64,000 nt of DNA from NCBI RefSeq assembly GCF_030406905.1, contig NZ_CP129137.1:3271001-3335000 (forward strand). The letters run 5' to 3'. A model generated the notes under the pieces. The model did not search any database and was not told the origin of the DNA. It saw only the letters and a list, made by a program, of their open reading frames with translations. The position numbers and the translations under genes were made by a program. Shown one piece after another: positions 1 through 64,000 of the stretch. Each line of letters opens with the position of its first letter. Within the stretch, counting starts at the first letter, position 1. This DNA is from Streptomyces sp. HUAS CB01. Its GTDB lineage: Bacteria > Actinomycetota > Actinomycetes > Streptomycetales > Streptomycetaceae.

Positions 1-281
1 AACACGATGCCGACCCGGCGCCGGATCTCCGCCATGTGCTGTCTGCCGACGGGCAGGCCGGCGACGGCGACCGTGCCGGCGCCCGCGGTGAGGATGCCGT
101 TGAGGTGGAGGACGAGCGTGGTCTTGCCCGCGCCGTTGGGCCCGAGCAGGGCCACGCGTTCACCGCGCCCGACGGTCAGGTCGACGCCGAAGAGGGCCTG
201 GTGGCCGTCGGGGTAGGCGTACGCCAGCCCGCGGACGTCGAGGGACGGCGGGACGGCGGCTGCCGGGGGGAGCGAGGTCAT
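1..281 (-). CDS. cbiO: ECF/cobalt-nickel ABC transporter ATP-binding protein CbiO (partial, runs off left edge)
   Basis: This is the ATPase of an energy-coupling-factor metal transporter. It would power Co2+ or Ni2+ uptake at the cytoplasmic face of the membrane. Only the first 93 residues are inside the window. The Walker A motif GPNGAGKTT is visible at residues 47-55, after a typical N-terminal strand (LAYAYPDG). The ATG overlaps the TGA of cbiQ by an ATGA junction, so the two are translationally coupled. The Q-loop, signature and Walker B motifs lie beyond the edge and cannot be checked. The Nur-type operator upstream of cbiM suggests nickel as the cargo, but that is inference. Confidence 0.9.
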   Translation of the reverse strand, partial: MTSLPPAAAVPPSLDVRGLAYAYPDGHQALFGVDLTVGRGERVALLGPNGAGKTTLVLHLNGILTAGAGTVAVAGLPVGRQHMAEIRRRVGIV

Positions 282-1039
282 AGGGTCCAGCCAAGCAGAC
301 AGACGGCGAGGGCCGAGAACGGGAGCGCGGCGGCGTACGCCCACTGCGCACGGGACGCGGTCACCTCGTCGATGACGGGCATGGTGCCGGTGTAGCCGCG
401 GCTGACCATCGCCAGGTGCACCCGCTCACCGCGCTCGTAGGAGCGGATGAACAGCGCGCCCGCGGACTTGGCGAGCACGCCCCAGTGGCGCACCCCGCGG
501 GCCTCGAACCCGCGCGAGCGCCGGGCGACGGACATCCGCCGCATCTCGTCGGTGATGACGTCGCCGTAGCGGATCATGAAGGACGCGATCTGCACCATCA
601 GCGGCGGCAGCCTGAGCCGCTGCAGCCCGAGGAGCAGGGAGCGCAGCTCGGTGGTCGAGGCGAGCAGGACGGAGGTGGCGACGCCCAGCGTTCCCTTGGC
701 GAGGATGTTCCAGGCGCCCCACAACCCCGGCACGGAGAGGGAGATGCCGAGCCATTCGGTGCGCTCGCCCGGCACCAGGAACGGCATGAACAGCGCGAAG
801 GCGACGAACGGGATCTCGATCACCAGCCGGCGCAGCACGAACCCCGCCGGGACCAGGGCCGCGGCGGCGACCGCGCCGAGCAGCAGCGCGTACAGACCGA
901 AGGCCCAGACCGCCTCGCGCGGGGTGGAGACCACGACCAGCACGAAGCAGAGAGCGGCGGCGATCTTGCAGTGCGGCGGCAGCCGGTGGACCGGCGACTC
1001 GCCGTGCCGGTACAGCTTGTGGGCGTGACCCGTGCTCAT
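278..1039 (-). CDS. cbiQ: ECF transporter transmembrane protein CbiQ
   Basis: This 253-aa membrane protein is the T component that links the ATPase to the substrate-binding CbiM unit. It has the CbiQ layout: a short polar N-terminus (MSTGHAHKLY), a block of hydrophobic segments at about residues 25-110, then an amphipathic region with the coupling-helix signature (SVARRSRGFEARG) typical of the EcfT/CbiQ family, and a last hydrophobic segment near the C-terminus. It starts 14 nt after the cbiM stop and its own stop overlaps the cbiO start. The three genes therefore form one operon, read from cbiM to cbiO. Confidence 0.93.
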   Translation of the reverse strand: MSTGHAHKLYRHGESPVHRLPPHCKIAAALCFVLVVVSTPREAVWAFGLYALLLGAVAAAALVPAGFVLRRLVIEIPFVAFALFMPFLVPGERTEWLGISLSVPGLWGAWNILAKGTLGVATSVLLASTTELRSLLLGLQRLRLPPLMVQIASFMIRYGDVITDEMRRMSVARRSRGFEARGVRHWGVLAKSAGALFIRSYERGERVHLAMVSRGYTGTMPVIDEVTASRAQWAYAAALPFSALAVCLLGWTL

Positions 1040-1053
1040 TGCGGTTCCGCCTC

Positions 1054-2130
1054 TCAGCCCCGTACGGACGCCTGCTCGGCCTCGGCCGTGTCGCCGCGGC
1101 GGCGGCGGACCACGACGAACACGCCGGTGCCCACCAGCAGCGTCGCGCCGACGCCGACCATCCCGGCCAGGCCGCCGGAGACGCGTACGTTCTCGACGCC
1201 GCTGACGCCGTAGTCGGCGAGCGGGGAGTCGGCGGCCGCGTGGTCCTCGACCTTCTTGTCGATGCCCTTGTCGGCGGCGACCCGCTCCAGTCCGTCGGGG
1301 TTGGCGGAGGCGTAGAAGGAGACGAACCCGGCGAGGATCAGGGAGATCACGAGGCCCGCGAACAGCACCGGACGCGGTGAGGCGGCGGACGCCGGGGCGG
1401 CCTCGGGCCGGGCGTCGACGAGTTCGCCGTCCACGCGCAGCTTGAGCGGCGCCGACAGCCCGCGGGCGCCGTGGACGAGGTCGGGCCGCACGGCGAGGAC
1501 GGCCCCGACGGTCGCCGCCGTGATGGCCGCCTCGCCGACGCCGATGAGGATGTGGATGCCGGTCATCGCGCCGAGGACCGTGCCGATCGGGACGTCGGTC
1601 GTGCCGCCGAGCGCGTACAGGAGCGTGAACGCCACGGCGGACGCCGGCACGGAGACCAGGGCGGCGATGAACGTGGCGACCGTCACCGACCTGCGCTTCT
1701 TCGGAAGCAGCCGGACCAGCGCGCGGAACAGGGTGTAGGCGACGACGACCGTGACGACACCCATGAGCAGGATGTTGACGCCCAGTGCCGTCAGACCGCC
1801 GTCGGCGAAGAGGACGCCCTGGAGCAGCAGGACCACGGAGAGGCACAGCACCCCGGTGTACGGCCCGACGAGGATCGCCGCCAGCGCCCCGCCCAGCAGG
1901 TGGCCGCTGGTACCGGCCGCCACCGGGAAGTTGAGCATCTGGACGGCGAAGACGAAGGCGGCGACGAGCCCGGCGAGGGGCGCGGTCCGCTCTCCCCCGT
2001 GGCCTCCGGCAGGGGTGGTACCCCCGAGCTCGCGCCGGGCGCCGCGCAGGCTCACGACGACGGCGCCGGCGGCGACGACCCCGGCCGCAGCGGAGACGGG
2101 GACATTGATGAATCCGTCGGGGACATGCAT
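1054..2130 (-). CDS. cbiM: CbiM/NikM-type metal-binding permease fused to a PDGLE (CbiN/NikN-like) domain
   Basis: This is the substrate-specific membrane unit of an ECF Co/Ni importer. The N-terminus MHVPDG is the family's metal-binding start; in studied members the terminal amino group and His2 bind the metal, which also fixes this ATG (GGAG lies 8 nt upstream). Hydrophobic helices follow up to about residue 235. The C-terminal part carries PDGLE at residues 278-282 and ends in one more membrane helix, so the CbiN/NikN-like unit is fused in. The protein has 358 residues. Sequence alone does not separate Co from Ni. The palindrome at 2194-2216 matches the nickel regulator Nur and argues for nickel. 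Confidence 0.92.
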   Translation of the reverse strand: MHVPDGFINVPVSAAAGVVAAGAVVVSLRGARRELGGTTPAGGHGGERTAPLAGLVAAFVFAVQMLNFPVAAGTSGHLLGGALAAILVGPYTGVLCLSVVLLLQGVLFADGGLTALGVNILLMGVVTVVVAYTLFRALVRLLPKKRRSVTVATFIAALVSVPASAVAFTLLYALGGTTDVPIGTVLGAMTGIHILIGVGEAAITAATVGAVLAVRPDLVHGARGLSAPLKLRVDGELVDARPEAAPASAASPRPVLFAGLVISLILAGFVSFYASANPDGLERVAADKGIDKKVEDHAAADSPLADYGVSGVENVRVSGGLAGMVGVGATLLVGTGVFVVVRRRRGDTAEAEQASVRG

Positions 2131-2193
2131 GGCGGGCTCCGCTTCCGGGACAGGCCGCAGCGGCCTGGCTGGTCAACCGTCCGATGATGCGCC

Positions 2194-2216
2194 CTCTTGC
2201 AAACGATTTGCAAGAG
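2194..2216. promoter_or_regulatory. Predicted Nur (nickel-responsive Fur family) box upstream of cbiM
   Basis: A perfect 23-bp dyad is visible: arms CTCTTGCAAA and TTTGCAAGAG around CGA. Its core, TTGCAA-N5-TTGCAA (2197-2213), equals the Streptomyces Nur-box consensus as I remember it. It lies 64 nt upstream of the cbiM start and 96 nt upstream of the divergent SsgA-like gene. The expected effect is nickel-dependent repression of the transporter operon. Confidence 0.75.
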
Positions 2217-2311
2217 CGTCTCATCGACAGATGCAAGCGACCCGCCGGGTCTTTCGAGTGAAAATATGCGACATTGGATAACAAAGAGAACCAAACGGTG
2301 AGGAGCGTCCG

Positions 2312-2677
2312 ATGTCGCACAGTGTCGAGAGCCCCTCTGTCGAAGAGCATGCGAAGGCCCGGATCATCAACGACGCCCCTCACTACCGATCCGTGCCCGT
2401 GGCCCTCCGCTACGAGCCCGGCACCGACCCCGACGCGGTGCGATGCGTCTTCCCGAGCGGTATCGAGTGGGCGTTCCGCCGCGAACTGCTGGAGACGGGC
2501 CTGCGCGCGCCCGCCCGCCGCGGTCCGGTCGCCGTCTGGCCGTGCGGCCGCGCCCAGGTGATCGTCGAGTTCCATTCGCCGGACGGTGTGGCGGTGATCC
2601 AGTTCGACACCCGCCCCCTCGTGCGTTTCCTGCGCCGCACCTACGCGGAAGCGGCGGCGACCGCCACCAGGGTGTGA
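2312..2677 (+). CDS. SsgA-like (SALP) sporulation/cell division regulator
   Basis: This 121-aa protein belongs to the SsgA-like family found in sporulating actinomycetes, whose members control septum placement and peptidoglycan maintenance. The family pattern is visible: VALRYEPGTDPDAVRCVF, then WAFRRELL, a short GPVAVWP strand and the final LVRFLRRTY helix. It is slightly shorter than SsgA or SsgB (about 136 aa) because the C-terminal tail is missing. A GAGGAG ribosome site lies at 2300-2305. It is divergent from the metal transporter and shares its upstream region. Which SALP subfamily it belongs to cannot be decided from motifs. Confidence 0.85.
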   Translation: MSHSVESPSVEEHAKARIINDAPHYRSVPVALRYEPGTDPDAVRCVFPSGIEWAFRRELLETGLRAPARRGPVAVWPCGRAQVIVEFHSPDGVAVIQFDTRPLVRFLRRTYAEAAATATRV

Positions 2678-2878
2678 CGGACACGGCCGCCGTGCCTTCC
2701 GGCCGGCGGGCGCCCACCGTCTCCACGACCGGTGGGGGCCCGTGCGTTCTCCGCGGCGTCCCGGACCCGTCCGGGGGCGCATCGCGCCGAGGACGGGCCG
2801 GACCGGACGGGCCGGCGATGGCCGGGCGGCAATGCGCGGACCGCCCGAAGGCGTGCCTCGTGCCGGACCGGGCGACGG

Positions 2879-5041
2879 TCAGGCGCCGACCAGCTCCCGC
2901 TCCTTGCCGCCGGCGTGCGCGTCCCCGCCGCCGCCCAGCTTCTCCCCCTCGACGTCCACGCTCGGCAGCAGCCGGTCCAGCCGGCGGGGCAGCCACCAGG
3001 CCTTGCCGCCCAGCAGCGCGAGCACGGCCGGCACGATCGCCATCCGGACGACGAAGGCGTCGAAGAAGACCGCGATCGCGAGTCCAAAACCGATCATCTT
3101 CACCATCTGCTCGCTCGAGCCGATGAAGCCCGCGAACACCGCGATCATGATCACCGCGGCGGCGGTGACCACCCGGGCCCCGTGCCGGAACCCGGTGACG
3201 ATCGCCTGGCCGGGCCGCTCGCCGTGCACGTACGCCTCGCGCATCCGCGTCACCAGGAACACCTCGTAGTCCATCGCGAGACCGAAGACCACGCCCACCA
3301 TGAAGATCGGCATCATCGACATGATCGGGCCCGTCTGCTCGACGCCGAAGAGCGAGCCGAGCCAGCCCCACTGGAAGACCGCGACCACCGCGCCGAGGGC
3401 GGCGACCACCGAGAGGAGGAAGCCGAGCGCAGCCTTCAGAGGCACGAGGACGGACCGGAAGACCACCATCAGCAGCAGGAACGCCAGACCGACGACGAGC
3501 GCCAGATAGGGCACCAGCGCGTCGTTCATCCGCTGCGAGAAGTCGATGTTCATCGCGGTGGCGCCGGTGACGTGCACGTTCTCACCGCTGGTGTCGCGGA
3601 TCGAGTGGACGAGGTCCTCGGTCTCCGTGGAGCTGGGCCGGTCCTCGGGAATCACCGTGATCATCGCCGTGTCGCCGGCCTTGTTGTACGTGGCCGGGGT
3701 GACGGCCGCGACGCCGTCGAGCCCCGCGATCTCCTTCGCCGTCCCGTCCGCGGCGGCCTTGTCACCGTCGACGACGACGAGCAGCGGCCCGTTGAAGCCG
3801 GGGCCGAAGCCGTCGGAGAGCAGGTCGTACGCCTTGCGCTGGGTGGTGCTGGTGGGCTGGGAGCCGTCGTCCGGCAGGCCCATCTCCAGCGACGTGGCGG
3901 GCACGGCCACGGCGCCGAGGCCCACGACACCGGCGAGCAGCACGGCGACCGGGCGGCGCAGCACGAACCGGGCCCAGCGGGTGCCCATGTTGGGCTTGTC
4001 GTCCGCCTGCGCGGTCTGCTTGCGCGCCTTGCGGCCCAGCACCCTCTTGCCGGCGAAGCCGAGCAGGGCCGGGATCAGGGTGAGCGCGATGAGGACCGCG
4101 ACGGCGACCGTTCCCGCGGCCGCGAAGCCCATCTTGCTCAGCATGGGGATGTTGACGACCGCGAGGCCGACGAGGGCGATGACGACGGTCAGTCCGGCGA
4201 AGACGACGGCGGAGCCGGCCGTGCCGGTGGCCCGTCCCGCGGCCTCCTCGTGGTCACGTCCCTCGGCCAGCTCGGCGCGGTAGCGGGAGACGATGAACAG
4301 CGCGTAGTCGATGCCGACGGCGAGGCCGATCATCGTGGCGAGGGTGGCCGTCGTGGAGCCCAGGTCGAGGGTGTTGGCGAGCGCCGTGATCGTGGAGACG
4401 CCGATGCCGACGCCGATGATCGCGGTGAGCAGCGGCAGACCGGCGGCGACCAGCGAGCCGAAGGTGATCACGAGGACCACCGCGGCGACGGCGACACCGA
4501 TGACCTCGGACGCACCGGTCTCCGGGGCGGCCTGCAGCGCGTCACCGCCGATCTCGACGGTCAGCCCGGCGTCCTCGGCCTTCTCGCCGGCCTCGGTCAG
4601 GGCCTCCCGGTCCTTCTCGGCCAGCTCCATGCCGCTGACCTTGTAGGAGACCTGGGTGTAGGCGATGGTGCCGTCCCGGCTGACCGCCTTGGCCTGGTAC
4701 GGGTCGACCACGGAGGCGACCTGGTCCGAGCCGGAGCCGAGTTCGGCGACGACCTTCCGGACCTCGGCCCGGTGCGCGGGATCCGTCATCTTCTCGCCCT
4801 CGGGCGCCTTGAAGACGACGCGTGCGGTCGCGCCGTCGGCACTGGTGCCCGGGAAGCGCTCGGCGAGCAGGTCGAAGGCCTTCTGGGCCTCCGTCCCCGG
4901 TATGGAGAAGGAACTGGACGCGGCGGTCGGCGCGGAGGAGGCCGCGACGCCGGCGAGGGCGAGCAGCGCCACCCACAGCAGCGCGACGAGGCGTCGGCGC
5001 CGGAAGGCGAACCGTCCGAGCGTGTAGAGGAACGTGGCCAC
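2879..5041 (-). CDS. MMPL family RND transporter
   Basis: This 720-aa inner-membrane protein has the two-repeat MmpL layout: an N-terminal helix (about 16-35), a large extracytoplasmic loop, a block of five to six helices from about 170 to 330, a second soluble loop, and another helix block from about 510 to 690. The polar motif GIDYALFIVSRYR, in the helix next to the first loop, and its counterpart AMDYEVFLVTRMRE in the second half are the conserved proton-relay signatures. It probably exports a lipid or drug using the proton gradient; the substrate is unknown. It lies 152 nt downstream of a TetR gene on the same strand, which probably controls it. Confidence 0.93.
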   Translation of the reverse strand: MATFLYTLGRFAFRRRRLVALLWVALLALAGVAASSAPTAASSSFSIPGTEAQKAFDLLAERFPGTSADGATARVVFKAPEGEKMTDPAHRAEVRKVVAELGSGSDQVASVVDPYQAKAVSRDGTIAYTQVSYKVSGMELAEKDREALTEAGEKAEDAGLTVEIGGDALQAAPETGASEVIGVAVAAVVLVITFGSLVAAGLPLLTAIIGVGIGVSTITALANTLDLGSTTATLATMIGLAVGIDYALFIVSRYRAELAEGRDHEEAAGRATGTAGSAVVFAGLTVVIALVGLAVVNIPMLSKMGFAAAGTVAVAVLIALTLIPALLGFAGKRVLGRKARKQTAQADDKPNMGTRWARFVLRRPVAVLLAGVVGLGAVAVPATSLEMGLPDDGSQPTSTTQRKAYDLLSDGFGPGFNGPLLVVVDGDKAAADGTAKEIAGLDGVAAVTPATYNKAGDTAMITVIPEDRPSSTETEDLVHSIRDTSGENVHVTGATAMNIDFSQRMNDALVPYLALVVGLAFLLLMVVFRSVLVPLKAALGFLLSVVAALGAVVAVFQWGWLGSLFGVEQTGPIMSMMPIFMVGVVFGLAMDYEVFLVTRMREAYVHGERPGQAIVTGFRHGARVVTAAAVIMIAVFAGFIGSSEQMVKMIGFGLAIAVFFDAFVVRMAIVPAVLALLGGKAWWLPRRLDRLLPSVDVEGEKLGGGGDAHAGGKERELVGA

Positions 5042-5193
5042 GAGAAGGGTCTCCCGGTCAGGTCGTTGGGACGGATGGGCAGGGTTGACCAGCCCGACGA
5101 CGTGAGCGGTGCGCGTCAGGTGGGACTGTGCGGAAAGCGGGGTGGGGAAGGTGGCGCGGGGAGGGGTGGCGCGGGGAGAGTGCGGGACGGACG

Positions 5194-5781
5194 TCAGTTG
5201 CCGTCGGCGGGGATGCCCAGTGCGGGGAGCACCACGGCGTCCAGGTACTCGTGCAGGAAGCCCTGGCTCATCGGTTCGTCCTTGATCAGCGGATGGGCCA
5301 CGAACGCGCCCACCAGCATGTGCGACAGGTACTTCAGGGCGGGGTTGTCCGCGGAGATCTCACCGCGGTCGACCGCCCGCTGCAGGAACAGGTCGAGCCC
5401 GGTGATCTCGGGCTCGATGAACAGCTCGCGCAGTGCCTGGAGCAGATCGTCGTTCTCGTGGACCGCCCGGGCGAGGCCGCGCATCAGCGCGGTGTCCCGC
5501 TCCATCTGGCAGTCGTCGGACTGCGACACCATCTCGTGGAAGTCGCCGCGCAGGCTGCCGGTGTCGATCCGGGAGATGTCCACCGGCTTGCTGTTCCGCA
5601 GCGACATGGCGACCAGCTCCGGCTTGCTCCCCCACTGGCGGTAGAGGGTGGCCTTGCTGGAGCGGGTGCGGGCGGCGACGGCGTCCATGGTGAGGGCGTC
5701 GTAGCCGACCTCGCGGAGCAGGTCGAGCACGGCTTCGTACAGCTCGGCCTCGCGCTCGGGCGTGAGTCTGCTGCGTGCCAT
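5194..5781 (-). CDS. TetR/AcrR family transcriptional regulator (local repressor of the MMPL gene)
   Basis: This 195-aa regulator has an N-terminal TetR helix-turn-helix: VAARTRSSKATLYRQWGSK at about residues 34-52, followed by the ligand-binding all-helical domain. The ATG at 5781 gives the normal MARSRLTPER start. It precedes the MMPL exporter on the same strand. Two identical palindromes stand 15 and 62 nt upstream of the start, so autorepression and control of the exporter is the obvious model. The inducer is not predictable. Confidence 0.92.
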   Translation of the reverse strand: MARSRLTPEREAELYEAVLDLLREVGYDALTMDAVAARTRSSKATLYRQWGSKPELVAMSLRNSKPVDISRIDTGSLRGDFHEMVSQSDDCQMERDTALMRGLARAVHENDDLLQALRELFIEPEITGLDLFLQRAVDRGEISADNPALKYLSHMLVGAFVAHPLIKDEPMSQGFLHEYLDAVVLPALGIPADGN

Positions 5782-5795
5782 GACCGGCCTTCCGA

Positions 5796-5857
5796 ACGAA
5801 ACGGTTTCGTACACCACGACTGTACCCCCGGCGCCCAGCGAAACGAAACCGTTTCGT
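5796..5857. promoter_or_regulatory. Twin TetR operators
   Basis: Two copies of the same 15-bp dyad are visible, arms ACGAAAC and GTTTCGT with a one-base centre: 5796-5810 (centre G) and 5843-5857 (centre C). Their centres are 47 bp apart. They lie between the tetR start (5781) and the divergent S41 peptidase start (5943), so they could serve both genes. Confidence 0.7.
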
Positions 5858-5942
5858 ACGTGTCCTGGGCCACAGCGGTGCCCGCCCGGAAAAGCCCGCC
5901 CCACGAGTTGCCGGGCCCTGCTCGCACGGAAAGCATTTAGGA

Positions 5943-8900
5943 GTGAGTGACGACGTCGCGTATCTCCGCTTTCCGCATCTGCACGACGACTTGCTGTGCT
6001 TCGCGGCCGAGGACGATCTCTGGATCGCGCCCCTCGTCCCCGCGGGCCGGAGCCCCGCCCGGGCCTGGCGGGTGACCGTCGACCGGACCCGGATCGGACA
6101 CCCCCGGTTCTCCCCGGACGGCAGCCTGATCGCCTACACGACCTGGCGCAGCCTGGACCCGGAGATCCATCTGGCACCGGTCGACGGCGGCCCGGCACGC
6201 CGCCTCAGCTACTGGGGCTCGACCGACACCCGGGTCTGCGGCTGGGACCCGGACGGCAACATCCTCGCGGTCTCCTCGCACGGCCAGCCGTTCTCCTATT
6301 TCTCCTGGGCCTACAAGGTGCCCACGGACGGCGACCCCGGAAAACGCCTGCCCTGGGGGCCCGTCTCCGACATCGCCGTCGCCGACACCGGCGGACAGCA
6401 CCGCACCCTGCTGCTCACGGGGAAGCCACCGCACGAGCCCGCCGGGTGGAAGCGCTACCGGGGCGGCGCGATGGGGCGGCTCTACCTGCACGGCGAACGG
6501 CTGCTGGCCGACATCGACGGCCATCTCGACGCGCCGATGTTCGTGGACGGCCGCATCGCGTTCCTCTCGGACCACGAGGGCGTCGGCAACCTGTACTCCT
6601 GTCTGCCCGACGGCACGGACCTTCGCCGGCACACCGACCACGACGCCTTCTACGCCCGGCACGCCTCGAGCGACGGCCGCCGGGTCGTCTACCAGTGCGC
6701 CGGCGACCTGTGGATCGTCGAGGACCTGGCGCCGGACTCCCAGCCGCGGAAGCTGGCCGTCCGGCTCGGCGGTCCGCGTGCCGGACGGCGCCGGTACCAG
6801 GTCCCCGCCTCCCACCACGTCAACGGGCTCTCGGTCGACACCACGGGCCGGGCCAGCGCCGTCGCCGTACGCGGCAGCCTCTACTGGCTGACCCACCGCG
6901 ACGGCCCGGCACGCACGATCGCCGACACCCCGGGCGTACGGGTACGGCTGCCGGTGATGCTCGGCAGCGGCGGCGGGCAGGTCGCCTACGTCACGGACGC
7001 GGACGGGGAGGACGCCGTCGAGATCGCGGACCTGCCCCGGGCCAGCGGCGACCGGCCACCGCGGCGACTGGCCTCCGGACGGCTGGGGCGGGTGCTGGAG
7101 ATGGTCTCGGACCCGGCCGGGCAACGGCTCGCGATCGCCTCGCACGACGGGCGACTGCTGCTCCTCACGGTGACGGAGGAAGAACCCGGGACGGAAGGCA
7201 CGGCGGAGGCCGGGGACGAGGCGGACGGCGGGGCGGAGGGGACGGGGGACGCCGGGGACGCGTCCGGATCCGGGGCGTCCACCGCCGAACCCGGCGGAAC
7301 CGATGCAGCCGGACCGGGGGCGCCCGGCACCGAACCCACCGGCACCGAACCCACCGGCGCCGGAGCCTCCGGGCCCGCGACCGGCGGCACGGACCCCGGC
7401 TCGGCGGGCGGGTCCGGGGGCGCCGACGAGGGCCTCGTCACCGAACTGATCCGCTCCGACAACGGGCCCGTCCGCGATCTCGCCTTCTCCCCCCTCGGGG
7501 ACTGGGTCACCTGGTCGCACCCCTTCATCGGCCGTTCCCTGCGGAAGATCAAGATGGCCCGCATCGACGGCCCCGGCCCCCGCACCGTCGTCGACGTCAC
7601 CAACGGCCGCTTCGAGGACGAGTCCCCCGTCTTCACCCGCGACGGCCGCTATCTGGCCTTCCTGTCCTGGCGCGGCTTCGACCCCGTGTACGACGTGCAC
7701 ACCGGCGATCTGTCCTTCCCGCTGGGCTGCCGCCCCTACCTCGTACCGCTGTCGTCCGCGACGCCTTCGCCGTTCGCGCTGCTGCCCGACGGGCGGCCGG
7801 CGGCCGGCGGGCTCGACCCCACCGAGGTCGACATGGGCGAGGGCGCGGCGATGGTGGAGGCGGAGGGACTGGAGAGCCGGGTCACGCCGTTCCCCGTGGC
7901 CGCCTCCAAGTACTCGTCCCTGCACCCGGTCGCGGGCGGCGGTCTGGTCTGGCTGCGGTGGCCGATCTCGGGCGCGCTCGGTGAGACGTTCGCCAATCCC
8001 GCCGACCCCTCGCACCGGCCGACCCTCGAGTACTTCGACATCCCCAAGGCCCGCAAGACCGAACTCGTCGCGCACCTCGACTGGTTCGCGGTCAGCGGCG
8101 ACGGCTCCCGGCTGGTCGTCTTCGACGACCAGGAACTGCGCGCCGTACCCGCGACCGAGCCCGGCGACAGCGACTCCACGGTGTACCTCGACATGCGCCG
8201 CATCCTGCACGAGGTGGACCCGCCCGCGGAGTGGCGCGGCGCGTACGAGGAGGCGGGCCGGCTCATCCGCGACTACTACTGGGACCCGGGCATGTGCGGG
8301 ATCGACTGGCCCGGGGTGCTGGACCAGTACCGCCCGCTGCTCGAACGAATCGCGTCCCCGGACGAGTTCGCCGATCTGCTCCGCGAGGTGCTCGGTGAAC
8401 TGGGCACCTCGCACGCCTACGTCACCCCCGCGCGCCGCAACGAGGGGCCGCCCCACTACCAGCGGGCGATGGGCCTGCTCGGCGCGAACCTGGCGTGCCG
8501 GGAGGAGGGCTGGGCGGTCGTGCGGATCCTGCCCGGCGACTCCTCGGACTCCAAGGCGCGTTCCCCGCTCGCCGGTACCGGCATCCGCGAGGGCGCGGTG
8601 CTGACCCATGTCGACGGGCGTCCGGTGGACCGGGTGACCGGCCCGTACCCGCTGCTGGCCGCGGCGGGCGGGACGACCGTGGAGCTGACCTTCCGGCCGG
8701 CCGAGGGCGAGGGCCTGCCGCGGCGGGTCGCGATCGTGCCGCTGATCGACGAACGCCCCCTGCGCTACCAGGACTGGGTCGCCAAACGGCGCGCGGTCGT
8801 ACGGGAGATGAGCGGCGGCGAGTGCGGCTACCTCCACATCCCGGACCTCGGCGGTTCCGGCTGGGCGCAGTTCAACCGCGATCTGCGCATGGAGGTGTCG

Positions 8901-9446
8901 CGGCCGTCGCTGATCGTGGACGTACGCGGCAACGCGGGCGGCCACATCAGCGAGTTGGTCATCGAGCAGCTGAGCCGCAAGATCCTGGGCTGGGACCTGA
9001 CGCGGAACGCGCAGCCGGTCTCGTACACCTCGAACGCCCCGCGCGGACCGATCGTGGCGCTCGCGGACGAGGCGACGTCCTCCGACGGTGACATGATCAC
9101 GGCGGCGATCAAGCTGCTGGGCCTCGGGCCCGTGGTGGGCCAGCGCACCTGGGGTGGTGTGGTGGGGATGACCGGCCGGCACCGGCTCGCGGACGGGACG
9201 GTGATCACGGTCCCGATGAACGCCGCCTGGTTCGAGGCGTACGGCTGGTCCGTCGAGAACCACGGCGTGGAGCCGGACATCTTCGCCGAACGCCCGCCGC
9301 TCCACTGGGCCGAGGGCAAGCGCACCGATCTCGACACCGCGGTGCAGGTCGCTCTCGACCGGCTCGCGAAGGATCCGGCCAAGACGCCCCCGGGGTACGA
9401 GAACGTCCCCGACCGGCGCCGCCCGCCGCTGCCCCCGCGGCGCTGA
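5943..9446 (+). CDS. S41 family tricorn-type peptidase
   Basis: This 1167-aa protein is a tricorn-like protease, expected to be a large cytoplasmic assembly that trims peptides released by the proteasome. The N-terminal half is beta-propeller-like (YLRFPHLHDD, repeated SPDG/TRDG blades). The C-terminal half has a PDZ-like stretch and the S41 core. The likely catalytic set is S823-H824 (GTSHAY), the serine in SSDGD (1046-1047) and E1110. Residues about 418-500 are an acidic Gly/Ala/Thr/Pro linker, with a twice-repeated GTEPT, inserted between propeller parts. The GTG start is poorly supported because the AGGAG at 5939-5943 touches it, so the true start may differ by a few codons. Confidence 0.9.
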   Translation: MSDDVAYLRFPHLHDDLLCFAAEDDLWIAPLVPAGRSPARAWRVTVDRTRIGHPRFSPDGSLIAYTTWRSLDPEIHLAPVDGGPARRLSYWGSTDTRVCGWDPDGNILAVSSHGQPFSYFSWAYKVPTDGDPGKRLPWGPVSDIAVADTGGQHRTLLLTGKPPHEPAGWKRYRGGAMGRLYLHGERLLADIDGHLDAPMFVDGRIAFLSDHEGVGNLYSCLPDGTDLRRHTDHDAFYARHASSDGRRVVYQCAGDLWIVEDLAPDSQPRKLAVRLGGPRAGRRRYQVPASHHVNGLSVDTTGRASAVAVRGSLYWLTHRDGPARTIADTPGVRVRLPVMLGSGGGQVAYVTDADGEDAVEIADLPRASGDRPPRRLASGRLGRVLEMVSDPAGQRLAIASHDGRLLLLTVTEEEPGTEGTAEAGDEADGGAEGTGDAGDASGSGASTAEPGGTDAAGPGAPGTEPTGTEPTGAGASGPATGGTDPGSAGGSGGADEGLVTELIRSDNGPVRDLAFSPLGDWVTWSHPFIGRSLRKIKMARIDGPGPRTVVDVTNGRFEDESPVFTRDGRYLAFLSWRGFDPVYDVHTGDLSFPLGCRPYLVPLSSATPSPFALLPDGRPAAGGLDPTEVDMGEGAAMVEAEGLESRVTPFPVAASKYSSLHPVAGGGLVWLRWPISGALGETFANPADPSHRPTLEYFDIPKARKTELVAHLDWFAVSGDGSRLVVFDDQELRAVPATEPGDSDSTVYLDMRRILHEVDPPAEWRGAYEEAGRLIRDYYWDPGMCGIDWPGVLDQYRPLLERIASPDEFADLLREVLGELGTSHAYVTPARRNEGPPHYQRAMGLLGANLACREEGWAVVRILPGDSSDSKARSPLAGTGIREGAVLTHVDGRPVDRVTGPYPLLAAAGGTTVELTFRPAEGEGLPRRVAIVPLIDERPLRYQDWVAKRRAVVREMSGGECGYLHIPDLGGSGWAQFNRDLRMEVSRPSLIVDVRGNAGGHISELVIEQLSRKILGWDLTRNAQPVSYTSNAPRGPIVALADEATSSDGDMITAAIKLLGLGPVVGQRTWGGVVGMTGRHRLADGTVITVPMNAAWFEAYGWSVENHGVEPDIFAERPPLHWAEGKRTDLDTAVQVALDRLAKDPAKTPPGYENVPDRRRPPLPPRR

Positions 9447-9504
9447 ACGCCCCCTCCGGGTCCGGTCCGCGGGTCTGCCCGAGGGCGGGTCACCGGCGGC
9501 AGGA

Positions 9505-9538
9505 AAGGGGCGCACCCCGTGCACTGGGTGCGCCCCTT
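9505..9538. terminator. Bidirectional hairpin terminator
   Basis: A perfect 13-bp stem (AAGGGGCGCACCC with its complement) encloses an 8-nt loop. It sits between the convergent S41 peptidase and the small hydrophilic gene. Confidence 0.75.
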
Positions 9539-9554
9539 CCGCGTGCCTCGGACG

Positions 9555-9818
9555 TCAGGCGTCGTGGCGACGGTGCATCGGCTCGTCGCTCATCTCACGC
9601 TCCGGGCGGCGGCGCTCCTGCCCGCGCTCCTGGCCGCGCTCCTGACCGCGCTCCTGGCCGCGCTCGGAGCCGCGCTCGGAGCCGCGCTCCTGCGGGGGGC
9701 GCTGCTGCGGCCGCTGCTGCGGCGAGCGCTGCGAAGCCTCCTGCTTCATGCCGGGCTTCTGCTTCGCCTGCTCCTTGAGCTGCTCCGCCTTGTCCTTGAA
9801 CTGCTCCTGGATACCCAT
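9555..9818 (-). CDS. Small hydrophilic repeat protein, unknown function
   Basis: I do not recognise this 87-aa protein. It begins MGIQEQFKDKAEQLKEQAKQ, a short charged amphipathic helix with some likeness to CsbD-type stress proteins. It then turns into a disordered Gln/Arg/Glu/Pro region with tetrapeptide repeats of the RGQE and RGSE type. The ATG at 9818 is preferred because AGGAG lies 8 nt before it; a GTG at 9827 is too close to that site. It is very polar with no membrane segment, so a cytoplasmic protectant or nucleic-acid-associated role is possible but unproven. It is flanked by two hairpins and is probably transcribed alone. Confidence 0.75.
   Translation of the reverse strand: MGIQEQFKDKAEQLKEQAKQKPGMKQEASQRSPQQRPQQRPPQERGSERGSERGQERGQERGQERGQERRRPEREMSDEPMHRRHDA
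9612..9695. repeat. 12-bp tandem repeat, 7 copies, inside the small hydrophilic gene
   Basis: Seven head-to-tail units of the form GCGCTCCTGGCC (variants at the last four to six bases) run without gaps. On the minus strand they encode Arg-Gly-Gln-Glu / Arg-Gly-Ser-Glu tetrapeptides. The unit is a multiple of three, so copy-number change keeps the frame. Confidence 0.85.
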
Positions 9819-9847
9819 CTGGTTCACTCCTGGAAGGGTGAGGGGAC

Positions 9848-9869
9848 GGGGGCCGTTGAGCCGGCCCCC
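9848..9869 (-). terminator. Hairpin after the monooxygenase/hydrolase/SDR operon
   Basis: An 8-bp stem GGGGGCCG/CGGCCCCC has a 6-nt loop. It is placed between the SDR stop (9916) and the next gene start (9818). There is no T run, as is common in this GC-rich DNA. Confidence 0.6.
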
Positions 9870-9915
9870 GGGGCCTCGACCAGACTGGCATGCAGGGACA
9901 TTCCGCGCATTTCGA

Positions 9916-10797
9916 TCAGTTACGCTCCGTACGTTCCCGCTCGTCAGCGGCCCCGCCGGCGCCCACGAGCCCGGTGCGGACCCCGGTGAGCCGCGGCTCG
10001 AAACGCCTCATCTCCCGCTGCCCGACGAGTCCGATGAGGCCCGGCAGGTATCCGCGCACCGACTGCATCCCGCGCAGCCACCACTGCGCGTACACGTGGG
10101 CGGACCGCCGTTCGACGCCGGCGACGATCCGGTCCACGGCCGGGCCGAGCGGGTACGTGCGGTTCGACGGCCAGGGGAGCCGCTGCCGCAGTTCCCGCAT
10201 GACGTCGTCCTCGTCGGCCCCGCGCACCATGTCCGTGTCGGTCCAGGACAGATAGCCGACGCCCACCTTCACGCCCTTGTGGCCCACTTCGGCCCGCAGG
10301 CTGTGCGCGAAGGCCTCGGCCCCCGACTTGGAGGCGCAGTACGCGGTCATCATGGGCGCCGGGGTGATCGCGGCGAGCGAGGCGATCTGGAGGAAGTACC
10401 CGCGGGACTCGACCAGGACCGGAAGGAAGGCCCGGCAGGTGACCGCGCTCCCGATGAGGTTGACCTCGATGACGCGCCGCCACGCCTCCGGGTCGGAGTC
10501 CGCGAACGGCCCCCCCGACGCCACACCGGCGTTGGCGACGACGATGTCGACCTTGCCGAAACGCTCCTTGACCTCACGGGCGACCCGGGTCATCGCCTCG
10601 TGGTCGGTGACGTCGGCGTGCCAGTGCTCGCTCTCGGTGTGCAACCGCCCCGCGACCGCCTTCAGTTCGTCCGGCTCCAGGCCGACGAGCGCGATCCTCG
10701 CACCCCGCGCGGAGAGTTTGCGGGCCAGCAGCTCGCCGACACCGCGTGCGGCGCCGGTGACGACGGCGACCTGCCCCTCGAGGCTGACCCTGGTCAT
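9916..10797 (-). CDS. SDR family NAD(P)-dependent oxidoreductase
   Basis: This 293-aa classical short-chain dehydrogenase has the cofactor motif TGAARGVG at residues 14-21, NAG at 89-91, the catalytic serine at 140 and YCASK (Tyr153, Lys157). The C-terminal third is longer than in the minimal family and contains a Trp/Arg-rich segment (YAQWWLRGMQ), perhaps for membrane or substrate contact. Its ATG overlaps the stop of the hydrolase gene by ATGA. It is the last gene of a three-gene operon with a hydrolase and a flavin monooxygenase. The set could oxidise a ketone or alcohol, open the resulting ester and handle the alcohol product; the substrate is unknown. Confidence 0.93.
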   Translation of the reverse strand: MTRVSLEGQVAVVTGAARGVGELLARKLSARGARIALVGLEPDELKAVAGRLHTESEHWHADVTDHEAMTRVAREVKERFGKVDIVVANAGVASGGPFADSDPEAWRRVIEVNLIGSAVTCRAFLPVLVESRGYFLQIASLAAITPAPMMTAYCASKSGAEAFAHSLRAEVGHKGVKVGVGYLSWTDTDMVRGADEDDVMRELRQRLPWPSNRTYPLGPAVDRIVAGVERRSAHVYAQWWLRGMQSVRGYLPGLIGLVGQREMRRFEPRLTGVRTGLVGAGGAADERERTERN

Positions 10798-11750
10798 ACG
10801 TTCTCCTCCTGCTTCGTACGGGTGTCCGGCGGTGCGGGGGCGTCCCGCTTCAGATGGGCGTCCGCGAGCTTCCTGATCTCCGCGGTGACCGCCTCCGGGG
10901 CCTCCACCGGGGTCATGTGCCCCATGCCGGCGAGTTCGACGAGACCCACGCACTCGGGCAGCGACGCCGCGAGCGCCCGGGCGTGGACGATCGGGGTGAG
11001 CCGGTCCACGGTGCCCGCGACGACGGCCGTGGGCAGCCTCATCTCCCGTACGCCGGCGTCGAGATCGAGCTCGGCGAGGACGTGCGCCCAGGCCACCCGT
11101 GTCGGGCGCGGACAGGCGTGCACGATACGGGCGCACTCGGTGACGCGCTCCGGGGCCGTGCCCGGTCCCATCGTCGCGTAGCGCAGGATCCTCTTCGAGA
11201 CCGGGGTGACCGGGCCGAGCGGGGCGCGTGAGCCGAGGACGGCCCCCGTGAGCCGGGTCCGGAACCGGCCGGCCCGCACCGGCACCACAAGGGACTCGGC
11301 GACCAGCCGCGAACTGCCCGTGCTGCACAGCAGCGCGGCCGCTGCGTGCTCGACGAACCCCGGCCGGGAGGCGGCCGCCATGAGCGTCATCCCGCCCATG
11401 GAGTGCCCCGCCAGAACCGCCCGCTCGCCCGGCTCCAGTGCGGTGGCGAGCACCGCCTCCAGATCGTCGGCGAGGGCCTCGGTGCCGTACCCGGCGGCGA
11501 CCGCGGGTGTGCGGCCGTGTCCGCGCTGGTCGTAGGCGACGACCCGGTGGTCGGCGGCCAGCTCCCTGATCTGCGCCGCCCAGAAGTGGGTCGAGCAGGT
11601 CCAGCCGTGGGCGAGTACGACCGCGGGCGCGCCGTCGGGTCCGTGCACCTCCACGTGGAGGCGGGAGCCGTCGGCCGAGACGGCGGTCAGTTCGCGGGCG
11701 GCGACGGGCGGGGCCGGTGCCGTCGCGGACCGCTTCATGAGCCTGCTCAT
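10794..11750 (-). CDS. Alpha/beta fold hydrolase
   Basis: This 318-aa alpha/beta hydrolase has the oxyanion-hole HGW at residues 48-50, the nucleophile elbow GHSMGG at 115-120 (Ser117), the acid in GTVDRLTP and the histidine in GMGHMTP near the C-terminus. It is coupled at both ends by ATGA overlaps, with the monooxygenase upstream and the SDR downstream. In such operons the hydrolase commonly cleaves the ester or lactone made by a Baeyer-Villiger monooxygenase. That is the likely role here, by context only. Confidence 0.92.
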   Translation of the reverse strand: MSRLMKRSATAPAPPVAARELTAVSADGSRLHVEVHGPDGAPAVVLAHGWTCSTHFWAAQIRELAADHRVVAYDQRGHGRTPAVAAGYGTEALADDLEAVLATALEPGERAVLAGHSMGGMTLMAAASRPGFVEHAAAALLCSTGSSRLVAESLVVPVRAGRFRTRLTGAVLGSRAPLGPVTPVSKRILRYATMGPGTAPERVTECARIVHACPRPTRVAWAHVLAELDLDAGVREMRLPTAVVAGTVDRLTPIVHARALAASLPECVGLVELAGMGHMTPVEAPEAVTAEIRKLADAHLKRDAPAPPDTRTKQEENV

Positions 11751-13294
11751 GCGCTCTCCTCCCCCACGGCGGCGGCGACGGCCCCGGCGCTCCCGGACGG
11801 CCGGTCAGCGACCGGGGTGCGGGGCGCGCGGATCACCTCGTACTCCGCGAGGTCGACCGTGCGCGTCTGCCGCCGGAACTCCCCGGTCGTGCCGGGCCAG
11901 ATGGTGGTGTTGCGGCCGCTCGCGTCGAGGTACCAGCTGGTGCAGCCACCGGTGTTCCAGACGGTCCGCTTCATCCGCTCCTGGACGCGCCGGTTCCAGG
12001 TGTGGACGGCGGACGGCCGCGCGCCGAGCGCGACCCGGCCGCCGAGGACGCCCAGCTGGCGCAGGTAGTCGGCCATGTAGTTCAGCTGGGACTCGATCAT
12101 CAGGATCATCGAGCTGTTCCCGAGGCCGGTGTTGGGGCCGATGACCGTCATCCAGTTGGGGAAGCCGGCGACCGTCGCCCCGCGCAGCGACTCCATGCCG
12201 TCCTTCCACGCCTCGGCGAGGGTGATGCCGTCCGCGCCCACCACCCGGTCGGCGATCGGCATGTCGGTGACGTGGAAGCCGGTGCCGAGGACGATCGCGT
12301 CGACCTCGGCCTCCTCGCCCCCGGCGGCGACGACCGTGGAGCCGCGCACCTCGGTCAGCCCGGAGGCGACGACGTCGACGTTGGGCTGCGCGAGCGCCGG
12401 GTAGTAGTCGCTGGACAGCAGGATCCGCTTGCAGCCGATGCGGTACGACGGCGTCAGCTTCGCCCGCAGCGCCGGGTCCTTGATGGACTTGGCCATGTTG
12501 GCCTTGGCCAGCGACTCGATCAGGCCGAGCTGGTTCGGGCGCTTGGTGAACGCGCTGACCTGCAACTCCCGGATGCCCCACAGCAGTCCGCGGCGCGCCG
12601 TGCCGGTGAGCGGCAACTGCCGGTGCAGCCAGCGCTCCCCGGCGCTGATCGCCCGGTCCATCCGCGGCATCACCCAGGGCGGGGTGCGCTGGAACAGGGT
12701 CAGCTTCGCCACCAGGGGCTGGATCGACGGCACGATCTGGATCGCGGACGCGCCGGTCCCGACCATCGCGACCCTCTTGCCGCGCAGGTCGTAGTCGTGG
12801 TCCCAGCGCGCCGAGTGGAAGACCTTCCCGGGGAATCCGTCGAGTCCGGGGATCTCCGGCATCCTGGGGTCGGACAGCGGACCGGTCGCGGAGACGACGA
12901 CCTCGGCGGTGAACGCGCCCCGCGAGGTCTCGATCTCCCAGTGCAGTTCGTCGGTGTCCCAGCGCATCATCAGCACGTCGTGGCCGAAGCGGATGTGCGG
13001 GCGGATCCCGAAGACGTCGGTGACGTGCTCGAGGTAGGCCCGGATGTGCTCCTGTCCGGAGAAGGTCCGGGGCCAGTCGGGGTTGGGCGCGAACGAGAAC
13101 GAGTAGAGATGGGACGGTACGTCGCAGGCGCAGCCGGGGTAGCTGTTGTCCCGCCAGGTCCCGCCGACCGAGTCGGCCCGCTCCAGGACGACGAAGTCGG
13201 TGATCCCCTCGCGGCGCAGCCGGACGGCGGCGCCGAGGCCGCCGAATCCGGATCCGATCACCGCCACTCGCACGTGCTCGAACTGCTGGCTCAT
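11747..13294 (-). CDS. Baeyer-Villiger-type flavin monooxygenase (NAD(P)/FAD-dependent)
   Basis: This 515-aa flavoprotein has the FAD motif GSGFGG at residues 14-19, a second nucleotide motif GTGASA at 179-184, and the Baeyer-Villiger fingerprint FxGxxxHxxxWD (residues 154-165, Phe154, His160, Trp164-Asp165). It would insert oxygen next to a carbonyl, giving an ester or lactone. The ATG at 13294 has GGAGGC a few bases upstream. It is the first gene of the operon. A perfect palindrome at 13329-13350 covers the presumed transcription start, and a MerR gene diverges from it. Confidence 0.92.
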   Translation of the reverse strand: MSQQFEHVRVAVIGSGFGGLGAAVRLRREGITDFVVLERADSVGGTWRDNSYPGCACDVPSHLYSFSFAPNPDWPRTFSGQEHIRAYLEHVTDVFGIRPHIRFGHDVLMMRWDTDELHWEIETSRGAFTAEVVVSATGPLSDPRMPEIPGLDGFPGKVFHSARWDHDYDLRGKRVAMVGTGASAIQIVPSIQPLVAKLTLFQRTPPWVMPRMDRAISAGERWLHRQLPLTGTARRGLLWGIRELQVSAFTKRPNQLGLIESLAKANMAKSIKDPALRAKLTPSYRIGCKRILLSSDYYPALAQPNVDVVASGLTEVRGSTVVAAGGEEAEVDAIVLGTGFHVTDMPIADRVVGADGITLAEAWKDGMESLRGATVAGFPNWMTVIGPNTGLGNSSMILMIESQLNYMADYLRQLGVLGGRVALGARPSAVHTWNRRVQERMKRTVWNTGGCTSWYLDASGRNTTIWPGTTGEFRRQTRTVDLAEYEVIRAPRTPVADRPSGSAGAVAAAVGEESA

Positions 13295-13328
13295 GCCGCC
13301 GCCTCCCGCAGACAGACTCCCGCCGAAC

Positions 13329-13350
13329 CGTGCCAGCAATCACTGGCACG
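13329..13350. promoter_or_regulatory. Putative repressor operator of the monooxygenase operon
   Basis: A perfect dyad has arms CGTGCCAG and CTGGCACG and a 6-bp spacer. It starts 35 nt upstream of the monooxygenase ATG. A minus-strand TACTCT element about 6 bp upstream of it could be the -10, which would place the dyad over the transcription start. The binding protein is unknown; the divergent MerR protein is one candidate. Confidence 0.6.
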
Positions 13351-13419
13351 ATGGGAGAGTAGAGCCTCCGCATACCGAGCGGTAGGGGTGGAACCGAACA
13401 AGTTACCGGCGGTACAACA

Positions 13420-13425
13420 TAGGCT
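13420..13425 (+). promoter_or_regulatory. -10 element of a leaderless MerR gene
   Basis: TAGGCT lies exactly 7 nt before the GTG at 13433, and there is no Shine-Dalgarno sequence between them. This is the usual geometry of a leaderless mRNA. Confidence 0.6.
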
Positions 13426-13432
13426 TGCGCAC

Positions 13433-14095
13433 GTGACGGACGAGCAGCGCACGGATCGCGAAATCCGCGAGTACCGCATGGAGGAGCTGGCCAGGGAGGC
13501 CGGCATCACGGTGCGCACCCTGCGCTTCTACCGCGAGCGGGGGCTCATACCCCCGCCCCGCAGGGAGGGCCGGATCGCCTGGTACGACGACCATCACCTG
13601 GCCCGGCTGCGCACCATCGCCGCCCTGCTGGAACGCGGCCACACCCTCAGCGGCATCGCCGATCTGGCGTCGGCCTTCGACAGCGGCCGCGACGTCGGCG
13701 AGGTACTGGGGCTCGGGGAGCCGACCGAGGAGACGCCGGTCCGGCTCACCCCGGAGGACCTGGCGGACTACTTCGAGGGCGAGGTCACCCCCGAGAACCT
13801 CGTGGCGGCGCTCGACCTCGGCTATCTGGCCACCGACGGCGACGAGATCGTCCACATCAGCCGCCGGCTGCTCGACGTCTCCTCCGCGCTCGTGAAGGAG
13901 GGCGTCCCGCTCGCCGCGGTCCTCGCCGCGGGCCGCGAGGTGCGCGGTCACGCGGAGGCGCTGGCGTCGCTCTTCGTCGGACTGCTGCGGGCCCACGCGG
14001 CCGAGGGGGACGTCGAGCGGCTGCGGCCGCTGGCGAAGAGCGTGGTGGAGGCGGAGCTCTCCATGGCGATGGACCGCCGGCTGCGCGAGTCGTGA
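13433..14095 (+). CDS. MerR family transcriptional regulator
   Basis: This 220-aa regulator carries the MerR winged helix: MEELAREAGITVRTLRFYRERGLIPPPRR at about residues 16-44, then a second helix set (LARLRTIAALLERGHTLSGIADL). The C-terminal half is longer than in metal-sensing MerR proteins and has no cysteine cluster, so a small organic ligand or a protein-controlled activity is more likely. It diverges from the monooxygenase operon, the obvious target. The GTG start appears leaderless; an ATG at 13478 would cut into the DNA-binding domain. Confidence 0.9.
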   Translation: MTDEQRTDREIREYRMEELAREAGITVRTLRFYRERGLIPPPRREGRIAWYDDHHLARLRTIAALLERGHTLSGIADLASAFDSGRDVGEVLGLGEPTEETPVRLTPEDLADYFEGEVTPENLVAALDLGYLATDGDEIVHISRRLLDVSSALVKEGVPLAAVLAAGREVRGHAEALASLFVGLLRAHAAEGDVERLRPLAKSVVEAELSMAMDRRLRES

Positions 14096-14303
14096 CCGGC
14101 TGAGCGGAGCCCGTCCGACGGGCCCGGCGGGGCCGTTCGGACCCGGTCCGCACACCGCGACGACCGCGCGGGCTGACGCGGGCGCGCCGGCCGTGACGAC
14201 GGACGCACGCGCAGCCGCCGCGGTCGAGCGCGACGGCCGCGGGCCGGGCGCCGGAGTGCGGCAGGCGATACCGGGGCGCGACAGCCGGGGCGCGGGCCCG
14301 GCG

Positions 14304-15113
14304 CTACTGCTCGAAGACCGCCGTCACCGGCGCGTGGTCGCTCCACCGCTCCGCATGGGTCGCGGCCCGTTCCACGTACGCCTTCACGCACTTGCCCGCC
14401 AGGCGCGGGGTCGCCACCAGCAGATCGATGCGCCAGCCCGTGTCGTTGTCGAAGGCGCGGCCCCGGTAGGACCACCAGGAGTACGGGCCCTCCTGGTCGG
14501 GGTGCAGGGCGCGGACGACGTCCACGTAACCGGCCCCCGTCTCGCCGTCGCCGTACACACGGTCGAGCCACTCCCGCTCCTCGGGCAGAAAACCGGAGTT
14601 CTTCCTGTTGCCGCGCCAGTTCCTGAGGTCGGCCTCCTGGTGGGCGATGTTCCAGTCACCGCAGACCAGCACGTCGCGGCCGTCGGCAGCCGCGCGCCCC
14701 CGAAGGTCCCTCAGATACGGCAGGAACGCATCCATGAAGCGGTACTTCTCGTCCTGGCGCTCGGTCCCGACCTCGCCCGACGGAAGGTACAGACTGGCGA
14801 CCGTGACGCCGGGCAGGTCCACCTCGACGTAGCGTCCGCCGCCGTCGAACTCCTCGCTGCCGAAACCGGTCCGCACCGCGTCGGGCTCGCGCCGGGTGAG
14901 GACGGAGACGCCGGCGCGGCCCTTGGCCGCGGCCGGGACGTGGACGGCATGCCAGCCCTCGGGGTTGCGCACCTCCTCGGGGAGCTGATGGGCCTCGGCC
15001 CGTACCTCCTGGAGGCACACCACGTCGGCGGAGGTCCCCGCCAGCCACTCGACGAAGCCCTTCTTCGCGGCGGCTCGCAGCCCGTTCACATTCACGCTGG
15101 TCACAGTGAGCAC
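14304..15113 (-). CDS. Exodeoxyribonuclease III (ExoIII/AP endonuclease family)
   Basis: This 269-aa enzyme would cut DNA at abasic sites and degrade 3' ends in base excision repair. The endonuclease/exonuclease/phosphatase motifs are in order: NVNGLRA at residues 8-14, LQEVRAE with the metal ligand Glu36, SLYLPSG, CGDWNIAH, IDLLVATP, and the catalytic SDHAP with Asp259-His260 near the C-terminus. The length fits ExoIII. The GTG at 15113 gives a clean N-terminus (VLTVTSVNVNG). Its start region is close to the divergent acetyltransferase. It converges on the MerR gene across about 200 bp. Confidence 0.93.
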   Translation of the reverse strand: MLTVTSVNVNGLRAAAKKGFVEWLAGTSADVVCLQEVRAEAHQLPEEVRNPEGWHAVHVPAAAKGRAGVSVLTRREPDAVRTGFGSEEFDGGGRYVEVDLPGVTVASLYLPSGEVGTERQDEKYRFMDAFLPYLRDLRGRAAADGRDVLVCGDWNIAHQEADLRNWRGNRKNSGFLPEEREWLDRVYGDGETGAGYVDVVRALHPDQEGPYSWWSYRGRAFDNDTGWRIDLLVATPRLAGKCVKAYVERAATHAERWSDHAPVTAVFEQ

Positions 15114-15151
15114 CCCGGCACCATAGCGGGAGAGCGGGGTACGCATACATG

Positions 15152-15157
15152 TACGAT
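15152..15157 (+). promoter_or_regulatory. -10 element of a leaderless acetyltransferase gene
   Basis: TACGAT is followed by 7 nt and then the ATG at 15165. No ribosome-binding site is present. Confidence 0.6.
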
Positions 15158-15164
15158 TGACCGT

Positions 15165-15650
15165 ATGGACATCCGGCCCATGCCCTTCGACCACCCTGAC
15201 GCCGTCAAACTCAACGACCAGGTGCAGTTGGAGTACGCCGCGCGCTACGGCGACGAGGGCGATGTCACACCGCTCGACCCCTCGATGTTCGCCCCGCCGC
15301 GCGGACTCTACCTGCTGGCCTACGACGGGCTGGGCCGCCCGGCGGCCACCGGCGGCTGGCGCACCCAGGACGAGAACGACGAGGGGTACGCGAACGGCGA
15401 CGCCGAACTCAAGCGGATGTACGTCGTACCCGAGGCGCGCGGCCTCGGTCTGGCGCGGCACATCCTGGCGGCGCTGGAGGAGGACGCCCGCGCGGCCGGC
15501 CGGATCCGCATGGTCCTGGAGACCGGCACGGCCCAGCCGGAGGCGATCGCGCTGTACACCTCCAGCGGCTACGAGCCGTGCGCCAAGTTCGGCCACTACC
15601 GCGGCTACGAGAACAGCCGCTGCTTCGCCAAACCGCTCACCCGGCGGTGA
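15165..15650 (+). CDS. GNAT family N-acetyltransferase
   Basis: This 161-aa acetyltransferase shows the acetyl-CoA binding motif A around ELKRMYVVPEARGLGLARHIL (R/Q-x-x-G-x-G/A at about residues 90-100), followed by the beta5/alpha4 region ALYTSSGYEPC. Its substrate could be a small amine or a protein N-terminus; nothing in the sequence decides this. Three imperfect TGAGCCCGGC copies lie around and after its stop (15648-15694). Confidence 0.9.
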   Translation: MDIRPMPFDHPDAVKLNDQVQLEYAARYGDEGDVTPLDPSMFAPPRGLYLLAYDGLGRPAATGGWRTQDENDEGYANGDAELKRMYVVPEARGLGLARHILAALEEDARAAGRIRMVLETGTAQPEAIALYTSSGYEPCAKFGHYRGYENSRCFAKPLTRR

Positions 15651-15883
15651 GCCCGGCAGCCCGATGAGCCCGGCGACCCGGCAATGAGCCCGGCGGCCCC
15701 GGCAGTCCGGCGAGCCGGGAGGCCCGACCGGTCCCGGCAGCCCCCCGTGGCCCCCGCGACCCCGGCTTGAACAATAGTCATGACGCGCTCCTGACAAAGT
15801 TCGCGCAGTCATGGCACCCTGCCTCACGCACGTCGATCCGCACCGTTCTCATCCCCCACCTGCCCCGGCAGAAGGAGACATGC

Positions 15884-16855
15884 GTGAGACGCCATCGCAC
15901 AGCCGCAGTGATCCTGTCAGCAGTCGGCGCTCTGCTCACCGGCGGTCTGACGGCCGCCACCGCGGCCCAGGCCGCCGCCCCGGCCCCCTCCCCCGCTCCC
16001 ACCGCCGTGGCCCACCACGCCACGGCCGCCGAGCAGCACCAGGCCCGCACCTTCTGGACCGCGGAGCGGATGCGCGCCGCCGTCCCGCTCGACCTGCGAC
16101 TCGGCGCGGACGCGCTGAAGACGCTCAAGAGCCCGAAGCCCGGAGGTGTGACGACGACCGTCGCCCCCACCGCCTTCCCCCAGGCGGGCGGCGCCTGGAC
16201 CGGCGGCGGCGCGGTCGTGAAGACCTCCGGCCGGGTGTTCTTCACCTTCCAGGGCCGCACGGCGTCCTGTTCGGCGAACGCCGTCACCAGCCAGAACGCC
16301 AGCACCGTCATGACGGCCGGACACTGCGTCAAGTACCAGGGCAGCTGGCACACCAACTTCGTCTTCGTGCCGGCGTACGCCAACGGCCAGGCCCCGTACG
16401 GCCAGTGGACCGCCACCAAGACGCTGACCACCCCGCAGTGGGAGGCGAGCGAGGACATCAACTACGACATCGGCGCGGCCGTGCTCGCCCCGCTGAACGG
16501 CCAGAAGCTGACCGCGGTCACCGGCGCCCAGGGCATCCAGTTCAACGGCGGCTACAACAAGCAGATGTACGCCTTCGGCTTCCCGGCCGCCTCCCCGTAC
16601 GACGGCACCAAGCTGATCTACTGCAGCGGGAACAGCTCCAAGGACTGGCTGTTCACACAGGACCACAGCCTGGGCTGCAACATGACCGGCGGCTCCAGCG
16701 GCGGCCCCTGGTTCACCGGGTTCAGCGAGACGGCCGGCACGGGCCTGCAGGTCTCGGTGAACAGCTTCGGCTACGTCTTCCTGCCGAACCGGATGTTCGG
16801 CCCGTACTTCGGCAATGAGGCGAAGGCCCTGTACGACAAGGCCCAGGCCTCCTGA
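15884..16855 (+). CDS. Secreted trypsin-like serine peptidase
   Basis: This 323-aa exported protease has a signal peptide at residues 1-30 (RRHRT, a hydrophobic stretch, then an Ala-rich AQAAAP cleavage region). A propeptide-like Ala/His-rich part precedes the chymotrypsin-fold domain. The triad is visible: His147 in TAGHC, Asp195 in NYDIGA, and Ser272 in GGSSGGP. Conserved cysteines pair around the histidine loop and near CNMTGG. The GTG at 15884 is chosen because AAGGAG lies 6 nt upstream and it opens the signal peptide directly. It is probably an extracellular nutrient protease. Confidence 0.93.
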   Translation: MRRHRTAAVILSAVGALLTGGLTAATAAQAAAPAPSPAPTAVAHHATAAEQHQARTFWTAERMRAAVPLDLRLGADALKTLKSPKPGGVTTTVAPTAFPQAGGAWTGGGAVVKTSGRVFFTFQGRTASCSANAVTSQNASTVMTAGHCVKYQGSWHTNFVFVPAYANGQAPYGQWTATKTLTTPQWEASEDINYDIGAAVLAPLNGQKLTAVTGAQGIQFNGGYNKQMYAFGFPAASPYDGTKLIYCSGNSSKDWLFTQDHSLGCNMTGGSSGGPWFTGFSETAGTGLQVSVNSFGYVFLPNRMFGPYFGNEAKALYDKAQAS

Positions 16856-16944
16856 CGGCGGCAGCGGCCGGCGGTGGCTCCCGGCCCCCGCCGGCCGCTG
16901 CACACCCATGGACGCGGCGCGCCCCGCCCCGCAAGGATGATCGG

Positions 16945-18120
16945 ATGGCGACGACGCAGCACTGGGCCGACTTCCAGTACGAGATCTATCTCAACGGCAT
17001 GACGGGAACCGTGCCCCGGCTGCCCACCGACCTGACGCGGCTGGAGGAGCTGGCCGGGCACCGGCTCGGCCCGGGCCCCGTCGGCTACGTGGCCGGCAGC
17101 GCCGGCAGCGGGAGCACCGCCCGCGCCAACCGCGCCGCGCTCGACCGCTGGCGGATCGTGCCGCGCATGCTGCGCGACGTCCACGAGCGCGACCTGTCGG
17201 TGGAGGTGCTGGGCCGGCCGCTGCCTGCACCGCTCGCCCTCGCCCCCATCGGCGTGCTGTCGATCATGCACCCCGACGCGGAGTGCGCCGCGGCACGGGC
17301 GGCCGCCGCACGGGGCGTCCCGTACATCCTGTCGTCCGCCTCCAGTACCCCGATGGAACAGGTCGCCGAGGCGATGGGCGACGGCGAGCGGTGGTTCCAG
17401 CTGTACTGGGCCAAGGACCGCGACGTCACCGCGAGCTTCCTGGAGCGGGCGAGGACCGCCGGCTTCACGGCGCTGATCGTCACCCTCGACACCCCGCTGC
17501 TGGCCTGGCGCCCCCGCGACCTCGACCAGGCGTACCTGCCGTTCCTGCACGGCGCCGGCACCGCCAACTACTTCTCCGACCCCGCCTTCCGGGCCGGGCT
17601 GGCCAAGCCCGTGCACGAGGACCCGAACGCGGCCGTGATGCACTTCGTCGGCATGTTCGCCGACCCCGCGAAGACCTGGCCCGATCTCGCCTTCCTGCGC
17701 GAGCACTGGGACGGTCCGATCGTCCTGAAGGGCATCCTCCACCCCGACGACGCACGCCGCGCCGCCGACGCCGGCATGGACGGGGTGGTCGTCTCCAACC
17801 ACGGCGGCCGGCAGGTCGCGGGGTCCGTGGCCGCGGCGGACGCCCTGCCCCGCGTCGTCGAGGCAGCCGGTGACCGGCTCACCGTCCTCTTCGACAGCGG
17901 CATCCGCACCGGCGACGACGTGTTCAAGGCCCTCGCCCTCGGCGCCCGGGCGGTGCTCCTGGGCCGCCCGTACGCCTACGGCCTCGGCCTCGACGGCCAG
18001 GCGGGCGTCGACCACGTCATCCGCTGCCTCCTCGCCGAACTCGACCTCACCCTGGCCCTCTCGGGCCACGCGCGCCCCGGCTCGCTCACGTCCGACGACC
18101 TGATCAGGGAGCCCGCATGA
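16945..18120 (+). CDS. FMN-dependent alpha-hydroxy-acid oxidase (lactate 2-monooxygenase type)
   Basis: This 391-aa TIM-barrel flavoenzyme belongs to the lactate oxidase / lactate 2-monooxygenase family, which oxidises L-2-hydroxy acids using FMN. Visible sites include the N-terminal GYVAGSAGS segment, LAPIGV for FMN contact, QLYW, Lys262 in IVLKGI, and the catalytic SNHGGRQ with His286 and Arg289. The N-terminal extension (HWADFQYEIYLNGM) is typical of the lactate 2-monooxygenase branch. It overlaps the next gene by ATGA, so oxidase and hydroxyacid dehydrogenase are made together. AAGGA precedes the ATG. Confidence 0.9.
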   Translation: MATTQHWADFQYEIYLNGMTGTVPRLPTDLTRLEELAGHRLGPGPVGYVAGSAGSGSTARANRAALDRWRIVPRMLRDVHERDLSVEVLGRPLPAPLALAPIGVLSIMHPDAECAAARAAAARGVPYILSSASSTPMEQVAEAMGDGERWFQLYWAKDRDVTASFLERARTAGFTALIVTLDTPLLAWRPRDLDQAYLPFLHGAGTANYFSDPAFRAGLAKPVHEDPNAAVMHFVGMFADPAKTWPDLAFLREHWDGPIVLKGILHPDDARRAADAGMDGVVVSNHGGRQVAGSVAAADALPRVVEAAGDRLTVLFDSGIRTGDDVFKALALGARAVLLGRPYAYGLGLDGQAGVDHVIRCLLAELDLTLALSGHARPGSLTSDDLIREPA

Positions 18121-19103
18121 GCGACGGCCGGTCTGCGCCCAGGAACGTCCTGGCGGTCATCTCACCCCACGTGGGCGGCCGTTCGACCGGGGCCGCCCTC
18201 GCGGGCCTCGTCCCCGGCGCCCGCGTCACCGTCGTGGAGTCCGCGGACGAGGACCCGGCCGCCCTGCGCGAGGCGCACGCGATCATCACCGCTCTGGCCC
18301 CGGTGACCACCGCGCACATCGCCGCCGCGCCCGCCCTGGAACTCGTCCAGTGCGCGAGCCACGGACACGACTACGTCGACCTGGAGGCCGCCCGCGCCCG
18401 GTCCGTGACGGTCTGCAACATCGGCTCCAGCGGGGCGGAGGCGCAGAACGTCGCCGAGCAGACCTTCGCGCTCATGCTGGCGCTCGCCAAGCAGGTGGTC
18501 CCCGCCCACAACGCGCTCACCGAGGCCGACTGGGCCCTGCCCCGCCTCCAGCAGTCCCTCACCGAGCTGTCCGGCAAGACCCTCGGCATCGTCGGCCTCG
18601 GCCACATCGGGCAGGAAGTCGCCCGGCGCGCGCTGGCGTTCGACATGCGCGTCGTCTACACCGGCCGGAACCGGGCCACCGCGGACACCGAGGCCCGGCT
18701 GGGCGACGCCCGCTTCCTCCCCCTCGACGAGCTCCTCCGCGTCTCGGACTACGTCAGCCTCCACGCGCCGCTCACCCCGGAGACCCGTCACCTCCTCGAC
18801 GCCGGGCGGCTGGCGCTCCTGCGGCCGACGGCCTTCCTCGTCAACACCGCCCGCGGGGCGCTCGTCGACCAGGACGCCCTCGCCGACGCGCTCACGGCGG
18901 GCACCCTGGCGGGCGCCGGCATCGACGTCTTCGAGCCCGAACCGCCGACGGCCGCCCTGCGCCTGCTCAGGGCACCGAACGTGGTCCTCTCGCCGCACGT
19001 CGCGGGCGTGACCCGGGAGACCCTGGTGCGGATCGCCCTCGCCGCGGTCCAGAACGTCGTCGACCACCTGGACGGCAAACCGCCGCGGGACGTGGTGCAT
19101 TAG
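18117..19103 (+). CDS. D-2-hydroxyacid dehydrogenase (NAD-dependent)
   Basis: This 328-aa protein has the two-domain D-isomer hydroxyacid dehydrogenase fold. The Rossmann motif is GLGHIGQ at residues 160-166. The catalytic Arg lies in NTARGALVD, the Glu in DVFEPEPP and the His in SPHVAG. It would interconvert a 2-keto acid and a D-2-hydroxy acid. Coupled to an L-hydroxy-acid oxidase, it may process both stereoisomers of a 2-hydroxy acid such as lactate; this pathway link is inference. Confidence 0.92.
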   Translation: MSDGRSAPRNVLAVISPHVGGRSTGAALAGLVPGARVTVVESADEDPAALREAHAIITALAPVTTAHIAAAPALELVQCASHGHDYVDLEAARARSVTVCNIGSSGAEAQNVAEQTFALMLALAKQVVPAHNALTEADWALPRLQQSLTELSGKTLGIVGLGHIGQEVARRALAFDMRVVYTGRNRATADTEARLGDARFLPLDELLRVSDYVSLHAPLTPETRHLLDAGRLALLRPTAFLVNTARGALVDQDALADALTAGTLAGAGIDVFEPEPPTAALRLLRAPNVVLSPHVAGVTRETLVRIALAAVQNVVDHLDGKPPRDVVH

Positions 19104-19163
19104 GGCGTGCCTCACGAGTCCCGCCTGGCCCTGCGGACTGCGCCGTGTGTCGGAGACGGCCCA

Positions 19164-19182
19164 GGCCCGGATGTGCCGGGCC
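19164..19182. terminator. Hairpin between convergent genes
   Basis: A 7-bp stem GGCCCGG/CCGGGCC has a 5-nt loop. It lies between the convergent dehydrogenase and aldo/keto reductase genes. Confidence 0.6.
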
Positions 19183-19203
19183 GGTCCCTTGCCGGCGCAC
19201 GGT

Positions 19204-20160
19204 TCAGGGCAGCGGCACGCCGCGGGCCGCCAGCCAGAGCGCGTACCACTCCTCGTGGTCGAGGTCCGGCTCCTGCCGCGCGGCTTGCCCGCAGGCGCGG
19301 ATGCGCGCGGGGTCGGCGGTGCCGATCACCGGCGAGACCCGCGCGGGGTGGCGCTGCAGCCACCACAGCAGCACCGTCTCCGGCGTCACGCCCTTGCGTT
19401 CGGCGAGGGTGGCGACGAGCCGCGCGGTGGCCTGCTCCTCCGGGGTCTCCTGACGCCCGGTGAAACGGCCCTGCGCCAGCGCGCCCCAGGCCTGCAGCTC
19501 CATGCCGTTGTCGCGGCAGTACTCGACGGTGCCGAAGGGGAAGCCGTTGGCGGCCGCCTCGGGGGTGTTCACGACCACACCGGCCTCGAGCCAGTCCCGC
19601 TTCCGGAGGCTCATCTCCAACTGGTTCGCGACGAGCGGCACATCCAGCCGGGCCCGGAGCGGGGCGATCTGCGCCGCTCCCATGTTGGACACCCCGAACT
19701 GCCGCACCAGGCCCTGCCGGTGCAGCGAGGTCAGCGCCTCGGCGACGTCGTCGGGATCGGCCAGCGGGTCCGGCCTGTGCAGCAGCAGCACGTCGATCAC
19801 GTCGGTGCGCAGCCGCTCCAGGCTCGCCTCGACCCGCCGTACGATCGTCCGCCCGCGCAGGTCGTAGATCCCGGGACGCTCCCCGTCCGGCAGCCGGATA
19901 CCGCACTTGGTCTGCAGGACGATCCGCTCCCGCAGCCCCGGGGTCCGGGCCAGGACCTCGCCGAAGACGGCCTCCGCCTTGCCGTGCCGGTAGATGTCGG
20001 CGTGGTCGAACACGGTGATGCCGCTGTCCAGCGCGGCCTCGACCGCAGCCTCCGCGGCGGCGATGTCCCCGGGGCCGTACGGCGCGGTGTCCCACGCCCC
20101 ACCGAGCCCCATGCACCCGTACAGCAGCCGACCGTCTGTCGCGTCCGTCTTCGTCGTCAC
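19204..20160 (-). CDS. Aldo/keto reductase
   Basis: This 318-aa (beta/alpha)8 oxidoreductase has the catalytic tetrad Asp52, Tyr57, Lys85 and His128 (HADIY, QTKCG, LLHRPD). The NADPH-binding segment is near the C-terminus (VSPVIGTADPARI). It resembles the YdhF-type branch, which acts on carbonyl compounds. The GTG start appears leaderless: TAGGGT lies 6 nt upstream, at 20167-20172 on the complementary strand, and there is no ribosome site. It probably stands alone. Confidence 0.92.
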   Translation of the reverse strand: MTTKTDATDGRLLYGCMGLGGAWDTAPYGPGDIAAAEAAVEAALDSGITVFDHADIYRHGKAEAVFGEVLARTPGLRERIVLQTKCGIRLPDGERPGIYDLRGRTIVRRVEASLERLRTDVIDVLLLHRPDPLADPDDVAEALTSLHRQGLVRQFGVSNMGAAQIAPLRARLDVPLVANQLEMSLRKRDWLEAGVVVNTPEAAANGFPFGTVEYCRDNGMELQAWGALAQGRFTGRQETPEEQATARLVATLAERKGVTPETVLLWWLQRHPARVSPVIGTADPARIRACGQAARQEPDLDHEEWYALWLAARGVPLP

Positions 20161-20561
20161 CCCGTGACCCTACTGGGCGCGACTCCGCGCCCGCGGAGGG
20201 GCTTCGCGCTGCCGCGGTGGCGGGTGCGCCGCTGTACGGACCGGCGATCGTACTGGGAAGCACACTGGCCAGTAGTGGCACGGCGCCACCGTGGCTGCTG
20301 CTGCCCCTCTGCGACGTGCTCGTCCTCCTGGGCCTCGCCCTTGCGGTGAACTTCCAAGGCATCCCCCAGCGCCTGCACGGGCAGGAGTGGGACGCCTGCC
20401 GAGCCACTTCGCTCGTACGACTTCCAGCGAGGGGTAAGTGCGGCGCTCGCTCTCGGTGGCTGTCGGGGGATCGTGGCAACCAGTTGGCGGCTCGCCACAG
20501 GCTGAGGCCAACCGATCCTGCAGCCGGATCTGCACCTGTGGCGGCATCCTTGTCAGGTCGG
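20161..20561. other. 401-bp stretch without a convincing gene
   Basis: Only short frames with atypical composition are open here. A plus-strand frame from about 20217 contains a hydrophobic run (PPWLLLPLCDVLVLLGLALAV) but then turns into unstructured sequence. It may be the remnant of a membrane protein. Apart from the AKR -10 element at its left end I see no defined signal. Confidence 0.4.
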
Positions 20562-21533
20562 TCATAGGGAGTCGGCAACGCTCGGCGGCGCTGTCGACTT
20601 TCCTGCCGCTGTCTCAGCGCTGTGCAGGGTTGGGTCCTCGTAGCGGTCGAACCAGTGGGCGTCGAAGAGACCGGCCGTCGAGTAGGGGTGCTCGGGGTCG
20701 GTGAGCATGCGGAAGACGAACTCCGAGGTCGTACCGTCGTACCGCTCCCAAGGGTGGTCGTTCCGGTGCACGACGGACCAGCAGTCGGGGTCGGGGTGGT
20801 CGGCGACCCAACAGAAGTCCTGCTCATGTTCCGTGCTCGCCCACCAGAGCAGCCCGCCCGGAGCGGGGAACGGCCGGTGCGGTTCCCATCGACCGTTGCC
20901 GTGTGTCCCCTCCCGTTCCGAGAGCAACTCCGCGATCTCGATGATGCCGTCGGGCATCTGGACGGAGAGGTAGTCGTCGAAGCCGCCGCATCCGAACCGT
21001 TCGGTCAGTTCCTTGTAGTCGCTCGGCAGCGCGGTACCCAGTCTGGCCTCGGCCGCTGCCCAGTCGATCTTCGACCGGTGGTGCGGGTCCCAGCCGGTGA
21101 CCGCGACGAGCTTGTCCACCCAGGAGGCGTCCGCCGGAAGGTTGTCCAGAGCCGGCAGTCGCCGCTCGGCCACGAGCACCACCGGGCGCGTGGTGCCGTC
21201 GTCGTCGCGGACCATGCCGCAACCAGCCCATCTCCCGCCGTACTTCCAGGCACGCATCTCCACGATCCGCTCGCCGAAGGGGGTCAGGAGCGGCAGCCCG
21301 GACCGCGTGCTCACTGTCGGGTCGACAACCCCCTTCGCCGCGAGAGTGTGCGGCCTACCGTGCCGGCGTGTGAGCTCCTCGACCAACTGGCGCAGGGCCT
21401 TCGTGTCGCGAACATTCAGACACGCGTGCCCGCCCCCGTGCCCGTCCTGCGCACACTCCGGTGCGCGAAGGTGGTTCATCACGTCCGGGTAGAGAAGTGC
21501 ACCGACAGCATCGAGCAGCTCGCATTCGTCCAT
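20562..21533 (-). CDS. SMI1/KNR4 (SUKH) family protein
   Basis: This 323-aa protein has a C-terminal SUKH domain: the region from about residue 140 (DWAAAEARLGTALPSDYKELTERFGCGGFDDYLSV) matches the SMI1/KNR4 pattern, with the conserved LP.DYK and G segments followed by WW and Asp-rich strands. In bacteria these proteins often act as immunity proteins against contact-dependent toxins. The N-terminal 120 residues (GHACLNVRDTKALRQLVEELTRRHG) form an additional domain that I do not recognise. No intact toxin gene is adjacent; a plus-strand fragment with GTEVHHIP lies upstream. Weak start evidence: no ribosome site before the ATG. Confidence 0.75.
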   Translation of the reverse strand: MDECELLDAVGALLYPDVMNHLRAPECAQDGHGGGHACLNVRDTKALRQLVEELTRRHGRPHTLAAKGVVDPTVSTRSGLPLLTPFGERIVEMRAWKYGGRWAGCGMVRDDDGTTRPVVLVAERRLPALDNLPADASWVDKLVAVTGWDPHHRSKIDWAAAEARLGTALPSDYKELTERFGCGGFDDYLSVQMPDGIIEIAELLSEREGTHGNGRWEPHRPFPAPGGLLWWASTEHEQDFCWVADHPDPDCWSVVHRNDHPWERYDGTTSEFVFRMLTDPEHPYSTAGLFDAHWFDRYEDPTLHSAETAAGKSTAPPSVADSL

Positions 21534-21838
21534 GGCAGGGCAGTCAAGCAGCCACTGACGACATCGAGCACGTGGCACCCGGTTCCCAGCTGCCACTGGG
21601 GCGCACCCTGGTGACCACCTCGACATCGGCACGGCCTGTTCGCCGCTCGGCGCTCAGCTACGCCATGGCGGAGGAACCGAGGTCCACCACATCCCGTCCG
21701 AGGCGAGGCGCAAGGCTCTGCGGAAGCTCGGTCGGCAGTCGTCCGGGCCGCCCCTGAAACGACGAAGATCCCGCCCGATCTTGCGATCGGACGGGATCTC
21801 GTCACCATTCTCGAACCAACTCAAGAACAGTCATGTTG
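21534..21838. other. 305-bp intergenic region with a possible HNH-nuclease remnant
   Basis: A plus-strand frame around 21640-21720 reads QLRHGGGTEVHHIPSEARRK. That resembles the HHxP core of HNH toxin domains, but I find no intact gene around it. The region also holds the hairpin at 21766-21799. Nothing else is evident. Confidence 0.3.
21766..21799 (-). terminator. Hairpin downstream of tRNA-Ala
   Basis: A 15-bp stem with one mismatch (AGATCCCGCCCGATC and its partner) has the 4-nt loop TTGC. On the minus strand it is followed by TTCGTCGTTT. It probably terminates the tRNA transcript. Confidence 0.65.
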
Positions 21839-21912
21839 TGGACCTGAGGGGATTTGAACCCCTGACCCCCTCGATGCGAACGAGGTGCGCTACCAGTCTG
21901 CGCCACAGGCCC
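21839..21912 (-). tRNA. tRNA-Ala (anticodon CGC)
   Basis: A full cloverleaf can be folded: acceptor GGGCCTG/CAGGTCC, anticodon stem CCTCG/CGAGG with loop TTCGCAT (anticodon CGC, reading GCG), and T arm AGGGG/CCCCT with TTCAAAT. The G3-U70 pair, the alanine identity element, is present. No CCA is encoded. A TAAGGT -10 element lies just upstream on the minus strand. Confidence 0.97.
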
Positions 21913-22020
21913 TTGCAACGAGTGAAACCTTAGCATCCCGATCGGGGTGCTTGGAAATCCGTTCCTCGCTGGTCGGGCGGGGCGGGGTTCCGAAGGTCCG
22001 GAGGCCCCGCCCGCCCGGTC

Positions 22021-23076
22021 TCACTCGTTGGCGGCGCGGGGCCGGTCCTCGTCCGCGTACTGGTCGAAGAGGGGGGTGCGGCCGTGCTCGCGGCTGCGGC
22101 GCGACGGGGCGGTGCGCTGGCGTGGGGGCGGTGGGGCGGCGGGCGTGGCCGGTTCGGCCGCGGAGGAGCGGGCCGAGCTCCACGTCTCCGGGTCCGTGAC
22201 ATCGATGCCGCTCGTGGCGCGCGGCGCGACCGGCGCGGTGACGTACGTGGGAAGCGGCACCGGGACCGGGTCCCAGCTGTCGCCGCGGCCGGGACCGGGG
22301 TCGCGCTGCTGGTCCACCCATTCCGCGTGGTCGGTCTGCTCGACCAGCGCACGGCGACCCGCCTCCTGCGGCGACACCGCGGGCGCCGGCTCGGGCTCGG
22401 GCCGCGCCTGGGCGGCCTCGTCCGGCTCCTCGGCGACGGCCTGGCGACGACGCGAGCGGGTCTCGCGCAGCCGCTGCGCCGCGGCCTCCGCACGGCGCCG
22501 GTCCATCACGTACACGAAGCGGCGCCGCTCCTGGGCGCGCAGGTACGCGATGTAGGCGCTGAGGAGGACCGCCGGGGCTGCCGGCGCCCACAGGAGTCCC
22601 AGCCCTCCGACGGCGGCGACGATCGCGCCGAGGGTGAAGGCGAGGAAAAGGAGCACGGTGGTGCGCCGACGGCGGGCCAGCACCTTGGAGCGCCGTGCGC
22701 GTTCCGAGGCGGCCGTGCCGGTCGGCTTGGGGGTGCGCTCCTTGCGCGCCCGGGCCGGGGCGGACGGCATGTCCAGCCGCGCCTCGGTTCTGGCAGGGGG
22801 CGCGGCGAACGCCCGGACGTCGACGGAACTCAACCGGTCCGTCTCGACTTCCGGGTCGGCGTCGGTGGCGGGGCCGTCCTCGGTGGTGCGCTCGCGCAGC
22901 TCCTTGGCGTACCGGCGCTCCATTCCCGCCCGTCCGGACAGCAGCCGGATGGCGGTGCTGAAGCGTTCCGTCGGACGGGCTTCGTTGAGCTCGTCCTGCC
23001 TGCGGAGCCACATCGGCACCAAGTAGGCGGCCCAGGCCCCGACGATGACTGCGTAGATGAGGCCGCTGCTGCTCAC
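22021..23076 (-). CDS. sepX: Divisome membrane protein SepX/GlpR
   Basis: This 351-aa actinobacterial membrane protein has an N-terminal helix (LIYAVIVGAWAAYLVPMW), a charged cytoplasmic stretch, two close helices at about residues 140-180, and a long disordered C-terminal tail rich in Arg, Glu and Pro. This layout and the setting (rimJ-like, moeA/glp and galU beside it) match SepX of Streptomyces and GlpR of Corynebacterium. Those proteins act in septum formation and, in Corynebacterium, serve as membrane receptor for the gephyrin-like protein Glp. The GTG appears leaderless. Identification is by layout and synteny. Confidence 0.78.
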   Translation of the reverse strand: MSSSGLIYAVIVGAWAAYLVPMWLRRQDELNEARPTERFSTAIRLLSGRAGMERRYAKELRERTTEDGPATDADPEVETDRLSSVDVRAFAAPPARTEARLDMPSAPARARKERTPKPTGTAASERARRSKVLARRRRTTVLLFLAFTLGAIVAAVGGLGLLWAPAAPAVLLSAYIAYLRAQERRRFVYVMDRRRAEAAAQRLRETRSRRRQAVAEEPDEAAQARPEPEPAPAVSPQEAGRRALVEQTDHAEWVDQQRDPGPGRGDSWDPVPVPLPTYVTAPVAPRATSGIDVTDPETWSSARSSAAEPATPAAPPPPRQRTAPSRRSREHGRTPLFDQYADEDRPRAANE

Positions 23077-23083
23077 GCATCAC

Positions 23084-23089
23084 ACCGTA
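23084..23089 (-). promoter_or_regulatory. -10 element of leaderless sepX
   Basis: Read on the minus strand, TACGGT is followed by 7 nt and then the sepX GTG at 23076. There is no ribosome site. A GTGAT-N7-ATCAC dyad lies about 90 nt upstream (23165-23181). Confidence 0.55.
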
Positions 23090-23218
23090 GAGGGATTCGC
23101 ACGAGGGCATCGGCCAATTGGCCCGGTGTGTCGCACGATCTGGCTGATACCACTGACTTTTTTTGTGATTCTTCAGATCACCGGGCGATCGAGTGGCGAT
23201 TAAATTCGAACAATTATT

Positions 23219-23824
23219 TTATTTCTCGTGTCGCGCGGGTCGCGCCTGGTACCAGCGGCGCAGCAGCCCTCCCGGAACCTCCTCCGCCGTGAGCGCGAAC
23301 ACCAGATGGTCCCGCCAGGCGCCGTCGATGTGGAGATAGCGAGGGCGGAGCCCCTCCTCGCGGAATCCGAGTTTCTCCACGACCCTGCGGCTCGGCACGT
23401 TCTCGGGACGAATACAGACTTCGATGCGGTGCAGCCCGACGCTGCCGAAACAGTGGTCGACGGCCAGCGCCACGGCCGTGGGCATCACCCCGCGGCCCGC
23501 GACCTCGCGGTCGACCCAGTACCCGACGTGGCCCGAGCACATCGAGCCCCAGGTGATACCGGCGACGGTGAGCTGCCCGACGAGCACACCCCGGTACTCG
23601 ACCACGAACGGCAGCATCCGGCCGGCATGGGCCTCGGCGCGCAGATGGCGCACCATCTGGCGGTACGTGGGGCGCTGCGCGACCGGGCCGCCGGGCGGCG
23701 GTGGGGGGATGGTCGCCTCCCAGGGGCGCAGCCAGTCCCGGTTGCGCCGGTTCACCTCCCGCCACGCCCGCTGGTCGCGCAGCTTTATCGGGCGGAGGGT
23801 GACATCACCGTCCGTCAGGACCAC
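23219..23824 (-). CDS. GNAT family N-acetyltransferase (RimJ/RimL type)
   Basis: This 201-aa protein has the RimJ/RimL pattern: an N-terminal VTLRPIKLRDQRAW, the long central strands (VGQLTVAGITWGSMCSGHVGYWV), acetyl-CoA binding DREVAGRGVMPTAVAL, and RIEVCIRPENVPSRRVVEKLGFREEG. Such enzymes acetylate protein N-terminal alanine or serine. The gene begins 17 nt after mogA, so moaC-mogA-rimJ form one operon. Its place between glp and sepX is conserved in other actinobacteria as I recall it. Confidence 0.9.
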   Translation of the reverse strand: MVLTDGDVTLRPIKLRDQRAWREVNRRNRDWLRPWEATIPPPPPGGPVAQRPTYRQMVRHLRAEAHAGRMLPFVVEYRGVLVGQLTVAGITWGSMCSGHVGYWVDREVAGRGVMPTAVALAVDHCFGSVGLHRIEVCIRPENVPSRRVVEKLGFREEGLRPRYLHIDGAWRDHLVFALTAEEVPGGLLRRWYQARPARHEK

Positions 23825-23841
23825 GGGCCACGCGTGCGTGT

Positions 23842-24450
23842 TCAGCGGGGACTCCCCGGGGGATCCGAGGGGCCGGCGGGTTCGGCGGGCCGCGGGTGGT
23901 CGCCGCCGTGCAGCTGGTCCACGGCGTGCGGCAGGATCCGGGACAGTACGGCGAGACCGTCCCGCACACCGCCCGAGGACCCGGGGAGATTGACGATCAG
24001 GGTGCGGTCGGCGACCCCGGCGAGGCCGCGGGACAGCGCCGCGGTGGGCACCTTCGCGAGGCCGTGGGCGCGGATCGCCTCGGGGATGCCGGGGATCTCG
24101 TAGTCGAGGACGCGGGCGGTGGCGTCGGGGGTGCGGTCGGTGGGCGAGATCCCGGTGCCGCCGGTGGTGAGGATGACGTCGTACGCCGCGGCCACTCCCT
24201 CGCGCAGGGCCGCTTCGACCGGGTCCCCGTCGGGGACGACCCGGGGGCCGTCGACCCGGAAGCCCAGCTGGGCGAGTCCCTCGGCGAGGAGGGGGCCGCC
24301 CTTGTCCTCGTACACCCCGGCGGAGGCCCGGTTGGACGCGGTCACGACGAGCGCGCGGCGCGGTGGGCGCCCGGGCGCCTCGCTGCGCGGCCCCTCCCCG
24401 GACCGTCCGCCGTGGGCGTGGCTGTGGACCTCACCCGCCCGGGGGCTCAT
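23842..24450 (-). CDS. mogA: Molybdopterin adenylyltransferase MogA/MoaB family
   Basis: This 202-aa protein would adenylylate molybdopterin ahead of metal insertion. The MoCF-biosynthesis fold is visible: [27 protein letters not shown], the substrate loop [19 protein letters not shown], and [15 protein letters not shown] for ligand binding. The first 30 residues are a His/Gly-rich extension not typical of the family. Its start overlaps the moaC stop (ATGA). It works with MoaC upstream in the pathway and MoeA/Glp downstream of it. Confidence 0.9.
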
Positions 24451-24938
24451 CGCCCGGTCTCCTCACGGACCCAGTCGCCGGACTTCCCGCCGGTCTTCTC
24501 CTCGACCCGGACGTCGGTGATCACCGCGGCCTTGTCGACCGCCTTGACCATGTCGACGACGGTCAGCGCGGCCACGGACACCGCGGTCAGCGCCTCCATC
24601 TCGACGCCCGTGCGGTCGGTCGTCCTGACGGTGGCGAGGATCTCGACGGCGTCGTCGGCCACGGACAGATCCAGCTTCACCCCGGAGACCGCCAGCGGGT
24701 GGCAGAGCGGGATCAGGTCCGGTGTGCGCTTCGCGCCCATGATGCCCGCGATCCGGGCGGTGGCGAGGGCGTCGCCCTTCGGCATGCCCTCGCCCCGCAG
24801 CAGCTCGACGACACGCGGTGAGACAAGGACCCGGCCGCTCGCGCGGGCGGTGCGCGCGGTGACGTCCTTCTCCGAGACGTCGACCATACGGGCCGCGCCC
24901 GCCTCGTCGATGTGTGTGAGTCCTTGCTGCGCACTCAT
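24447..24938 (-). CDS. moaC: Cyclic pyranopterin monophosphate synthase MoaC
   Basis: This 163-aa enzyme carries out the second half of step one in molybdenum cofactor synthesis. Diagnostic segments: [17 protein letters not shown] at the N-terminus, [44 protein letters not shown] with the catalytic lysine, and the final TGGKSGDW. The length is normal. GGGAG about 9 nt before the ATG supports the start, and TAGCGT further upstream could be its -10. It is coupled to mogA by ATGA. No moaA, moaD or moaE lies nearby. Confidence 0.96.
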
Positions 24939-24993
24939 GGCTGTGGCTCCCGGTCACTGTGTGGTGAGACACGCTACCGCCACGGCCGCGCGC

Positions 24994-26376
24994 TCATCCG
25001 AGCAGGACCACCTCCGTCTCCGTGCCCGGCTCGACGGAGGTCGTGTCCTCGGGGACCACGATGAGCGCGTTCGCCTGGGCGAGGGCCGCGATCAGATGCG
25101 ACCCGCTGCCGCCGACAGGGGTGACGGTGCCCTTCTCCGCATCGTAGGCACCGCGGAGGAACTGCCGCTTCCCCTCGGGCGACGTCAGCGCCTTGTCGGT
25201 GCGGAGCTCCGCGCGGACCTCGGGCCGCCGCGCGTCCGTCAGACCCATCAGGGTGCGGATCGCGGGACGGACGAACAGCTCGAACGACACATAGGAGGAG
25301 ACGGGATTGCCCGGCAGGGCGAGCAGCGGTGTGTGGTCGGGGCCGATGGAGCCGAAACCCTGGGGCTTGCCCGGCTGCATGGCGAGCGTGCGGAAGTCGA
25401 CCCCGCTGCCGGGCTCGTCCTCGTCGCCCACGGAGGAGAGCGCCTCCTTGACCACGTCGTACGCGCCGACGCTGACGCCTCCCGTGGTGACGATGAGATC
25501 GGCGCGGATGAGCTGGTCCTCGATGGCGGCGCGCAGCTCGTCGGCGTCGTCGGTGACCGCGCCGACCCGGTAGGCGATGGCCCCGGCGTCGCGGGCCGCG
25601 GCGGTGAGCGCGAAGCTGTTCGAGTCGTAGATCTTGCCCTCGCCCAATTCCTCCCCGGGCTGGACCAGTTCACTGCCGGTGGACAGGACGACGACACGCG
25701 GTCGGGGGCGCACCCGTACGGTGCCGCGGCCGATCGCGGCGAGCAGCCCGATCTGCGGCGGGCCGAGGACCGTGCCCTCGGTCAGGGCGAGGTCGCCCGC
25801 CTGGACGTCGCTGCCGCGCCCGCGCACGTGTGCGCGGGACTCCACCGGCCGGTGGACCCGCACCTCGCCGGCCGCGCCCTCGGGGGCGACCCCGGCCGGA
25901 CGCATGGCCGTGGCGGCTCCGCCGCCCGTGCCGCCGTCGGTCCACTCGACGGGGACGACGGCCTCGGCGCCGGGCGGCAGCGGGGCTCCGGTCATGATCC
26001 GGGCGGCCTGCCCGGGGCCGACGGTGCGCGCCTCGCCGCTGCCCGCGGCGACGTCGCCGATGACGGTGAGCACGGCGGGGAAGTCCTCACTCGCGCCCGC
26101 GACGTCGGCGACACGGACCGCGTACCCGTCCATCGAGCTGTTGTCGAACGGCGGCAGGGCCACGGGGACGGTGACGTCCTCGACCAGGACGCAGCCCTGT
26201 GCGTCGGGCAGCGGCAGATCGATCGGATCCAGCGGGTGGATCGCGCCGAGGACGTCCTCCAGATGGTCGTCCACCGACCACAGGGCCCGTCGGCCGCCCG
26301 GGGTGTCAGCGGCCGGGCCGTCCCCGGCCGGGGTGGCGGGGCCGGAGCCCGTGCCGGGTGCTGCCGTGCTGCTCAC
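24994..26376 (-). CDS. glp: Gephyrin-like molybdotransferase Glp / MoeA family
   Basis: This 460-aa protein has the whole MoeA fold: an N-terminal SVDDHLEDVLGAIHPL, domain with PPFDNSSMDGYAV, MTGAPLPPGAEAVVPVE, the MPT-binding TTGGVSVGAYDVVKEAL and LPGNPVSSYVSFELFVRP, and a C-terminal beta domain. It could insert molybdate into adenylylated molybdopterin. Its position directly after galU (3-nt gap) and in the same block as sepX is the hallmark of Glp, the gephyrin-like MoeA paralogue that binds the SepX/GlpR receptor and acts in cell division. Whether it keeps both jobs cannot be read from sequence. Confidence 0.88.
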   Translation of the reverse strand: MSSTAAPGTGSGPATPAGDGPAADTPGGRRALWSVDDHLEDVLGAIHPLDPIDLPLPDAQGCVLVEDVTVPVALPPFDNSSMDGYAVRVADVAGASEDFPAVLTVIGDVAAGSGEARTVGPGQAARIMTGAPLPPGAEAVVPVEWTDGGTGGGAATAMRPAGVAPEGAAGEVRVHRPVESRAHVRGRGSDVQAGDLALTEGTVLGPPQIGLLAAIGRGTVRVRPRPRVVVLSTGSELVQPGEELGEGKIYDSNSFALTAAARDAGAIAYRVGAVTDDADELRAAIEDQLIRADLIVTTGGVSVGAYDVVKEALSSVGDEDEPGSGVDFRTLAMQPGKPQGFGSIGPDHTPLLALPGNPVSSYVSFELFVRPAIRTLMGLTDARRPEVRAELRTDKALTSPEGKRQFLRGAYDAEKGTVTPVGGSGSHLIAALAQANALIVVPEDTTSVEPGTETEVVLLG

Positions 26377-26379
26377 GTG

Positions 26380-27282
26380 CTACATCTCCTCGGTGACGTA
26401 ACGGCGAAGCCAGGCTCGGAAGTCCGGGCCCAGGTCTTCACGTTCGCACGCGAGTCTGACAATGGCACGCAGATAGTCGCCTCGGTCGCCGGTGTCGTAG
26501 CGGCGGCCCTTGAAGACGACGCCGTGCACGGGCCCGCCGATCTTCTCGTCGGCGGCGAGCATCTGCAGGGCGTCGGTGAGCTGGATCTCGCCACCGCGGC
26601 CCGGCTCGGTCTTGCGGAGTATCTCGAAGACGGCGGGGTCCAGGACGTAGCGGCCGATGATCGCGTAGTTGCTGGGCGCCTCGGACGCGTCGGGCTTCTC
26701 GACCAGACCGGTGACGCGGACGACGTCGTCCTCGCCGGTGGACTCCACGGCGGCGCAGCCGTAGAGGTGGATCTGGGAGGGCTCGACCTCCATCAGGGCG
26801 ATGACGCTGCCGCCCTCGCGCTCCTGGACGTCGACCATCCGGGACAGGAGCGGGTCGCGCGGGTCGATGAGGTCGTCGCCGAGCAGCACCGCGAAGGGCT
26901 GCTCACCGACGTGCGGCGCGGCGCACAGGACGGCGTGGCCGAGGCCCTTGGGGTCGCCCTGGCGCACGTAGTGCATGGTGGCGAGGTCGCTGGACTCCTG
27001 GACCTTGGCGAGGCGCTCCGCGTCGCCCTTGCGGGTCAGCGCCTCCTCCAGCTCGTAGTTGCGGTCGAAGTGGTCCTCGAGGGGGCGCTTGTTGCGCCCG
27101 GTGACCATGAGAACATCCGAGAGGCCGGCGCCGACGGCCTCCTCGACCACGTACTGGATCGCCGGCTTGTCGACGACAGGCAGCATCTCCTTGGGAGTGG
27201 CCTTCGTGGCCGGCAGGAACCGGGTACCGAGGCCTGCGGCGGGGATGACAGCCTTGCTGATCCGTTGGTGCAACTCACTCAT
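26380..27282 (-). CDS. galU: UTP-glucose-1-phosphate uridylyltransferase GalU
   Basis: This 300-aa nucleotidyltransferase makes UDP-glucose. The UTP-binding signature PAAGLGTRFLPATKATPKEMLPV is at residues 14-36, and the family segments EEAVGAGLSDVLMVTGRNK, LGDDLIDP (metal/nucleotide) and GEIQLTDAL are all present. It is the first gene of the galU-glp pair and lies upstream of the divisome block. The ATG at 27282 seems leaderless. Confidence 0.95.
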   Translation of the reverse strand: MSELHQRISKAVIPAAGLGTRFLPATKATPKEMLPVVDKPAIQYVVEEAVGAGLSDVLMVTGRNKRPLEDHFDRNYELEEALTRKGDAERLAKVQESSDLATMHYVRQGDPKGLGHAVLCAAPHVGEQPFAVLLGDDLIDPRDPLLSRMVDVQEREGGSVIALMEVEPSQIHLYGCAAVESTGEDDVVRVTGLVEKPDASEAPSNYAIIGRYVLDPAVFEILRKTEPGRGGEIQLTDALQMLAADEKIGGPVHGVVFKGRRYDTGDRGDYLRAIVRLACEREDLGPDFRAWLRRYVTEEM

Positions 27283-27288
27283 GCGGGC

Positions 27289-27294
27289 ACCATA
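27289..27294 (-). promoter_or_regulatory. -10 element of leaderless galU
   Basis: On the minus strand TATGGT is followed by 6 nt and the galU ATG. No Shine-Dalgarno sequence is present. Confidence 0.55.
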
Positions 27295-27376
27295 TCCGGT
27301 ACCTATGGGCGGAAGATTAGCCTCCGGTTAACTTTCTCCCCATACAGGCATATTGACAGTGGATTGTGAGGTTGCC

Positions 27377-27982
27377 GTGGACTCCGAGATGTCCGGAAAG
27401 GGCATGGTTCGACGTGAACTGCTCGACGCACGACGCCTGCTGTCACCTGAAGACGTCCGTGAGGCCTCGCTGGTTCTCGCCCGCCATGCGCTGGAACTCC
27501 CGGAGCTGACCGGCGCCAGGACCGTGGCGGCCTATGTCTCCGTGGGGCGCGAACCAGGCACCCGCGCGCTGCTCGACGCGCTGCGCGCCCGGGGCGTGCG
27601 CGTGCTCCTGCCGGTGCTGCTGGACGACAACGATCTGGAGTGGGCGGTGTACGAGGGGCCGGACCGGCTGGTGCCGGCCCGCCGCGGGCTGAGGGAACCC
27701 GACGGGCCGCTGCTGGGCCACAAGGCCGTGCTGGAGGCGGACGCGGTCCTGCTGCCGGGACTGGCGGTGGACGAGCGGGGCATGCGGCTCGGCCGCGGTG
27801 GCGGCTCGTACGACCGGGTCCTCGCCCGGCTGGAGGCGGCCGCCGCCCGGCCCGCCCTCGTCGTCCTGCTGTACGCGAACGAGGTGGTCGCGCGGGTCCC
27901 GGAGGAACCGCACGACCACCCCGTCCATGCCGTTGTGACCCCGGAGGGCGTCCGGCGCTTCGCGGCCCGGTCTACGGCCTGA
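27377..27982 (+). CDS. 5-formyltetrahydrofolate cyclo-ligase
   Basis: This 201-aa enzyme returns 5-formyl-THF to the folate pool using ATP. Family motifs are visible: VRRELLDARRLLSPEDV, AAYVSVGREPGTRALL, ADAVLLPGLAVDERGMRLGRGGGSYDR (the substrate/phosphate site) and a final HAVVTPEGV. I start at the GTG at 27377 because GAGG lies 5 nt before it; a TTG at 27353 would add 8 residues and the ATG at 27389 would remove 4. Its last 11 bp overlap the 3' end of the convergent acylase gene. Confidence 0.92.
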   Translation: MDSEMSGKGMVRRELLDARRLLSPEDVREASLVLARHALELPELTGARTVAAYVSVGREPGTRALLDALRARGVRVLLPVLLDDNDLEWAVYEGPDRLVPARRGLREPDGPLLGHKAVLEADAVLLPGLAVDERGMRLGRGGGSYDRVLARLEAAAARPALVVLLYANEVVARVPEEPHDHPVHAVVTPEGVRRFAARSTA

Positions 27983-30782
27983 GCGCCAGCGTGTCCTCCG
28001 TCGCCGCTTCGACCGCCCTGTCGCTGTAGGCCCAGTCGAGCAGTTCGCCCTTGGCCCACTTGTCCGTCTGGTCGGTGTAGTGCGCGCTGTAGGCGTGGCC
28101 CGAGGCGCCGGTCAGGTTGATCCAGCGGGACTTGTCCCAGTCCCCCACGTTGACGACCATCCGCATCGACGGGACCCAGATCACCTCGTAGCCGCCGGCC
28201 GCGTTCCAGCCGGTCGCGTTGACCGCGGCCTCGCCGCCGCCCAGGTTCCACGGGCCGCGGTTGAGCATCCACCGCAGCACGTCGGGGCCCTCGGTGCCGA
28301 GCGTCTGGTTCTTCAGCGTCAGCTGGTGCAGCCTGCCCCAGCTCCAGCTGTTGACGTCCTTGCCGAGCTCGGCCGTCAGCTCCCAGCGGGCGTCCTTCAT
28401 GGCCCGGGCGAGCAGCTCGTCACGAGTGGTCGTGGCGACGTCCTTGCGGGTCTTCGGCGACTGCCACCACTCGCTGTCCTCGTCGTCCATCAGCCCGCGG
28501 ACCACCTCGTACCAGCGGTCGCCGCCGTCCGGCTGGGCCGAGTCGGCGTCGCGCTGGCCGCACTCGCGCACCAGCGAGTTCAGGTCGTCGACCGGTCCGG
28601 TGCTGTCGGCCGGGCGGACGTTGAGGCACTCGCCGCGGATCCGCAGCTCCTTGGGGAGCTTGTTCCCGAAGGCCAGCTTGAGCACATGGCGCCAGACGGC
28701 GTTGAAGTAGGCCGCGGCCCCGGAGTCCGGCTCCTGGGTGTAGTCCCAGCCCTCCAGCAGCTTCTGCGCCTCGCGCACATGCGGGTCGGAGACGTCGATC
28801 CTCAGCAGATGGGGCGTCAGCAGCTTGGCGATCTCGCTCTGGTTGTCCGTCTGCATGGTGCGCATGTCGTCGGTCGAGATCTTCCCGCCGTCCTTGATCT
28901 TCGACTCGATGATGTCGTTGATCCGCTGGCTGCGGGAGCCGTACCCGTAGTCCTTGGTGATCAGGTACGGGTACTTCTCGGCGTCCACGACGGCCTGGTT
29001 GGCGGTGACGATGTAGCCGCGCTTCGGGTCGTACTCGTACGGCAGCTCGTCGAAGGGGATGTACCCCTTCCAGCCGGAGGTCGGGTTCCAGCCCGGGGCC
29101 GGCATCGAGCCGTCGAAACCCTCGGCGCGGACCGGGATCCGGCCCGGCGCCTGGTAGCCGATGTGGCCCTCGGCGTCCGCGTAGATCAGGTTCTGCGAGG
29201 GGACGTCGAAGTCCTTCGCCGCGGCGCGGAAGCCCGCGAAGTCCTTCGCCCGGTTGAGCTTGAACACCGCGTCCATGGTGTTGCCCGGGTCCAGCGCGGT
29301 CCAGCGCAGCGCCACCCCGAAGCCGTTGCCGCGGTCGGGGGCGGGGGTCCTGACCGGCGCCCGCTCGCCCACGCGCTCCAGCTCGGCGCTGCGGTCCGAG
29401 ATCAGCGGCCCGTGATCGGTCTCCCGCACGGTGATCTTCTTGCTGCCGCCGCCGGCGATCCTGATGGTCTCCTCACGGACCTTGAACGGCTTGATCCGGC
29501 TGCCGGACGTCCAGCCCGTCCGGGAGATCTTCTCCAGGTAGAGGTCGGTGACGTCGGCCCCGAGGTTGGTGAAGCCCCAGGCGATGTCCTCGTTGTGGCC
29601 GATGACCACGCCCGGCATGCCGGAGAAGGTGTAGCCGGCGACGTCGAAGGAGCACTTCTCCGAGACCGCGCGGCAGTGCAGGCCCATCTGCGCCCACAGC
29701 GACGGCAGCTGCGGCGCGAGGTGCGGGTCGTTCGCGAGCAGCGGCTTGTTGGTGGTCGTGTACTTGCCGGAGACGACCCAGGAGTTGGAACCGATGCCGT
29801 TGCCGTTCGGGCCGAGCAGCGCGGGGACCCGGTCGAGCACGTCGGAGAGGCCGGAGAGCTGCGTCTGCGCGCCCTGTCCGGCGTCCGAGCCACTGCCCGA
29901 ACCGGCGCCCAGGCCACTGCCGAGGCCCGCCCCGCCCTGCGACGACGAGCCCGAGGATCCCGAGGAGTCGGAGGAGTCGGAGGAGTCCGACGAGGGCCGG
30001 CCCTTCGGGTCCCACTTCCCGGCGTCGTCGTCCAGGGCGCCGGCCGTGACGACCGGCTGGTGCAGGTCGTACGGGTACGCCGGGTACAGCTGCTTGATCT
30101 GCTGCTCGCTCAGCCGGCTGGTCATCAGCGAGCGGTCGATCTCGTCCTGCATGTTGCCGCGCAGGTCCCAGGCCATCGCCTTCAGCCAGGCCACCGAGTC
30201 GACCGGCGTCCACTTCTCCGGCTTGTAGTCGTTGGTGAGCCCCAGGGCGGCGTACTCGAGGGAGATGTCGGAGTTGTCGCGGCCCGCGAGGTAGGCGTTG
30301 ACGCCGTCGGCGTACGACTGGAGGTACTTCTTGGTCTCGGGCGAGAGCTTCTCGTCGAACTCCTGCTGGGCCACCCGGTGCCAGCCGAGGGTCCGCAGGA
30401 AGGCGTCCGTCTCGACCTGCCCCGCGCCGAACATCTCGGACAGCCGGCCCGCGGTGACGTGGCGGCGCACGTCCATCTCCCAGAAGCGGTCCTGCGCGTG
30501 CACGAAGCCCTGCGCGCGGAACAGGTCCTCGTCGGTGCTCGCGTAGAGCTGCGGGATCCCGTTCGCGTCGCGCTTCACGTCGACCGGGGCGGACAGGCCC
30601 TTGAGCTTGATCGTCCCGGTGGTCTGCGGGAAGGAGGCACGCACGGTGCTGACGCCCCAGTACGCACCGCAGCCGACACCCGCGACCAGCGCCAGTACCA
30701 GGGCGAGCAAGACGAGACGGGCGCGGCGGCCCCTCCTCCTGGCTGGCTTCTCGGCGGAGGAGGCGGTTGTGTTGGAGGGCAT
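27972..30782 (-). CDS. Penicillin acylase family protein (Ntn hydrolase)
   Basis: This 936-aa precursor has an N-terminal membrane anchor or signal (RRRGRRARLVLLALVLALVAGV) and the penicillin-acylase fold. The autocatalytic site is GSNSW: Ser332 becomes the N-terminal nucleophile of the beta chain. Conserved NDPHL, GHNEDIAWG and the later YADAEGHIGYQAPGRIP segments follow. An unusual Ser/Asp then Gly/Ser-rich stretch (residues 264-310) sits in the spacer just before the cleavage site. Natural substrates of these exported amidases include acyl-homoserine lactones and N-acyl peptides; the one here is unknown. Confidence 0.92.
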   Translation of the reverse strand: MPSNTTASSAEKPARRRGRRARLVLLALVLALVAGVGCGAYWGVSTVRASFPQTTGTIKLKGLSAPVDVKRDANGIPQLYASTDEDLFRAQGFVHAQDRFWEMDVRRHVTAGRLSEMFGAGQVETDAFLRTLGWHRVAQQEFDEKLSPETKKYLQSYADGVNAYLAGRDNSDISLEYAALGLTNDYKPEKWTPVDSVAWLKAMAWDLRGNMQDEIDRSLMTSRLSEQQIKQLYPAYPYDLHQPVVTAGALDDDAGKWDPKGRPSSDSSDSSDSSGSSGSSSQGGAGLGSGLGAGSGSGSDAGQGAQTQLSGLSDVLDRVPALLGPNGNGIGSNSWVVSGKYTTTNKPLLANDPHLAPQLPSLWAQMGLHCRAVSEKCSFDVAGYTFSGMPGVVIGHNEDIAWGFTNLGADVTDLYLEKISRTGWTSGSRIKPFKVREETIRIAGGGSKKITVRETDHGPLISDRSAELERVGERAPVRTPAPDRGNGFGVALRWTALDPGNTMDAVFKLNRAKDFAGFRAAAKDFDVPSQNLIYADAEGHIGYQAPGRIPVRAEGFDGSMPAPGWNPTSGWKGYIPFDELPYEYDPKRGYIVTANQAVVDAEKYPYLITKDYGYGSRSQRINDIIESKIKDGGKISTDDMRTMQTDNQSEIAKLLTPHLLRIDVSDPHVREAQKLLEGWDYTQEPDSGAAAYFNAVWRHVLKLAFGNKLPKELRIRGECLNVRPADSTGPVDDLNSLVRECGQRDADSAQPDGGDRWYEVVRGLMDDEDSEWWQSPKTRKDVATTTRDELLARAMKDARWELTAELGKDVNSWSWGRLHQLTLKNQTLGTEGPDVLRWMLNRGPWNLGGGEAAVNATGWNAAGGYEVIWVPSMRMVVNVGDWDKSRWINLTGASGHAYSAHYTDQTDKWAKGELLDWAYSDRAVEAATEDTLALRP

Positions 30783-31024
30783 CGCTGTCCTTCGAGGGCA
30801 GTGTGGTCCTGGGAGTGCTGGAGCAACCATAGGCGCAGCGATCGACGGGCCCGGACGCGGTATCAGTAACGCGACGCCAACCACCAGCAATTCGAACCCA
30901 TTGACGATTACTGGACGAAGCCGTCATGGAAGCGTCAAGAACGCGTTAAAGATTAGGTAAGGTAACGAAGTGTCGCTTGCCGGAGGAACGATCCGGCCAC
31001 AAGCGCGAGGGGAAGGATCGGCCG

Positions 31025-32515
31025 CTGACTGTCCACCAGCTCAATGCACTCCTGCTCATCTGCTCGCTCGTCCTGCTCATCGCCGTCGCGGCGGTGCGCG
31101 TCTCCTCCCGGAGCGGGCTCCCCAGCCTGCTGCTGTATCTGGGCATCGGGGTCGCGATAGGGCAGGACGGCATCTTCAACGTCAAGTTCGACAATGCCGG
31201 ACTTACGCAGGTGATCGGCTACGCCGCACTCGTGGTGATCCTGGCCGAGGGCGGCCTGGGCACCAAGTGGAAGGAGATCAAACCGGCCCTGCCCGCGGCG
31301 GCGATGCTGTCGACCGTCGGCATCGCCGTGAGCGTGGGCGTCACGGCGGCCGGAGCCCACTATCTGGTGGGACTGGAATGGCGGCAGGCCCTCATCGTCG
31401 GCGCGGTCGTCTCCTCGACGGACGCCGCCGCGGTCTTCTCCGTGCTGCGGAGGGTTCCCCTCCCCTCCCGCATCACGGGTGTCCTGGAGGCCGAGTCCGG
31501 CTTCAACGACGCCCCCGTCGTCATCCTCGTCATCGCGCTCTCCACCACGGAGCCCGTCGAGGAGTGGTACGTCCTCATCGGAACGATCCTGCTGGAGCTG
31601 GCGATCGGCGCCGCCATCGGCCTCGCGGTCGGCTGGCTCGGCGCGTACGGGCTGCGCCACGTCGCCCTGCCCGCCTCCGGTCTGTACCCGATCGCCGTCA
31701 TGGCCATCGCGGTGACGGCGTACGCCATCGGCGCCCTCGCCCACGGCAGCGGCTTCCTGGCCGTGTACCTCGCGGCGATGGTGCTCGGGAACTCCAAGCT
31801 CCCCCACTGGCCGGCCACCCGCGGATTCGCCGACGGGCTCGGCTGGATCGCCCAGATCGGCATGTTCGTACTGCTCGGACTGCTCGTCACCCCGCACGAG
31901 CTGCTGCACGACTTCTGGCCCGCGGTGGTCATCGGACTGGTGCTGACGATGGCGGCACGGCCGCTGTCGGTCGTCCTCAGCCTGCTGCCCTTCCGCATTC
32001 CGTGGCGGGAGAAGGCCCTGATGTCGTGGGCCGGTCTGCGCGGCGCCGTGCCCATCATCCTCGCGACCATCCCGCTGGTGTCCGGGATCGAGGGCAGCGA
32101 GCGGATCTTCAACATCGTCTTCGTGCTGGTCGTCGTCTACACCCTGGTCCAGGGCCCGACCCTGCCCTGGGTGGCGAAGGCGCTGAACCTCGGGAACGGC
32201 GCGGAGGCCGCGGACCTGGGCATCGAGTCGGCGCCGCTGGAGCGGCTGCGCGGCCATCTGCTGTCGGTCGCGATCCCGGAGAAGTCGCGGATGCACGGCG
32301 TGGAGGTCGGCGAACTGCGGCTGCCCGCCGGCGCCGCCGTCACGCTCGTCGTCCGCGAGAGCAAGAGCTTCGTCCCGAGCCCGACGACGGTGCTGCGGCG
32401 CGGTGACGAACTGCTGGTGGTGGCGACCGACCCGGTACGGGACGCGGCCGAGGCGCGCCTGCGGGCCGTGGGCCAGGGCGGAAAGCTGGCCGGCTGGTTG
32501 GGGACGGGCGGCTAG
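31025..32515 (+). CDS. Potassium/proton antiporter (CPA1 family, NhaP2/CvrA type)
   Basis: This roughly 496-aa cation/proton antiporter has about 12 membrane helices with the CPA1 core GAVVSSTDAAAVFSVLR and GVLEAESGFNDAPVVI (paired acidic residues that carry the ion), and a C-terminal TrkA-C-like cytosolic domain (VGELRLPAGAAVTLVVRE, RRGDELLVVA). It would set K+ or Na+ and pH balance. The start is uncertain: the CTG at 31025 has GGAAGG 8 nt upstream and gives the usual LTVHQLN N-terminus, while a TTG at 30977 would add 16 polar residues without a good ribosome site. Confidence 0.88.
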   Translation: MTVHQLNALLLICSLVLLIAVAAVRVSSRSGLPSLLLYLGIGVAIGQDGIFNVKFDNAGLTQVIGYAALVVILAEGGLGTKWKEIKPALPAAAMLSTVGIAVSVGVTAAGAHYLVGLEWRQALIVGAVVSSTDAAAVFSVLRRVPLPSRITGVLEAESGFNDAPVVILVIALSTTEPVEEWYVLIGTILLELAIGAAIGLAVGWLGAYGLRHVALPASGLYPIAVMAIAVTAYAIGALAHGSGFLAVYLAAMVLGNSKLPHWPATRGFADGLGWIAQIGMFVLLGLLVTPHELLHDFWPAVVIGLVLTMAARPLSVVLSLLPFRIPWREKALMSWAGLRGAVPIILATIPLVSGIEGSERIFNIVFVLVVVYTLVQGPTLPWVAKALNLGNGAEAADLGIESAPLERLRGHLLSVAIPEKSRMHGVEVGELRLPAGAAVTLVVRESKSFVPSPTTVLRRGDELLVVATDPVRDAAEARLRAVGQGGKLAGWLGTGG

Positions 32516-32949
32516 GCGGATGGGCCGCGTTCGGGATCCGGAAGGCCGGGGCTCGGCGGGGGTCCGGCCGCGGAGGGGGCGGTCCGGCCGGGAAGGCGCG
32601 GGCCGGGGACGGGATCCGGAGGGCCCGGCCCGGCGGGGTCGGCCGCCCGGCGCGGGCCGGCCGGGGAGGCGCGGGCCGGGTGGGCGAAGCATCTGCACCG
32701 CCGGCCAATCCCAGGTGACGTTCCCCATGCACAAGCGCATTCCGAGGCCGGGCCGCCGCCGACCCCTGTAGCATGAAGGCACACTGATCGACCAACTCTG
32801 CCTGACGCAGAGCTGGCGCGACCGTATGGCGGCCGAGTGACTCCCCGCAGTGGGGCCCGGTATCTACCGCAGTTCCGCGCAAGAGGACAGCTCTCGGCGA
32901 TCCCCGGCACCCCGGGAGAGCGCTACCAGGCGGCAGAAAGGCAAGGGCC
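32516..32949. other. 434-bp GC-rich intergenic region with a possible structured leader
   Basis: The first 180 bp are low-complexity G-rich sequence with recurring GGCGCGGGCCGGG and two GGGATCCGGA copies; open frames here look spurious. A TAGCAT -10-like element lies at 32769-32774. The rest would form a long leader for the MFS gene, with small hairpins at 32796-32812 (CTCTGC/GCAGAG) and CCCC/GGGG just after. I cannot match it to a known riboswitch. Confidence 0.4.
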
Positions 32950-34338
32950 GTGGAGTCCACGGTCGCTTCTGACCCGTCCACGGGCACACCTCCGAGCACT
33001 CCCGCCGCACCGTCTTCGGGTACGGCCACGTCCACGGGTACGTCCCCGTCCTCGCACCCGCCGGCGCCTTCCGACACAGCGTCCGGCAGCCGGCGCCCCG
33101 GCTACGGGCAACTGCTCCGCACGCCCGGCGCCTGGACGTTCCTGCTCCCCGGGTTCGCCGCCCGGCAGCCGTTCGCGATGCTGACGATCGGCATCGTCCT
33201 CCTCGTGCAGCACACCACCGGTTCGTACGGAAGCGCCGGCGCCGTCGCCGCCGTCACCGGCGTCTCCATGGCCCTCTTCGCCCCGCAGAGCGGCAAGCTC
33301 GCCGACCGCTTCGGCCAGCGGGCCGTGCTGGTCCCGGGCGTGCTGGTGCACACCGCGGCCGTCGGCGCGCTGACCGCGCTCGCGCTCGCCGGCGCTCCCC
33401 TGTGGGCACTCTTCGCCGCCGCGGTGCCGACCGGAGCCTCCGTGCCGCAGGTCGGCCCGATGGTGCGGGCCCGCTGGGCGGCGAGGCTCGGCGGGTCCCG
33501 GCTGATGCCGACGGCGGCGGCGTTCGAGTCGGTCACCGACGAGTTCACCTTCGTCGTCGGGCCGGTGCTGGCCACCGCCCTGTGCACCGGCGTCCACCCG
33601 GCCGCCGGGCTGATCGCCGAGGCCGTGCTGACGCTGGTCGGCGGTCTGCTGTTCGCCGCCCAGCGCCGTACGCAGCCGCCCTTCGGCCGCGCCGGGACCG
33701 GCGAGCAGGCCACCCGCACATCAGCTCTGTCCGTGCCCGGCGTCCGGGTCCTCGCGGTCGCCTTCCTCGGCATCGGTTCGGTCTTCGGCGGCATGCAGGT
33801 CTCGCTCACCGCGTTCACCGAGGAGATCGGGCAGCCCGGTATGAACGGTCTGCTTTACGGACTCTTCGCCGCCGGCAACATGCTCGCGGGCATCGCCGTC
33901 GGAGCCGTCGCCTGGAAGTCCGGGCCGCGGCGCCGCATGGTGGCCGGGTACGCGGGTCTGGCGCTCGCCGCCTCGCTCCTCTGGACGGCGGAGTCCGCCG
34001 TACTGCTCGGCGGGCTGGGACTGGTCGTCGGCGTGTGTATCGCACCCGCGCTGATCAGCGGTTTCACGCTCGTCGAGACGCTGGTCCCGGCGTCGGCCCG
34101 GACGGAGGCCTTCACCTGGCTGACCGGATCCGTGGCGCTCGGCCAGGCGGCCGCGGTGACGGTCGCCGGCCGGCTCGCCGACGCCCACGGCTCGACCGCC
34201 GGATTCCTGGTGCCGCTGGTGGGCACCGTACTCGCCCTGGCCACCCTGCTGTCGCTGCGATCGCGCCTCGCACCGCGCCCGCACAGCCGTACGGTCGCAC
34301 GTGGTGTCGGTCACCGAGTGCCCGTGACGGTGGACTGA
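32950..34338 (+). CDS. MFS transporter
   Basis: This 462-aa major facilitator protein has a 45-residue Ser/Thr/Pro-rich N-terminal tail before the first helix and then about 12 hydrophobic segments. The loop GKLADRFGQRAVLVPG is the classic MFS motif A between helices 2 and 3. The central loop carries a basic stretch (RRTQPPFGRAG). The substrate is unknown. The GTG at 32950 follows an AAAGGCAAGGGCC stretch. It is preceded by the long leader region described above and followed by the zinc-ribbon gene. Confidence 0.88.
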   Translation: MESTVASDPSTGTPPSTPAAPSSGTATSTGTSPSSHPPAPSDTASGSRRPGYGQLLRTPGAWTFLLPGFAARQPFAMLTIGIVLLVQHTTGSYGSAGAVAAVTGVSMALFAPQSGKLADRFGQRAVLVPGVLVHTAAVGALTALALAGAPLWALFAAAVPTGASVPQVGPMVRARWAARLGGSRLMPTAAAFESVTDEFTFVVGPVLATALCTGVHPAAGLIAEAVLTLVGGLLFAAQRRTQPPFGRAGTGEQATRTSALSVPGVRVLAVAFLGIGSVFGGMQVSLTAFTEEIGQPGMNGLLYGLFAAGNMLAGIAVGAVAWKSGPRRRMVAGYAGLALAASLLWTAESAVLLGGLGLVVGVCIAPALISGFTLVETLVPASARTEAFTWLTGSVALGQAAAVTVAGRLADAHGSTAGFLVPLVGTVLALATLLSLRSRLAPRPHSRTVARGVGHRVPVTVD

Positions 34339-34406
34339 GACGAGGGAATACGTCACTATGGAACGTCGTTAGCACTCATCGAGTGAGAGTGCCAGGAGGA
34401 AGACAA

Positions 34407-34736
34407 GTGCCGACGTACCAGTACCAGTGCACCGAGTGCGGCGAGGGCCTCGAGGCGGTGCAGAAGTTCACCGACGACGCCCTGACCGAGTGCCCCGCCT
34501 GCCAGGGACGCCTGAAGAAGGTGTTCTCGGCCGTCGGCATCGTCTTCAAGGGCTCCGGCTTCTACCGCAACGACAGCCGCGGCTCCTCGTCGAGCAGCAC
34601 GCCGTCGTCCGCGTCGGCGAAGTCCTCGGCGTCCTCCTCTTCCTCGTCGTCGGACTCCAAGGCGTCCGCGAGCTCCACCAGCTCGTCGGGCTCGTCGACC
34701 TCGTCCGGTTCGTCCGGCAGCACGACGGCCGCCTGA
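34407..34736 (+). CDS. FmdB family zinc-ribbon protein
   Basis: This 109-aa protein opens with a zinc ribbon of the FmdB type: CxxC at Cys8/Cys11 and again at Cys29/Cys32, in the pattern YQYQCTECG and CPACQG, followed by KKVFSAVGIVFKGSGFY. The last 50 residues are almost only serine with Ala, Lys and Thr, a disordered tail common in actinobacterial homologues. The function is unknown, possibly a regulator or assembly factor. The GTG has an excellent AGGAGGA site at 34395-34401. Confidence 0.93.
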   Translation: MPTYQYQCTECGEGLEAVQKFTDDALTECPACQGRLKKVFSAVGIVFKGSGFYRNDSRGSSSSSTPSSASAKSSASSSSSSSDSKASASSTSSSGSSTSSGSSGSTTAA

Positions 34737-34753
34737 CTCCCGAACTCTCGCAG

Positions 34754-34783
34754 GGTCCCCACCGCCTACGGGTGGTGGGGACC
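34754..34783 (+). terminator. Intrinsic terminator after the zinc-ribbon gene
   Basis: A perfect 10-bp stem GGTCCCCACC/GGTGGGGACC has a 10-nt loop, followed by TTTCGC. Confidence 0.8.
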
Positions 34784-34871
34784 TTTCGCATGCCCGCGTC
34801 GCCGACCCCACGGCGTTCACGGGGAGTGCGGGCGGTCGGTGGGCGGGTGCCTGACCCTGTTCGAGCGCGGC

Positions 34872-34877
34872 TACTGT
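34872..34877 (+). promoter_or_regulatory. -10 element of leaderless MTA phosphorylase gene
   Basis: TACTGT lies 7 nt before the ATG at 34885. No ribosome-binding sequence is present. This spacing is also why the ATG is preferred over the GTG at 34876, which lies inside the element. Confidence 0.6.
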
Positions 34878-34884
34878 GACGGCC

Positions 34885-35736
34885 ATGGCCAACGCAGAGA
34901 GCGCACAGCGCGCGGAGATCGGCGTCATCGGCGGCTCGGGCTTCTACTCGTTCCTGGAGAACGTGACCGAGGCCGAGATCGCGACGCCGTACGGCAGCCC
35001 GAGTGATTCCCTGTTCTTCGGCGAGATCGCGGGCCGGAAGGTCGCCTTCCTCCCCCGGCACGGACGAAGCCACCGCCTCCCGCCGCACCGCATCAACTAC
35101 CGCGCCAACCTGTGGGCCCTGCGGTCCGTGGGTGTGCGTCAGATCCTCGGGCCGTGCGCCGTCGGCGGCCTGCGGCCGGAGTACGGCCCCGGCACCCTGC
35201 TCGTCCCCGACCAGCTGGTGGACCGCACCAAGTCCCGGGCCGACACCTACTACGACGGGGAGCCGCTGACGAACGGCGAGGTGCCGAACGTCGTCCACGT
35301 CTCGCTCGCCGACCCCTACTGCCCGGCCGGACGGGCGGCGGCGCTGGCCGCGGCGCGCGGGCGGGACTGGGAGCCGGTCGACGGCGGAACCCTCGTCGTG
35401 GTCGAGGGGCCGCGCTTCGGCACCCGCGCCGAGTCCCGCTGGCACGCGGCGATGGGCTGGTCGGTGGTCGGCATGACCGGGCACCCCGAGGCCGCGCTCG
35501 CCCGTGAGCTGGAGCTCTGCTACACGTCCATGAACCTGGTCACGGACCTCGACGCGGGGGCGGAGAGCGGTGAGGGCGTCTCGCACGAGGAAGTTCTGAA
35601 GGTCTTCGCCGCGAACGTCGACCGGCTGAGGGACGTCCTGTTCGACGCGGTGGCCGGGCTGCCGGCGGCCGAGGACCGCGACTGCCTCTGCAAGAGCGCC
35701 CTGAACGGCTTGAAGACGGGCATAACGCTGCCGTAG
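34885..35736 (+). CDS. mtnP: S-methyl-5'-thioadenosine phosphorylase
   Basis: This 283-aa member of the MTAP/PNP family would split methylthioadenosine into adenine and methylthioribose-1-phosphate in methionine salvage. The phosphate-binding IGVIGGSGFY is at the N-terminus, LPRHGRSHRLPPHRINYRANLWAL is the family's second phosphate motif, and the substrate site reads VVVEGPRFGTRAESRW and GMTGHPEAALARELELCYTSMNLVTDLD. Some bacterial relatives prefer methylthioinosine; the residues here do not settle it with certainty. Confidence 0.9.
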   Translation: MANAESAQRAEIGVIGGSGFYSFLENVTEAEIATPYGSPSDSLFFGEIAGRKVAFLPRHGRSHRLPPHRINYRANLWALRSVGVRQILGPCAVGGLRPEYGPGTLLVPDQLVDRTKSRADTYYDGEPLTNGEVPNVVHVSLADPYCPAGRAAALAAARGRDWEPVDGGTLVVVEGPRFGTRAESRWHAAMGWSVVGMTGHPEAALARELELCYTSMNLVTDLDAGAESGEGVSHEEVLKVFAANVDRLRDVLFDAVAGLPAAEDRDCLCKSALNGLKTGITLP

Positions 35737-35766
35737 CGCGTGGTCGTGTCGGCGGATGGTCACCCT

Positions 35767-35795
35767 GGGGAGTGAGGAGTTTTTCCACACTCCCC
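35767..35795 (+). terminator. Hairpin after MTA phosphorylase
   Basis: An outer 8-bp stem GGGGAGTG/CACTCCCC has an inner GGA/TCC pairing separated by one A-A mismatch. It lies 31 nt after the stop. Confidence 0.6.
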
Positions 35796-35902
35796 GAGCC
35801 GTCCACAGGCCGGAGCGGGCCGCCGGGTGAACGGGGATCGTGAGGGGCGTCGGGCGTACGCCGCCCGCCTCACGGTCCCTCAACACGAGAGGCGGTCCCA
35901 CC

Positions 35903-36916
35903 ATGACGCTGCTCTCCTCTTCCCCGTCCCACGGGCACGCCCCGTCCCCCGGGCATCCGCCGTCCGGCGGCCATGCGCCGTCCCACGGGCACGCCCCGTC
36001 CCACGGGCATCCGCCGTCCGGCGGCCATGCGCCGTCCCACGGGCGTGCGCCGTCCGGCGGCCATGCGCCGTCCCACGGGCGTGCGCCGTCCGGCGGCCAT
36101 GCGCCGTCCCACGGGCATGTGCCGTCCCACGGGCGTGCGGCCTCTCCCGGACATGGGCCGTCTCACGGACACACGCCGTCTCACGGACATGGGCCGTCCG
36201 GGCTTTCGGGCTCATGGGGGCCTCCCCGGTCCGCGGACGCGGGTGGCTCCTCCGCGGGCTGGGGAGGTGCCCTGCCGCCGGCTCCGGCGCCGGAGCCCTG
36301 CGGAGTGCCCGCCTTCGCGCCCCTGAGGGTGCCGGGCGGGCTGCCATGGCAACGAACCCGGCTGAGAAGGGTGCTGCGGAGGAGGCGGCGGGCACTGGCC
36401 GCGGGTCTGGCCGTCACCGCCGCCGCGCTGGCGGCCTGGTTGCCGAGGGCGCAACCCGGTCCGGCCACCACGGCCCACGAACCGGCGGCACTGCCGCGGC
36501 ACGCCCCGCCCTCGCACGGCGCTTCAGCGGGCGGAGGTGCGGCAGGCGAGGAGACGGGAGCCGCTGTCCCCGCGGGCGACGCCGCGCCGCGGCCGGGGGA
36601 CATCGTGTCCGCTCCGGTGCGCATCGCGGACGCCGAGACCGTCCGGCTGCTGGAGCCGGGCGACCGCGTGGATGTGATCGCGGCCCCCGGGGCACCGGCG
36701 ACGGGCACGGCTTTCGGCCGGGGCACGGGCGGTGGCGGGTCGCGCACGGGGCCCGACGCCCGGATCATCGTGACCGGCGCCCGAGTGGCAGAGGTGCCCG
36801 GGGCGGAGGGGTTCCAGGACGGCGGCGCGCTGATCGTCCTCGCTGTCCCGCGCCCCGTCGCCACGGCGCTGGCCGGCGCCGGCGCCACCTCACGTCTGGC
36901 GGTGACGCTGTGCTGA
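35903..36916 (+). CDS. CpaB/RcpC-like protein with a His-rich hexapeptide repeat domain
   Basis: This 337-aa protein has three parts. Residues 8-97 are fifteen hexapeptide units of the form PS-x-G-(H/R)-x, rich in His, Gly, Ser and Pro. A Pro/Ala-rich linker then leads to one membrane helix at about 160-180, after an Arg-rich stop (RRRRR). The C-terminal domain (DIVSAPVRIADAETVRLLEPGDRVDVIA) matches the SAF/CpaB-RcpC domain of Flp pilus assembly proteins. The His-rich arm precedes the helix and, since a basic cluster stands directly before it, is probably cytoplasmic; it could bind metal. No other pilus gene is near. The ATG at 35903 is followed by the repeats. Confidence 0.8.
   Translation: MTLLSSSPSHGHAPSPGHPPSGGHAPSHGHAPSHGHPPSGGHAPSHGRAPSGGHAPSHGRAPSGGHAPSHGHVPSHGRAASPGHGPSHGHTPSHGHGPSGLSGSWGPPRSADAGGSSAGWGGALPPAPAPEPCGVPAFAPLRVPGGLPWQRTRLRRVLRRRRRALAAGLAVTAAALAAWLPRAQPGPATTAHEPAALPRHAPPSHGASAGGGAAGEETGAAVPAGDAAPRPGDIVSAPVRIADAETVRLLEPGDRVDVIAAPGAPATGTAFGRGTGGGGSRTGPDARIIVTGARVAEVPGAEGFQDGGALIVLAVPRPVATALAGAGATSRLAVTLC
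35924..36193 (+). repeat. 18-bp coding minisatellite, 15 units
   Basis: Fifteen in-frame 18-bp units encode PSHGHA, PSGGHA, PSHGRA and close variants. Adjacent copies are nearly identical in the middle (alternating PSGGHA and PSHGRA) and diverge at both ends, which is typical of recent expansion by slippage or unequal exchange. Confidence 0.9.
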
Positions 36917-36968
36917 GCCGCGCCCGAGCGGCCGGCCCGTCCGGAGCGCCGTCGGCACGGCCCCGCCG

Positions 36969-37178
36969 TCAGAGGTGGTGCGGGGGCTTCTCGTCGAGGA
37001 AGCGTGCCAGGTCCGCGGCGCTGTCGCCGCTCGCCGGAGGCCGCTCTCCCCACCCGCGGTCCGTGTCGTCCGCGGACTGCTGGTCCAGCGGATCGTCGAA
37101 GATCAGCCCCGGCCTGGGGAGGGGCTGCTGCCGGGGCTCCTCCGCGTCGTGCGGGCCGGTGGTGGGGGCGGCACTCAT
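36969..37178 (-). CDS. Small hypothetical protein (69 aa)
   Basis: I do not recognise this protein. It begins MSAAPTTGPHDAEEPRQQPLPRPGLIF and ends FLDEKPPHHL. It is acidic, Pro/Asp-rich, without membrane segment or cysteine, and probably disordered. Reasons to believe it: Streptomyces-like codon bias in this frame and a position that fills the space between two real genes. It is antisense to neither neighbour and converges on the CpaB-like gene. No ribosome site stands out. Confidence 0.55.
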   Translation of the reverse strand: MSAAPTTGPHDAEEPRQQPLPRPGLIFDDPLDQQSADDTDRGWGERPPASGDSAADLARFLDEKPPHHL

Positions 37179-37324
37179 GGAACCAGCGTACGCGGGGGCA
37201 GGCGGGCTCCTCCGCGGCCGGGTCCGGCCGGTGGTCGGAGTGCCGGACCGGTGGGCCGTCCGCCCGGACCGGAGGGCGGCATCGTGCGGGATGCGGATCA
37301 GGCGCCTTCTGCTGTGCTGGTTCC

Positions 37325-38563
37325 ATGACCTCCTCGAGCTCATCCGCACCCCACGGGCACCTCGGTTTCGGAGCCCTGCGCCACATGCACGCCCGGCGTC
37401 GGGACGAGGCGCATCGCACGGCGACCCCGCTGGAGCTCTTCTTCGACCTCTGCTTCGTCGTCGCGGTGGGGCAGGCCGGGGTGCAGCTGGTGCACGCGAT
37501 CGCGGCGAACCACGTCGCCGAGGGCGTCGTCGGCTATCTGTACGTCTTCTTCGGCATCTGGTGGGCCTGGATGAACTTCACCTGGTTCGCCTCCGCCTAC
37601 GACTGCGACGACGTGCCGTACCGGATCGCGACACTGGTGCAGATCTGCGGGGTGCTGATCTACGCGGCGGGGGTGCCTGCGGCGTTCACCGGGAACGACT
37701 GGACGATCACCGTCATCGGCTACATCGTGATGCGGATCGCGCTGACCGCGCAGTGGCTGCGGGCCGCCGCGTCCGAGAACCGGGGTCCCGCTCGGAACAC
37801 GGCTCTCTTCTACGCCGCCAGTCTCGTCCTGTGCCAACTCGGCTGGCTCTCCCTGCTCTTCGCGCCCGAGGACTGGAGACGGTGGCTGTTCCTGATCCTC
37901 GTCGCGGCAGAGCTGCTGGTGCCCGCCATGGCCGAGCGTCGCCACCAGACCGCCTGGCATCCCCACCACATCTCCGAGCGCTACGGCCTGTTCACGATCA
38001 TCGTTCTCGGCGAGACCATGTTCGCGACCACAGTGGCGGTCCAGTCGGCCCTCGGCCACGCCAAGGACATCTCCGAGCTGGCTCCCATCGCGGCCGGCGG
38101 CATCCTGATCATCTTCTCCGCCTGGTGGATCTACTTCGCCGTGCCCGCCCACGAGCGGCTCAAGGGCAACCGCGAGGCGATTCCCTGGGGTTACGGCCAC
38201 TACCTGATCTTCGCGTCAGCCGCGGCGATCGGCGCGGGACTGGAGGTCGCGGTCGAGCAGTCCGTCGGCAAGGCGCACATCCCGACACTGACCGCCTCGG
38301 CCGCCGTGACCGTGCCCACGGCGATCTACCTGCTGACGGTGTGGTTCCTGCATGCGCGGCACTTCAAGGAGACACTGGCACAGCAACTGGTCCTCCCGGT
38401 CGCGGTGCCCGCGGTCCTCCTCTGCACCTTCGCCGGCCACTGGGCCGTGCTCGCCACCGGACTGGTGGCGGCGCTCACGGTCGCGCTGGGAGTCGCCCTG
38501 GCGAGCCGCGCCCCCGGGGCGAGGCGGCCTTCCGGCACGCCCCCGCCGGCCGCACCGCCGTGA
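37325..38563 (+). CDS. Low temperature requirement protein A (LtrA) family membrane protein
   Basis: This 412-aa protein has about 11 hydrophobic helices. The LtrA signature is clear: ATPLELFFDLCFVVAVGQ near residue 35, FFGIWWAWMNFTWFASAYDCDD, and RYGLFTIIVLGETMFATTVAV. The function of the family is not known; a Listeria member was linked to growth in the cold. The start ATG gives a Ser-rich N-terminus with HGHLGFGALRHMHARRRDEAHR before helix 1. It appears to be a single gene. Confidence 0.9.
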   Translation: MTSSSSSAPHGHLGFGALRHMHARRRDEAHRTATPLELFFDLCFVVAVGQAGVQLVHAIAANHVAEGVVGYLYVFFGIWWAWMNFTWFASAYDCDDVPYRIATLVQICGVLIYAAGVPAAFTGNDWTITVIGYIVMRIALTAQWLRAAASENRGPARNTALFYAASLVLCQLGWLSLLFAPEDWRRWLFLILVAAELLVPAMAERRHQTAWHPHHISERYGLFTIIVLGETMFATTVAVQSALGHAKDISELAPIAAGGILIIFSAWWIYFAVPAHERLKGNREAIPWGYGHYLIFASAAAIGAGLEVAVEQSVGKAHIPTLTASAAVTVPTAIYLLTVWFLHARHFKETLAQQLVLPVAVPAVLLCTFAGHWAVLATGLVAALTVALGVALASRAPGARRPSGTPPPAAPP

Positions 38564-38607
38564 CCGGGTCGTGCCCCCCGTCGGCGGCCGCGTGATACGC
38601 AGAAGTC

Positions 38608-39684
38608 ATGGCACTCAACGACGCATTGACCGATGTGAGCGGCATCCGGGTCGGCCACGCCGGGCTCACCGGAGAGGGTGCGCTCAGCGGCACCACGGTC
38701 GTCCTCGCGCCCGAGGGCGGAGCGGTGGCCGCGGTGGATGTACGAGGCGGTGGGCCCGGCACCCGCGAGACCGATGCCCTCGACCCCCGCAATCTCGTCC
38801 AGCGCATCGAGGCGGTCGTACTGACCGGAGGCAGCGCCTACGGCCTGGACTCGGCGTCCGGCGTGATGGCGTGGCTGGAGGAACAGGGGCGCGGGGTGCC
38901 GGCGGGAAGGGAGCCGGGGCAGGTCGTGCCGGTCGTCCCCGCGGCGTGCGTCTTCGACCTCGGCCGCGGCGGTGACTGGCGGGCGAGGCCGAACGCGTCG
39001 ACGGGGCGCGCTGCGGTGGAGGCGGCGGCGAGCACGGAGGCCGGTGCGCCGGTCGAGGAGGGCTCGGTGGGGGCGGGCACCGGCGCGGTGGTGGGCCGGA
39101 TCAAGGGGGGCGTCGGTACCGCGAGCACGGTGCTGGGGGACGGGACGACGGTCGCCGCGCTGGTGGTGGCCAACGCGGCGGGCTCCGCGCTCGACCCTGA
39201 CACCGGTGTGCTCTACGGGCGCCACTTCTTCGGCACGACACCGGTGGCACCGCCGCCCGAGGTCCATGCGGCGGCCCTGCACCGGCTGGCCGAGGCGTCC
39301 GAACGCAATGGGGCGCCCCCGCTGAACACGACCCTCGCCGTCGTCGCCACCGACGCCGAACTCTCCCGCGCCCAGGCGCACAAGCTCGCCGGCACCGCCC
39401 ACGACGGCATCGCCCGCGCCGTCCGCCCCGTCCATCTCCTCAACGACGGGGACACCGTCTTCGCGCTCGCCACCGGCACCCGTCCGCTCGACGGACATCC
39501 GCTCGCCCTCAACGCGGTGCTCGCCGCCGGCGCGGACGTCGTCACCCGGGCGATCGTCCGGGCGGTGCTGGCCGCCGGGAGCGTGCGCGGTCCGGGTGGG
39601 GAGTTCCCCTCGTACACCGAGCTGTACGGGAATCGGGGCGGGGATCGTACGGGCGCGGGGCGGGACATCGGGCGCGCGGACTGA
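38608..39684 (+). CDS. P1 family peptidase (DmpA/BapA-type aminopeptidase)
   Basis: This 358-aa Ntn-type hydrolase is self-processed into two chains. The N-terminal family signature NDALTDVSGIRVGHAG is complete. The cleavage/nucleophile region reads PLNTTLAVVATDA, with Asn240-Thr241. A threonine here, instead of the serine used by DmpA, is seen in part of the family as I recall it. GGSAYGLDSASGVMAWLEE and GSVGAGTGAVVGRIKGG are further conserved blocks. It would release D-amino acids or beta-amino acids from peptides. A TACGCA motif 6 nt before the ATG hints at leaderless expression. Confidence 0.9.
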   Translation: MALNDALTDVSGIRVGHAGLTGEGALSGTTVVLAPEGGAVAAVDVRGGGPGTRETDALDPRNLVQRIEAVVLTGGSAYGLDSASGVMAWLEEQGRGVPAGREPGQVVPVVPAACVFDLGRGGDWRARPNASTGRAAVEAAASTEAGAPVEEGSVGAGTGAVVGRIKGGVGTASTVLGDGTTVAALVVANAAGSALDPDTGVLYGRHFFGTTPVAPPPEVHAAALHRLAEASERNGAPPLNTTLAVVATDAELSRAQAHKLAGTAHDGIARAVRPVHLLNDGDTVFALATGTRPLDGHPLALNAVLAAGADVVTRAIVRAVLAAGSVRGPGGEFPSYTELYGNRGGDRTGAGRDIGRAD

Positions 39685-39846
39685 CGCACGGCGCAAGGGA
39701 GTTGGAGGGGCGCGCGGACGAGGCGGAACTTTGGCGCGTGCGCCGTTCGTTTTCCCGAACCCGGGACGCGATGTCAGCCCCAGGGACTACGTTAAGCAGT
39801 CATCAAGTGACGTGTGGCGACGGCCTGGAGATCCGGGAGATCCACC

Positions 39847-40689
39847 TTGAACGATCCGTACGAGACAACCGAGACGCACCTCGAGCGACTCCTGGGTCGG
39901 GCTCTCAATTCCTTCGACCTTCCCGACAGCGTGGTGGAGCGGCTCGACTCGGCGCTGGCCCATGACAGTTCGCTGCACTCCTCCCACCACAGCGCGGCCC
40001 TGCACCGTTCGACCTACCGGCACGCGTATCTGCTGGCCGACGGCTCCTCGCTCACCCTGTGGGAGCTGGTGCACAACTCCGGCCGTGACGGCGCCCGGCG
40101 GCACGAGCTGTACGCGGACGAGGCGGAGGCCCGGCTCGCGGCGTCCCGACTCCGTCCGGCGCGCGGCGGGCGACCCGACGGCGCGGACGGCACGGGCAGT
40201 GCGGACGACGGGCGGACCGACGAACTCGCGGCGATATTCGGCGCGGCGTCCGAGGGCGCCGCGCCGAACAGCCCGCACACGGTGCCGGGCGACGAGCTCG
40301 AAGCCGATCTGGAGCTGTTGGGCCGGCTGCTGGCGACCCCGCCGATTCCGCCCGCGCGTACGTACGTCCCCGACGACTCGGCTGACCATGCCCGGCGACT
40401 GCTGCGCCGCGCCGAGAACCCGGACCGGCCGGGCGAGGCGACGGCCGGGCGGCTGCGGGCCGCGTTCGCGCACCACATCGGCCAGGCGTTCGGCAGGCAG
40501 TGCCCGGCCGATGTGCGGGACGCCGCCTTCACGCTGTACGAGCACGCATTCCTGCTCCTCGACGGCACCGAGTTGAGTCTGTGGGAGGTGGAGCACACGG
40601 CCACACCCGACGGCCGCCACATGTGCGAGGTGTACGAGGACGAGCGCGCCGCCCGCGAGGCCATGGAGCTTCGCGCCCGGGTGCGCTGA
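39847..40689 (+). CDS. DUF6227 family protein
   Basis: This 280-aa protein of unknown function is found widely in Streptomyces. It starts LNDPYETTETHLERLLGRALNSFDLPD and consists of two similar halves: YRHAYLLADGSSLTLWELVHN near residue 60 and ALYEHAFLLLDGTELSLWEVEHT-like sequence near 240, so it may be an internal duplication. A variable acidic region separates them. The TTG start is chosen because GGGAG lies about 9 nt upstream; a GTG at 39814 would add 11 residues. No membrane segment, no catalytic motif. Confidence 0.85.
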   Translation: MNDPYETTETHLERLLGRALNSFDLPDSVVERLDSALAHDSSLHSSHHSAALHRSTYRHAYLLADGSSLTLWELVHNSGRDGARRHELYADEAEARLAASRLRPARGGRPDGADGTGSADDGRTDELAAIFGAASEGAAPNSPHTVPGDELEADLELLGRLLATPPIPPARTYVPDDSADHARRLLRRAENPDRPGEATAGRLRAAFAHHIGQAFGRQCPADVRDAAFTLYEHAFLLLDGTELSLWEVEHTATPDGRHMCEVYEDERAAREAMELRARVR

Positions 40690-40754
40690 CCGGCCGTTCC
40701 CGGCCCGGTGACGCGGCCTCGGCGGACGTGGCCGGACAGAGGTCGTGCGAGGCC

Positions 40755-40820
40755 GACCTGCACACGGCCCGACCGTGCACACGGTCCTACCGTGCACACG
40801 GTCCTACCGTGCACACGGTC
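40755..40820. repeat. 17-bp direct repeat, each unit a palindrome (3 full + 1 degenerate copy)
   Basis: ACCGTGCACACGGTC recurs at 40772, 40789 and 40806 with a strict 17-bp period. A degenerate copy (GACCTGCACACGGCCC) precedes it at 40755. Each unit is a dyad: ACCGTG and CACGGT around CA. The array sits between the convergent DUF6227 gene and fruA. Confidence 0.8.
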
Positions 40821-40836
40821 CGGGGCCCCGAGCGGT

Positions 40837-43206
40837 TCAGACCGCTGCGACGACCTTGGGCTTGTCGGGCGAGGCCGTCGCCGGCACCGACGCTTCGGAG
40901 GGCTTTCGCAGGCCCTTCAGAAGGATGACCAGAGCCGCGCTGATGACCGTGCCCACCAGGATGGCGAGCAGGTAGAGGAACGCGTTGCCGATCAGCGGTA
41001 CGACGAAGATGCCGCCGTGCGGTGCCCGCAGCGTGCACTCGAAGGCCATCGACAGGGCGCCGGTGACAGCGCCGCCCACCATCACCGACGGGATCACGCG
41101 CAGCGGATCGGCCGCGGCGAACGGGATCGCGCCCTCCGTGATGAACGAAGCACCCAGCACCCAGGCCGCCTTGCCGTTCTCCCGCTCGGCCTTGGTGAAC
41201 AGCCTGCCGCGGACGGTCGTGGCCAGGGCCATCGCGAGCGGGGGGACCATTCCGGCCGCCATCACGGCCGCCATGACCTTCAACGAGCCCTCGGTCGGGC
41301 TGGCGAGGCCGCCGACCGCGAAGGTGTACGCGACCTTGTTGAGCGGGCCACCCAGGTCGAAGCACATCATCAGGCCGAGGACCGCGCCGAGGATGACGGC
41401 GTTCGCACCGCTGAGACCGTTCAGCCAGTCGGTGAGGGCCTGCTGGAGCGAGGCGAGCGGCTTCCCGATCACCAGGAACATCAGGAAGCCGACGATCGCC
41501 GAGGAGATCAGCGGGATCACGACGACGGGCATGATGCCGCGCAGCACGGCGGGCACCCTGACCTTCTGGATCGCGAGCACCACGGCACCGGCGAGGAGTC
41601 CGGCGACCAGGCCGCCGAGGAATCCCGCCTTGATGGTGATGGCGATCGCGCCGCCGACGAAGCCCGGGACGAGCCCGGGGCGGTCGGCCATGCCGTAGGC
41701 GATGTAACCGGCGAGGACGGGGATCAGGAAGCTGAACGCCAGCCCGCCGATCTGGAAGAGCAGCGCGGCCCAGCTGGACTGGTCGCCCCAGACGAACGCG
41801 TCGGCGACGGACTTGGCGCCGGCGATCTCGTAACCGCCGATGGCGAAGCCGACCGCGATCAGCAGACCGCCGGCGGCGACGAACGGGATCATGTAACTGA
41901 CGCCGGACATGAGCCACTTGCGGAGCTTGGTTCCGTAGCCCTCACCGGGCTCGCCCGCTTCCTCGACGGGGGTCGGCCCGGCAGCGGTCGCCACCTCGCC
42001 GCGGGCGGCCTTGTCCTGCGCCTCGGCGATGAGCGCGGGGGCCCGGCTGATCCCGGCCTTGACGCCGACGTCCACGACGGGCTTGCCGTCGAAGCGCTCC
42101 TTGTCCCGTACGGGGACGTCGTGCGCGAAGATCACGGCGTCGGCCGCGGCGACGACGTCGGGGTCCAGCCGGGCGAACCCGGCGGAGCCCTGGGTCTCGA
42201 CGGTGACCTCGACCCCCGCCTCCTGCCCGGCCCGCTCGATCGCCTCGGCCGCCATGTAGGTGTGCGCGATACCGGTGGGACAGGAGGTGACGGCGACGAT
42301 CCGGAAGGGCGGGCCCGAGGGCCCTCCCCCACCCGGCCCGGCCCCGGCCTCCACGGCCCCGCTCTTCTCGGCCCTGGCCTGCGCTGCGCCGTCCTTCTCA
42401 GCCCTGGCCTCCACGGTCCCGCTCCTCCTCGCGTCGGTCTGCGCGGGCTCGGTCACCGCCGCACCGGCACTTCCGGTCGCGGTCGCGGCCGACGCGGTCG
42501 CGGCATCTTCGGTCTCGGCAGACACAGGCGCGACGGGCTCGTGCTCGACGGGCCCGGCGTGCTCGCGCTCCGGCGACACCGCCGCCCCCGCGCCGACGGG
42601 AGCCGCCGCGGCCTCGGTCGACGCAGGTTCGCCGCCCGGTGGCTGTCCCTGCCCCTCGGTCACCGTCTCCGCGGGCCCCGTCGCGGCCTCGGTCGGAGCC
42701 CCCGCAGACACGCCCGTGTCCGCCGTCGCGTCCGTGCCCGCGGCCGTCCCGACCGCCGACGGGTCGACGTCCCCGCGCACCAGTGCCGCAGCGGTCGCCG
42801 CCGAGGCGGTCCCGCGGAGGGCGGTGGTGAACCCGGTGTCCATCAGCCGCCGGGCGAGGCTCGAGAGGATCGTCAGATGCGCGTCGTCGGCTCCGGACGG
42901 GGCGGCTATGAGGAAGACGAGGTCCGCGGGTCCGTCCGGCGCACCGAAGTCGATGCCGCCGGGAGCCCGTCCGAACGCCAGGGTGGGCTCGGTGACGTGC
43001 GCGCTGCGGCAGTGCGGAATGCCGATGCCGCCGTCGAGCCCCGTGGGCATCTGGGCCTCGCGCGCGGCCACATCGGCCAGGAAGCCGTCGAGGTCGGTGA
43101 CGCGCCCCAGCGCGACCATGCGCCGGGCGAGCGAGCGGGCCGCCTCTTCCTTCGTAGCGGCGGCCAGGTCGAGGTCGACCAGGTCCGCGTTGATCATGTC
43201 GCTCAT
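40837..43206 (-). CDS. fruA: PTS fructose transporter subunit IIABC
   Basis: This 789-aa permease takes up fructose and phosphorylates it to fructose-1-phosphate. Domains in order: EIIA (residues 1-150, phospho-His65 in GIGIPHCRS), a very long Ala/Thr/Glu/Pro-rich linker of about 145 residues, EIIB with phospho-Cys309 in VTSCPTGIAHTYMAAEAIE, and the membrane EIIC domain (about 415-750). The linker contains a near-repeat (VEARAEKDGAAQARAEK) and is far longer than a usual tether. Its start overlaps the fruK stop by ATGA, so the operon is fully coupled. Confidence 0.95.
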   Translation of the reverse strand: MSDMINADLVDLDLAAATKEEAARSLARRMVALGRVTDLDGFLADVAAREAQMPTGLDGGIGIPHCRSAHVTEPTLAFGRAPGGIDFGAPDGPADLVFLIAAPSGADDAHLTILSSLARRLMDTGFTTALRGTASAATAAALVRGDVDPSAVGTAAGTDATADTGVSAGAPTEAATGPAETVTEGQGQPPGGEPASTEAAAAPVGAGAAVSPEREHAGPVEHEPVAPVSAETEDAATASAATATGSAGAAVTEPAQTDARRSGTVEARAEKDGAAQARAEKSGAVEAGAGPGGGGPSGPPFRIVAVTSCPTGIAHTYMAAEAIERAGQEAGVEVTVETQGSAGFARLDPDVVAAADAVIFAHDVPVRDKERFDGKPVVDVGVKAGISRAPALIAEAQDKAARGEVATAAGPTPVEEAGEPGEGYGTKLRKWLMSGVSYMIPFVAAGGLLIAVGFAIGGYEIAGAKSVADAFVWGDQSSWAALLFQIGGLAFSFLIPVLAGYIAYGMADRPGLVPGFVGGAIAITIKAGFLGGLVAGLLAGAVVLAIQKVRVPAVLRGIMPVVVIPLISSAIVGFLMFLVIGKPLASLQQALTDWLNGLSGANAVILGAVLGLMMCFDLGGPLNKVAYTFAVGGLASPTEGSLKVMAAVMAAGMVPPLAMALATTVRGRLFTKAERENGKAAWVLGASFITEGAIPFAAADPLRVIPSVMVGGAVTGALSMAFECTLRAPHGGIFVVPLIGNAFLYLLAILVGTVISAALVILLKGLRKPSEASVPATASPDKPKVVAAV

Positions 43207-44156
43207 CGCGGGCTCCCTTGCTGGGTGAGTGCGCGGTCCAGGGGGATGTCCGCGGTCACCAGGACCGCGGCGGGATCGAGATCGGAGGGCGTGGGCATCA
43301 CGCTGCCCGGGAGCTGGACGGCGGCCGCGCCGTGGGCGACGGCCGCCGTCAGGGCGTCCTCGCCGTCGCCGCCCGCGGCCAGGAACCCGGCCAGGGACGC
43401 GTCGCCGGCCCCGACGTCGCTCCGTACGGCGGCGACGGAGGCGGCTCCGTAGAAGGTGCCGGCGGCGGAGACGAGCAACTGCCCGTCGGCCCCGAGGCTG
43501 GCCAGCACCGCGCCCGCGCCGAGCGTGCGCAGTTCCTCCGCGGCCTTCACGGCGTCGCCGACGGTCGCCAGCGGACGGCCGACGGCCTCGGCGAGCTCGG
43601 CGGCGTTCGGCTTGACGACGTCGGGTCGCGCGGAGAGCGCGGCCGTGAGGGACGGCCCGGAGGTGTCCAGCGCGACGCGGGCGCCCGATTCATGCGCACG
43701 GGCGACGAGTTCGGCGTACCAGGACGGCGTCAGGCCGCGCGGCAGACTGCCGCAGCAGGCGATCCAGTCGGCGGTGCGGGACTGCGCGGCGACGGCCGAG
43801 AGCAGCGCCTGCGACTCGTCCGGCGTGAGTTCGGGCCCGGGGGCGTTGATCTTCGTCAGGGTGCCGTCGGATTCGGCGAGCGCGATGTTGGAGCGGGTCA
43901 CTCCGGTGATGGGGACGGCCGCGGTCTCGATGCCCTGTCCGGCGAGGAGTTCCGCGACGAGTGCTCCGGGGGCGCCACCGAGCGGCAGGACGGCGACGGT
44001 GCGGTGTCCTGCCGCCGCGACCGCCCGCGACACGTTCACGCCCTTGCCGCCGGGGTCCATGCGTTCGCCGGTGGCCCGCAGCACGTTGCCGCGCGCCAGT
44101 TCGGGGATCTCGTACGTCCGGTCCAGCGAGGGGTTCGGGGTGACGGTGAGAATCAT
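43203..44156 (-). CDS. fruK: 1-phosphofructokinase
   Basis: This 317-aa PfkB-family kinase converts fructose-1-phosphate to fructose-1,6-bisphosphate. It starts MILTVTPNPSLDRTYEI, the usual 1-PFK N-terminus, has GGKGVNVSRAVAAAGH for the sugar phosphate, GSLPRGL, VKPNAAELAEAVG, and the catalytic GAGDASLAGFLA with its Asp base. Both ends are coupled by ATGA overlaps, to fruR upstream and fruA downstream. Confidence 0.95.
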   Translation of the reverse strand: MILTVTPNPSLDRTYEIPELARGNVLRATGERMDPGGKGVNVSRAVAAAGHRTVAVLPLGGAPGALVAELLAGQGIETAAVPITGVTRSNIALAESDGTLTKINAPGPELTPDESQALLSAVAAQSRTADWIACCGSLPRGLTPSWYAELVARAHESGARVALDTSGPSLTAALSARPDVVKPNAAELAEAVGRPLATVGDAVKAAEELRTLGAGAVLASLGADGQLLVSAAGTFYGAASVAAVRSDVGAGDASLAGFLAAGGDGEDALTAAVAHGAAAVQLPGSVMPTPSDLDPAAVLVTADIPLDRALTQQGSPR

Positions 44157-44914
44157 GTACGTACTACTTCCGTGCCCGCGGCCTCGACGGCCGCGGCGTC
44201 CTCGGGGCTGAGCCCGCTGTCCGTGATGAGCAGATCGACGTCGGCGAGTCCGGCGAAGCGGGCGAAGTGCTCCTCGCCGTACTTCGCGGAGTCCGCGAGG
44301 AGCACGACGCGCCGCGCGGCGGCGACGACGGCCCGCTTGACCGCGGCCTCGGCCAGGTCGGGTGTGGTGAGCCCGCTGCCGGCGGAGAAGCCGTTCGTGC
44401 CGAGGAAGACCACATCGGCCCGGATCTCCCCGTACGCCCGCAGCGCCCACGCGTCGACTGCGGCCCGGGTGCGGTGCCGGACGCGGCCGCCGACGAGGTG
44501 GAGGTCGATGCCGGGGTGGTCGGCGAGCCGCGCGGCGGCGGGGAGGGCGTGGGTGACGACGGTGAGCGAGCACTCCAGCGGGAACGCGGCGGCCAGTCGC
44601 GCCACGGTGGAACCGGCGTCGAGGATGACGCTGCCGTCCTCGGGGAGTTCGGCGAGGGCGGCCCGGGCTATGCGGTCCTTCTCGTCCGCGGCGGTGGACT
44701 CCCGCTCCGCGAGGTCGGGCTCGAAGTCGAGCCGGCCGGCCGGGATGGCCCCGCCGTGCACCCTGCGCACCAGACCGGCCCGGTCGAGCGCCTTCAGATC
44801 GCGCCGGATGGTCTCGGCGGTGACCTGGAACTCGTCGGCGAGCGAGAGCACCTCGACCCGGCCGCCTTCACGGGCGAGACGGAGGATCTCCTGCTGGCGC
44901 TCCGGTGCGTACAT
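44153..44914 (-). CDS. fruR: DeoR family regulator of the fructose operon
   Basis: This 253-aa regulator has the DeoR helix-turn-helix at the N-terminus (RQQEILRLAREGGRVEVLSLADEFQVTAETIRRDLKALDRAGLVRRVHGGA) and the sugar-phosphate sensor domain (ILDAGSTVARLAAAFP, VFLGTNGFSAGSGLTTPDLAEAAVKR). It is the first gene of fruR-fruK-fruA and probably represses the operon until fructose-1-phosphate rises. Identification of the effector comes from family knowledge. Confidence 0.93.
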   Translation of the reverse strand: MYAPERQQEILRLAREGGRVEVLSLADEFQVTAETIRRDLKALDRAGLVRRVHGGAIPAGRLDFEPDLAERESTAADEKDRIARAALAELPEDGSVILDAGSTVARLAAAFPLECSLTVVTHALPAAARLADHPGIDLHLVGGRVRHRTRAAVDAWALRAYGEIRADVVFLGTNGFSAGSGLTTPDLAEAAVKRAVVAAARRVVLLADSAKYGEEHFARFAGLADVDLLITDSGLSPEDAAAVEAAGTEVVRT

Positions 44915-44959
44915 GCGGGTGTACGTCCCTTCTATGCCCGAACCTGTGGTACCGGCGCC

Positions 44960-44994
44960 AGCCTACGCCCCGATTTCCCCAAAGTAAACATACT
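44960..44994 (-). promoter_or_regulatory. Probable fru operon promoter with overlapping dyad
   Basis: Read on the minus strand: TTTACT (44983-44988), 17-bp spacer, TAGGCT (44960-44965), 46 nt upstream of the fruR ATG. A short dyad AGTA-N4-TACT (44983-44994) covers the -35 and could be the FruR operator. Confidence 0.5.
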
Positions 44995-45156
44995 CGGACT
45001 TGAAACGGGCACAGTCGGGCGCCCCGGCCGGAGATGGCTCCCGAAGCTCCCGGCCACCGGACCGCAGCCGACCGGGCATGTGCCGGAGTGCGCACGGCCG
45101 TCGCCGCCGCGCACCGGGCCTGCACCCGTCGTACGGGCCGGGCCGTGGACGACGAA

Positions 45157-45188
45157 GGCCCGGTCCCGGGTTTCCCCGGCACCGGGCC
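45157..45188 (-). terminator. Hairpin after the MFS exporter gene
   Basis: An 8-bp stem GGCCCGGT/ACCGGGCC is extended by 5 bp after one mismatch, with a TTTC loop. It lies 40 nt downstream of the stop of the minus-strand MFS gene. Confidence 0.6.
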
Positions 45189-45227
45189 GCGCGGGGCGCA
45201 AGCGGCAGCGCCCTCGGACCGGACGGC

Positions 45228-46826
45228 TCAGTGCGACAGCGCCGGCTGCTGCCGTTCCCCCTCCGCCCCCGCGTCCGGGCCCCCGTCCGCCGCCGTACCG
45301 GAGTCCGCCCCGGAGGCGCTCTCCTCCGTCCCGGCCGTGCTCCCCGCGCCTTCGAGGTGCTGAGCGGGGCGCGCGGGCAGGGCGAACATCATCAGGAAGA
45401 TCACGGCGAGCACCGCCACGACCCACCACAGCGAGCCCTGGAAGGCGTCCGCGAACGCCCGGCCCACCGCGCTCTGCGAGGTGAGCGGCGTCTTGTCCAC
45501 GACCGTGAAGAAGACGACCGAGACCAGGCCGAGGCCAAGGGCGTTGCCCATCTGCCCCGTGGTGTTGATCAGCCCGGACGCCGAGCCCGCGTGCTCACGC
45601 GGCACGTCCGACAGGACCGCGTCCGTCAGCGGCGCCACGATCAGCCCCATCCCCAGGCCCATGATCACCAGCGGTGCCGTCATCTGCCAGGGCTCGATGC
45701 CCGTGCCGTACCGGCCGGCTTCCCAGATGTAGAGGAGCAGCCCGGACGCCATGGTCAGCGCACCCGCCTGCAGCACCTTCCGACCGAAGCGCGGCACCAG
45801 CTTCTGCACGGAGATCCCGGCGGCCAGCGAGACCGCTATGGAGAACGGCACGCCGGTCAGTCCGGCCTTGAGCGGGCTCCAGCCCAGGCCGATCTGCATG
45901 TACAGCGTCCACACCAGGAAGAAGATGCCCAGGACCACACCGAAGGTGAGCTGCACGGCGACACCGGCGGCGAAGCTCTTCACCCGGAACAGCGACAGTT
46001 CCACGAGCGGGGAACCGTCCTTGCGCGTCTTGTGCCGCTCGTAGGCCACGAACGCGGCGAACACGAGCGGGCTCGCCGCCATGCACAGATGACCCCACAG
46101 CGGCCAGCCGAGCTCCCGTCCGCGCGTGAGCGGGTAGATCAGCATCAGCAGTCCGGTGGTCACGAGCGCGACACCGACGAGGTCGAGCCGGAGCGCCTTC
46201 TCGGCACGGGACTCGGTGATGAACTTCCGGCCGAGCAGGAGGCCGGCGACACCGACCGGCAGGTTGATCAGGAAGATCGGCCGCCACTCCAGGCCGAACA
46301 GGTTCCACTGGGTCAGCAGGGCGCCGAGCAGCGGACCGGAGACCGCTCCGAGACCGACGACCGCCCCGAACATCCCGAAGACCTTGCCGCGCTCGTGGGC
46401 GGGGAAGGTCACATGGACGATCGCGAGGACCTGGGGGACCATCATCGCGGCCATCGCGCCCTGCAGAAGCCGCGAGGCGACCAGCATCTCGGGTCCGGCG
46501 GCCAGTCCGCAGAGCGCCGAGGCGATCGTGAAGCCGCTGATTCCGATCAGGAAGAGCCGCTTGCGGCCGTAGATGTCACCGAGCCGCCCACCAGTGATCA
46601 GGCCGGCGGCGAAGGCGAGTGCGTAGCCGGCGGTGATCCACTGGATCGCGCCGAACGACGCACCGAGGTCGTGCTCGATCGACGGGATCGCGATGTTGAC
46701 GATGGTCACGTCGACCAGGTCCATGAAGGCCGCGGTCATGACGATGGCGAGGGCGGTCCAGCGGCGCCGGTCGGGAGCGGCCGTGAGGTCGGGAGCCGTA
46801 TCCGGTACGGCGGCGTGGGAGCTCAT
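45228..46826 (-). CDS. MFS transporter, DHA2-type (EmrB/QacA-like) multidrug exporter
   Basis: This 532-aa exporter has 14 predicted helices. Motif A reads GGRLGDIYGRKRLFLIG, helix 1 carries the FMDLVDVTIVNIAIPS motif of DHA2 drug exporters, and motif C-like GAVVGLGAVSGPLLGALL follows. A 45-residue acidic tail (SASGADSGTAADGGPDAG) ends the protein. The divergent WYL regulator and the dyad between them suggest local control. The drug spectrum is unknown. ATG at 46826. Confidence 0.92.
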   Translation of the reverse strand: MSSHAAVPDTAPDLTAAPDRRRWTALAIVMTAAFMDLVDVTIVNIAIPSIEHDLGASFGAIQWITAGYALAFAAGLITGGRLGDIYGRKRLFLIGISGFTIASALCGLAAGPEMLVASRLLQGAMAAMMVPQVLAIVHVTFPAHERGKVFGMFGAVVGLGAVSGPLLGALLTQWNLFGLEWRPIFLINLPVGVAGLLLGRKFITESRAEKALRLDLVGVALVTTGLLMLIYPLTRGRELGWPLWGHLCMAASPLVFAAFVAYERHKTRKDGSPLVELSLFRVKSFAAGVAVQLTFGVVLGIFFLVWTLYMQIGLGWSPLKAGLTGVPFSIAVSLAAGISVQKLVPRFGRKVLQAGALTMASGLLLYIWEAGRYGTGIEPWQMTAPLVIMGLGMGLIVAPLTDAVLSDVPREHAGSASGLINTTGQMGNALGLGLVSVVFFTVVDKTPLTSQSAVGRAFADAFQGSLWWVVAVLAVIFLMMFALPARPAQHLEGAGSTAGTEESASGADSGTAADGGPDAGAEGERQQPALSH

Positions 46827-46848
46827 GCGGAGGAAGCTAGTGCGGATG

Positions 46849-46867
46849 TAGGACAGTCTGTGTCCTA
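46849..46867. promoter_or_regulatory. Operator between the MFS exporter and the WYL regulator
   Basis: A perfect dyad has arms TAGGACA and TGTCCTA and a 5-bp centre, 23 nt from each start codon. Its symmetric position suits control of both genes by the WYL protein. Confidence 0.65.
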
Positions 46868-46889
46868 GAAGCCTGGCAGTCTGGCACCC

Positions 46890-47852
46890 ATGACGGATAC
46901 GCCGGCACGACTGCTGAATCTGCTGTCCCTCCTCCAGACGCCGCGCGAGTGGCCGGGCAGCGAACTCGCCGAACGGCTTCAGGTCAGCCCGCGCACGATC
47001 CGCCGGGACATCGACCGGCTGCGTGACCTCGGCTATCCCGTCGAGGCGACGAAGGGAGCGGTGGGCGGGTACCGGCTCGTCGCGGGAGCCGCGATGCCGC
47101 CGCTGCTCCTCGACGACGAGGAGGCCGTCGCGATCGCCGTGGGGCTGCGGGCAGGCGCCGGCCACGCCATCGAGGGCGTGGACGAGGCTTCCGTACGGGC
47201 CCTGGCCAAGCTGGAGCAGGTGCTGCCGGCCCGGCTGCGCCACCGCGTGTCCAGCCTCCAGAACGCGACCATCCCGCTCACCCGCGGCGACGGAGCCACC
47301 GTCGACCCGCGCACCCTGACCGCCCTCGCGGCGACCGTGACCGGACGGGAGCGGCTCCGGTTCGACTACCGCTCCGGGGAGGGCGCGGAGTCGAAGCGGC
47401 TGGTCGAGCCGTACCGGCTGGTCTCGACCGGGCGTCGGTGGTACCTGGTGGCGTACGACCTGGGTCGCGAGGACTGGCGGACGTTCCGGGTCGACCGGGT
47501 CCGGGACCCGTTCGCGACCGGTGCCCGCTTCACCCCGCGCGAGCTGCCGACGGGCGGCGACGCGGCGGAGTTCTTCTCCGCCTCCATGGCCCGCAACCAG
47601 CCCGAACTGGCCCTGGACATCAGCTTCGCGGCACCGGCGGAACGCGTCTCCTCCCGGCTGCCCGGCTACCTCGGCACTCCGGAGCCGACGGGGCCGGACA
47701 CCTGCCGGCTGCGCAGCCGGTCGCAGGACTCACTGGAGTGGATCGCGCTGCGGCTGGCCCTGGTCGACTGCGAGTTCACCGTCCACCACCCCCCGGCGCT
47801 CTCCGAGCACCTGAGGGAGATGGGTGCGCGCCTCACGCGGGCGAGCGCCTAG
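46890..47852 (+). CDS. HTH/WYL-domain transcriptional regulator (YafY type)
   Basis: This 320-aa regulator has an N-terminal winged helix (LLNLLSLLQTPREWPGSELAERLQVSPRTIRRDIDRLRDLGYPVEA) and a WYL ligand-sensing domain around residues 145-225: RFDYRSGE, EPYRLVSTGRRWYLVAYDLGREDWRTFRVDRV. A C-terminal WCX-like extension follows. It is divergent from the DHA2 exporter. The ATG has no ribosome site; CAGTCT lies 7 nt upstream and may be a weak -10 of a leaderless gene. Confidence 0.92.
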   Translation: MTDTPARLLNLLSLLQTPREWPGSELAERLQVSPRTIRRDIDRLRDLGYPVEATKGAVGGYRLVAGAAMPPLLLDDEEAVAIAVGLRAGAGHAIEGVDEASVRALAKLEQVLPARLRHRVSSLQNATIPLTRGDGATVDPRTLTALAATVTGRERLRFDYRSGEGAESKRLVEPYRLVSTGRRWYLVAYDLGREDWRTFRVDRVRDPFATGARFTPRELPTGGDAAEFFSASMARNQPELALDISFAAPAERVSSRLPGYLGTPEPTGPDTCRLRSRSQDSLEWIALRLALVDCEFTVHHPPALSEHLREMGARLTRASA

Positions 47853-47904
47853 GGAGTGCTGCGGAAGGGGATCGCCTGTCAGACCCGCCTGGGATGCTCC
47901 GAGC

Positions 47905-48360
47905 ATGGAGATGACCGTGCAGCTGACGATCGACTGCTCCGATCCGCAGAGAATGGTGGCTTTCTGGGCCGAGGCCCTGGGCTACGTGCCTGAGCCTGCG
48001 CCGGGCGGGCACGCCACGTGGCGTTCCTACTGGGCGGCAGTGGGGGTGCCCGATGCAGAGTTGCCGGCCGGTGCCGGGGACATTCCGGAGTCGATCATCG
48101 ATCCCGCAGGACGTGGACCGAGGGTGTGGTTCCAGCAGGTCCCCGAGCCGAAGGTCGCCAAGAACCGGTGGCACTTCGACCTGAAGGTCGGTGGGGGCCG
48201 TGACGTCCCGCTGGACGTCCGCGCACAGCGGGTCAACGCTACGGTGGAACGGCTGGTCAAAGCTGGTGCCACCGTGCTGCGGATCAAGGATGAGCCGGAC
48301 ATGGGGCTCTACGCCGCCGCCATGCAGGACCCCGAGGGCAACGAATTCGACATCGTCTGA
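47905..48360 (+). CDS. VOC family protein (glyoxalase-like domain)
   Basis: This 151-aa single-domain protein has the vicinal-oxygen-chelate pattern of the glyoxalase-like type: VQLTIDCSDPQRMVAFWAEALGYV, WFQQVPEPKVAKNRWHFDLKV with the usual NR.H.DL motif, then RVNATVERLVKAGATVL and MQDPEGNEFDIV. Two such modules often form a metal site in a dimer. No substrate can be assigned. The ATG at 47905 opens the first strand; an upstream frame extension has no homology. Confidence 0.9.
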   Translation: MEMTVQLTIDCSDPQRMVAFWAEALGYVPEPAPGGHATWRSYWAAVGVPDAELPAGAGDIPESIIDPAGRGPRVWFQQVPEPKVAKNRWHFDLKVGGGRDVPLDVRAQRVNATVERLVKAGATVLRIKDEPDMGLYAAAMQDPEGNEFDIV

Positions 48361-48381
48361 GGGCCGTTGCAGCGGCGCTGG

Positions 48382-48660
48382 TCACAGCCGCTCCATGAGG
48401 GCTGCGAGCAGCACGGTCGCTTCGTGGCGGACGGCGGGTTCGTCGTACCGAGTGGCAACGGCCCGTCGGCGCTCGAGCCGGTTGGTCCCGCACTCGACCG
48501 CGTGCCGCTGCTTGGGCCGGCAGACGGTGGAGTCGACGTTGACCTCCCACGTGGTCACGCCCTTCGCGCCCGCCTCGGCCTGGAGCTGGGTCAGGATCCT
48601 CGCCCAGGTGCCGTCCCGCTGCCAGCGCCGGAACAGGTGGCGAAGACCCGCGGGAAAGCA
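48382..48660 (-). pseudogene. IS5-type transposase remnant
   Basis: The minus strand encodes [18 protein letters not shown], then [12 protein letters not shown] with the first catalytic Asp region of IS5-family transposases. The frame then jumps straight to a C-terminal tail ([26 protein letters not shown]). The middle of the transposase is deleted and the N-terminus is missing. No inverted repeats are evident. It is a relic between the VOC gene and hrdD. Confidence 0.75.
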
Positions 48661-48758
48661 GCGGGAGAGCACGGGAGCGCGAAGGCCGCCGGGGCGGCGG
48701 CAGGAGTCGACGGGATCCGGACGGGAAGACCCCGACACCGGGCATTCGGACAGCGGAA

Positions 48759-48792
48759 GACCCCGGCACCGGGGGGGAAGGGTGCCGGGGTC
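48759..48792 (-). terminator. Terminator of hrdD
   Basis: A perfect 12-bp stem GACCCCGGCACC/GGTGCCGGGGTC has a 10-nt loop, 36 nt after the hrdD stop. A near copy of its left arm (GGAAGACCCCGACACCGGG, 48724-48742) lies beyond it. Confidence 0.75.
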
Positions 48793-48828
48793 GTTCAGGG
48801 GGTGGCAGGGGCACGGCCCCCGCCGCCG

Positions 48829-49830
48829 TCATGCCGCTTCGTCGAAGCCCGTGTCACGGGCCATCCGCTTCAGCTCCAGCAGAGCGTGCTTCTCGATCTG
48901 CCGGATGCGCTCACGCGTGAGGCCGTGCTCCTTGCCGACCTCGGTCAGCGTGCGCTCGCGGCCGTCCTCGATGCCGTACCGCATCCGGATGATCGAGGCG
49001 GTGCGGTGGTCGAGCCGGTCGATGAGGTCGTCGAGCTCCTCACTGCGCAGCAGCGTCAGCACGGACTGCTCCGGGGACACCGCGGAGGTGTCCTCCAGCA
49101 GGTCGCCGAACTGCGTCTCGCCCTCGTCGTCCACGGACATGTTGAGCGAGACCGGGTCGCGGGCCCAGTCCAGTACGTCCGTGACCCGCTCCGGAGTCGA
49201 GCCCAGCTCCTCCGCCACCTCGGCCGGCTCGGGCTCGCGGCCGTGCTCGCGGTTGAACTCGCGCTGCACTCGACGGATCCGGCCCAGCTCCTCCACCAGG
49301 TGGACGGGAAGCCGGATCGTGCGGGACTGGTCCGCTATCGAGCGGGTGATGGCCTGGCGGATCCACCACGTGGCGTACGTGGAGAACTTGAAGCCCTTCG
49401 TGTAGTCGAACTTCTCCACCGCGCGGACCAGGCCGGCGTTGCCCTCCTGGATCAGATCGAGCAGTGGCAGTCCACTGCGCGGATAGCGCCGCGCGACGGC
49501 CACCACCAGGCGGAGGTTCGACTTGATGAAGATGTCCTTCGCGCGCTCGCCCGCGGCGACGAGCGCCTCGAGCTCCTCGTGCGTGGCACCGGCCGCGTCG
49601 CTCTCCACCTCACCGTCGAGGATCTGCCGGGCGTAGACACCCGCCTCGATCGTCTGGGAGAGCTCGACCTCCTTGGCGGCATCCAGCAGCGGCGTACGCG
49701 CGATCTCGTCGAGGTACATGCCGACCAGATCGCGGTCGGCGATCTCCCCGCTCGTGGAACGAACGCTGTCTGCTCCATCAGCCCCGGTCCCCTTGGCGGG
49801 CTTACGACGGGCGACGGCACGGGTTGCCAT
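48829..49830 (-). CDS. hrdD: RNA polymerase sigma factor HrdD-like (group 2 sigma-70)
   Basis: This 333-aa sigma factor is of the principal-like group. It has region 1.2 (DRDLVGMYLDEIARTPLL), region 2 (DLIQEGNAGLVRAVEKFDYTKGFKFSTYATWWIRQAI), region 3 and a full region 4.2 helix-turn-helix (LTEVGKEHGLTRERIRQIEKHALLEL). It lacks the long N-terminal extension of HrdB, and its opening MATRAVARRKP and length match HrdD as I remember it. HrdD is non-essential in S. coelicolor. A SigmaR-type promoter at 49892-49917 supports the call, since hrdD is a known SigmaR target. Confidence 0.88.
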   Translation of the reverse strand: MATRAVARRKPAKGTGADGADSVRSTSGEIADRDLVGMYLDEIARTPLLDAAKEVELSQTIEAGVYARQILDGEVESDAAGATHEELEALVAAGERAKDIFIKSNLRLVVAVARRYPRSGLPLLDLIQEGNAGLVRAVEKFDYTKGFKFSTYATWWIRQAITRSIADQSRTIRLPVHLVEELGRIRRVQREFNREHGREPEPAEVAEELGSTPERVTDVLDWARDPVSLNMSVDDEGETQFGDLLEDTSAVSPEQSVLTLLRSEELDDLIDRLDHRTASIIRMRYGIEDGRERTLTEVGKEHGLTRERIRQIEKHALLELKRMARDTGFDEAA

Positions 49831-50154
49831 GCGTGCTCCCTTGCTGAGTAGGTCGCGACACCCTTCCGGGTGCCCTGCATCCGAGGGAAACAACGACTGG
49901 AATCCGGACAGAATTCCCACGGGTGCATGGATTTTTGTGATCTTGCAGTACCCTGCCCCCGCCGCGGCGCTCATCCGTGCCGTCGCCCCTCCGGCAGACC
50001 CATCGCAGGCGCAGGTCAGAGGCACCTCTCGCCGCCGCATCCCCCACTCGTCAAGACGACGCGGGCCGCACTCCTGGTTGCTCCGTATACCCAGAAGGCC
50101 GGGATCATTCCGCCACCCGGGCGATCGCCCGCGCCGCCGCATCGGAACGGTCGC
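49831..50154. other. 324-bp upstream region of hrdD
   Basis: It contains the SigmaR-type promoter and otherwise no convincing frame. Other hrdD promoters may lie here but I cannot point to them with confidence. Confidence 0.5.
49892..49917 (-). promoter_or_regulatory. SigmaR-type promoter of hrdD
   Basis: Read on the minus strand: GGAAT, exactly 18 bp, GTT. This is the SigmaR consensus GGAAT-N18-GTT (thiol-oxidative stress). The -10 side is 62 nt upstream of the hrdD ATG. Confidence 0.75.
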
Positions 50155-50961
50155 TCAGCCGAACTGGACCGAGCGCTTCGCGAGCCCCATCCAGAACCCC
50201 TCGATGACGCTGCGCCCGCTCGGAAGATCGCCCTCGGAGGCGCCGAGGGTGACGAACAACGGGGCGAAGTGCTCCGTACGGGGGTGGGCGAGCCTGCCGG
50301 CCGGCGCCTTGCGCTCGAAGTCCAGCAGGGCGTCCACGTCCGCGGCGGCCAGCGCCCGCTGCCCCCAGTCGTCGAACTCGGCCGACCAGCCGGGCACTCC
50401 CGACTGCCGCAGCGCCGCCAGGTTGTGGGTGAAGAACCCGCTGCCGACGATCAGCACACCCTCGTCGCGCAGCGGCGCGAGCCTGCGCCCGATCTCCAGG
50501 AGCCGCTGCGGGTCGAGCGTCGGCATGGAGACCTGCAGGACGGGAATGTCGGCGCCGGGAAACATCTCGACGAGCGGGACGTAGGCCCCGTGGTCGAGGC
50601 CGCGGTCCGGGACGTCCTGCACGGGCGTACCCGGGGCGCGCAGCAGCTTGCGCACGGACTCGGCGAGCTCGGGCGCGCCGGGCGCCTCGTACCGCACCCG
50701 GTAGTAGTGCTCGGGGAAGCCCCAGAAGTCGTACACGAGCGGCACGGTCCGCGTCGCGCCGATCGCGAGGGGCGCCTCCTCCCAGTGGGCGGAGATCACG
50801 AGGATCGCCGTGGGCCCGGGCAGGGACGCCGACCAGTCGGCGAGCTCACCGGGCCACACCGGGTCGTCGGCGAGGGGCGGTGCGCCGTGCGAGAGATAGA
50901 GGGCGGGCATCCGTTCCGCGGGGGCGGCGGCGGTGATGCCGGCGGTGTCAGCAGCGTTCAC
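50155..50961 (-). CDS. DODA-type extradiol dioxygenase (LigB-like)
   Basis: This 268-aa enzyme belongs to the class III extradiol ring-opening family (DODA/YgiD). Metal ligands of the family are visible: His25 in LYLSHGAPP, His59 in ISAHWEE, and histidines in LDHGAYVPL, GFFTHNL and EHFAPLFV. The plant relative makes betalamic acid; bacterial members cleave catechols, and some may act on quinone or hydroquinone stress. The GTG start has GGAGG 7-8 nt upstream. It is divergent from a MarR gene, with a palindrome between. Confidence 0.9.
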   Translation of the reverse strand: MNAADTAGITAAAPAERMPALYLSHGAPPLADDPVWPGELADWSASLPGPTAILVISAHWEEAPLAIGATRTVPLVYDFWGFPEHYYRVRYEAPGAPELAESVRKLLRAPGTPVQDVPDRGLDHGAYVPLVEMFPGADIPVLQVSMPTLDPQRLLEIGRRLAPLRDEGVLIVGSGFFTHNLAALRQSGVPGWSAEFDDWGQRALAAADVDALLDFERKAPAGRLAHPRTEHFAPLFVTLGASEGDLPSGRSVIEGFWMGLAKRSVQFG

Positions 50962-50989
50962 GCGGGAGCCTCCCGGTACATGGACCGTA

Positions 50990-51007
50990 AACTTGAACCT
51001 TCAAGTT
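50990..51007. promoter_or_regulatory. MarR operator between the dioxygenase and marR genes
   Basis: A perfect 18-bp dyad AACTTGAA-CC-TTCAAGTT is visible. Two more half-sites (TTCAA-TA-TTCAA) follow near 51037-51048, close to the marR -10. Confidence 0.75.
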
Positions 51008-51057
51008 CCTCACCATGCACCCTACGCCGAGCTAGTTCAATATTCAAGAATTGGCCG

Positions 51058-51063
51058 TACGAT
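51058..51063 (+). promoter_or_regulatory. -10 element of leaderless marR
   Basis: TACGAT is followed by 6 nt and the ATG at 51070. No ribosome site is present. Confidence 0.6.
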
Positions 51064-51069
51064 AGATGC

Positions 51070-51576
51070 ATGACCACGGCACCGAACTCGGGCGAACCCC
51101 GCTGGCTCACCGACGAGGAGCAGCGTGTGTGGCGCTCGTACCTGCACGCCACCACTCTTCTCGAGGACAGTCTCGACAGGCAGCTCCAGCGGGACGCGGG
51201 CATGCCACACGTCTACTACGGCCTGCTCGTCCAGCTCGCCGAGGCCCCGCGTCGCCGTTTGCGCATGACGGAACTCGCCAAGGACGCCAAGATCACCCGG
51301 TCCCGGCTCTCACATGCGGTCGCCCGACTGGAGAAGAACGGCTGGGTACGACGCGAGGACTGTCCGAACGACAGGCGGGGGCAGAACGCCTGCCTGACGG
51401 AGAAGGGCTTCGAGGTCCTGCAGAAGGCGGCGCCGGGTCATGTCGCGGCCGTACGGCAGGCGGTCTTCGACCGGCTCAGCTCCGAGCAGGTGCGCCAGCT
51501 GGGCGAGATCACCCGGATCATGGCCGAGAGCCTCCAGCCGGACGGCACCGACGTCGACCTCCCCTGGCTGCGCTGA
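51070..51576 (+). CDS. MarR family transcriptional regulator
   Basis: This 168-aa winged-helix regulator has the MarR pattern: VYYGLLVQLAEAPRRRLRMTELAKDAKITRSRLSHAVARLEKNGWVRREDCPNDRRGQNACLTEKG, with the recognition helix RSRLSHAVARLEKNG and the wing DCPNDRRG. One Cys in the wing could be redox-active, but a lone cysteine proves nothing. It is divergent from the DODA dioxygenase across a perfect operator, so it very likely represses that gene and itself. Confidence 0.93.
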   Translation: MTTAPNSGEPRWLTDEEQRVWRSYLHATTLLEDSLDRQLQRDAGMPHVYYGLLVQLAEAPRRRLRMTELAKDAKITRSRLSHAVARLEKNGWVRREDCPNDRRGQNACLTEKGFEVLQKAAPGHVAAVRQAVFDRLSSEQVRQLGEITRIMAESLQPDGTDVDLPWLR

Positions 51577-51626
51577 CCGAGGGAAGGACCTGGTCCGTAC
51601 CGGACCGGGGTGTTTGACCAACGTGG

Positions 51627-51680
51627 CCCTCGGGGCCGTTCACTCCGTACGGGTACGGACGGAGTGAACGGCCCCGAGGG
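51627..51680. terminator. Bidirectional terminator with a perfect 22-bp stem
   Basis: The arms at 51627-51648 and 51659-51680 are exact complements around a 10-nt loop. It lies between the convergent marR and MFS genes. Confidence 0.8.
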
Positions 51681-51749
51681 AGCGGCCCCCGCGCACCGTC
51701 GGCACCCAGCCTCAGCACGCGGCTCAGCGCTCGGCGCCACGGCGGCGTC

Positions 51750-51827
51750 TCACGACTCCGTGTCACGGGTCCGTGTCACGGCTCCATGCCACGACTCCAA
51801 GCCACGGGTCCGTGTCACGGCTCGGCG
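51750..51827. repeat. 13-bp tandem repeat, 6 units, nested in two 39-bp blocks
   Basis: Units of the form TCACGGGTCCGTG run end to end up to the stop codon of the MFS gene. Variants occur in the order GAC, GGG, GGC, GAC, GGG, GGC at the third to fifth variable bases, so the array is a duplicated 39-bp trimer. Confidence 0.75.
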
Positions 51828-53369
51828 TCAGTGCGCGATCACCGGGATCTTCACGTCGTCCTCGGAAGCCGCTCCGGAGGACGCCACGGTCGTGGAGCCG
51901 GGGCGCCCGGAGTTGATCAGTGTGAGGGCGATGACGGCCGAAGCCGCAAGGATGCCGACCGCCCACCAGATGGCGCTCGCGTAACCGTGCACGATGCCCT
52001 CCAGCTGGAGGAGCCGCTGCGCCTCGGCACCGGTCACGCCGGCCGCGTGGGCGGCGAGGTACGAGGTGGTCGCGGAGGCGGCGACGGTGTTGAGCAGGGC
52101 CGTGCCGATCGCGCCGCCCACCTGCTGCGAGGTGTTCACCATGGCGGAGGCGACTCCCGCGTCCCGCGCCTCGACGCCGTGCGTCGACAGCGACATCGCC
52201 GGCATGAAGGCCGTACCCATGCCGAGGCCGAGCAGCAGCTGCGCCGGGAGGATGAGGCCCGCGTACGAGGTGTCGACCTCCAGCTGGGTCAGCAGCAGCA
52301 TGCCCGTCGCGGCGACCAGGAAGCCGGGGCCCATGAGCAGCCGGGGCGGCACCCGGGTCATCAGCCGGGCGCCGATCTGGGTGGAGCCCGTGATCATGCC
52401 CGCGATCATCGGCAGGAAGGCGAAGCCCGTCCGCACCGGCGAGTAGCCCTTCACGATCTGCAGGTAGTAGGTGAGGAAGAGGAAGAGGCCGAACATCGCG
52501 ATGACGGCGAGCCCCAGGGAGAGGTAGACCCCGCCGCGGTTCCGCTCGGTGAGCACGCGCAGCGGCAGCAGCGGCGACGCCACCCTGGCCTCGACCGCGA
52601 CGAAGGCGGCGAGCAGTACGGCGGAGGCGACGAACAGCCCGACGGTCGTCGCGTCGGTCCAGCCGTGGGACTCGGCGCGGGTGAATCCGTAGACCAGCGC
52701 CACCAGGCCGAGGGTGGACAGGAGGACACCGGGGACGTCGAGCGGCGAGCGGTTGCGGCCGCCCGCGGGCTCGCGGATGACGAGCCAGGCGCCCACGGCG
52801 GCGACCACGGCGAAGGGGATGTTGACGTAGAACGTCCAGCGCCAGTCCAGGTACTCGGTGAGGAAGCCACCGAGGATCAGACCGACGGCGCCGCCGCCGC
52901 CGGCGATCGCACCGTAGACGCCGAAGGCCTTGGCCCGCTCCTTGGCGTCGGTGAACATCACGGCGAGCAGCGACAGGGCGGCCGGGGCGAGCAGCGCGCC
53001 GAAGGCGCCCTGGAGGGCGCGCGATCCGAGAAGCATGGCCTCACCGGTCGCGGCACCGCCGAGCGCGGACGCGGCGGCGAAGCCCGCCAGACCGACGACG
53101 AAGGTGCGCTTGCGCCCCCACAGGTCGGCTATGCGGCCGCCGAAGAGCAGCAGCCCGCCGAAGGCCAGGGCGTAGGCGGTGATGACCCACTGCCGGTTGC
53201 CGTCGGAGATGCCCAGGTCCTGCTGGGCGGAAGGGAGGGCGATGTTCACGATCGTCGCGTCGAGCACGACCATCAGCTGGGCGAGGGCGATGAAGACGAG
53301 CGCTCTCCAGCGGCTCGGATCGGGCCCGGTGGAGCCGTCGGGAAGGCGTGTCTCGGCGGTTTTCGACAT
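51828..53369 (-). CDS. MFS transporter, DHA2-type (EmrB/QacA) multidrug exporter
   Basis: This 513-aa exporter has 14 helices. Helix 1 reads LAQLMVVLDATIVNIALPS, motif A is GGRIADLWGRKRTFVVG, and AIAGGGGAVGLILGGFLTE is the motif-C equivalent. I start at the ATG at 53369 because AGGTGG lies 8 nt before it; a GTG at 53381 would add 4 residues without a good site. The TetR gene upstream on the same strand probably controls it. Short tandem repeats flank the gene on both sides. Confidence 0.92.
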   Translation of the reverse strand: MSKTAETRLPDGSTGPDPSRWRALVFIALAQLMVVLDATIVNIALPSAQQDLGISDGNRQWVITAYALAFGGLLLFGGRIADLWGRKRTFVVGLAGFAAASALGGAATGEAMLLGSRALQGAFGALLAPAALSLLAVMFTDAKERAKAFGVYGAIAGGGGAVGLILGGFLTEYLDWRWTFYVNIPFAVVAAVGAWLVIREPAGGRNRSPLDVPGVLLSTLGLVALVYGFTRAESHGWTDATTVGLFVASAVLLAAFVAVEARVASPLLPLRVLTERNRGGVYLSLGLAVIAMFGLFLFLTYYLQIVKGYSPVRTGFAFLPMIAGMITGSTQIGARLMTRVPPRLLMGPGFLVAATGMLLLTQLEVDTSYAGLILPAQLLLGLGMGTAFMPAMSLSTHGVEARDAGVASAMVNTSQQVGGAIGTALLNTVAASATTSYLAAHAAGVTGAEAQRLLQLEGIVHGYASAIWWAVGILAASAVIALTLINSGRPGSTTVASSGAASEDDVKIPVIAH

Positions 53370-53516
53370 GGAGGTAGCCACCTAGGTGTGCGAAGCGGAG
53401 AAGACGAAGAGAAGGAAGGAAGGAGTGGAACGACGGTGAGGCGGCGACGCGGCCGGCTCCGGCAGCCCTCGCCCCCTTCAGCGGACGGTCAGGGGGTCAC
53501 GAGGCAACGAGTTCAC

Positions 53517-53569
53517 GAGTCGCACGGGTCGCACGGGTCGCACGGGTCACGTGAGTTCACGGGTCGCAC
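53517..53569. repeat. 9-bp iterated repeat upstream of the MFS gene
   Basis: GGGTCGCAC occurs at 53526, 53535 and 53561, with GAGTCGCAC at 53517 and a partial GGGTCAC at 53544. The surrounding 120 bp is full of further (T)CACGA/G steps. It fills the spacer between the tetR stop and the MFS start. Confidence 0.6.
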
Positions 53570-53649
53570 GCGTCCACGTATTCACGAACGCATCACGAGC
53601 ACATGAAGTAACGAGGACACCGAGTCACGAGGACGCGAAGTCATCCGTC

Positions 53650-54300
53650 TCACGGCGAGCGCCTCAGATCCTCCAAGGTCACGGCCGTACCCGGCAGTTC
53701 GGAGCGCGCCGGCGCTTCGAGACCGTCGAGGAACAGCTGCAGATGGCGGTGCGTGAACTGGTCGATGGACAGGCAGGCGGTGCCCGGGAGCGGCCGGGTG
53801 AGCTGGGAGAGCATGACCATCAGATCCCCGACCGCGACGTCGGCGCGCAGCCTGCCCGCCTCGTGAGCCTCGTCGACGAGCGTCTGGACGGCCCCTTCGA
53901 GCCGGTCGCGCTGGGCGACCAGGTCGGGATGGTCCTTGTCGAAGTCGCCACTGAGCAGCGGGCAGAGGGCCGCGACCCGCTCGTCGGCGGCCGCGTGGGT
54001 GAAGCGGCTGAGCGCGGCGAAGGGATCCGCCTCCGTCACGGCCGCCTCCTCGGCGCGCTCGGCGGTGCGCCGGAGGACGGACAGGACCACCTCGTGGACG
54101 AGGGTGGAACGGTCCGGGAAGTTCCGGTACAGGGTCGCGTTGCCGACGCCGGCGCGTCGGGCGATCTCGTCGAGCGGCACCTCGGGGCCGAACTCGACGA
54201 ACATCTCCCGGGCCGCCGTCACGATCCGCTCCCGGTTGCGCAGGGCGTCCGCCCGCGGCCGGGTGGCGCGGCGCGCCGCGGTGTCGGTGGCGGGGCTCAC
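53650..54300 (-). CDS. TetR/AcrR family transcriptional regulator
   Basis: This 216-aa regulator has the TetR helix-turn-helix IARRAGVGNATLYRNFPDRSTLV at about residues 46-68 and a TetR C-terminal domain of the SACE_7040-like type (LCPLLSGDFDKDHPDLV, LLAD-type helices). The GTG at 54300 gives MSPATDTAARR. It precedes the DHA2 exporter. Two copies of one palindrome at 54374-54431 lie upstream of its start, so autorepression and drug-induced release of the exporter is the expected logic. Confidence 0.92.
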   Translation of the reverse strand: MSPATDTAARRATRPRADALRNRERIVTAAREMFVEFGPEVPLDEIARRAGVGNATLYRNFPDRSTLVHEVVLSVLRRTAERAEEAAVTEADPFAALSRFTHAAADERVAALCPLLSGDFDKDHPDLVAQRDRLEGAVQTLVDEAHEAGRLRADVAVGDLMVMLSQLTRPLPGTACLSIDQFTHRHLQLFLDGLEAPARSELPGTAVTLEDLRRSP

Positions 54301-54373
54301 GGCTCCACGTCCTCTCGGTCGACTGGGTGACACGGCCCCTGACTGCGGCCGCGTTCCGGTGCCCGCCGGGAAC

Positions 54374-54431
54374 CGGGGAACGCCTCCCCGTTTCCTGCGG
54401 ACATCCACGGCAAACGGGGAACCAGTCCCCG
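54374..54431. promoter_or_regulatory. Twin TetR operators upstream of tetR
   Basis: CGGGGA-N5-TCCCCG occurs twice, at 54374-54390 and 54415-54431, with centres 41 bp apart. The flanks also match (AAC before and TT after each dyad). The region lies 74-131 nt upstream of the tetR start. Confidence 0.65.
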
Positions 54432-54459
54432 GTTATTTCCCGTACCCCGAATGACCCAA

Positions 54460-54475
54460 TGTGATCTGAATCACG
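54460..54475. promoter_or_regulatory. CRP-like site upstream of the M6 peptidase gene
   Basis: TGTGA-TCTGAA-TCACG contains the perfect dyad GTGAT-N4-ATCAC, a near match to a CRP/FNR-family box. It is 129 nt upstream of the peptidase ATG. Functional meaning is uncertain. Confidence 0.4.
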
Positions 54476-54603
54476 CTGCCGTTCCGGCGTGTCCCACGAT
54501 CGGACCTCCCGGCGCGCGCCCCGTCACACCTCCGAACAGGCTGAACAGCACGAGCGCAGCCCGGGCCCGGCCGGCTGCCGCCGAGCCGAAGGCGGACGAC
54601 CGC

Positions 54604-55872
54604 ATGCAGCAGACCCGCCGACGGATACGCAGACCCGGCACGCTCGGCGCCCTCGCCGTCATCACCCTCGCCACCCTCACCTCGGCGAGCTCGATGCTCC
54701 CCGGCGGCTCGCGGAACACAGCGGGCCCCGTCGCCACGGCAGAGGAATCGGCGCTCGAACCGTGCCGTCTCACCTCCACGACCGGCGTCCAGATGTCCGA
54801 GGGCGTTCCGACCCCGTCCGGGTACGTGCGCTCCACGGGCGAGATCCGCGCCCTCAACCTGATGATCGACTTCCCCGACGCGGAGGGGGCGGGCTCCGCC
54901 CTGGACCGGTTCGCGGAGTTCTTCCCGCAGACCGAGCAGTGGTTCGCCACCAGCTCCTACGGGAGGCTCGTCTACCGGCCCGAGACGCCACTGCCGGGGT
55001 GGCTGCGGATGCCGATGGCGTTCAGCGCGTACGGGATCGACCGCGGTTCACCGTACGAGCCGGGCTACCGCCAGCTCGTGCAGGACATCGTGGCCGCCAC
55101 CGACCACCGGGTGGACTTCAGCTCGTACGACCTGGTCAACGTCCTGGTCACACCCAACGCCGGGCCGTCCGCGCTGGACACCGTGCTGTCGGTGACGTTC
55201 TCGGGCAACCACGAGGCGCCGTACGCGGACGGGGTGCCGCTCGCCAACACGAGCTTCGTCTACAGCCGCCAGGACGACGGCTCGGGCAGCTACTCCGAGA
55301 CGGGTTACCGGGTGCTGCCGCACGAGAACGGCCATGTGTTCGGCCTGCCCGACCTCTACACGGCCGAGGGCGGCGGGGCGGTCGGCCACTGGGACATCAT
55401 GTCCGAGGACTGGGGGGCGAACAACGACCTCCTCGGCTGGCACAAGTGGAAACTGGGCTGGCTCGACAACAGCCAGATCCAGTGCGCCGCCGCGACCGGC
55501 AGCAGCGAGTACAACCTGACCCCGCTGGCCCTCAAGGGCGGCCGCAAGCTGGTGGTCGTCCCGCTGGACTCCGAGTCCGGCTACGCCATGGAGGTCCGTA
55601 CCCGGGCCGGCAACGACGAGGCCGTCTGCAAACCCGGCGTCCTCGTCTACCACGTCAAGACCGACGTCGACACGGGCCAGGGGCCGGTCGCCGTCGCCGA
55701 CAGCGACAAGAACAGCGGGGGCTGCACCCGCCGGCCCAATGTGCACGCGGAGCTGTCGGACGCCCCGTACCGGCCGGGCGAGACGTTCGTCGACCAGAAG
55801 CACAGGGTCCGCATCACGGTGCTCTCGGAGAACGCGAACGGGACCTACCGGGTGCGGATCACCCGTACCTGA
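54604..55872 (+). CDS. Secreted M6 family metallopeptidase (immune inhibitor A-like)
   Basis: This 422-aa exported zinc protease has a signal peptide (RRRIRRPGTLGALAVITLATLTSASS), a short linker, and the M6 domain with HENGHVFGLPD: the zinc-binding HExGH is His240, Glu241 and His244. DIMSEDWGANND and LLGWHKWKLGW are further M6 hallmarks. Three cysteines near the C-terminus may form a disulfide. The ATG at 54604 is chosen because AAGGCGG lies upstream and it starts the signal peptide; the open frame extends 51 codons further without signal-like features. Confidence 0.9.
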   Translation: MQQTRRRIRRPGTLGALAVITLATLTSASSMLPGGSRNTAGPVATAEESALEPCRLTSTTGVQMSEGVPTPSGYVRSTGEIRALNLMIDFPDAEGAGSALDRFAEFFPQTEQWFATSSYGRLVYRPETPLPGWLRMPMAFSAYGIDRGSPYEPGYRQLVQDIVAATDHRVDFSSYDLVNVLVTPNAGPSALDTVLSVTFSGNHEAPYADGVPLANTSFVYSRQDDGSGSYSETGYRVLPHENGHVFGLPDLYTAEGGGAVGHWDIMSEDWGANNDLLGWHKWKLGWLDNSQIQCAAATGSSEYNLTPLALKGGRKLVVVPLDSESGYAMEVRTRAGNDEAVCKPGVLVYHVKTDVDTGQGPVAVADSDKNSGGCTRRPNVHAELSDAPYRPGETFVDQKHRVRITVLSENANGTYRVRITRT

Positions 55873-56060
55873 CCTCGCGAGCACCCCGGCACGGCCCGGG
55901 TGACCACCCCCGCGGCATCCGCCCTCCCGCGGGTCGGCGCGACCACCGCCACGACCCTGGGGCGGCCCGCCGTCATCTCCGGACCGCGCGCCTCATCCGC
56001 CCCGTACGCCACGTTCGCCGCACGAACGCCACACCGTCCCCGTACGCGCGTCGGCGCGGC

Positions 56061-57752
56061 TCACCCCCGGCTGCTGCTCCCGGCCTGCCGCGTCAGCCGC
56101 CCGCGCAGCTCCCGCTTGAGGATCTTCCCCGTGGGGTTGCGGGGAAGTGGTTCCTCCCGTACGAGCACGTGGGCGGGGACCTTGAACGGGGCGAGCGTCC
56201 GCCCGACGTGCGCCCGGAGCTCGTCGGCCGTGACCGCGGCGCCCGGGCCGAGCTGGACCACGGCCGCCACCTCCTCACCGAGGACGGGGTGCGGCACGCC
56301 CAGCACGGCGGCGTCGACCACCGCGGGGTGCTCGTGCAGAGCGGCCTCGACCTCCACGCAGTACACGTTCTCGCCGCCACGGACGACCATGTCCTTCAGC
56401 CGGTCGACGATCGAGACCCGGCCGTCCCGCAGGGTCGCGAGGTCGCCGGTCATGAACCAGCCGTCCGCCGTGAAGGCCTCCGCCGTGGCGTCCTCGTCCC
56501 GCCAGTAGCCGCGCACCAGGGACTGGCCGCGCAGCCACAGCTCGCCGACCTCCCCGTCCGGGAGCGGTCCGCCGTCCGGACCGGCGATCCGCGCCTCGAC
56601 GGCCGGGGTGGGTCGGCCGACGCTGTCCGGGAACTCCCGGTACGCGGCACCGAAGTTGGCCGTCACGCCGCCGCAGGTCTCGGTCAGGCCGTAGCCGTTG
56701 CGGGGCTCCACGCGCTCGCCGAAGCGCGCGGTGAGCCGGGCGACCAGACCGGGCGGGGCGGCCGCGCCACCGGTGTTGAGATGGGTGAGGCTCGGCAGCG
56801 GGCTCCCGTTCCGCTCGGCGGCGTCCAGCAACTGGAGCGCGGTGGTCGGCACTCCGGAGTAGTGGGTGACGCCGTGCCGGTCGATCAGCGCCGGGGCCTG
56901 CTCGGCGTCCCATTTGCGCATGAGGACGAGCGTGCCGCCGACCGCCATCACCGAGTAGACCGTGGTGAACGCGGCCACGTGGAAGAACGGGAAGGTCATG
57001 AGGCTCACCGGCGCCGGCCCCTGCCCGGGGAGGACGCCCCTGGCGAGGGCGGACGCGGCGGCCGTGTAGCGGGGGTTCATCGCTGCGCCCGCCTGGGCGA
57101 GCTGGGTGGCGACGGCCCCCTTGGGCCGGCCCGTCGTGCCGGAGGTGTAGATGATCGTGGCGTCGTCCTCGGGGCGCACGTCCACGTCCGGCGGCGCGGT
57201 GCCCGGGTCCGGTACGGGCAGGTCCCCGTAGCGCTCGACGCCCGGGGCCGGCTCGCCCGCACCCTCACCGGTCGGCCCCTCGTCGTGGAAGACCACCACG
57301 GGGACCCGGTGGCGTGACGCCCACGCCCGGACCCTGGGCAGCCGCTCGCCGTCGACGAGCAGCACCCCGGGCTCGCAGTCGTCGAGTGCGTACGTGAACT
57401 CCTCCTCGGTCCACCACGCGTTCAGCGGAACCGACACCAGTCCGGCCAACTGCGTCGCCCAGAAGGCGATCTGCCACTCGGGGTGGTTGCGCATCCCGAC
57501 GACGGCGCGGTCGCCGGGACGGAGTCCGTGCACCTCGACGAGACGGTTCGCCAGCGCGGAGGCGGCCGCGAAGAACTCCCCGTACGTGTACGTGCCGGTC
57601 TCCGCGACCAGGAACGGCCGGTCCCCGAACGCCCAGGTGGCCTCGACGAACTCACGCAGCGTGCGCGGGCCCGACACGTACACCCCGCCGTCGACCGCGA
57701 ACGGGGCGCCCGGCGCCGTGAGACGGTCCGAAGGGTCCCCGGAGAACGGCAT
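56061..57752 (-). CDS. Acyl-CoA synthetase (AMP-binding, class I adenylate-forming)
   Basis: This 563-aa ligase activates a carboxylic acid to its acyl-AMP and then acyl-CoA. Motifs in order: A3 IIYTSGTTGRPKGAV near residue 195, LNTGGAAAP, A5 NGYGLTETCGGV, A7 GWFMTGDL, A8 RLKDMVVRGGENVYCVEVE, and the catalytic lysine in PTGKILKRELR near the C-terminus. The type resembles medium/long-chain fatty acid or hydroxycinnamate ligases. The ATG at 57752 follows GGGAGG. No pathway genes lie beside it. Confidence 0.93.
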   Translation of the reverse strand: MPFSGDPSDRLTAPGAPFAVDGGVYVSGPRTLREFVEATWAFGDRPFLVAETGTYTYGEFFAAASALANRLVEVHGLRPGDRAVVGMRNHPEWQIAFWATQLAGLVSVPLNAWWTEEEFTYALDDCEPGVLLVDGERLPRVRAWASRHRVPVVVFHDEGPTGEGAGEPAPGVERYGDLPVPDPGTAPPDVDVRPEDDATIIYTSGTTGRPKGAVATQLAQAGAAMNPRYTAAASALARGVLPGQGPAPVSLMTFPFFHVAAFTTVYSVMAVGGTLVLMRKWDAEQAPALIDRHGVTHYSGVPTTALQLLDAAERNGSPLPSLTHLNTGGAAAPPGLVARLTARFGERVEPRNGYGLTETCGGVTANFGAAYREFPDSVGRPTPAVEARIAGPDGGPLPDGEVGELWLRGQSLVRGYWRDEDATAEAFTADGWFMTGDLATLRDGRVSIVDRLKDMVVRGGENVYCVEVEAALHEHPAVVDAAVLGVPHPVLGEEVAAVVQLGPGAAVTADELRAHVGRTLAPFKVPAHVLVREEPLPRNPTGKILKRELRGRLTRQAGSSSRG

Positions 57753-58096
57753 GTACGGTCCCTCCCCAAGCGCCTGCTCAGCTCGCGGGCCGACGCTATG
57801 CCGCGCCCCGCGACCCGTCAAGGCAGGCCCGCCCCGCGCCGGGACGCCCGTACCGGCCGGTGCCCCGTCCGTCCTCGCCCCGCCCACCTGCGGTGACGTC
57901 GATCACCCACACCTCGGCGTCCTCGTACGGCCCCGCACGACGAGGCCCGCCGACAGCTCCGCAGGGGCGCGGTCAGGGCGACGGGCACCGGGGCGGCGAT
58001 CACCATTCCCCCGCACGAAGGACTGACGTTTCATCAACTCCTGCCGTTAGCTTGTCCCTTGCATCCGGACAGGCCGACCGACCTGGAGACGAACCC
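57753..58096. other. 344-bp divergent promoter region
   Basis: It lies between the divergent acyl-CoA synthetase and methyltransferase genes. A TAGCTT element near 58047 could drive the methyltransferase and a minus-strand TAGCGT near 57795 the synthetase. No gene seen. Confidence 0.45.
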
Positions 58097-58915
58097 GTGA
58101 CCGAGCCCCCGGCAGGCCCCGAAGTCCTGCGCGACAGGGTCAACACCGCACAGCCGCACACCGCCCGCATCTGGAACTACTGGCTGGGCGGCAAGGACAA
58201 CTACGAGATCGACCGCGAGACCGGGGACCAGATCCGCACACTCCACCCGGGCATCGGCGACTACGCCCTCGCGGACCGGCAGTTCCTCGGCCGCGCCGTG
58301 AGCCACCTGGTGAGCGAACGCGGCATACGCCAGTTCCTCGACATCGGCACCGGGCTCCCCACCGCCGGCAACACCCACGAGGTCGCCCAGCGGCTGGCCC
58401 CGGAGTCCCGCGTCGTCTACGTCGACAACGACCCGCTGGTGCTCGCGCACGCGCGCGCCCTGCTCACCAGCACCCCCGAGGGCAGCACGGACTACCTCGA
58501 CGAGGACCTGCGCAACGTCGACAGCATCCTGGAGCACGCGGCGAAGACCCTTGACCTCAGCCGCCCGGTCGCGCTCATGCTGCTCGGCGTCGTCATCTTC
58601 ATCGGCGACCACGAGGACCCCCACGGCCTGGTCCGACGCCTCATGGACGCCCTGCCGCAGGGCAGCCATCTGGTGCTCTCCCACACGATCACCAGCCCCG
58701 CCATGCCGGACGTCGACGAGGCGGTCGCCTTCTGGAACGAACACGGCACCCCGAGACTCACCCAGCGCACCCCGGCCGACGTCACCCGCTTCTTCGACGG
58801 CCTGGACCTCCTGGAGCCGGGCGTCGTCTCCTGCAACCACTGGCGCCCGGACGGGGCCGACGAGCCGCTGCCGGACGAGGTGGCGATGTACGGCGGGGTG
58901 GGCCGGAAGGCCTGA
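58097..58915 (+). CDS. SAM-dependent methyltransferase, DUF574 / Methyltransf_19 family
   Basis: This 272-aa protein belongs to a family greatly expanded in Streptomyces. The signature NTAQPHTARIWNYWLGGKDNYEIDRETGD is at residues 16-44, followed by the SAM-binding FLDIGTGLPTAGNTHEVAQ and VVYVDNDPLVLAHARALL. No member of this family has a role I can name with certainty. The GTG at 58097 has GGAG about 9 nt upstream. It is divergent from the acyl-CoA synthetase. Confidence 0.92.
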   Translation: MTEPPAGPEVLRDRVNTAQPHTARIWNYWLGGKDNYEIDRETGDQIRTLHPGIGDYALADRQFLGRAVSHLVSERGIRQFLDIGTGLPTAGNTHEVAQRLAPESRVVYVDNDPLVLAHARALLTSTPEGSTDYLDEDLRNVDSILEHAAKTLDLSRPVALMLLGVVIFIGDHEDPHGLVRRLMDALPQGSHLVLSHTITSPAMPDVDEAVAFWNEHGTPRLTQRTPADVTRFFDGLDLLEPGVVSCNHWRPDGADEPLPDEVAMYGGVGRKA

Positions 58916-59002
58916 CCGGCACCGGGGTTCCCTCACCCGAAGCCGGCCCCACTCCACCCCGCACCGACCCCGTACACCCCCTGAACAGGCGAAACGTGAA
59001 TC

Positions 59003-59033
59003 TTGCCGGGCGGCTGCCGGGATCCGCTAGGCT
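59003..59033 (+). promoter_or_regulatory. Promoter of tRNA-Arg
   Basis: TTGCCG (59003-59008) and TAGGCT (59028-59033) are separated by 19 bp. The -10 ends 26 nt before the tRNA. The spacer is a little long. Confidence 0.5.
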
Positions 59034-59059
59034 AGACGCCGGATCTCACGGAGATCCAC

Positions 59060-59132
59060 GCCTTCGTAGCTCAGGGGATAGAGCACCGCTCTCCTAAAGC
59101 GGGTGTCGCAGGTTCGAATCCTGCCGGGGGCA
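59060..59132 (+). tRNA. tRNA-Arg (anticodon CCT)
   Basis: Cloverleaf: acceptor GCCTTCG/CGGGGGC, D arm with AGCTCAGGGGATAGAGC, anticodon stem CCGCT/AGCGG with loop CTCCTAA (anticodon CCT, reading AGG), and T arm GCAGG/CCTGC with TTCGAAT. No CCA encoded. AGG is a rare codon here. tRNA genes of this kind are frequent integration sites, and the sequence character changes right after it. Confidence 0.97.
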
Positions 59133-59151
59133 CAGCGCATTACATCGCTGA

Positions 59152-59170
59152 CCTGGGTTTCCTCCCCAGG
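59152..59170 (+). terminator. Possible tRNA-Arg terminator
   Basis: A 6-bp stem CCTGGG/CCCAGG has a TTTCCTC loop, 19 nt after the tRNA end. Confidence 0.45.
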
Positions 59171-59178
59171 GAGGCGCT

Positions 59179-59439
59179 CTATTCGGCCTCGGACTCCTCG
59201 TCCGGGGCCGTTTGTGTGAGCGGTGCGTGAGCGGACGGGGAGTTGATCTCCCGAATATCGCCCAACGCATCAGCATCATCCGGCGCGGACACCGGGTCGG
59301 GCTTCTTCGCCTCGTCGGACTCTGGCTCCGCTTCGGGAGCGGTGTTCTCGGAGGTGGTGCGGGCACGCGGTACGAGCCGGGCTGCGGCCTCGGCGATCGC
59401 CAGATCCGCCTCGGGCAGCAGGCTCGGTGGATCCGGGTT
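59179..59439 (-). pseudogene. Truncated C-terminal reading frame of unknown gene
   Basis: On the minus strand a frame of about 86 codons runs from directly after the acyl carrier protein stop to a TAG at 59179, with no start codon of its own. It reads LLPEADLAIAEAAARLVPRA and then an acidic Pro/Glu/Asp tail ending DEESEAE. Codon use looks real. It resembles the tail of a protein carried on an integrating element, but I cannot name it. It lies between tRNA-Arg and the biosynthetic cassette and may mark an island boundary. Confidence 0.5.
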
Positions 59440-59736
59440 TTAGTACTCGACTTCGCGGAGCCGCTCTGGGCGCACCTTGGACTCCACGAAGGCCGCGAGC
59501 CGGCCGAGGGTGTCGAAGGTGTCACCGACGATCTCCATCTCGATCTCGATCCCGAACCGTTTCTGCAATGCGACGATGAGCTTGACGACGGTGAGCGAGT
59601 CGAGCTCAGGAAGACTGCCGTACAGTCCCGTCTCCGGCCCGAGGTCATCGGCCTGGTCCTCGATGTCCAGCGTGACCACCACGACGGCCTTGACGTCCTC
59701 GAAGATCGCCTGCGAAATCTCTGGCGAGCGAGTCAT
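59440..59736 (-). CDS. Acyl carrier protein
   Basis: This 98-aa carrier protein has the phosphopantetheine site at Ser47 in LPELDSLTVVKLI. That form of the motif (ELDS-x-xVV) is like the carrier proteins that accompany exosortase-A-type ligase/decarboxylase sets. The rest is the usual helical bundle (RFGIEIEMEIVGDTFDTLGRLAAFVE). The ATG at 59736 follows AGGAG by 7 nt. It is the last gene of a minus-strand cassette with a decarboxylase remnant and an acyl-AMP ligase, the likely loading partner. Confidence 0.9.
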   Translation of the reverse strand: MTRSPEISQAIFEDVKAVVVVTLDIEDQADDLGPETGLYGSLPELDSLTVVKLIVALQKRFGIEIEMEIVGDTFDTLGRLAAFVESKVRPERLREVEY

Positions 59737-59779
59737 ATGGCTTCTCCTCATCGGTCGTGCAGACCCGGCGGCCTGCGAT

Positions 59780-60438
59780 CTACACCAACACCTCCGTCGG
59801 TGTCGGATGCCCGAGGAACGCTGTGGGACTGGCCGTCATCCCGTAGGCGCGGGCCTGAAAGACCGCCACAAGGTCGCCGATCTCGCCACGCGGGAGGCAG
59901 ACATCACGTGCGAGCCGCCGCCGAGGCGCACGCCCGAGCCCTTGACCTGGAAGTCGGGGTTGACGCGGACCGCGACGCGGGGCCGCACACCCAGCCACTC
60001 CCCGATGGCCGCCACCCGCAACGCTTCAGTCTCCGATTCGAGGCTGATCGTCACCCTGGCCGCCACGGCGCGACTCAGCTCCGCAGGAGTCTTGCCTGGT
60101 TCTGCGAAGCTCACTCGGTCAGCGGCGAACGGCGTGTCCAGCGCGACAGCCTTCTCGCCTGCCGATGCAACATCGAAGCCGTCGACCTGCCTGCTGAAGT
60201 GCTGCACCCCGGCGGGCATCGGATCGGCCTTGACCGCGTGTCTGAGGTGGATGCCGTCCGGCAGGGCGCGGCGCAGTTCCTCGACACGCCGGGTGAGGCC
60301 GGTGCGCTCGTAGGTGAAGAACGGGGTGGCACCGGCGCGCTCAGCGAGCAACCCCACCGGAAGGCCGCCGATGCGGAGCATGCCGTCGGCGATCGCGAAC
60401 CGGCTGATCGTGGGGTGCGCGTAGGCGCCTGCGGTCAT
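59780..60438 (-). pseudogene. PLP-dependent decarboxylase (Orn/DAP/Arg family), internally deleted
   Basis: The first 175 residues match a group IV decarboxylase: FFTYERTGLTRRVEEL, the cofactor lysine Lys70 in HAVKADPMP, and PDFQVKGSGVRLGGG. The frame then runs into unrelated residues and stops. In the next frame the true C-terminus follows at once (ARDVCLPRGEIGDLVAVFQ, then GHPTPTEVLV, ending at 59780). About 190 central codons, with the dimer and substrate residues, are missing and the join is out of frame. The start overlaps the ligase stop by ATGA. The product cannot be active. Confidence 0.85.
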
Positions 60439-62030
60439 GCGGGCTCCTGAGGGCGGGAGGCGGTGAGCTCGTGGCGAAGGAATGCCCGGTCGAACTTGCC
60501 GTTCGGCGATCGGGGCAGGACACCAAGGACCACCACCTCGGCGGGCACCATGTAGCCGGGTAGTTCCTGCCGCAGGCGTGCGGTCACCGCGGCCGGGTCG
60601 AAGCCGGCGGGATCGCAGGGTGTCACGACGAGGACGACCCGGTGGCCAAGTGCCTCGTCCTCGAGGCCGAGCGCGACGGCATCGTGGACCAGGCCGGTCT
60701 CGTACGCCACTTCCTCGATCTCTTGCGGACTGACCCGATATCCCGATGTCTTGATCATGTCGTCACGCCGTCCGATGAAGTACAGGAAGCCCTCCTCGTC
60801 GCGGACGACGACATCGCCGGACCAGACCGCCAGTTCGGGCGTACACAGCTCGACCGGACGGTTCGGCGGCGGCCGGAACCGCTCGGCCGTGCGCTCCGCG
60901 TCATTCCAATAACCCAACGTGACAAGCGGACCTCGGTGCACCAGCTCACCCGGTTCTCCCGGACCACACAGGCCGCCGTCCTCCCGGACCACGAGGATCT
61001 CGGCATTCGGGATGGCCTTGCCGATCGAATCGGGCCGTCGGTCGACCTCCCGGGGATCGAGGTAGGTGGAGCGGAACGCCTCTGTCAGGCCGTACATCAG
61101 GTATGGCGTTGCGGTCGGGAAGATCGCTCGCAGTCGTTGCAGGGTAACGCGCGGGAGTCGCCCCCCAGTGTTTGCGAAGTAGCGCACCCCGGCCACGGCC
61201 TCGGACGGCCACGTCTGGGCTGCGAGCTGGATCCACAGCGGCGGTACGCCCACCAGCCCGGTGATGCGGTGCTTCGCGCACGCCCGGACGACATCCCCCG
61301 GCAGCAGGTAGTTGGCGAGCACCACATGGGCGCCGACGCAGAAGCCGGTCGTCAATTGGCTCAGTCCGGCGTCGAAGCTCAGCGGGAGAACGGCCAGGAT
61401 TCGGTCCTCCGCCGTGTTGTTCAGGTAAGTGCTGACGCTCTCCGCGCCGACGACGAGGTTGCGGTGCGACAGCACGACGCCCTTCGGGGCCCCGGTGCTC
61501 CCCGACGTGTAGAGGATCGCGGCCACATCCGTGTCGACGCCGCCCGTCGGAGGACACACGGCCTGGCTCGCGGTCTCGGCGACCTCCGACCAGGGGAGCA
61601 CGCGGTAAGGGGCTTCCTCGTCCTCAACAAGCGAGTCGCCCTGCACGAGGACGTGGGAGAGTGACTTGCAGGATGCGAGCTCGGCGCGCAGGGTCCGCAG
61701 CCGGTCCGTGGAGGTCACCAGTACCTGCACCGCGCAGTCGTCGAGGATGTGCCTCACTTGCCTGGCCCGCAGCACGGGATTCACCGGGACGAACACGCCA
61801 CCGGCCCGCGAGCAGGCGAGCAGCGCCACGACGGTCTCGATCCCCTTGTTGAGGAAGACCGCGACGCGCTCGCCACCATCGAGGCCGAGACCGCGCAGGC
61901 CGGCGGCCGCGAGCTCCGTCCGCTCGTGCAGTTCGGTGTAGGAGATCGTGGTCGTCCGTGCGGTCAGGGCGGGCGCGCCAGGGTTGCGTTGGGCGGACCT
62001 CGCAACGAGGTCCGGCAATCGGGTGATCAT
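60435..62030 (-). CDS. Acyl-AMP ligase (AMP-dependent synthetase), exosortase-A-associated type
   Basis: This 531-aa adenylate-forming enzyme is complete. Motifs: A3 ILYTSGSTGAPKGVVLSH, FANTGGRLP, LMYGLTEAFRST, WSGDVVVRDEEGFLYFIGRRDDMIKTSGYRVSPQEIEEV, and the catalytic lysine in SPNGKFDRAF. Its N-terminus (DLVARSAQRNPGAPALT) and the pairing with decarboxylase and carrier protein resemble the acyl-CoA ligases of exosortase A clusters. It probably loads an acid or amino acid onto the adjacent carrier protein. The ATG at 62030 has AAGGAA 8 nt upstream. It looks intact although both flanking genes are damaged. Confidence 0.9.
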   Translation of the reverse strand: MITRLPDLVARSAQRNPGAPALTARTTTISYTELHERTELAAAGLRGLGLDGGERVAVFLNKGIETVVALLACSRAGGVFVPVNPVLRARQVRHILDDCAVQVLVTSTDRLRTLRAELASCKSLSHVLVQGDSLVEDEEAPYRVLPWSEVAETASQAVCPPTGGVDTDVAAILYTSGSTGAPKGVVLSHRNLVVGAESVSTYLNNTAEDRILAVLPLSFDAGLSQLTTGFCVGAHVVLANYLLPGDVVRACAKHRITGLVGVPPLWIQLAAQTWPSEAVAGVRYFANTGGRLPRVTLQRLRAIFPTATPYLMYGLTEAFRSTYLDPREVDRRPDSIGKAIPNAEILVVREDGGLCGPGEPGELVHRGPLVTLGYWNDAERTAERFRPPPNRPVELCTPELAVWSGDVVVRDEEGFLYFIGRRDDMIKTSGYRVSPQEIEEVAYETGLVHDAVALGLEDEALGHRVVLVVTPCDPAGFDPAAVTARLRQELPGYMVPAEVVVLGVLPRSPNGKFDRAFLRHELTASRPQEPA

Positions 62031-63106
62031 TTCGGCGGATTCCTTTCTGCCGCTTTTGCCTGGCAGCCGACGAATCCCAGCCCTGTGCCCTGCGCCGGCT
62101 CGTCTCCGAGGGCAGGGCCAAATACGGCTCGATCGGTAGACACGTGCCACCGGCCTTGAAGATCGAGATGACGGAGGCCATCCAGTCCAGGCTCCGCTCG
62201 GTCACCACCGCGACCACGCCCTCGCGGCGCAGGCCACGCGCCAGCAGCGCCCGCGCCAGCTGGTTGGCGTGCGTTGAGCTCCCGGTAGGTCCACTGCTGC
62301 TGGTTGCGGTGCACGGCCGCGACGGCGTCCGGGTGCATCCGCACGCGCTGCTCGAACAGCTCGTGGAACCGGCGGTCCGGCAGCTCCCGGCGCGGCCCGG
62401 CCAGCCGGTAGAGCTGGAAGCGCGGCTCCTCGTCCGACGGCAGGCTCGCCCGCCCGTGCTCGGCGCCCGGGTCGGCGACCATCAGCGCGAGGGCGGTGAG
62501 GTGGTAGCCGGCGATCCTCTCGGCGCTGCCCGCGTCGAGCGCGTCGGTGCGGTAGTGCAGGTGCAGCGCGAGGCGGCCGCCGGGGGTCGCGAGCGCCACC
62601 CGGAGCACGGCGTCCTCGGCAAGGTCAGTGCTGATCTTGCCGCCGGTGTCGAGGCTGCCGATCCGGTCGAACTCGGTCTCGAACGCCGGCCCGGCCACGC
62701 CCAGCTCGCGCTTGAGCTCGTCCACCGCGAAGTCCCTGTGCTGGAGCAGGTCCGACTCGACCTGAGCGGTGTCCTGCAGCAGCGACCGCCGGGAGCGGGC
62801 TTCGGTCGTGAGCGGGCAGGGCAGCGGCCGCCCACCGGGCCTGGCCGCGTAGCCGATCACCACGTCCTGCTCGCCGGACAGCGCCGCCAGCACCTTCGAG
62901 TGCGCGGCCAGCGCCACCGAGTGCAGCGGCAGCTCCAGCTCATAGGCCAGCCGGCGCACGCCTGCCGCGAGGTCGTCATCAAGGGTCGCGACGTGCTCGG
63001 CGACGCCCGGTGCCGGGTCGAGCGTCCACCGCGGGATCGCGGCCGCGCCGCCCGCCCGCAGGACAGCCCGCCAGGACTCCCGGCCGGTTTCAACCCGATT
63101 GTCCAT
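62027..63106 (-). pseudogene. NRPS fragment: half condensation domain plus truncated, frameshifted adenylation domain
   Basis: From the ATG at 63106 (AGGGA upstream) the frame encodes the C-terminal lobe of a condensation-like domain, without the HHxxxDG lobe. It then enters an adenylation domain: FHELFEQRVRMHPDAVAAVHRNQQQWTYRELNA. At about 62270-62275 a two-base loss (one GC) shifts the frame. In the shifted frame the domain continues as NQLARALLARGLRREGVVAV and KAGGTCLPIEP, and ends near 62115. The rest of the A domain and any carrier domain are gone. Confidence 0.8.
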
Positions 63107-63139
63107 CGAATCGTCCCTACGTTCCACGTTTGCCCGGTG

Positions 63140-64000
63140 TCAGTCGCCGCGGACGAGCACGGCGGCGCAGTCGTCGAGACTGATCCCGCGCACCTGAAGG
63201 TCAGCCGACTGCTCGCGCATCTTCTTGGCGGGGTTTCCGCCCCACAGTTCGTGCGGTGGCATTTCCTCGCCCTTCATGAGGAAGGAGGCGGTGGCCAGCA
63301 CCGCGCCGTCGCCCATCGTCACGCCGTAGTGGACCCATGCGCCGACGCCGAGCGTGCAGCCGGCACCGATCGCGGTGCGGTCGGACTTGAATCCGCCGTC
63401 CTCCTGCGAGTGGCACTGGATGACGCTGTCCGCATTGAGGGTGCAGTCGTCGCCGACCGTGGCGAACGTCCGCTCGGGCGCGCGGAAGCCGTCGTCGAAG
63501 ACTCGGCGGCCGATTCGCATACCCGCCAGCCGCCAGAGCACGTTCTTGAGCGGGGTGCCGTTGAAAACGTTGAGATAGTTGTTGTTAGACAGCTTCCAGA
63601 AGCGTTCGTGCCGCCAGAAGGCGCGGTCGTAGATCGAGCAACCCTGCGGCCGCAAGGCCTGCAACGGCCGGATCAGCTGTTCGATCAGGACGTTGTAGGC
63701 GACAGTGAAGACGAAGATCCCGGCGGTGGCCAGTGCGAACGCGAGCACACCCAGGGAGGCCCAGAGGTCGATGGCGGCCAGGTAGAGCACCGTGCCGACG
63801 AAGAACAAGATCCAGCGCATCAGCAGCAACAACGCCATGGAGATGCTGTTGTGGACGTTCTTGGCCCGGAGGCGGTCGCGCAGCTCGTCCTCGCTATCCA
63901 CCTCCAGCTGCTGGTCGCGCTTGACCGACCGCGGGATCTCGAAGCTGGGCGCGCCGAGCAGGCCTACGCCTTCCCGCAGCTGTCCGTCGAGGGGAACCAA
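63140..64000 (-). CDS. Pls/PosA-type NRPS C-terminal region (partial, runs off right edge)
   Basis: The visible 286 residues are the end of a polylysine-synthetase-like NRPS or of a stand-alone relative. Membrane helices (ISMALLLLMRWILFFVGTVLYLAAIDLWASLGVLA and a second pair) are followed by CSIYDRAFWRHERFWKLSNNNYLNVFNGTPLKNVLWRLAGMRIGRRVFDDG and a hexapeptide-repeat part (VGDDCTLNADSVIQCHSQEDG, GAGCTLGVGAWVHYGVTMGDGAVL). In polylysine synthetase this tail makes the peptide bonds iteratively. The N-terminal part lies outside the window, so adenylation specificity is unknown. Confidence 0.85.
   Translation of the reverse strand: MVPLDGQLREGVGLLGAPSFEIPRSVKRDQQLEVDSEDELRDRLRAKNVHNSISMALLLLMRWILFFVGTVLYLAAIDLWASLGVLAFALATAGIFVFTVAYNVLIEQLIRPLQALRPQGCSIYDRAFWRHERFWKLSNNNYLNVFNGTPLKNVLWRLAGMRIGRRVFDDGFRAPERTFATVGDDCTLNADSVIQCHSQEDGGFKSDRTAIGAGCTLGVGAWVHYGVTMGDGAVLATASFLMKGEEMPPHELWGGNPAKKMREQSADLQVRGISLDDCAAVLVRGD

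What the first reader, a model, noticed from the sequence alone, without database searches (positions are those of the whole stretch)
59179..64000. Partly decayed NRPS / carrier protein / ligase / decarboxylase cassette next to tRNA-Arg
Seen: directly downstream of tRNA-Arg(CCT), all genes switch to one strand and to specialised metabolism. They are a Pls/PosA-type NRPS end, a half condensation domain, an acyl-AMP ligase, a decarboxylase and a carrier protein. Three frames are broken, two are intact. Known: exosortase A clusters pair this kind of ligase, decarboxylase and carrier protein; Pls-type NRPSs make homo-poly-amino acids. Inference: this may be an island in which a ligase/decarboxylase/carrier module was attached to an iterative NRPS and is now being lost, or a minimal ligase plus carrier system that has been kept.
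Basis: partly seen in the sequence, partly recalled or inferred. Interest (0 to 1): 0.7.

Follow-up and report, generated by a model that had tools for sequence, protein, structure and literature searches.

The report
Ligase-fed, adenylation-less polyamino-acid synthase cassette
Soil actinobacteria keep a small gene set in which a polymer-making membrane enzyme of the polylysine-synthase type has no amino-acid loading domain of its own and is paired instead with a separate ligase and a small carrier protein; the copy in this window is real and shared, but partly stripped.

Summary
The genes are there, but I find no support for a decaying tRNA island. The "Pls/PosA end" is an open 1,041-aa frame that runs past the window: three near-identical carrier domains plus a Pls-type membrane polymerase domain, no adenylation domain. 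Ligase and small carrier protein are intact. Two genes are broken: a half-C-A-PCP NRPS and the decarboxylase. The half condensation domain is native to that NRPS family.

Orthologous cassettes occur in Streptomyces, Amycolatopsis and Pseudonocardia. One Pseudonocardia keeps a fuller order, PLS-NRPS-TauD-OCD-CysS-ligase-ACP: a diaminopropionate-type cluster joined to a ligase/(decarboxylase)/ACP trio. Eight streamlined loci, the window's among them, lost full NRPS, OCD, CysS and decarboxylase but keep PLS, ligase and ACP (8/8) and TauD (7/8; not the window). Over the clade, ligase and TauD show purifying selection. All eight genomes hold a complete five-gene cluster elsewhere.

Best reading: a split Pls-type synthase loaded in trans by a captured ligase/ACP pair, possibly helped by the resident cluster. 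The window copy is further reduced and its PLS evolves at a neutral-like ratio, yet it changes none of 171 invariant positions. New variant of a known kind; product unknown.

The parts
59060..59133 (+). tRNA-Arg (CCT); a neighbour, probably not part of the system
   Evidence: ARAGORN; no repeat of its 3' end within 58 kb to the right
59440..59751 (-). Small acyl/aminoacyl carrier protein (ACP), 103 aa, intact, with the attachment serine in LPELDSL
   Evidence: PF00550; serine kept and frame open in 9 of 9 cassette loci; found in 9 of 9
59783..59926 (-). C-terminal remnant of the PLP decarboxylase, in another frame
   Evidence: tblastn with an intact decarboxylase, residues 361-408, 65% identical
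59836..60438 (-). N-terminal remnant of the PLP decarboxylase (TIGR03099 type); about 190 middle codons are missing
60435..62030 (-). AMP-forming ligase (TIGR03098, 'exosortase A-associated'), 531 aa, intact
   Evidence: 93-94% identical orthologues in 3 other genomes of the genus; conserved positions and pocket kept
62125..63106 (-). Remnant of a half-C-A-PCP NRPS: half condensation domain and the first about 100 residues of the A domain, frame broken near 62267; the rest of A and the PCP are gone
   Evidence: tblastn with the intact paralogue L013; intact homologue L199
63140..64000 (-). C-terminal part of the PCP(x3)-Pls-type polymerase protein (PLS); the gene continues to window-scale coordinate 66265 (L009:6140-9265)
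   Evidence: TIGR02353 over its cut-off, three PP-binding domains; AlphaFold model with three carrier domains, long helices in three pairs and three beta-rich blocks

Best explanation
The cassette is a split, membrane-bound polyamino-acid synthase of the Pls type. The polymerase protein carries three tandem carrier domains but no adenylation domain. The monomer-activating job has passed to a captured, exosortase-type AMP ligase that charges the stand-alone carrier protein with a carboxylic, probably amino, acid. The charged group is then passed to the carrier array and joined by the three-beta-helix membrane domain. Shown: the anatomy; the shared descent of PLS and ligase; the open frames; purifying selection on ligase and TauD over the clade; loss of the decarboxylase, the local NRPS and the Dap genes in the streamlined loci. 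Inferred: that the ligase charges this ACP (from the VinN/VinL precedent and the kept gene pairing), that the ACP feeds the PLS carriers, and that a polymer or oligomer is made. The window copy is a more reduced member (TauD gone) that may be at the edge of decay.
For: PLS, ligase and ACP frames are open in 9 of 9 cassette loci (in G144 the start of PLS lies off the contig, in G216 its carrier array holds a run of N), while a full-length decarboxylase is found in 0 of 9 and a full NRPS in 1 of 9. In loci of other bacteria with the same ligase type, 68 of 71 with room have a decarboxylase match of over 250 residues within 3 kb. A-less PLS database hits of 70% identity or more on contigs of 10 kb or more share their contig length with the ACP or ligase lists in 19 of 41 cases (2 of the 19 are the own genome), against 0 of 12 A-fused and 0 of 28 more distant A-less ones (a full recount). 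In the PLS tree the 9 cassette rows, with 4 further A-less database rows, form one supported group nested among A-fused proteins, so the A domain was probably lost on the branch where the ligase appears (rooted at the midpoint). The ligase tree gives the same Streptomyces and Amycolatopsis subgroups. Median dN/dS: ligase 0.24, TauD 0.33, ACP 0.43, PLS 0.52. Window ligase: 1 deviation at 137 positions conserved in 73 relatives, and that one is shared by all 9 cassettes. Window PLS: 0 deviations at 171 invariant positions despite 68 unique nonsynonymous changes; about 3e-8 by chance. Precedents: VinN loads a stand-alone ACP (PMC11284099, passages); an A-less NRPS module borrows another module's A domain (PMC12400406, start of the abstract in a search listing).
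Against: No biochemistry. All 8 streamlined genomes hold a complete PLS-NRPS-TauD-OCD-CysS cluster elsewhere, so an NRPS in trans could load PLS and the ligase could do something else. In the window lineage (and in G216) the PLS change ratio is neutral-like: 68 N to 23 S observed, 63.6 to 25.1 plus 2.2 stops simulated, probability of no stop 0.107. Cassette PLS has a higher median dN/dS (0.52) than PLS of ligase-free clusters (0.38). For the window's own ligase branch the counts (12 N, 9 S) are too few to show selection alone. In G234 and G144 the last few residues of PLS, beyond the TIGR02353 domain, are in another frame. TauD is missing in the window copy. Many A-less PLS outside this clade sit beside an NRPS and have no ligase nearby.
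Confidence: 0.5

Rival explanations
1. Satellite cassette: PLS (with TauD where kept) is loaded by the NRPS and fed with diaminopropionate by the complete resident cluster, and the ligase/ACP pair adds a second acid, as a cap or second monomer, so the product is a mixed polymer. Genes redundant with the resident cluster could then be dropped.
For: All 8 streamlined genomes hold a complete five-gene cluster elsewhere. Base rates of that NRPS at E <= 1e-280 are 43 of 150 in the genus (2 of the 43 are carriers) and 23 of 200 in the family of Amycolatopsis taiwanensis (1 of the 23 a carrier). The lost NRPS, OCD and CysS are all present in the resident cluster. In S. albulus the Dap genes are not near the synthase gene, so supply from a distant locus has a precedent (PMC4668381 section 7).
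Against: Relatedness: the 8 genomes are not independent. Resident PLS are only 50-59% identical to the window's PLS. TauD is also present in the resident cluster, yet kept in 7 of 8 cassettes.
Confidence: 0.27
2. The window copy is a dying remnant of a once-working cassette; the intact frames are simply not yet broken.
For: NRPS, decarboxylase and TauD are lost here; PLS N/S ratio is neutral-like on the window lineage, with changes piled up in its C-terminal half.
Against: 0 of 171 invariant PLS positions changed; six further database proteins 96-99.9% identical to the window PLS deviate at 0 or 1 of these positions; ligase 136 of 137; ACP 1 N to 3 S changes on its branch, a small count.
Confidence: 0.18
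3. Genomic island inserted at tRNA-Arg.
For: The cassette starts about 300 bp from the tRNA; a short stretch after the tRNA also occurs in other genomes.
Against: No 3'-end repeat to 58 kb; nearest tyrosine-integrase match about 311 kb away; three sister cassettes checked lack a tRNA in their loci.
Confidence: 0.05

Closest known systems
Pls/PosA-family synthetases (epsilon-poly-lysine, delta-poly-ornithine, poly-diaminopropionate synthetases; TIGR02353)
   Same: Same about 700-residue terminal domain: membrane helices in three pairs and three left-handed beta-helices (PMC10522769 section 13)
   Different: No adenylation domain; three nearly identical carrier domains instead of one; separate ligase and ACP
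PLS-NRPS-TauD-OCD-CysS clusters of actinobacteria (own genome C1:5.31 Mb and others; the name is mine)
   Same: Same gene families and order; OCD and CysS homologues make L-diaminopropionate in S. albulus (PMC4668381, abstract and section 7)
   Different: Streamlined cassettes lost NRPS, OCD and CysS and carry ligase and ACP
'Exosortase A-associated' ligase/decarboxylase/ACP trio (TIGR03098/TIGR03099)
   Same: Same ligase family, similar pocket residues and gene order ligase-decarboxylase-ACP
   Different: Decarboxylase destroyed; no exosortase match in the genome; PLS as partner
VinN/VinL/VinO loading of beta-amino acids in vicenistatin biosynthesis
   Same: A ligase charging a stand-alone ACP, with a PLP decarboxylase acting on the charged ACP (PMC11284099, passages)
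   Different: No type I PKS acceptor seen; decarboxylase lost; ligase belongs to the TIGR03098 family

Membership tests
Pls/PosA-type synthetase | TIGR02353 terminal domain over the curated cut-off | tested here: met
   696 bits against 423.1
Pls/PosA-type synthetase | Three helix pairs and three beta-helices | tested here: met
   AlphaFold model, mean pLDDT 77, pTM 0.67; hexapeptide-fold acetyltransferases lead the PDB matches
Pls/PosA-type synthetase | N-terminal adenylation domain in the same protein | tested here: not met
   No AMP-binding domain in the 1,041-aa ORF
Pls/PosA-type synthetase | Makes a homopolymer of a diamino acid | not testable with these tools
   No assay possible
Exosortase A-associated ligase/decarboxylase system | Ligase TIGR03098 over cut-off | tested here: met
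   759.8 against 592.35 bits
Exosortase A-associated ligase/decarboxylase system | Intact decarboxylase TIGR03099 beside it | tested here: not met
   Only positions 1-164 of 398 plus a shifted remnant; 0 of 9 cassettes
Exosortase A-associated ligase/decarboxylase system | Exosortase in the genome | tested here: not met
   PF09721: 0 matches
VinN/VinL/VinO-type loading trio | ATP-dependent ligase that charges a stand-alone ACP with an amino acid | not testable with these tools
   Gene pair and the amino-acid-binding Asp (place recalled) present; activity unknown
VinN/VinL/VinO-type loading trio | Working PLP decarboxylase | tested here: not met
   Middle part deleted
tRNA-borne genomic island | Direct repeat of the tRNA 3' end | tested here: not met
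tRNA-borne genomic island | Integrase nearby | tested here: not met
   Tyrosine integrases only; nearest about 311 kb away

The most novel reading that the evidence does not exclude
A two-locus natural-product system: a streamlined 'satellite' cassette (PLS with an amplified carrier array, TauD, ligase, ACP) that has shed the genes its resident diaminopropionate-polymer cluster supplies, persists only in genomes that hold that cluster, and mixes the resident monomer with a ligase-loaded acid to make a new copolymer.
Probability: 0.25. Interest if true: 0.75.

Novelty: new variant of a known kind. Interest (0 to 1): 0.55.

Why it matters
Pls-type synthases make antimicrobial cationic polymers, and their monomer choice is set by a fused adenylation domain. 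A natural clade in which that domain is gone and a free ligase plus carrier stands in for it would show how such synthases change monomer, and makes in-trans loading of a membrane polymerase directly testable. The tandem carrier array (up to 6 copies among 120 database relatives; often near-identical within a genome) is also a good case of concerted evolution of carrier domains. The constant presence of a complete second cluster raises the testable idea of biosynthetic loci that depend on each other.

Tried and rejected
Rejected: (1) tRNA island. (2) Exosortase system. (3) 'Half condensation domain = decay': native in the intact NRPS family. (4) Pls gene broken: only cut by the window edge. 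(5) Plasmid origin: 99 plasmid records match, none covers 80% of the query; the 15 records listed are from Sinorhizobium and Aureimonas, and where annotated match the ligase or decarboxylase; the other 84, among them 11 Streptomyces and 4 Pseudonocardia, were not looked at.

Led nowhere: paper searches for TIGR02353 (0 papers), for exosortase with acyl-CoA ligase, decarboxylase and acyl carrier protein (0), for exosortase with PEP-CTERM, ligase and decarboxylase (2 papers, listing only), for homopoly amino acid with stand-alone adenylation (1,765 papers, 15 listed, none by title on an A-less Pls), for poly-beta-lysine (1). That I saw no report of an A-less, ligase-paired Pls rests on the listings only, all in an open-licence library. 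The 185-aa ORF right of PLS has no Pfam match over a cut-off. A class-wide search (394 genomes) found PLS at E <= 1e-150 in 16 genomes and, besides the window's, no match above 60% identity.

Limits: dN/dS by Nei-Gojobori written in a script; in GC-rich genomes dS is likely too low, so the ratios are upper bounds (my judgement). Singleton changes are called among four genomes and not fully polarised. ACP alignments are short. The script stopped half-way on a missing start motif; its PLS part was redone. Of 28 PLS places listed, 17 were looked at with context (16 fetched, and L063); 11 were not. My first contig-length count (19 of 40, 0 of 12, 0 of 24) left out rows of 10 kb or more and misfiled one; one search recounts all such rows of the 120 listed. 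The ACP and ligase lists are themselves cut at 120 rows, so these counts are lower bounds. 'Ligase absent' in ligase-free loci means absent from the 10.5-20 kb stretch fetched.
Full report
What is in the window. Right of tRNA-Arg(CCT) (59060-59133) all relevant genes are on the minus strand. In order of transcription: PLS (from beyond the window, L009:6140-9265, to 63140), an NRPS remnant (62125-63106), the ligase (60435-62030), a decarboxylase remnant (59836-60438 and 59783-59926) and the ACP (59440-59751). The window is C1:3271001-3335000 of an 8.1-Mb genome. It is most likely a Streptomyces: a genome of the same genus (G216) has a contig of exactly the length listed for Streptomyces sp. BK239.

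The Pls-type protein is whole. It has three PP-binding domains followed by the full TIGR02353 terminal domain, 696 bits against a cut-off of 423.1, and no AMP-binding domain. An AlphaFold model (mean pLDDT 77, pTM 0.67) shows three small helical carrier domains, long helices in three pairs, and three beta-rich blocks. Hexapeptide acetyltransferases lead the Foldseek matches. This is the arrangement modelled for PosA (PMC10522769, section 13). The three carrier copies are 98.6-100% identical in DNA. Across six cassettes, copies within a genome are 83-100% alike and copies between genomes 70-88%; the two ranges overlap only through G919 (83-92% within). Among the 120 best database relatives the number of carrier domains is 0 (11 proteins), 1 (33), 2 (36), 3 (33), 4 (6) or 6 (1); several of these proteins are named partial.

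Two genes are truly broken. The NRPS remnant aligns to an intact 837-aa half-C-A-PCP paralogue of the same genome (residues 1-274 in one frame, 275-322 in another; no further match before the ligase). The half condensation domain is native: an intact relative has the same partial PF00668 match. The decarboxylase keeps residues 17-171 and, in another frame, 361-408 of an intact homologue.

Relatives. Searching 295 genomes of the genus with the ligase gave 93-94% matches in three genomes besides the own one (G234, G144, G216; the next is 61%). Searching 392 with the PLS terminal part at E <= 1e-300 gave the same four genomes at 84% or more; the other three are at 60-61%. A named scan found the ligase at 90% in Amycolatopsis taiwanensis. 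In 390 genomes of that family, PLS above the limit was found in 24 genomes (28 places), 17 of which I examined with context. Nine cassette loci result: G000 (the window), G234, G216, G144, A. taiwanensis, G869, G919, G915 and G1056a.

The fuller form. G1056a reads PLS - NRPS - TauD - OCD - CysS - ligase - ACP on one strand. OCD and CysS are homologues of the ornithine-cyclodeaminase- and cysteine-synthase-like enzymes that make L-diaminopropionate in S. albulus (PMC4668381, abstract and sections 4 and 7). The other eight lack full NRPS, OCD and CysS; CysS relics lie between TauD and ligase in G869 and G919. TauD is intact in seven of these eight, and the window copy is the one without it. The TauD alignment of 16 proteins (8 cassette, 8 other) keeps a His-x-Glu and a distal His, the expected iron ligands (motif recalled). 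PLS caveats: in G144 the gene's start is off the contig, in G216 the carrier array holds a run of N, and in G234 and G144 the last few residues, beyond the TIGR02353 domain, are in another frame.

Loss of the decarboxylase. The relics differ between loci: N-terminal plus C-terminal pieces in G000; C-terminal pieces in G869, G919, G915, A. taiwanensis and G216; an N-terminal piece in G234; none found in G144 and G1056a (some of these matches are weak). So the gene, working or not, was longer in the common ancestor and was trimmed along separate lines. In loci of other bacteria with this ligase type, 68 of 71 with room downstream (70 of all 79) have a decarboxylase match of over 250 residues within 3 kb, and 43 of 79 an ACP match within 4 kb. 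Outside the cassette clade, a ligase of at least 45% identity is absent from 27 of 27 PLS or NRPS stretches examined: 15, 3 own paralogues and 9 resident clusters.

Descent. In an IQ-TREE of 42 PLS terminal domains the nine cassette rows are one group (100/99) together with four further A-less database proteins, nested next to A-fused proteins; within it G1056a branches first (midpoint root). The ligase tree (84 rows, FastTree) has the cassette ligases as one group (100) beside actinobacterial trio ligases, with the same Streptomyces and Amycolatopsis subgroups. So PLS and ligase have travelled together.

Selection. Median pairwise dN/dS: ligase 0.24 (36 pairs), ACP 0.43 (36; range 0.19-1.17), TauD 0.33 (28), PLS 0.52 (36); in ligase-free clusters: PLS 0.38 (28), TauD 0.38 (28). 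So cassette PLS is less constrained than its relatives. Changes unique to one of the four Streptomyces: PLS of G234 16 N: 17 S and of G144 15: 19 are well below neutral expectation; PLS of the window 68: 23 and of G216 57: 22 are not. Against this, none of the window's PLS residues departs from 171 columns that are invariant in 35 other proteins; the chance for 68 random changes is about 3e-8. The window's PLS is thus fast-evolving but still constrained at its core, or became free only recently.

Specificity. The ligase keeps the Asp that binds the amino group in amino-acid-activating domains, and an Arg of the pocket is present in 9 of 9 cassette and 73 of 73 trio ligases. The pocket numbering was placed by motifs that I recalled. 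This fits an amino acid with an acidic side chain, but that is inference.

The resident cluster. All eight streamlined genomes hold at least one complete PLS-NRPS-TauD-OCD-CysS cluster elsewhere; in G144 a second one has its CysS cut by the contig end. The NRPS at E <= 1e-280 is found in 43 of 150 genomes of the genus (2 of them carriers) and 23 of 200 of the Amycolatopsis family (1 a carrier). The association is stronger than these base rates suggest, but the eight genomes are related, so I treat it as a lead for the satellite model, not proof.

Surroundings. To the right are two ketoacyl-synthase genes next to an ACP-like ORF, with polyketide cyclases, a flavin oxygenase and a KAS III. I read this as a type II polyketide cluster (KS-alpha/KS-beta assigned by eye), unrelated to the cassette. 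The tRNA link looks incidental: no repeat of its 3' end to 58 kb and no tyrosine integrase near.

Verdict. A real, recurrent gene set and a new variant of the Pls kind; function inferred, product unknown.

Noticed in passing
L009:11056-20000, L010, L058 (window-scale 68056 onward): What looks like a type II polyketide cluster (two ketoacyl synthases, KAS III, cyclases, flavin oxygenase; sugar genes by eye) starts about 2 kb right of the cassette.
   Followed up: partly
Own genome C1:5.31 Mb (L011), C1:7.00 Mb (L012), C1:0.41 Mb (L013): Three more loci of the family: a full PLS-NRPS-TauD-OCD-CysS cluster, a two-carrier PLS without the other genes nearby, and an NRPS-TauD-OCD-CysS set without PLS.
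   Followed up: partly
window 59134-59430: A short stretch after tRNA-Arg also occurs after the same tRNA in G009 (82%) and partly in other genomes; it looks like the tail of an unknown gene.
   Followed up: partly
L201:11986-13218: An IS110-type transposase sits between TauD and ligase in the G919 cassette, where a CysS relic also lies.
   Followed up: yes
L055:11159-14143: The G216 PLS carrier array contains a run of N, probably an assembly gap caused by near-identical repeats.
   Followed up: no
   Followed up: no
L009:9850-10407: A 185-aa minus-strand ORF between PLS and the polyketide genes has no Pfam match over a cut-off and lower GC at third positions; origin unknown.
   Followed up: no
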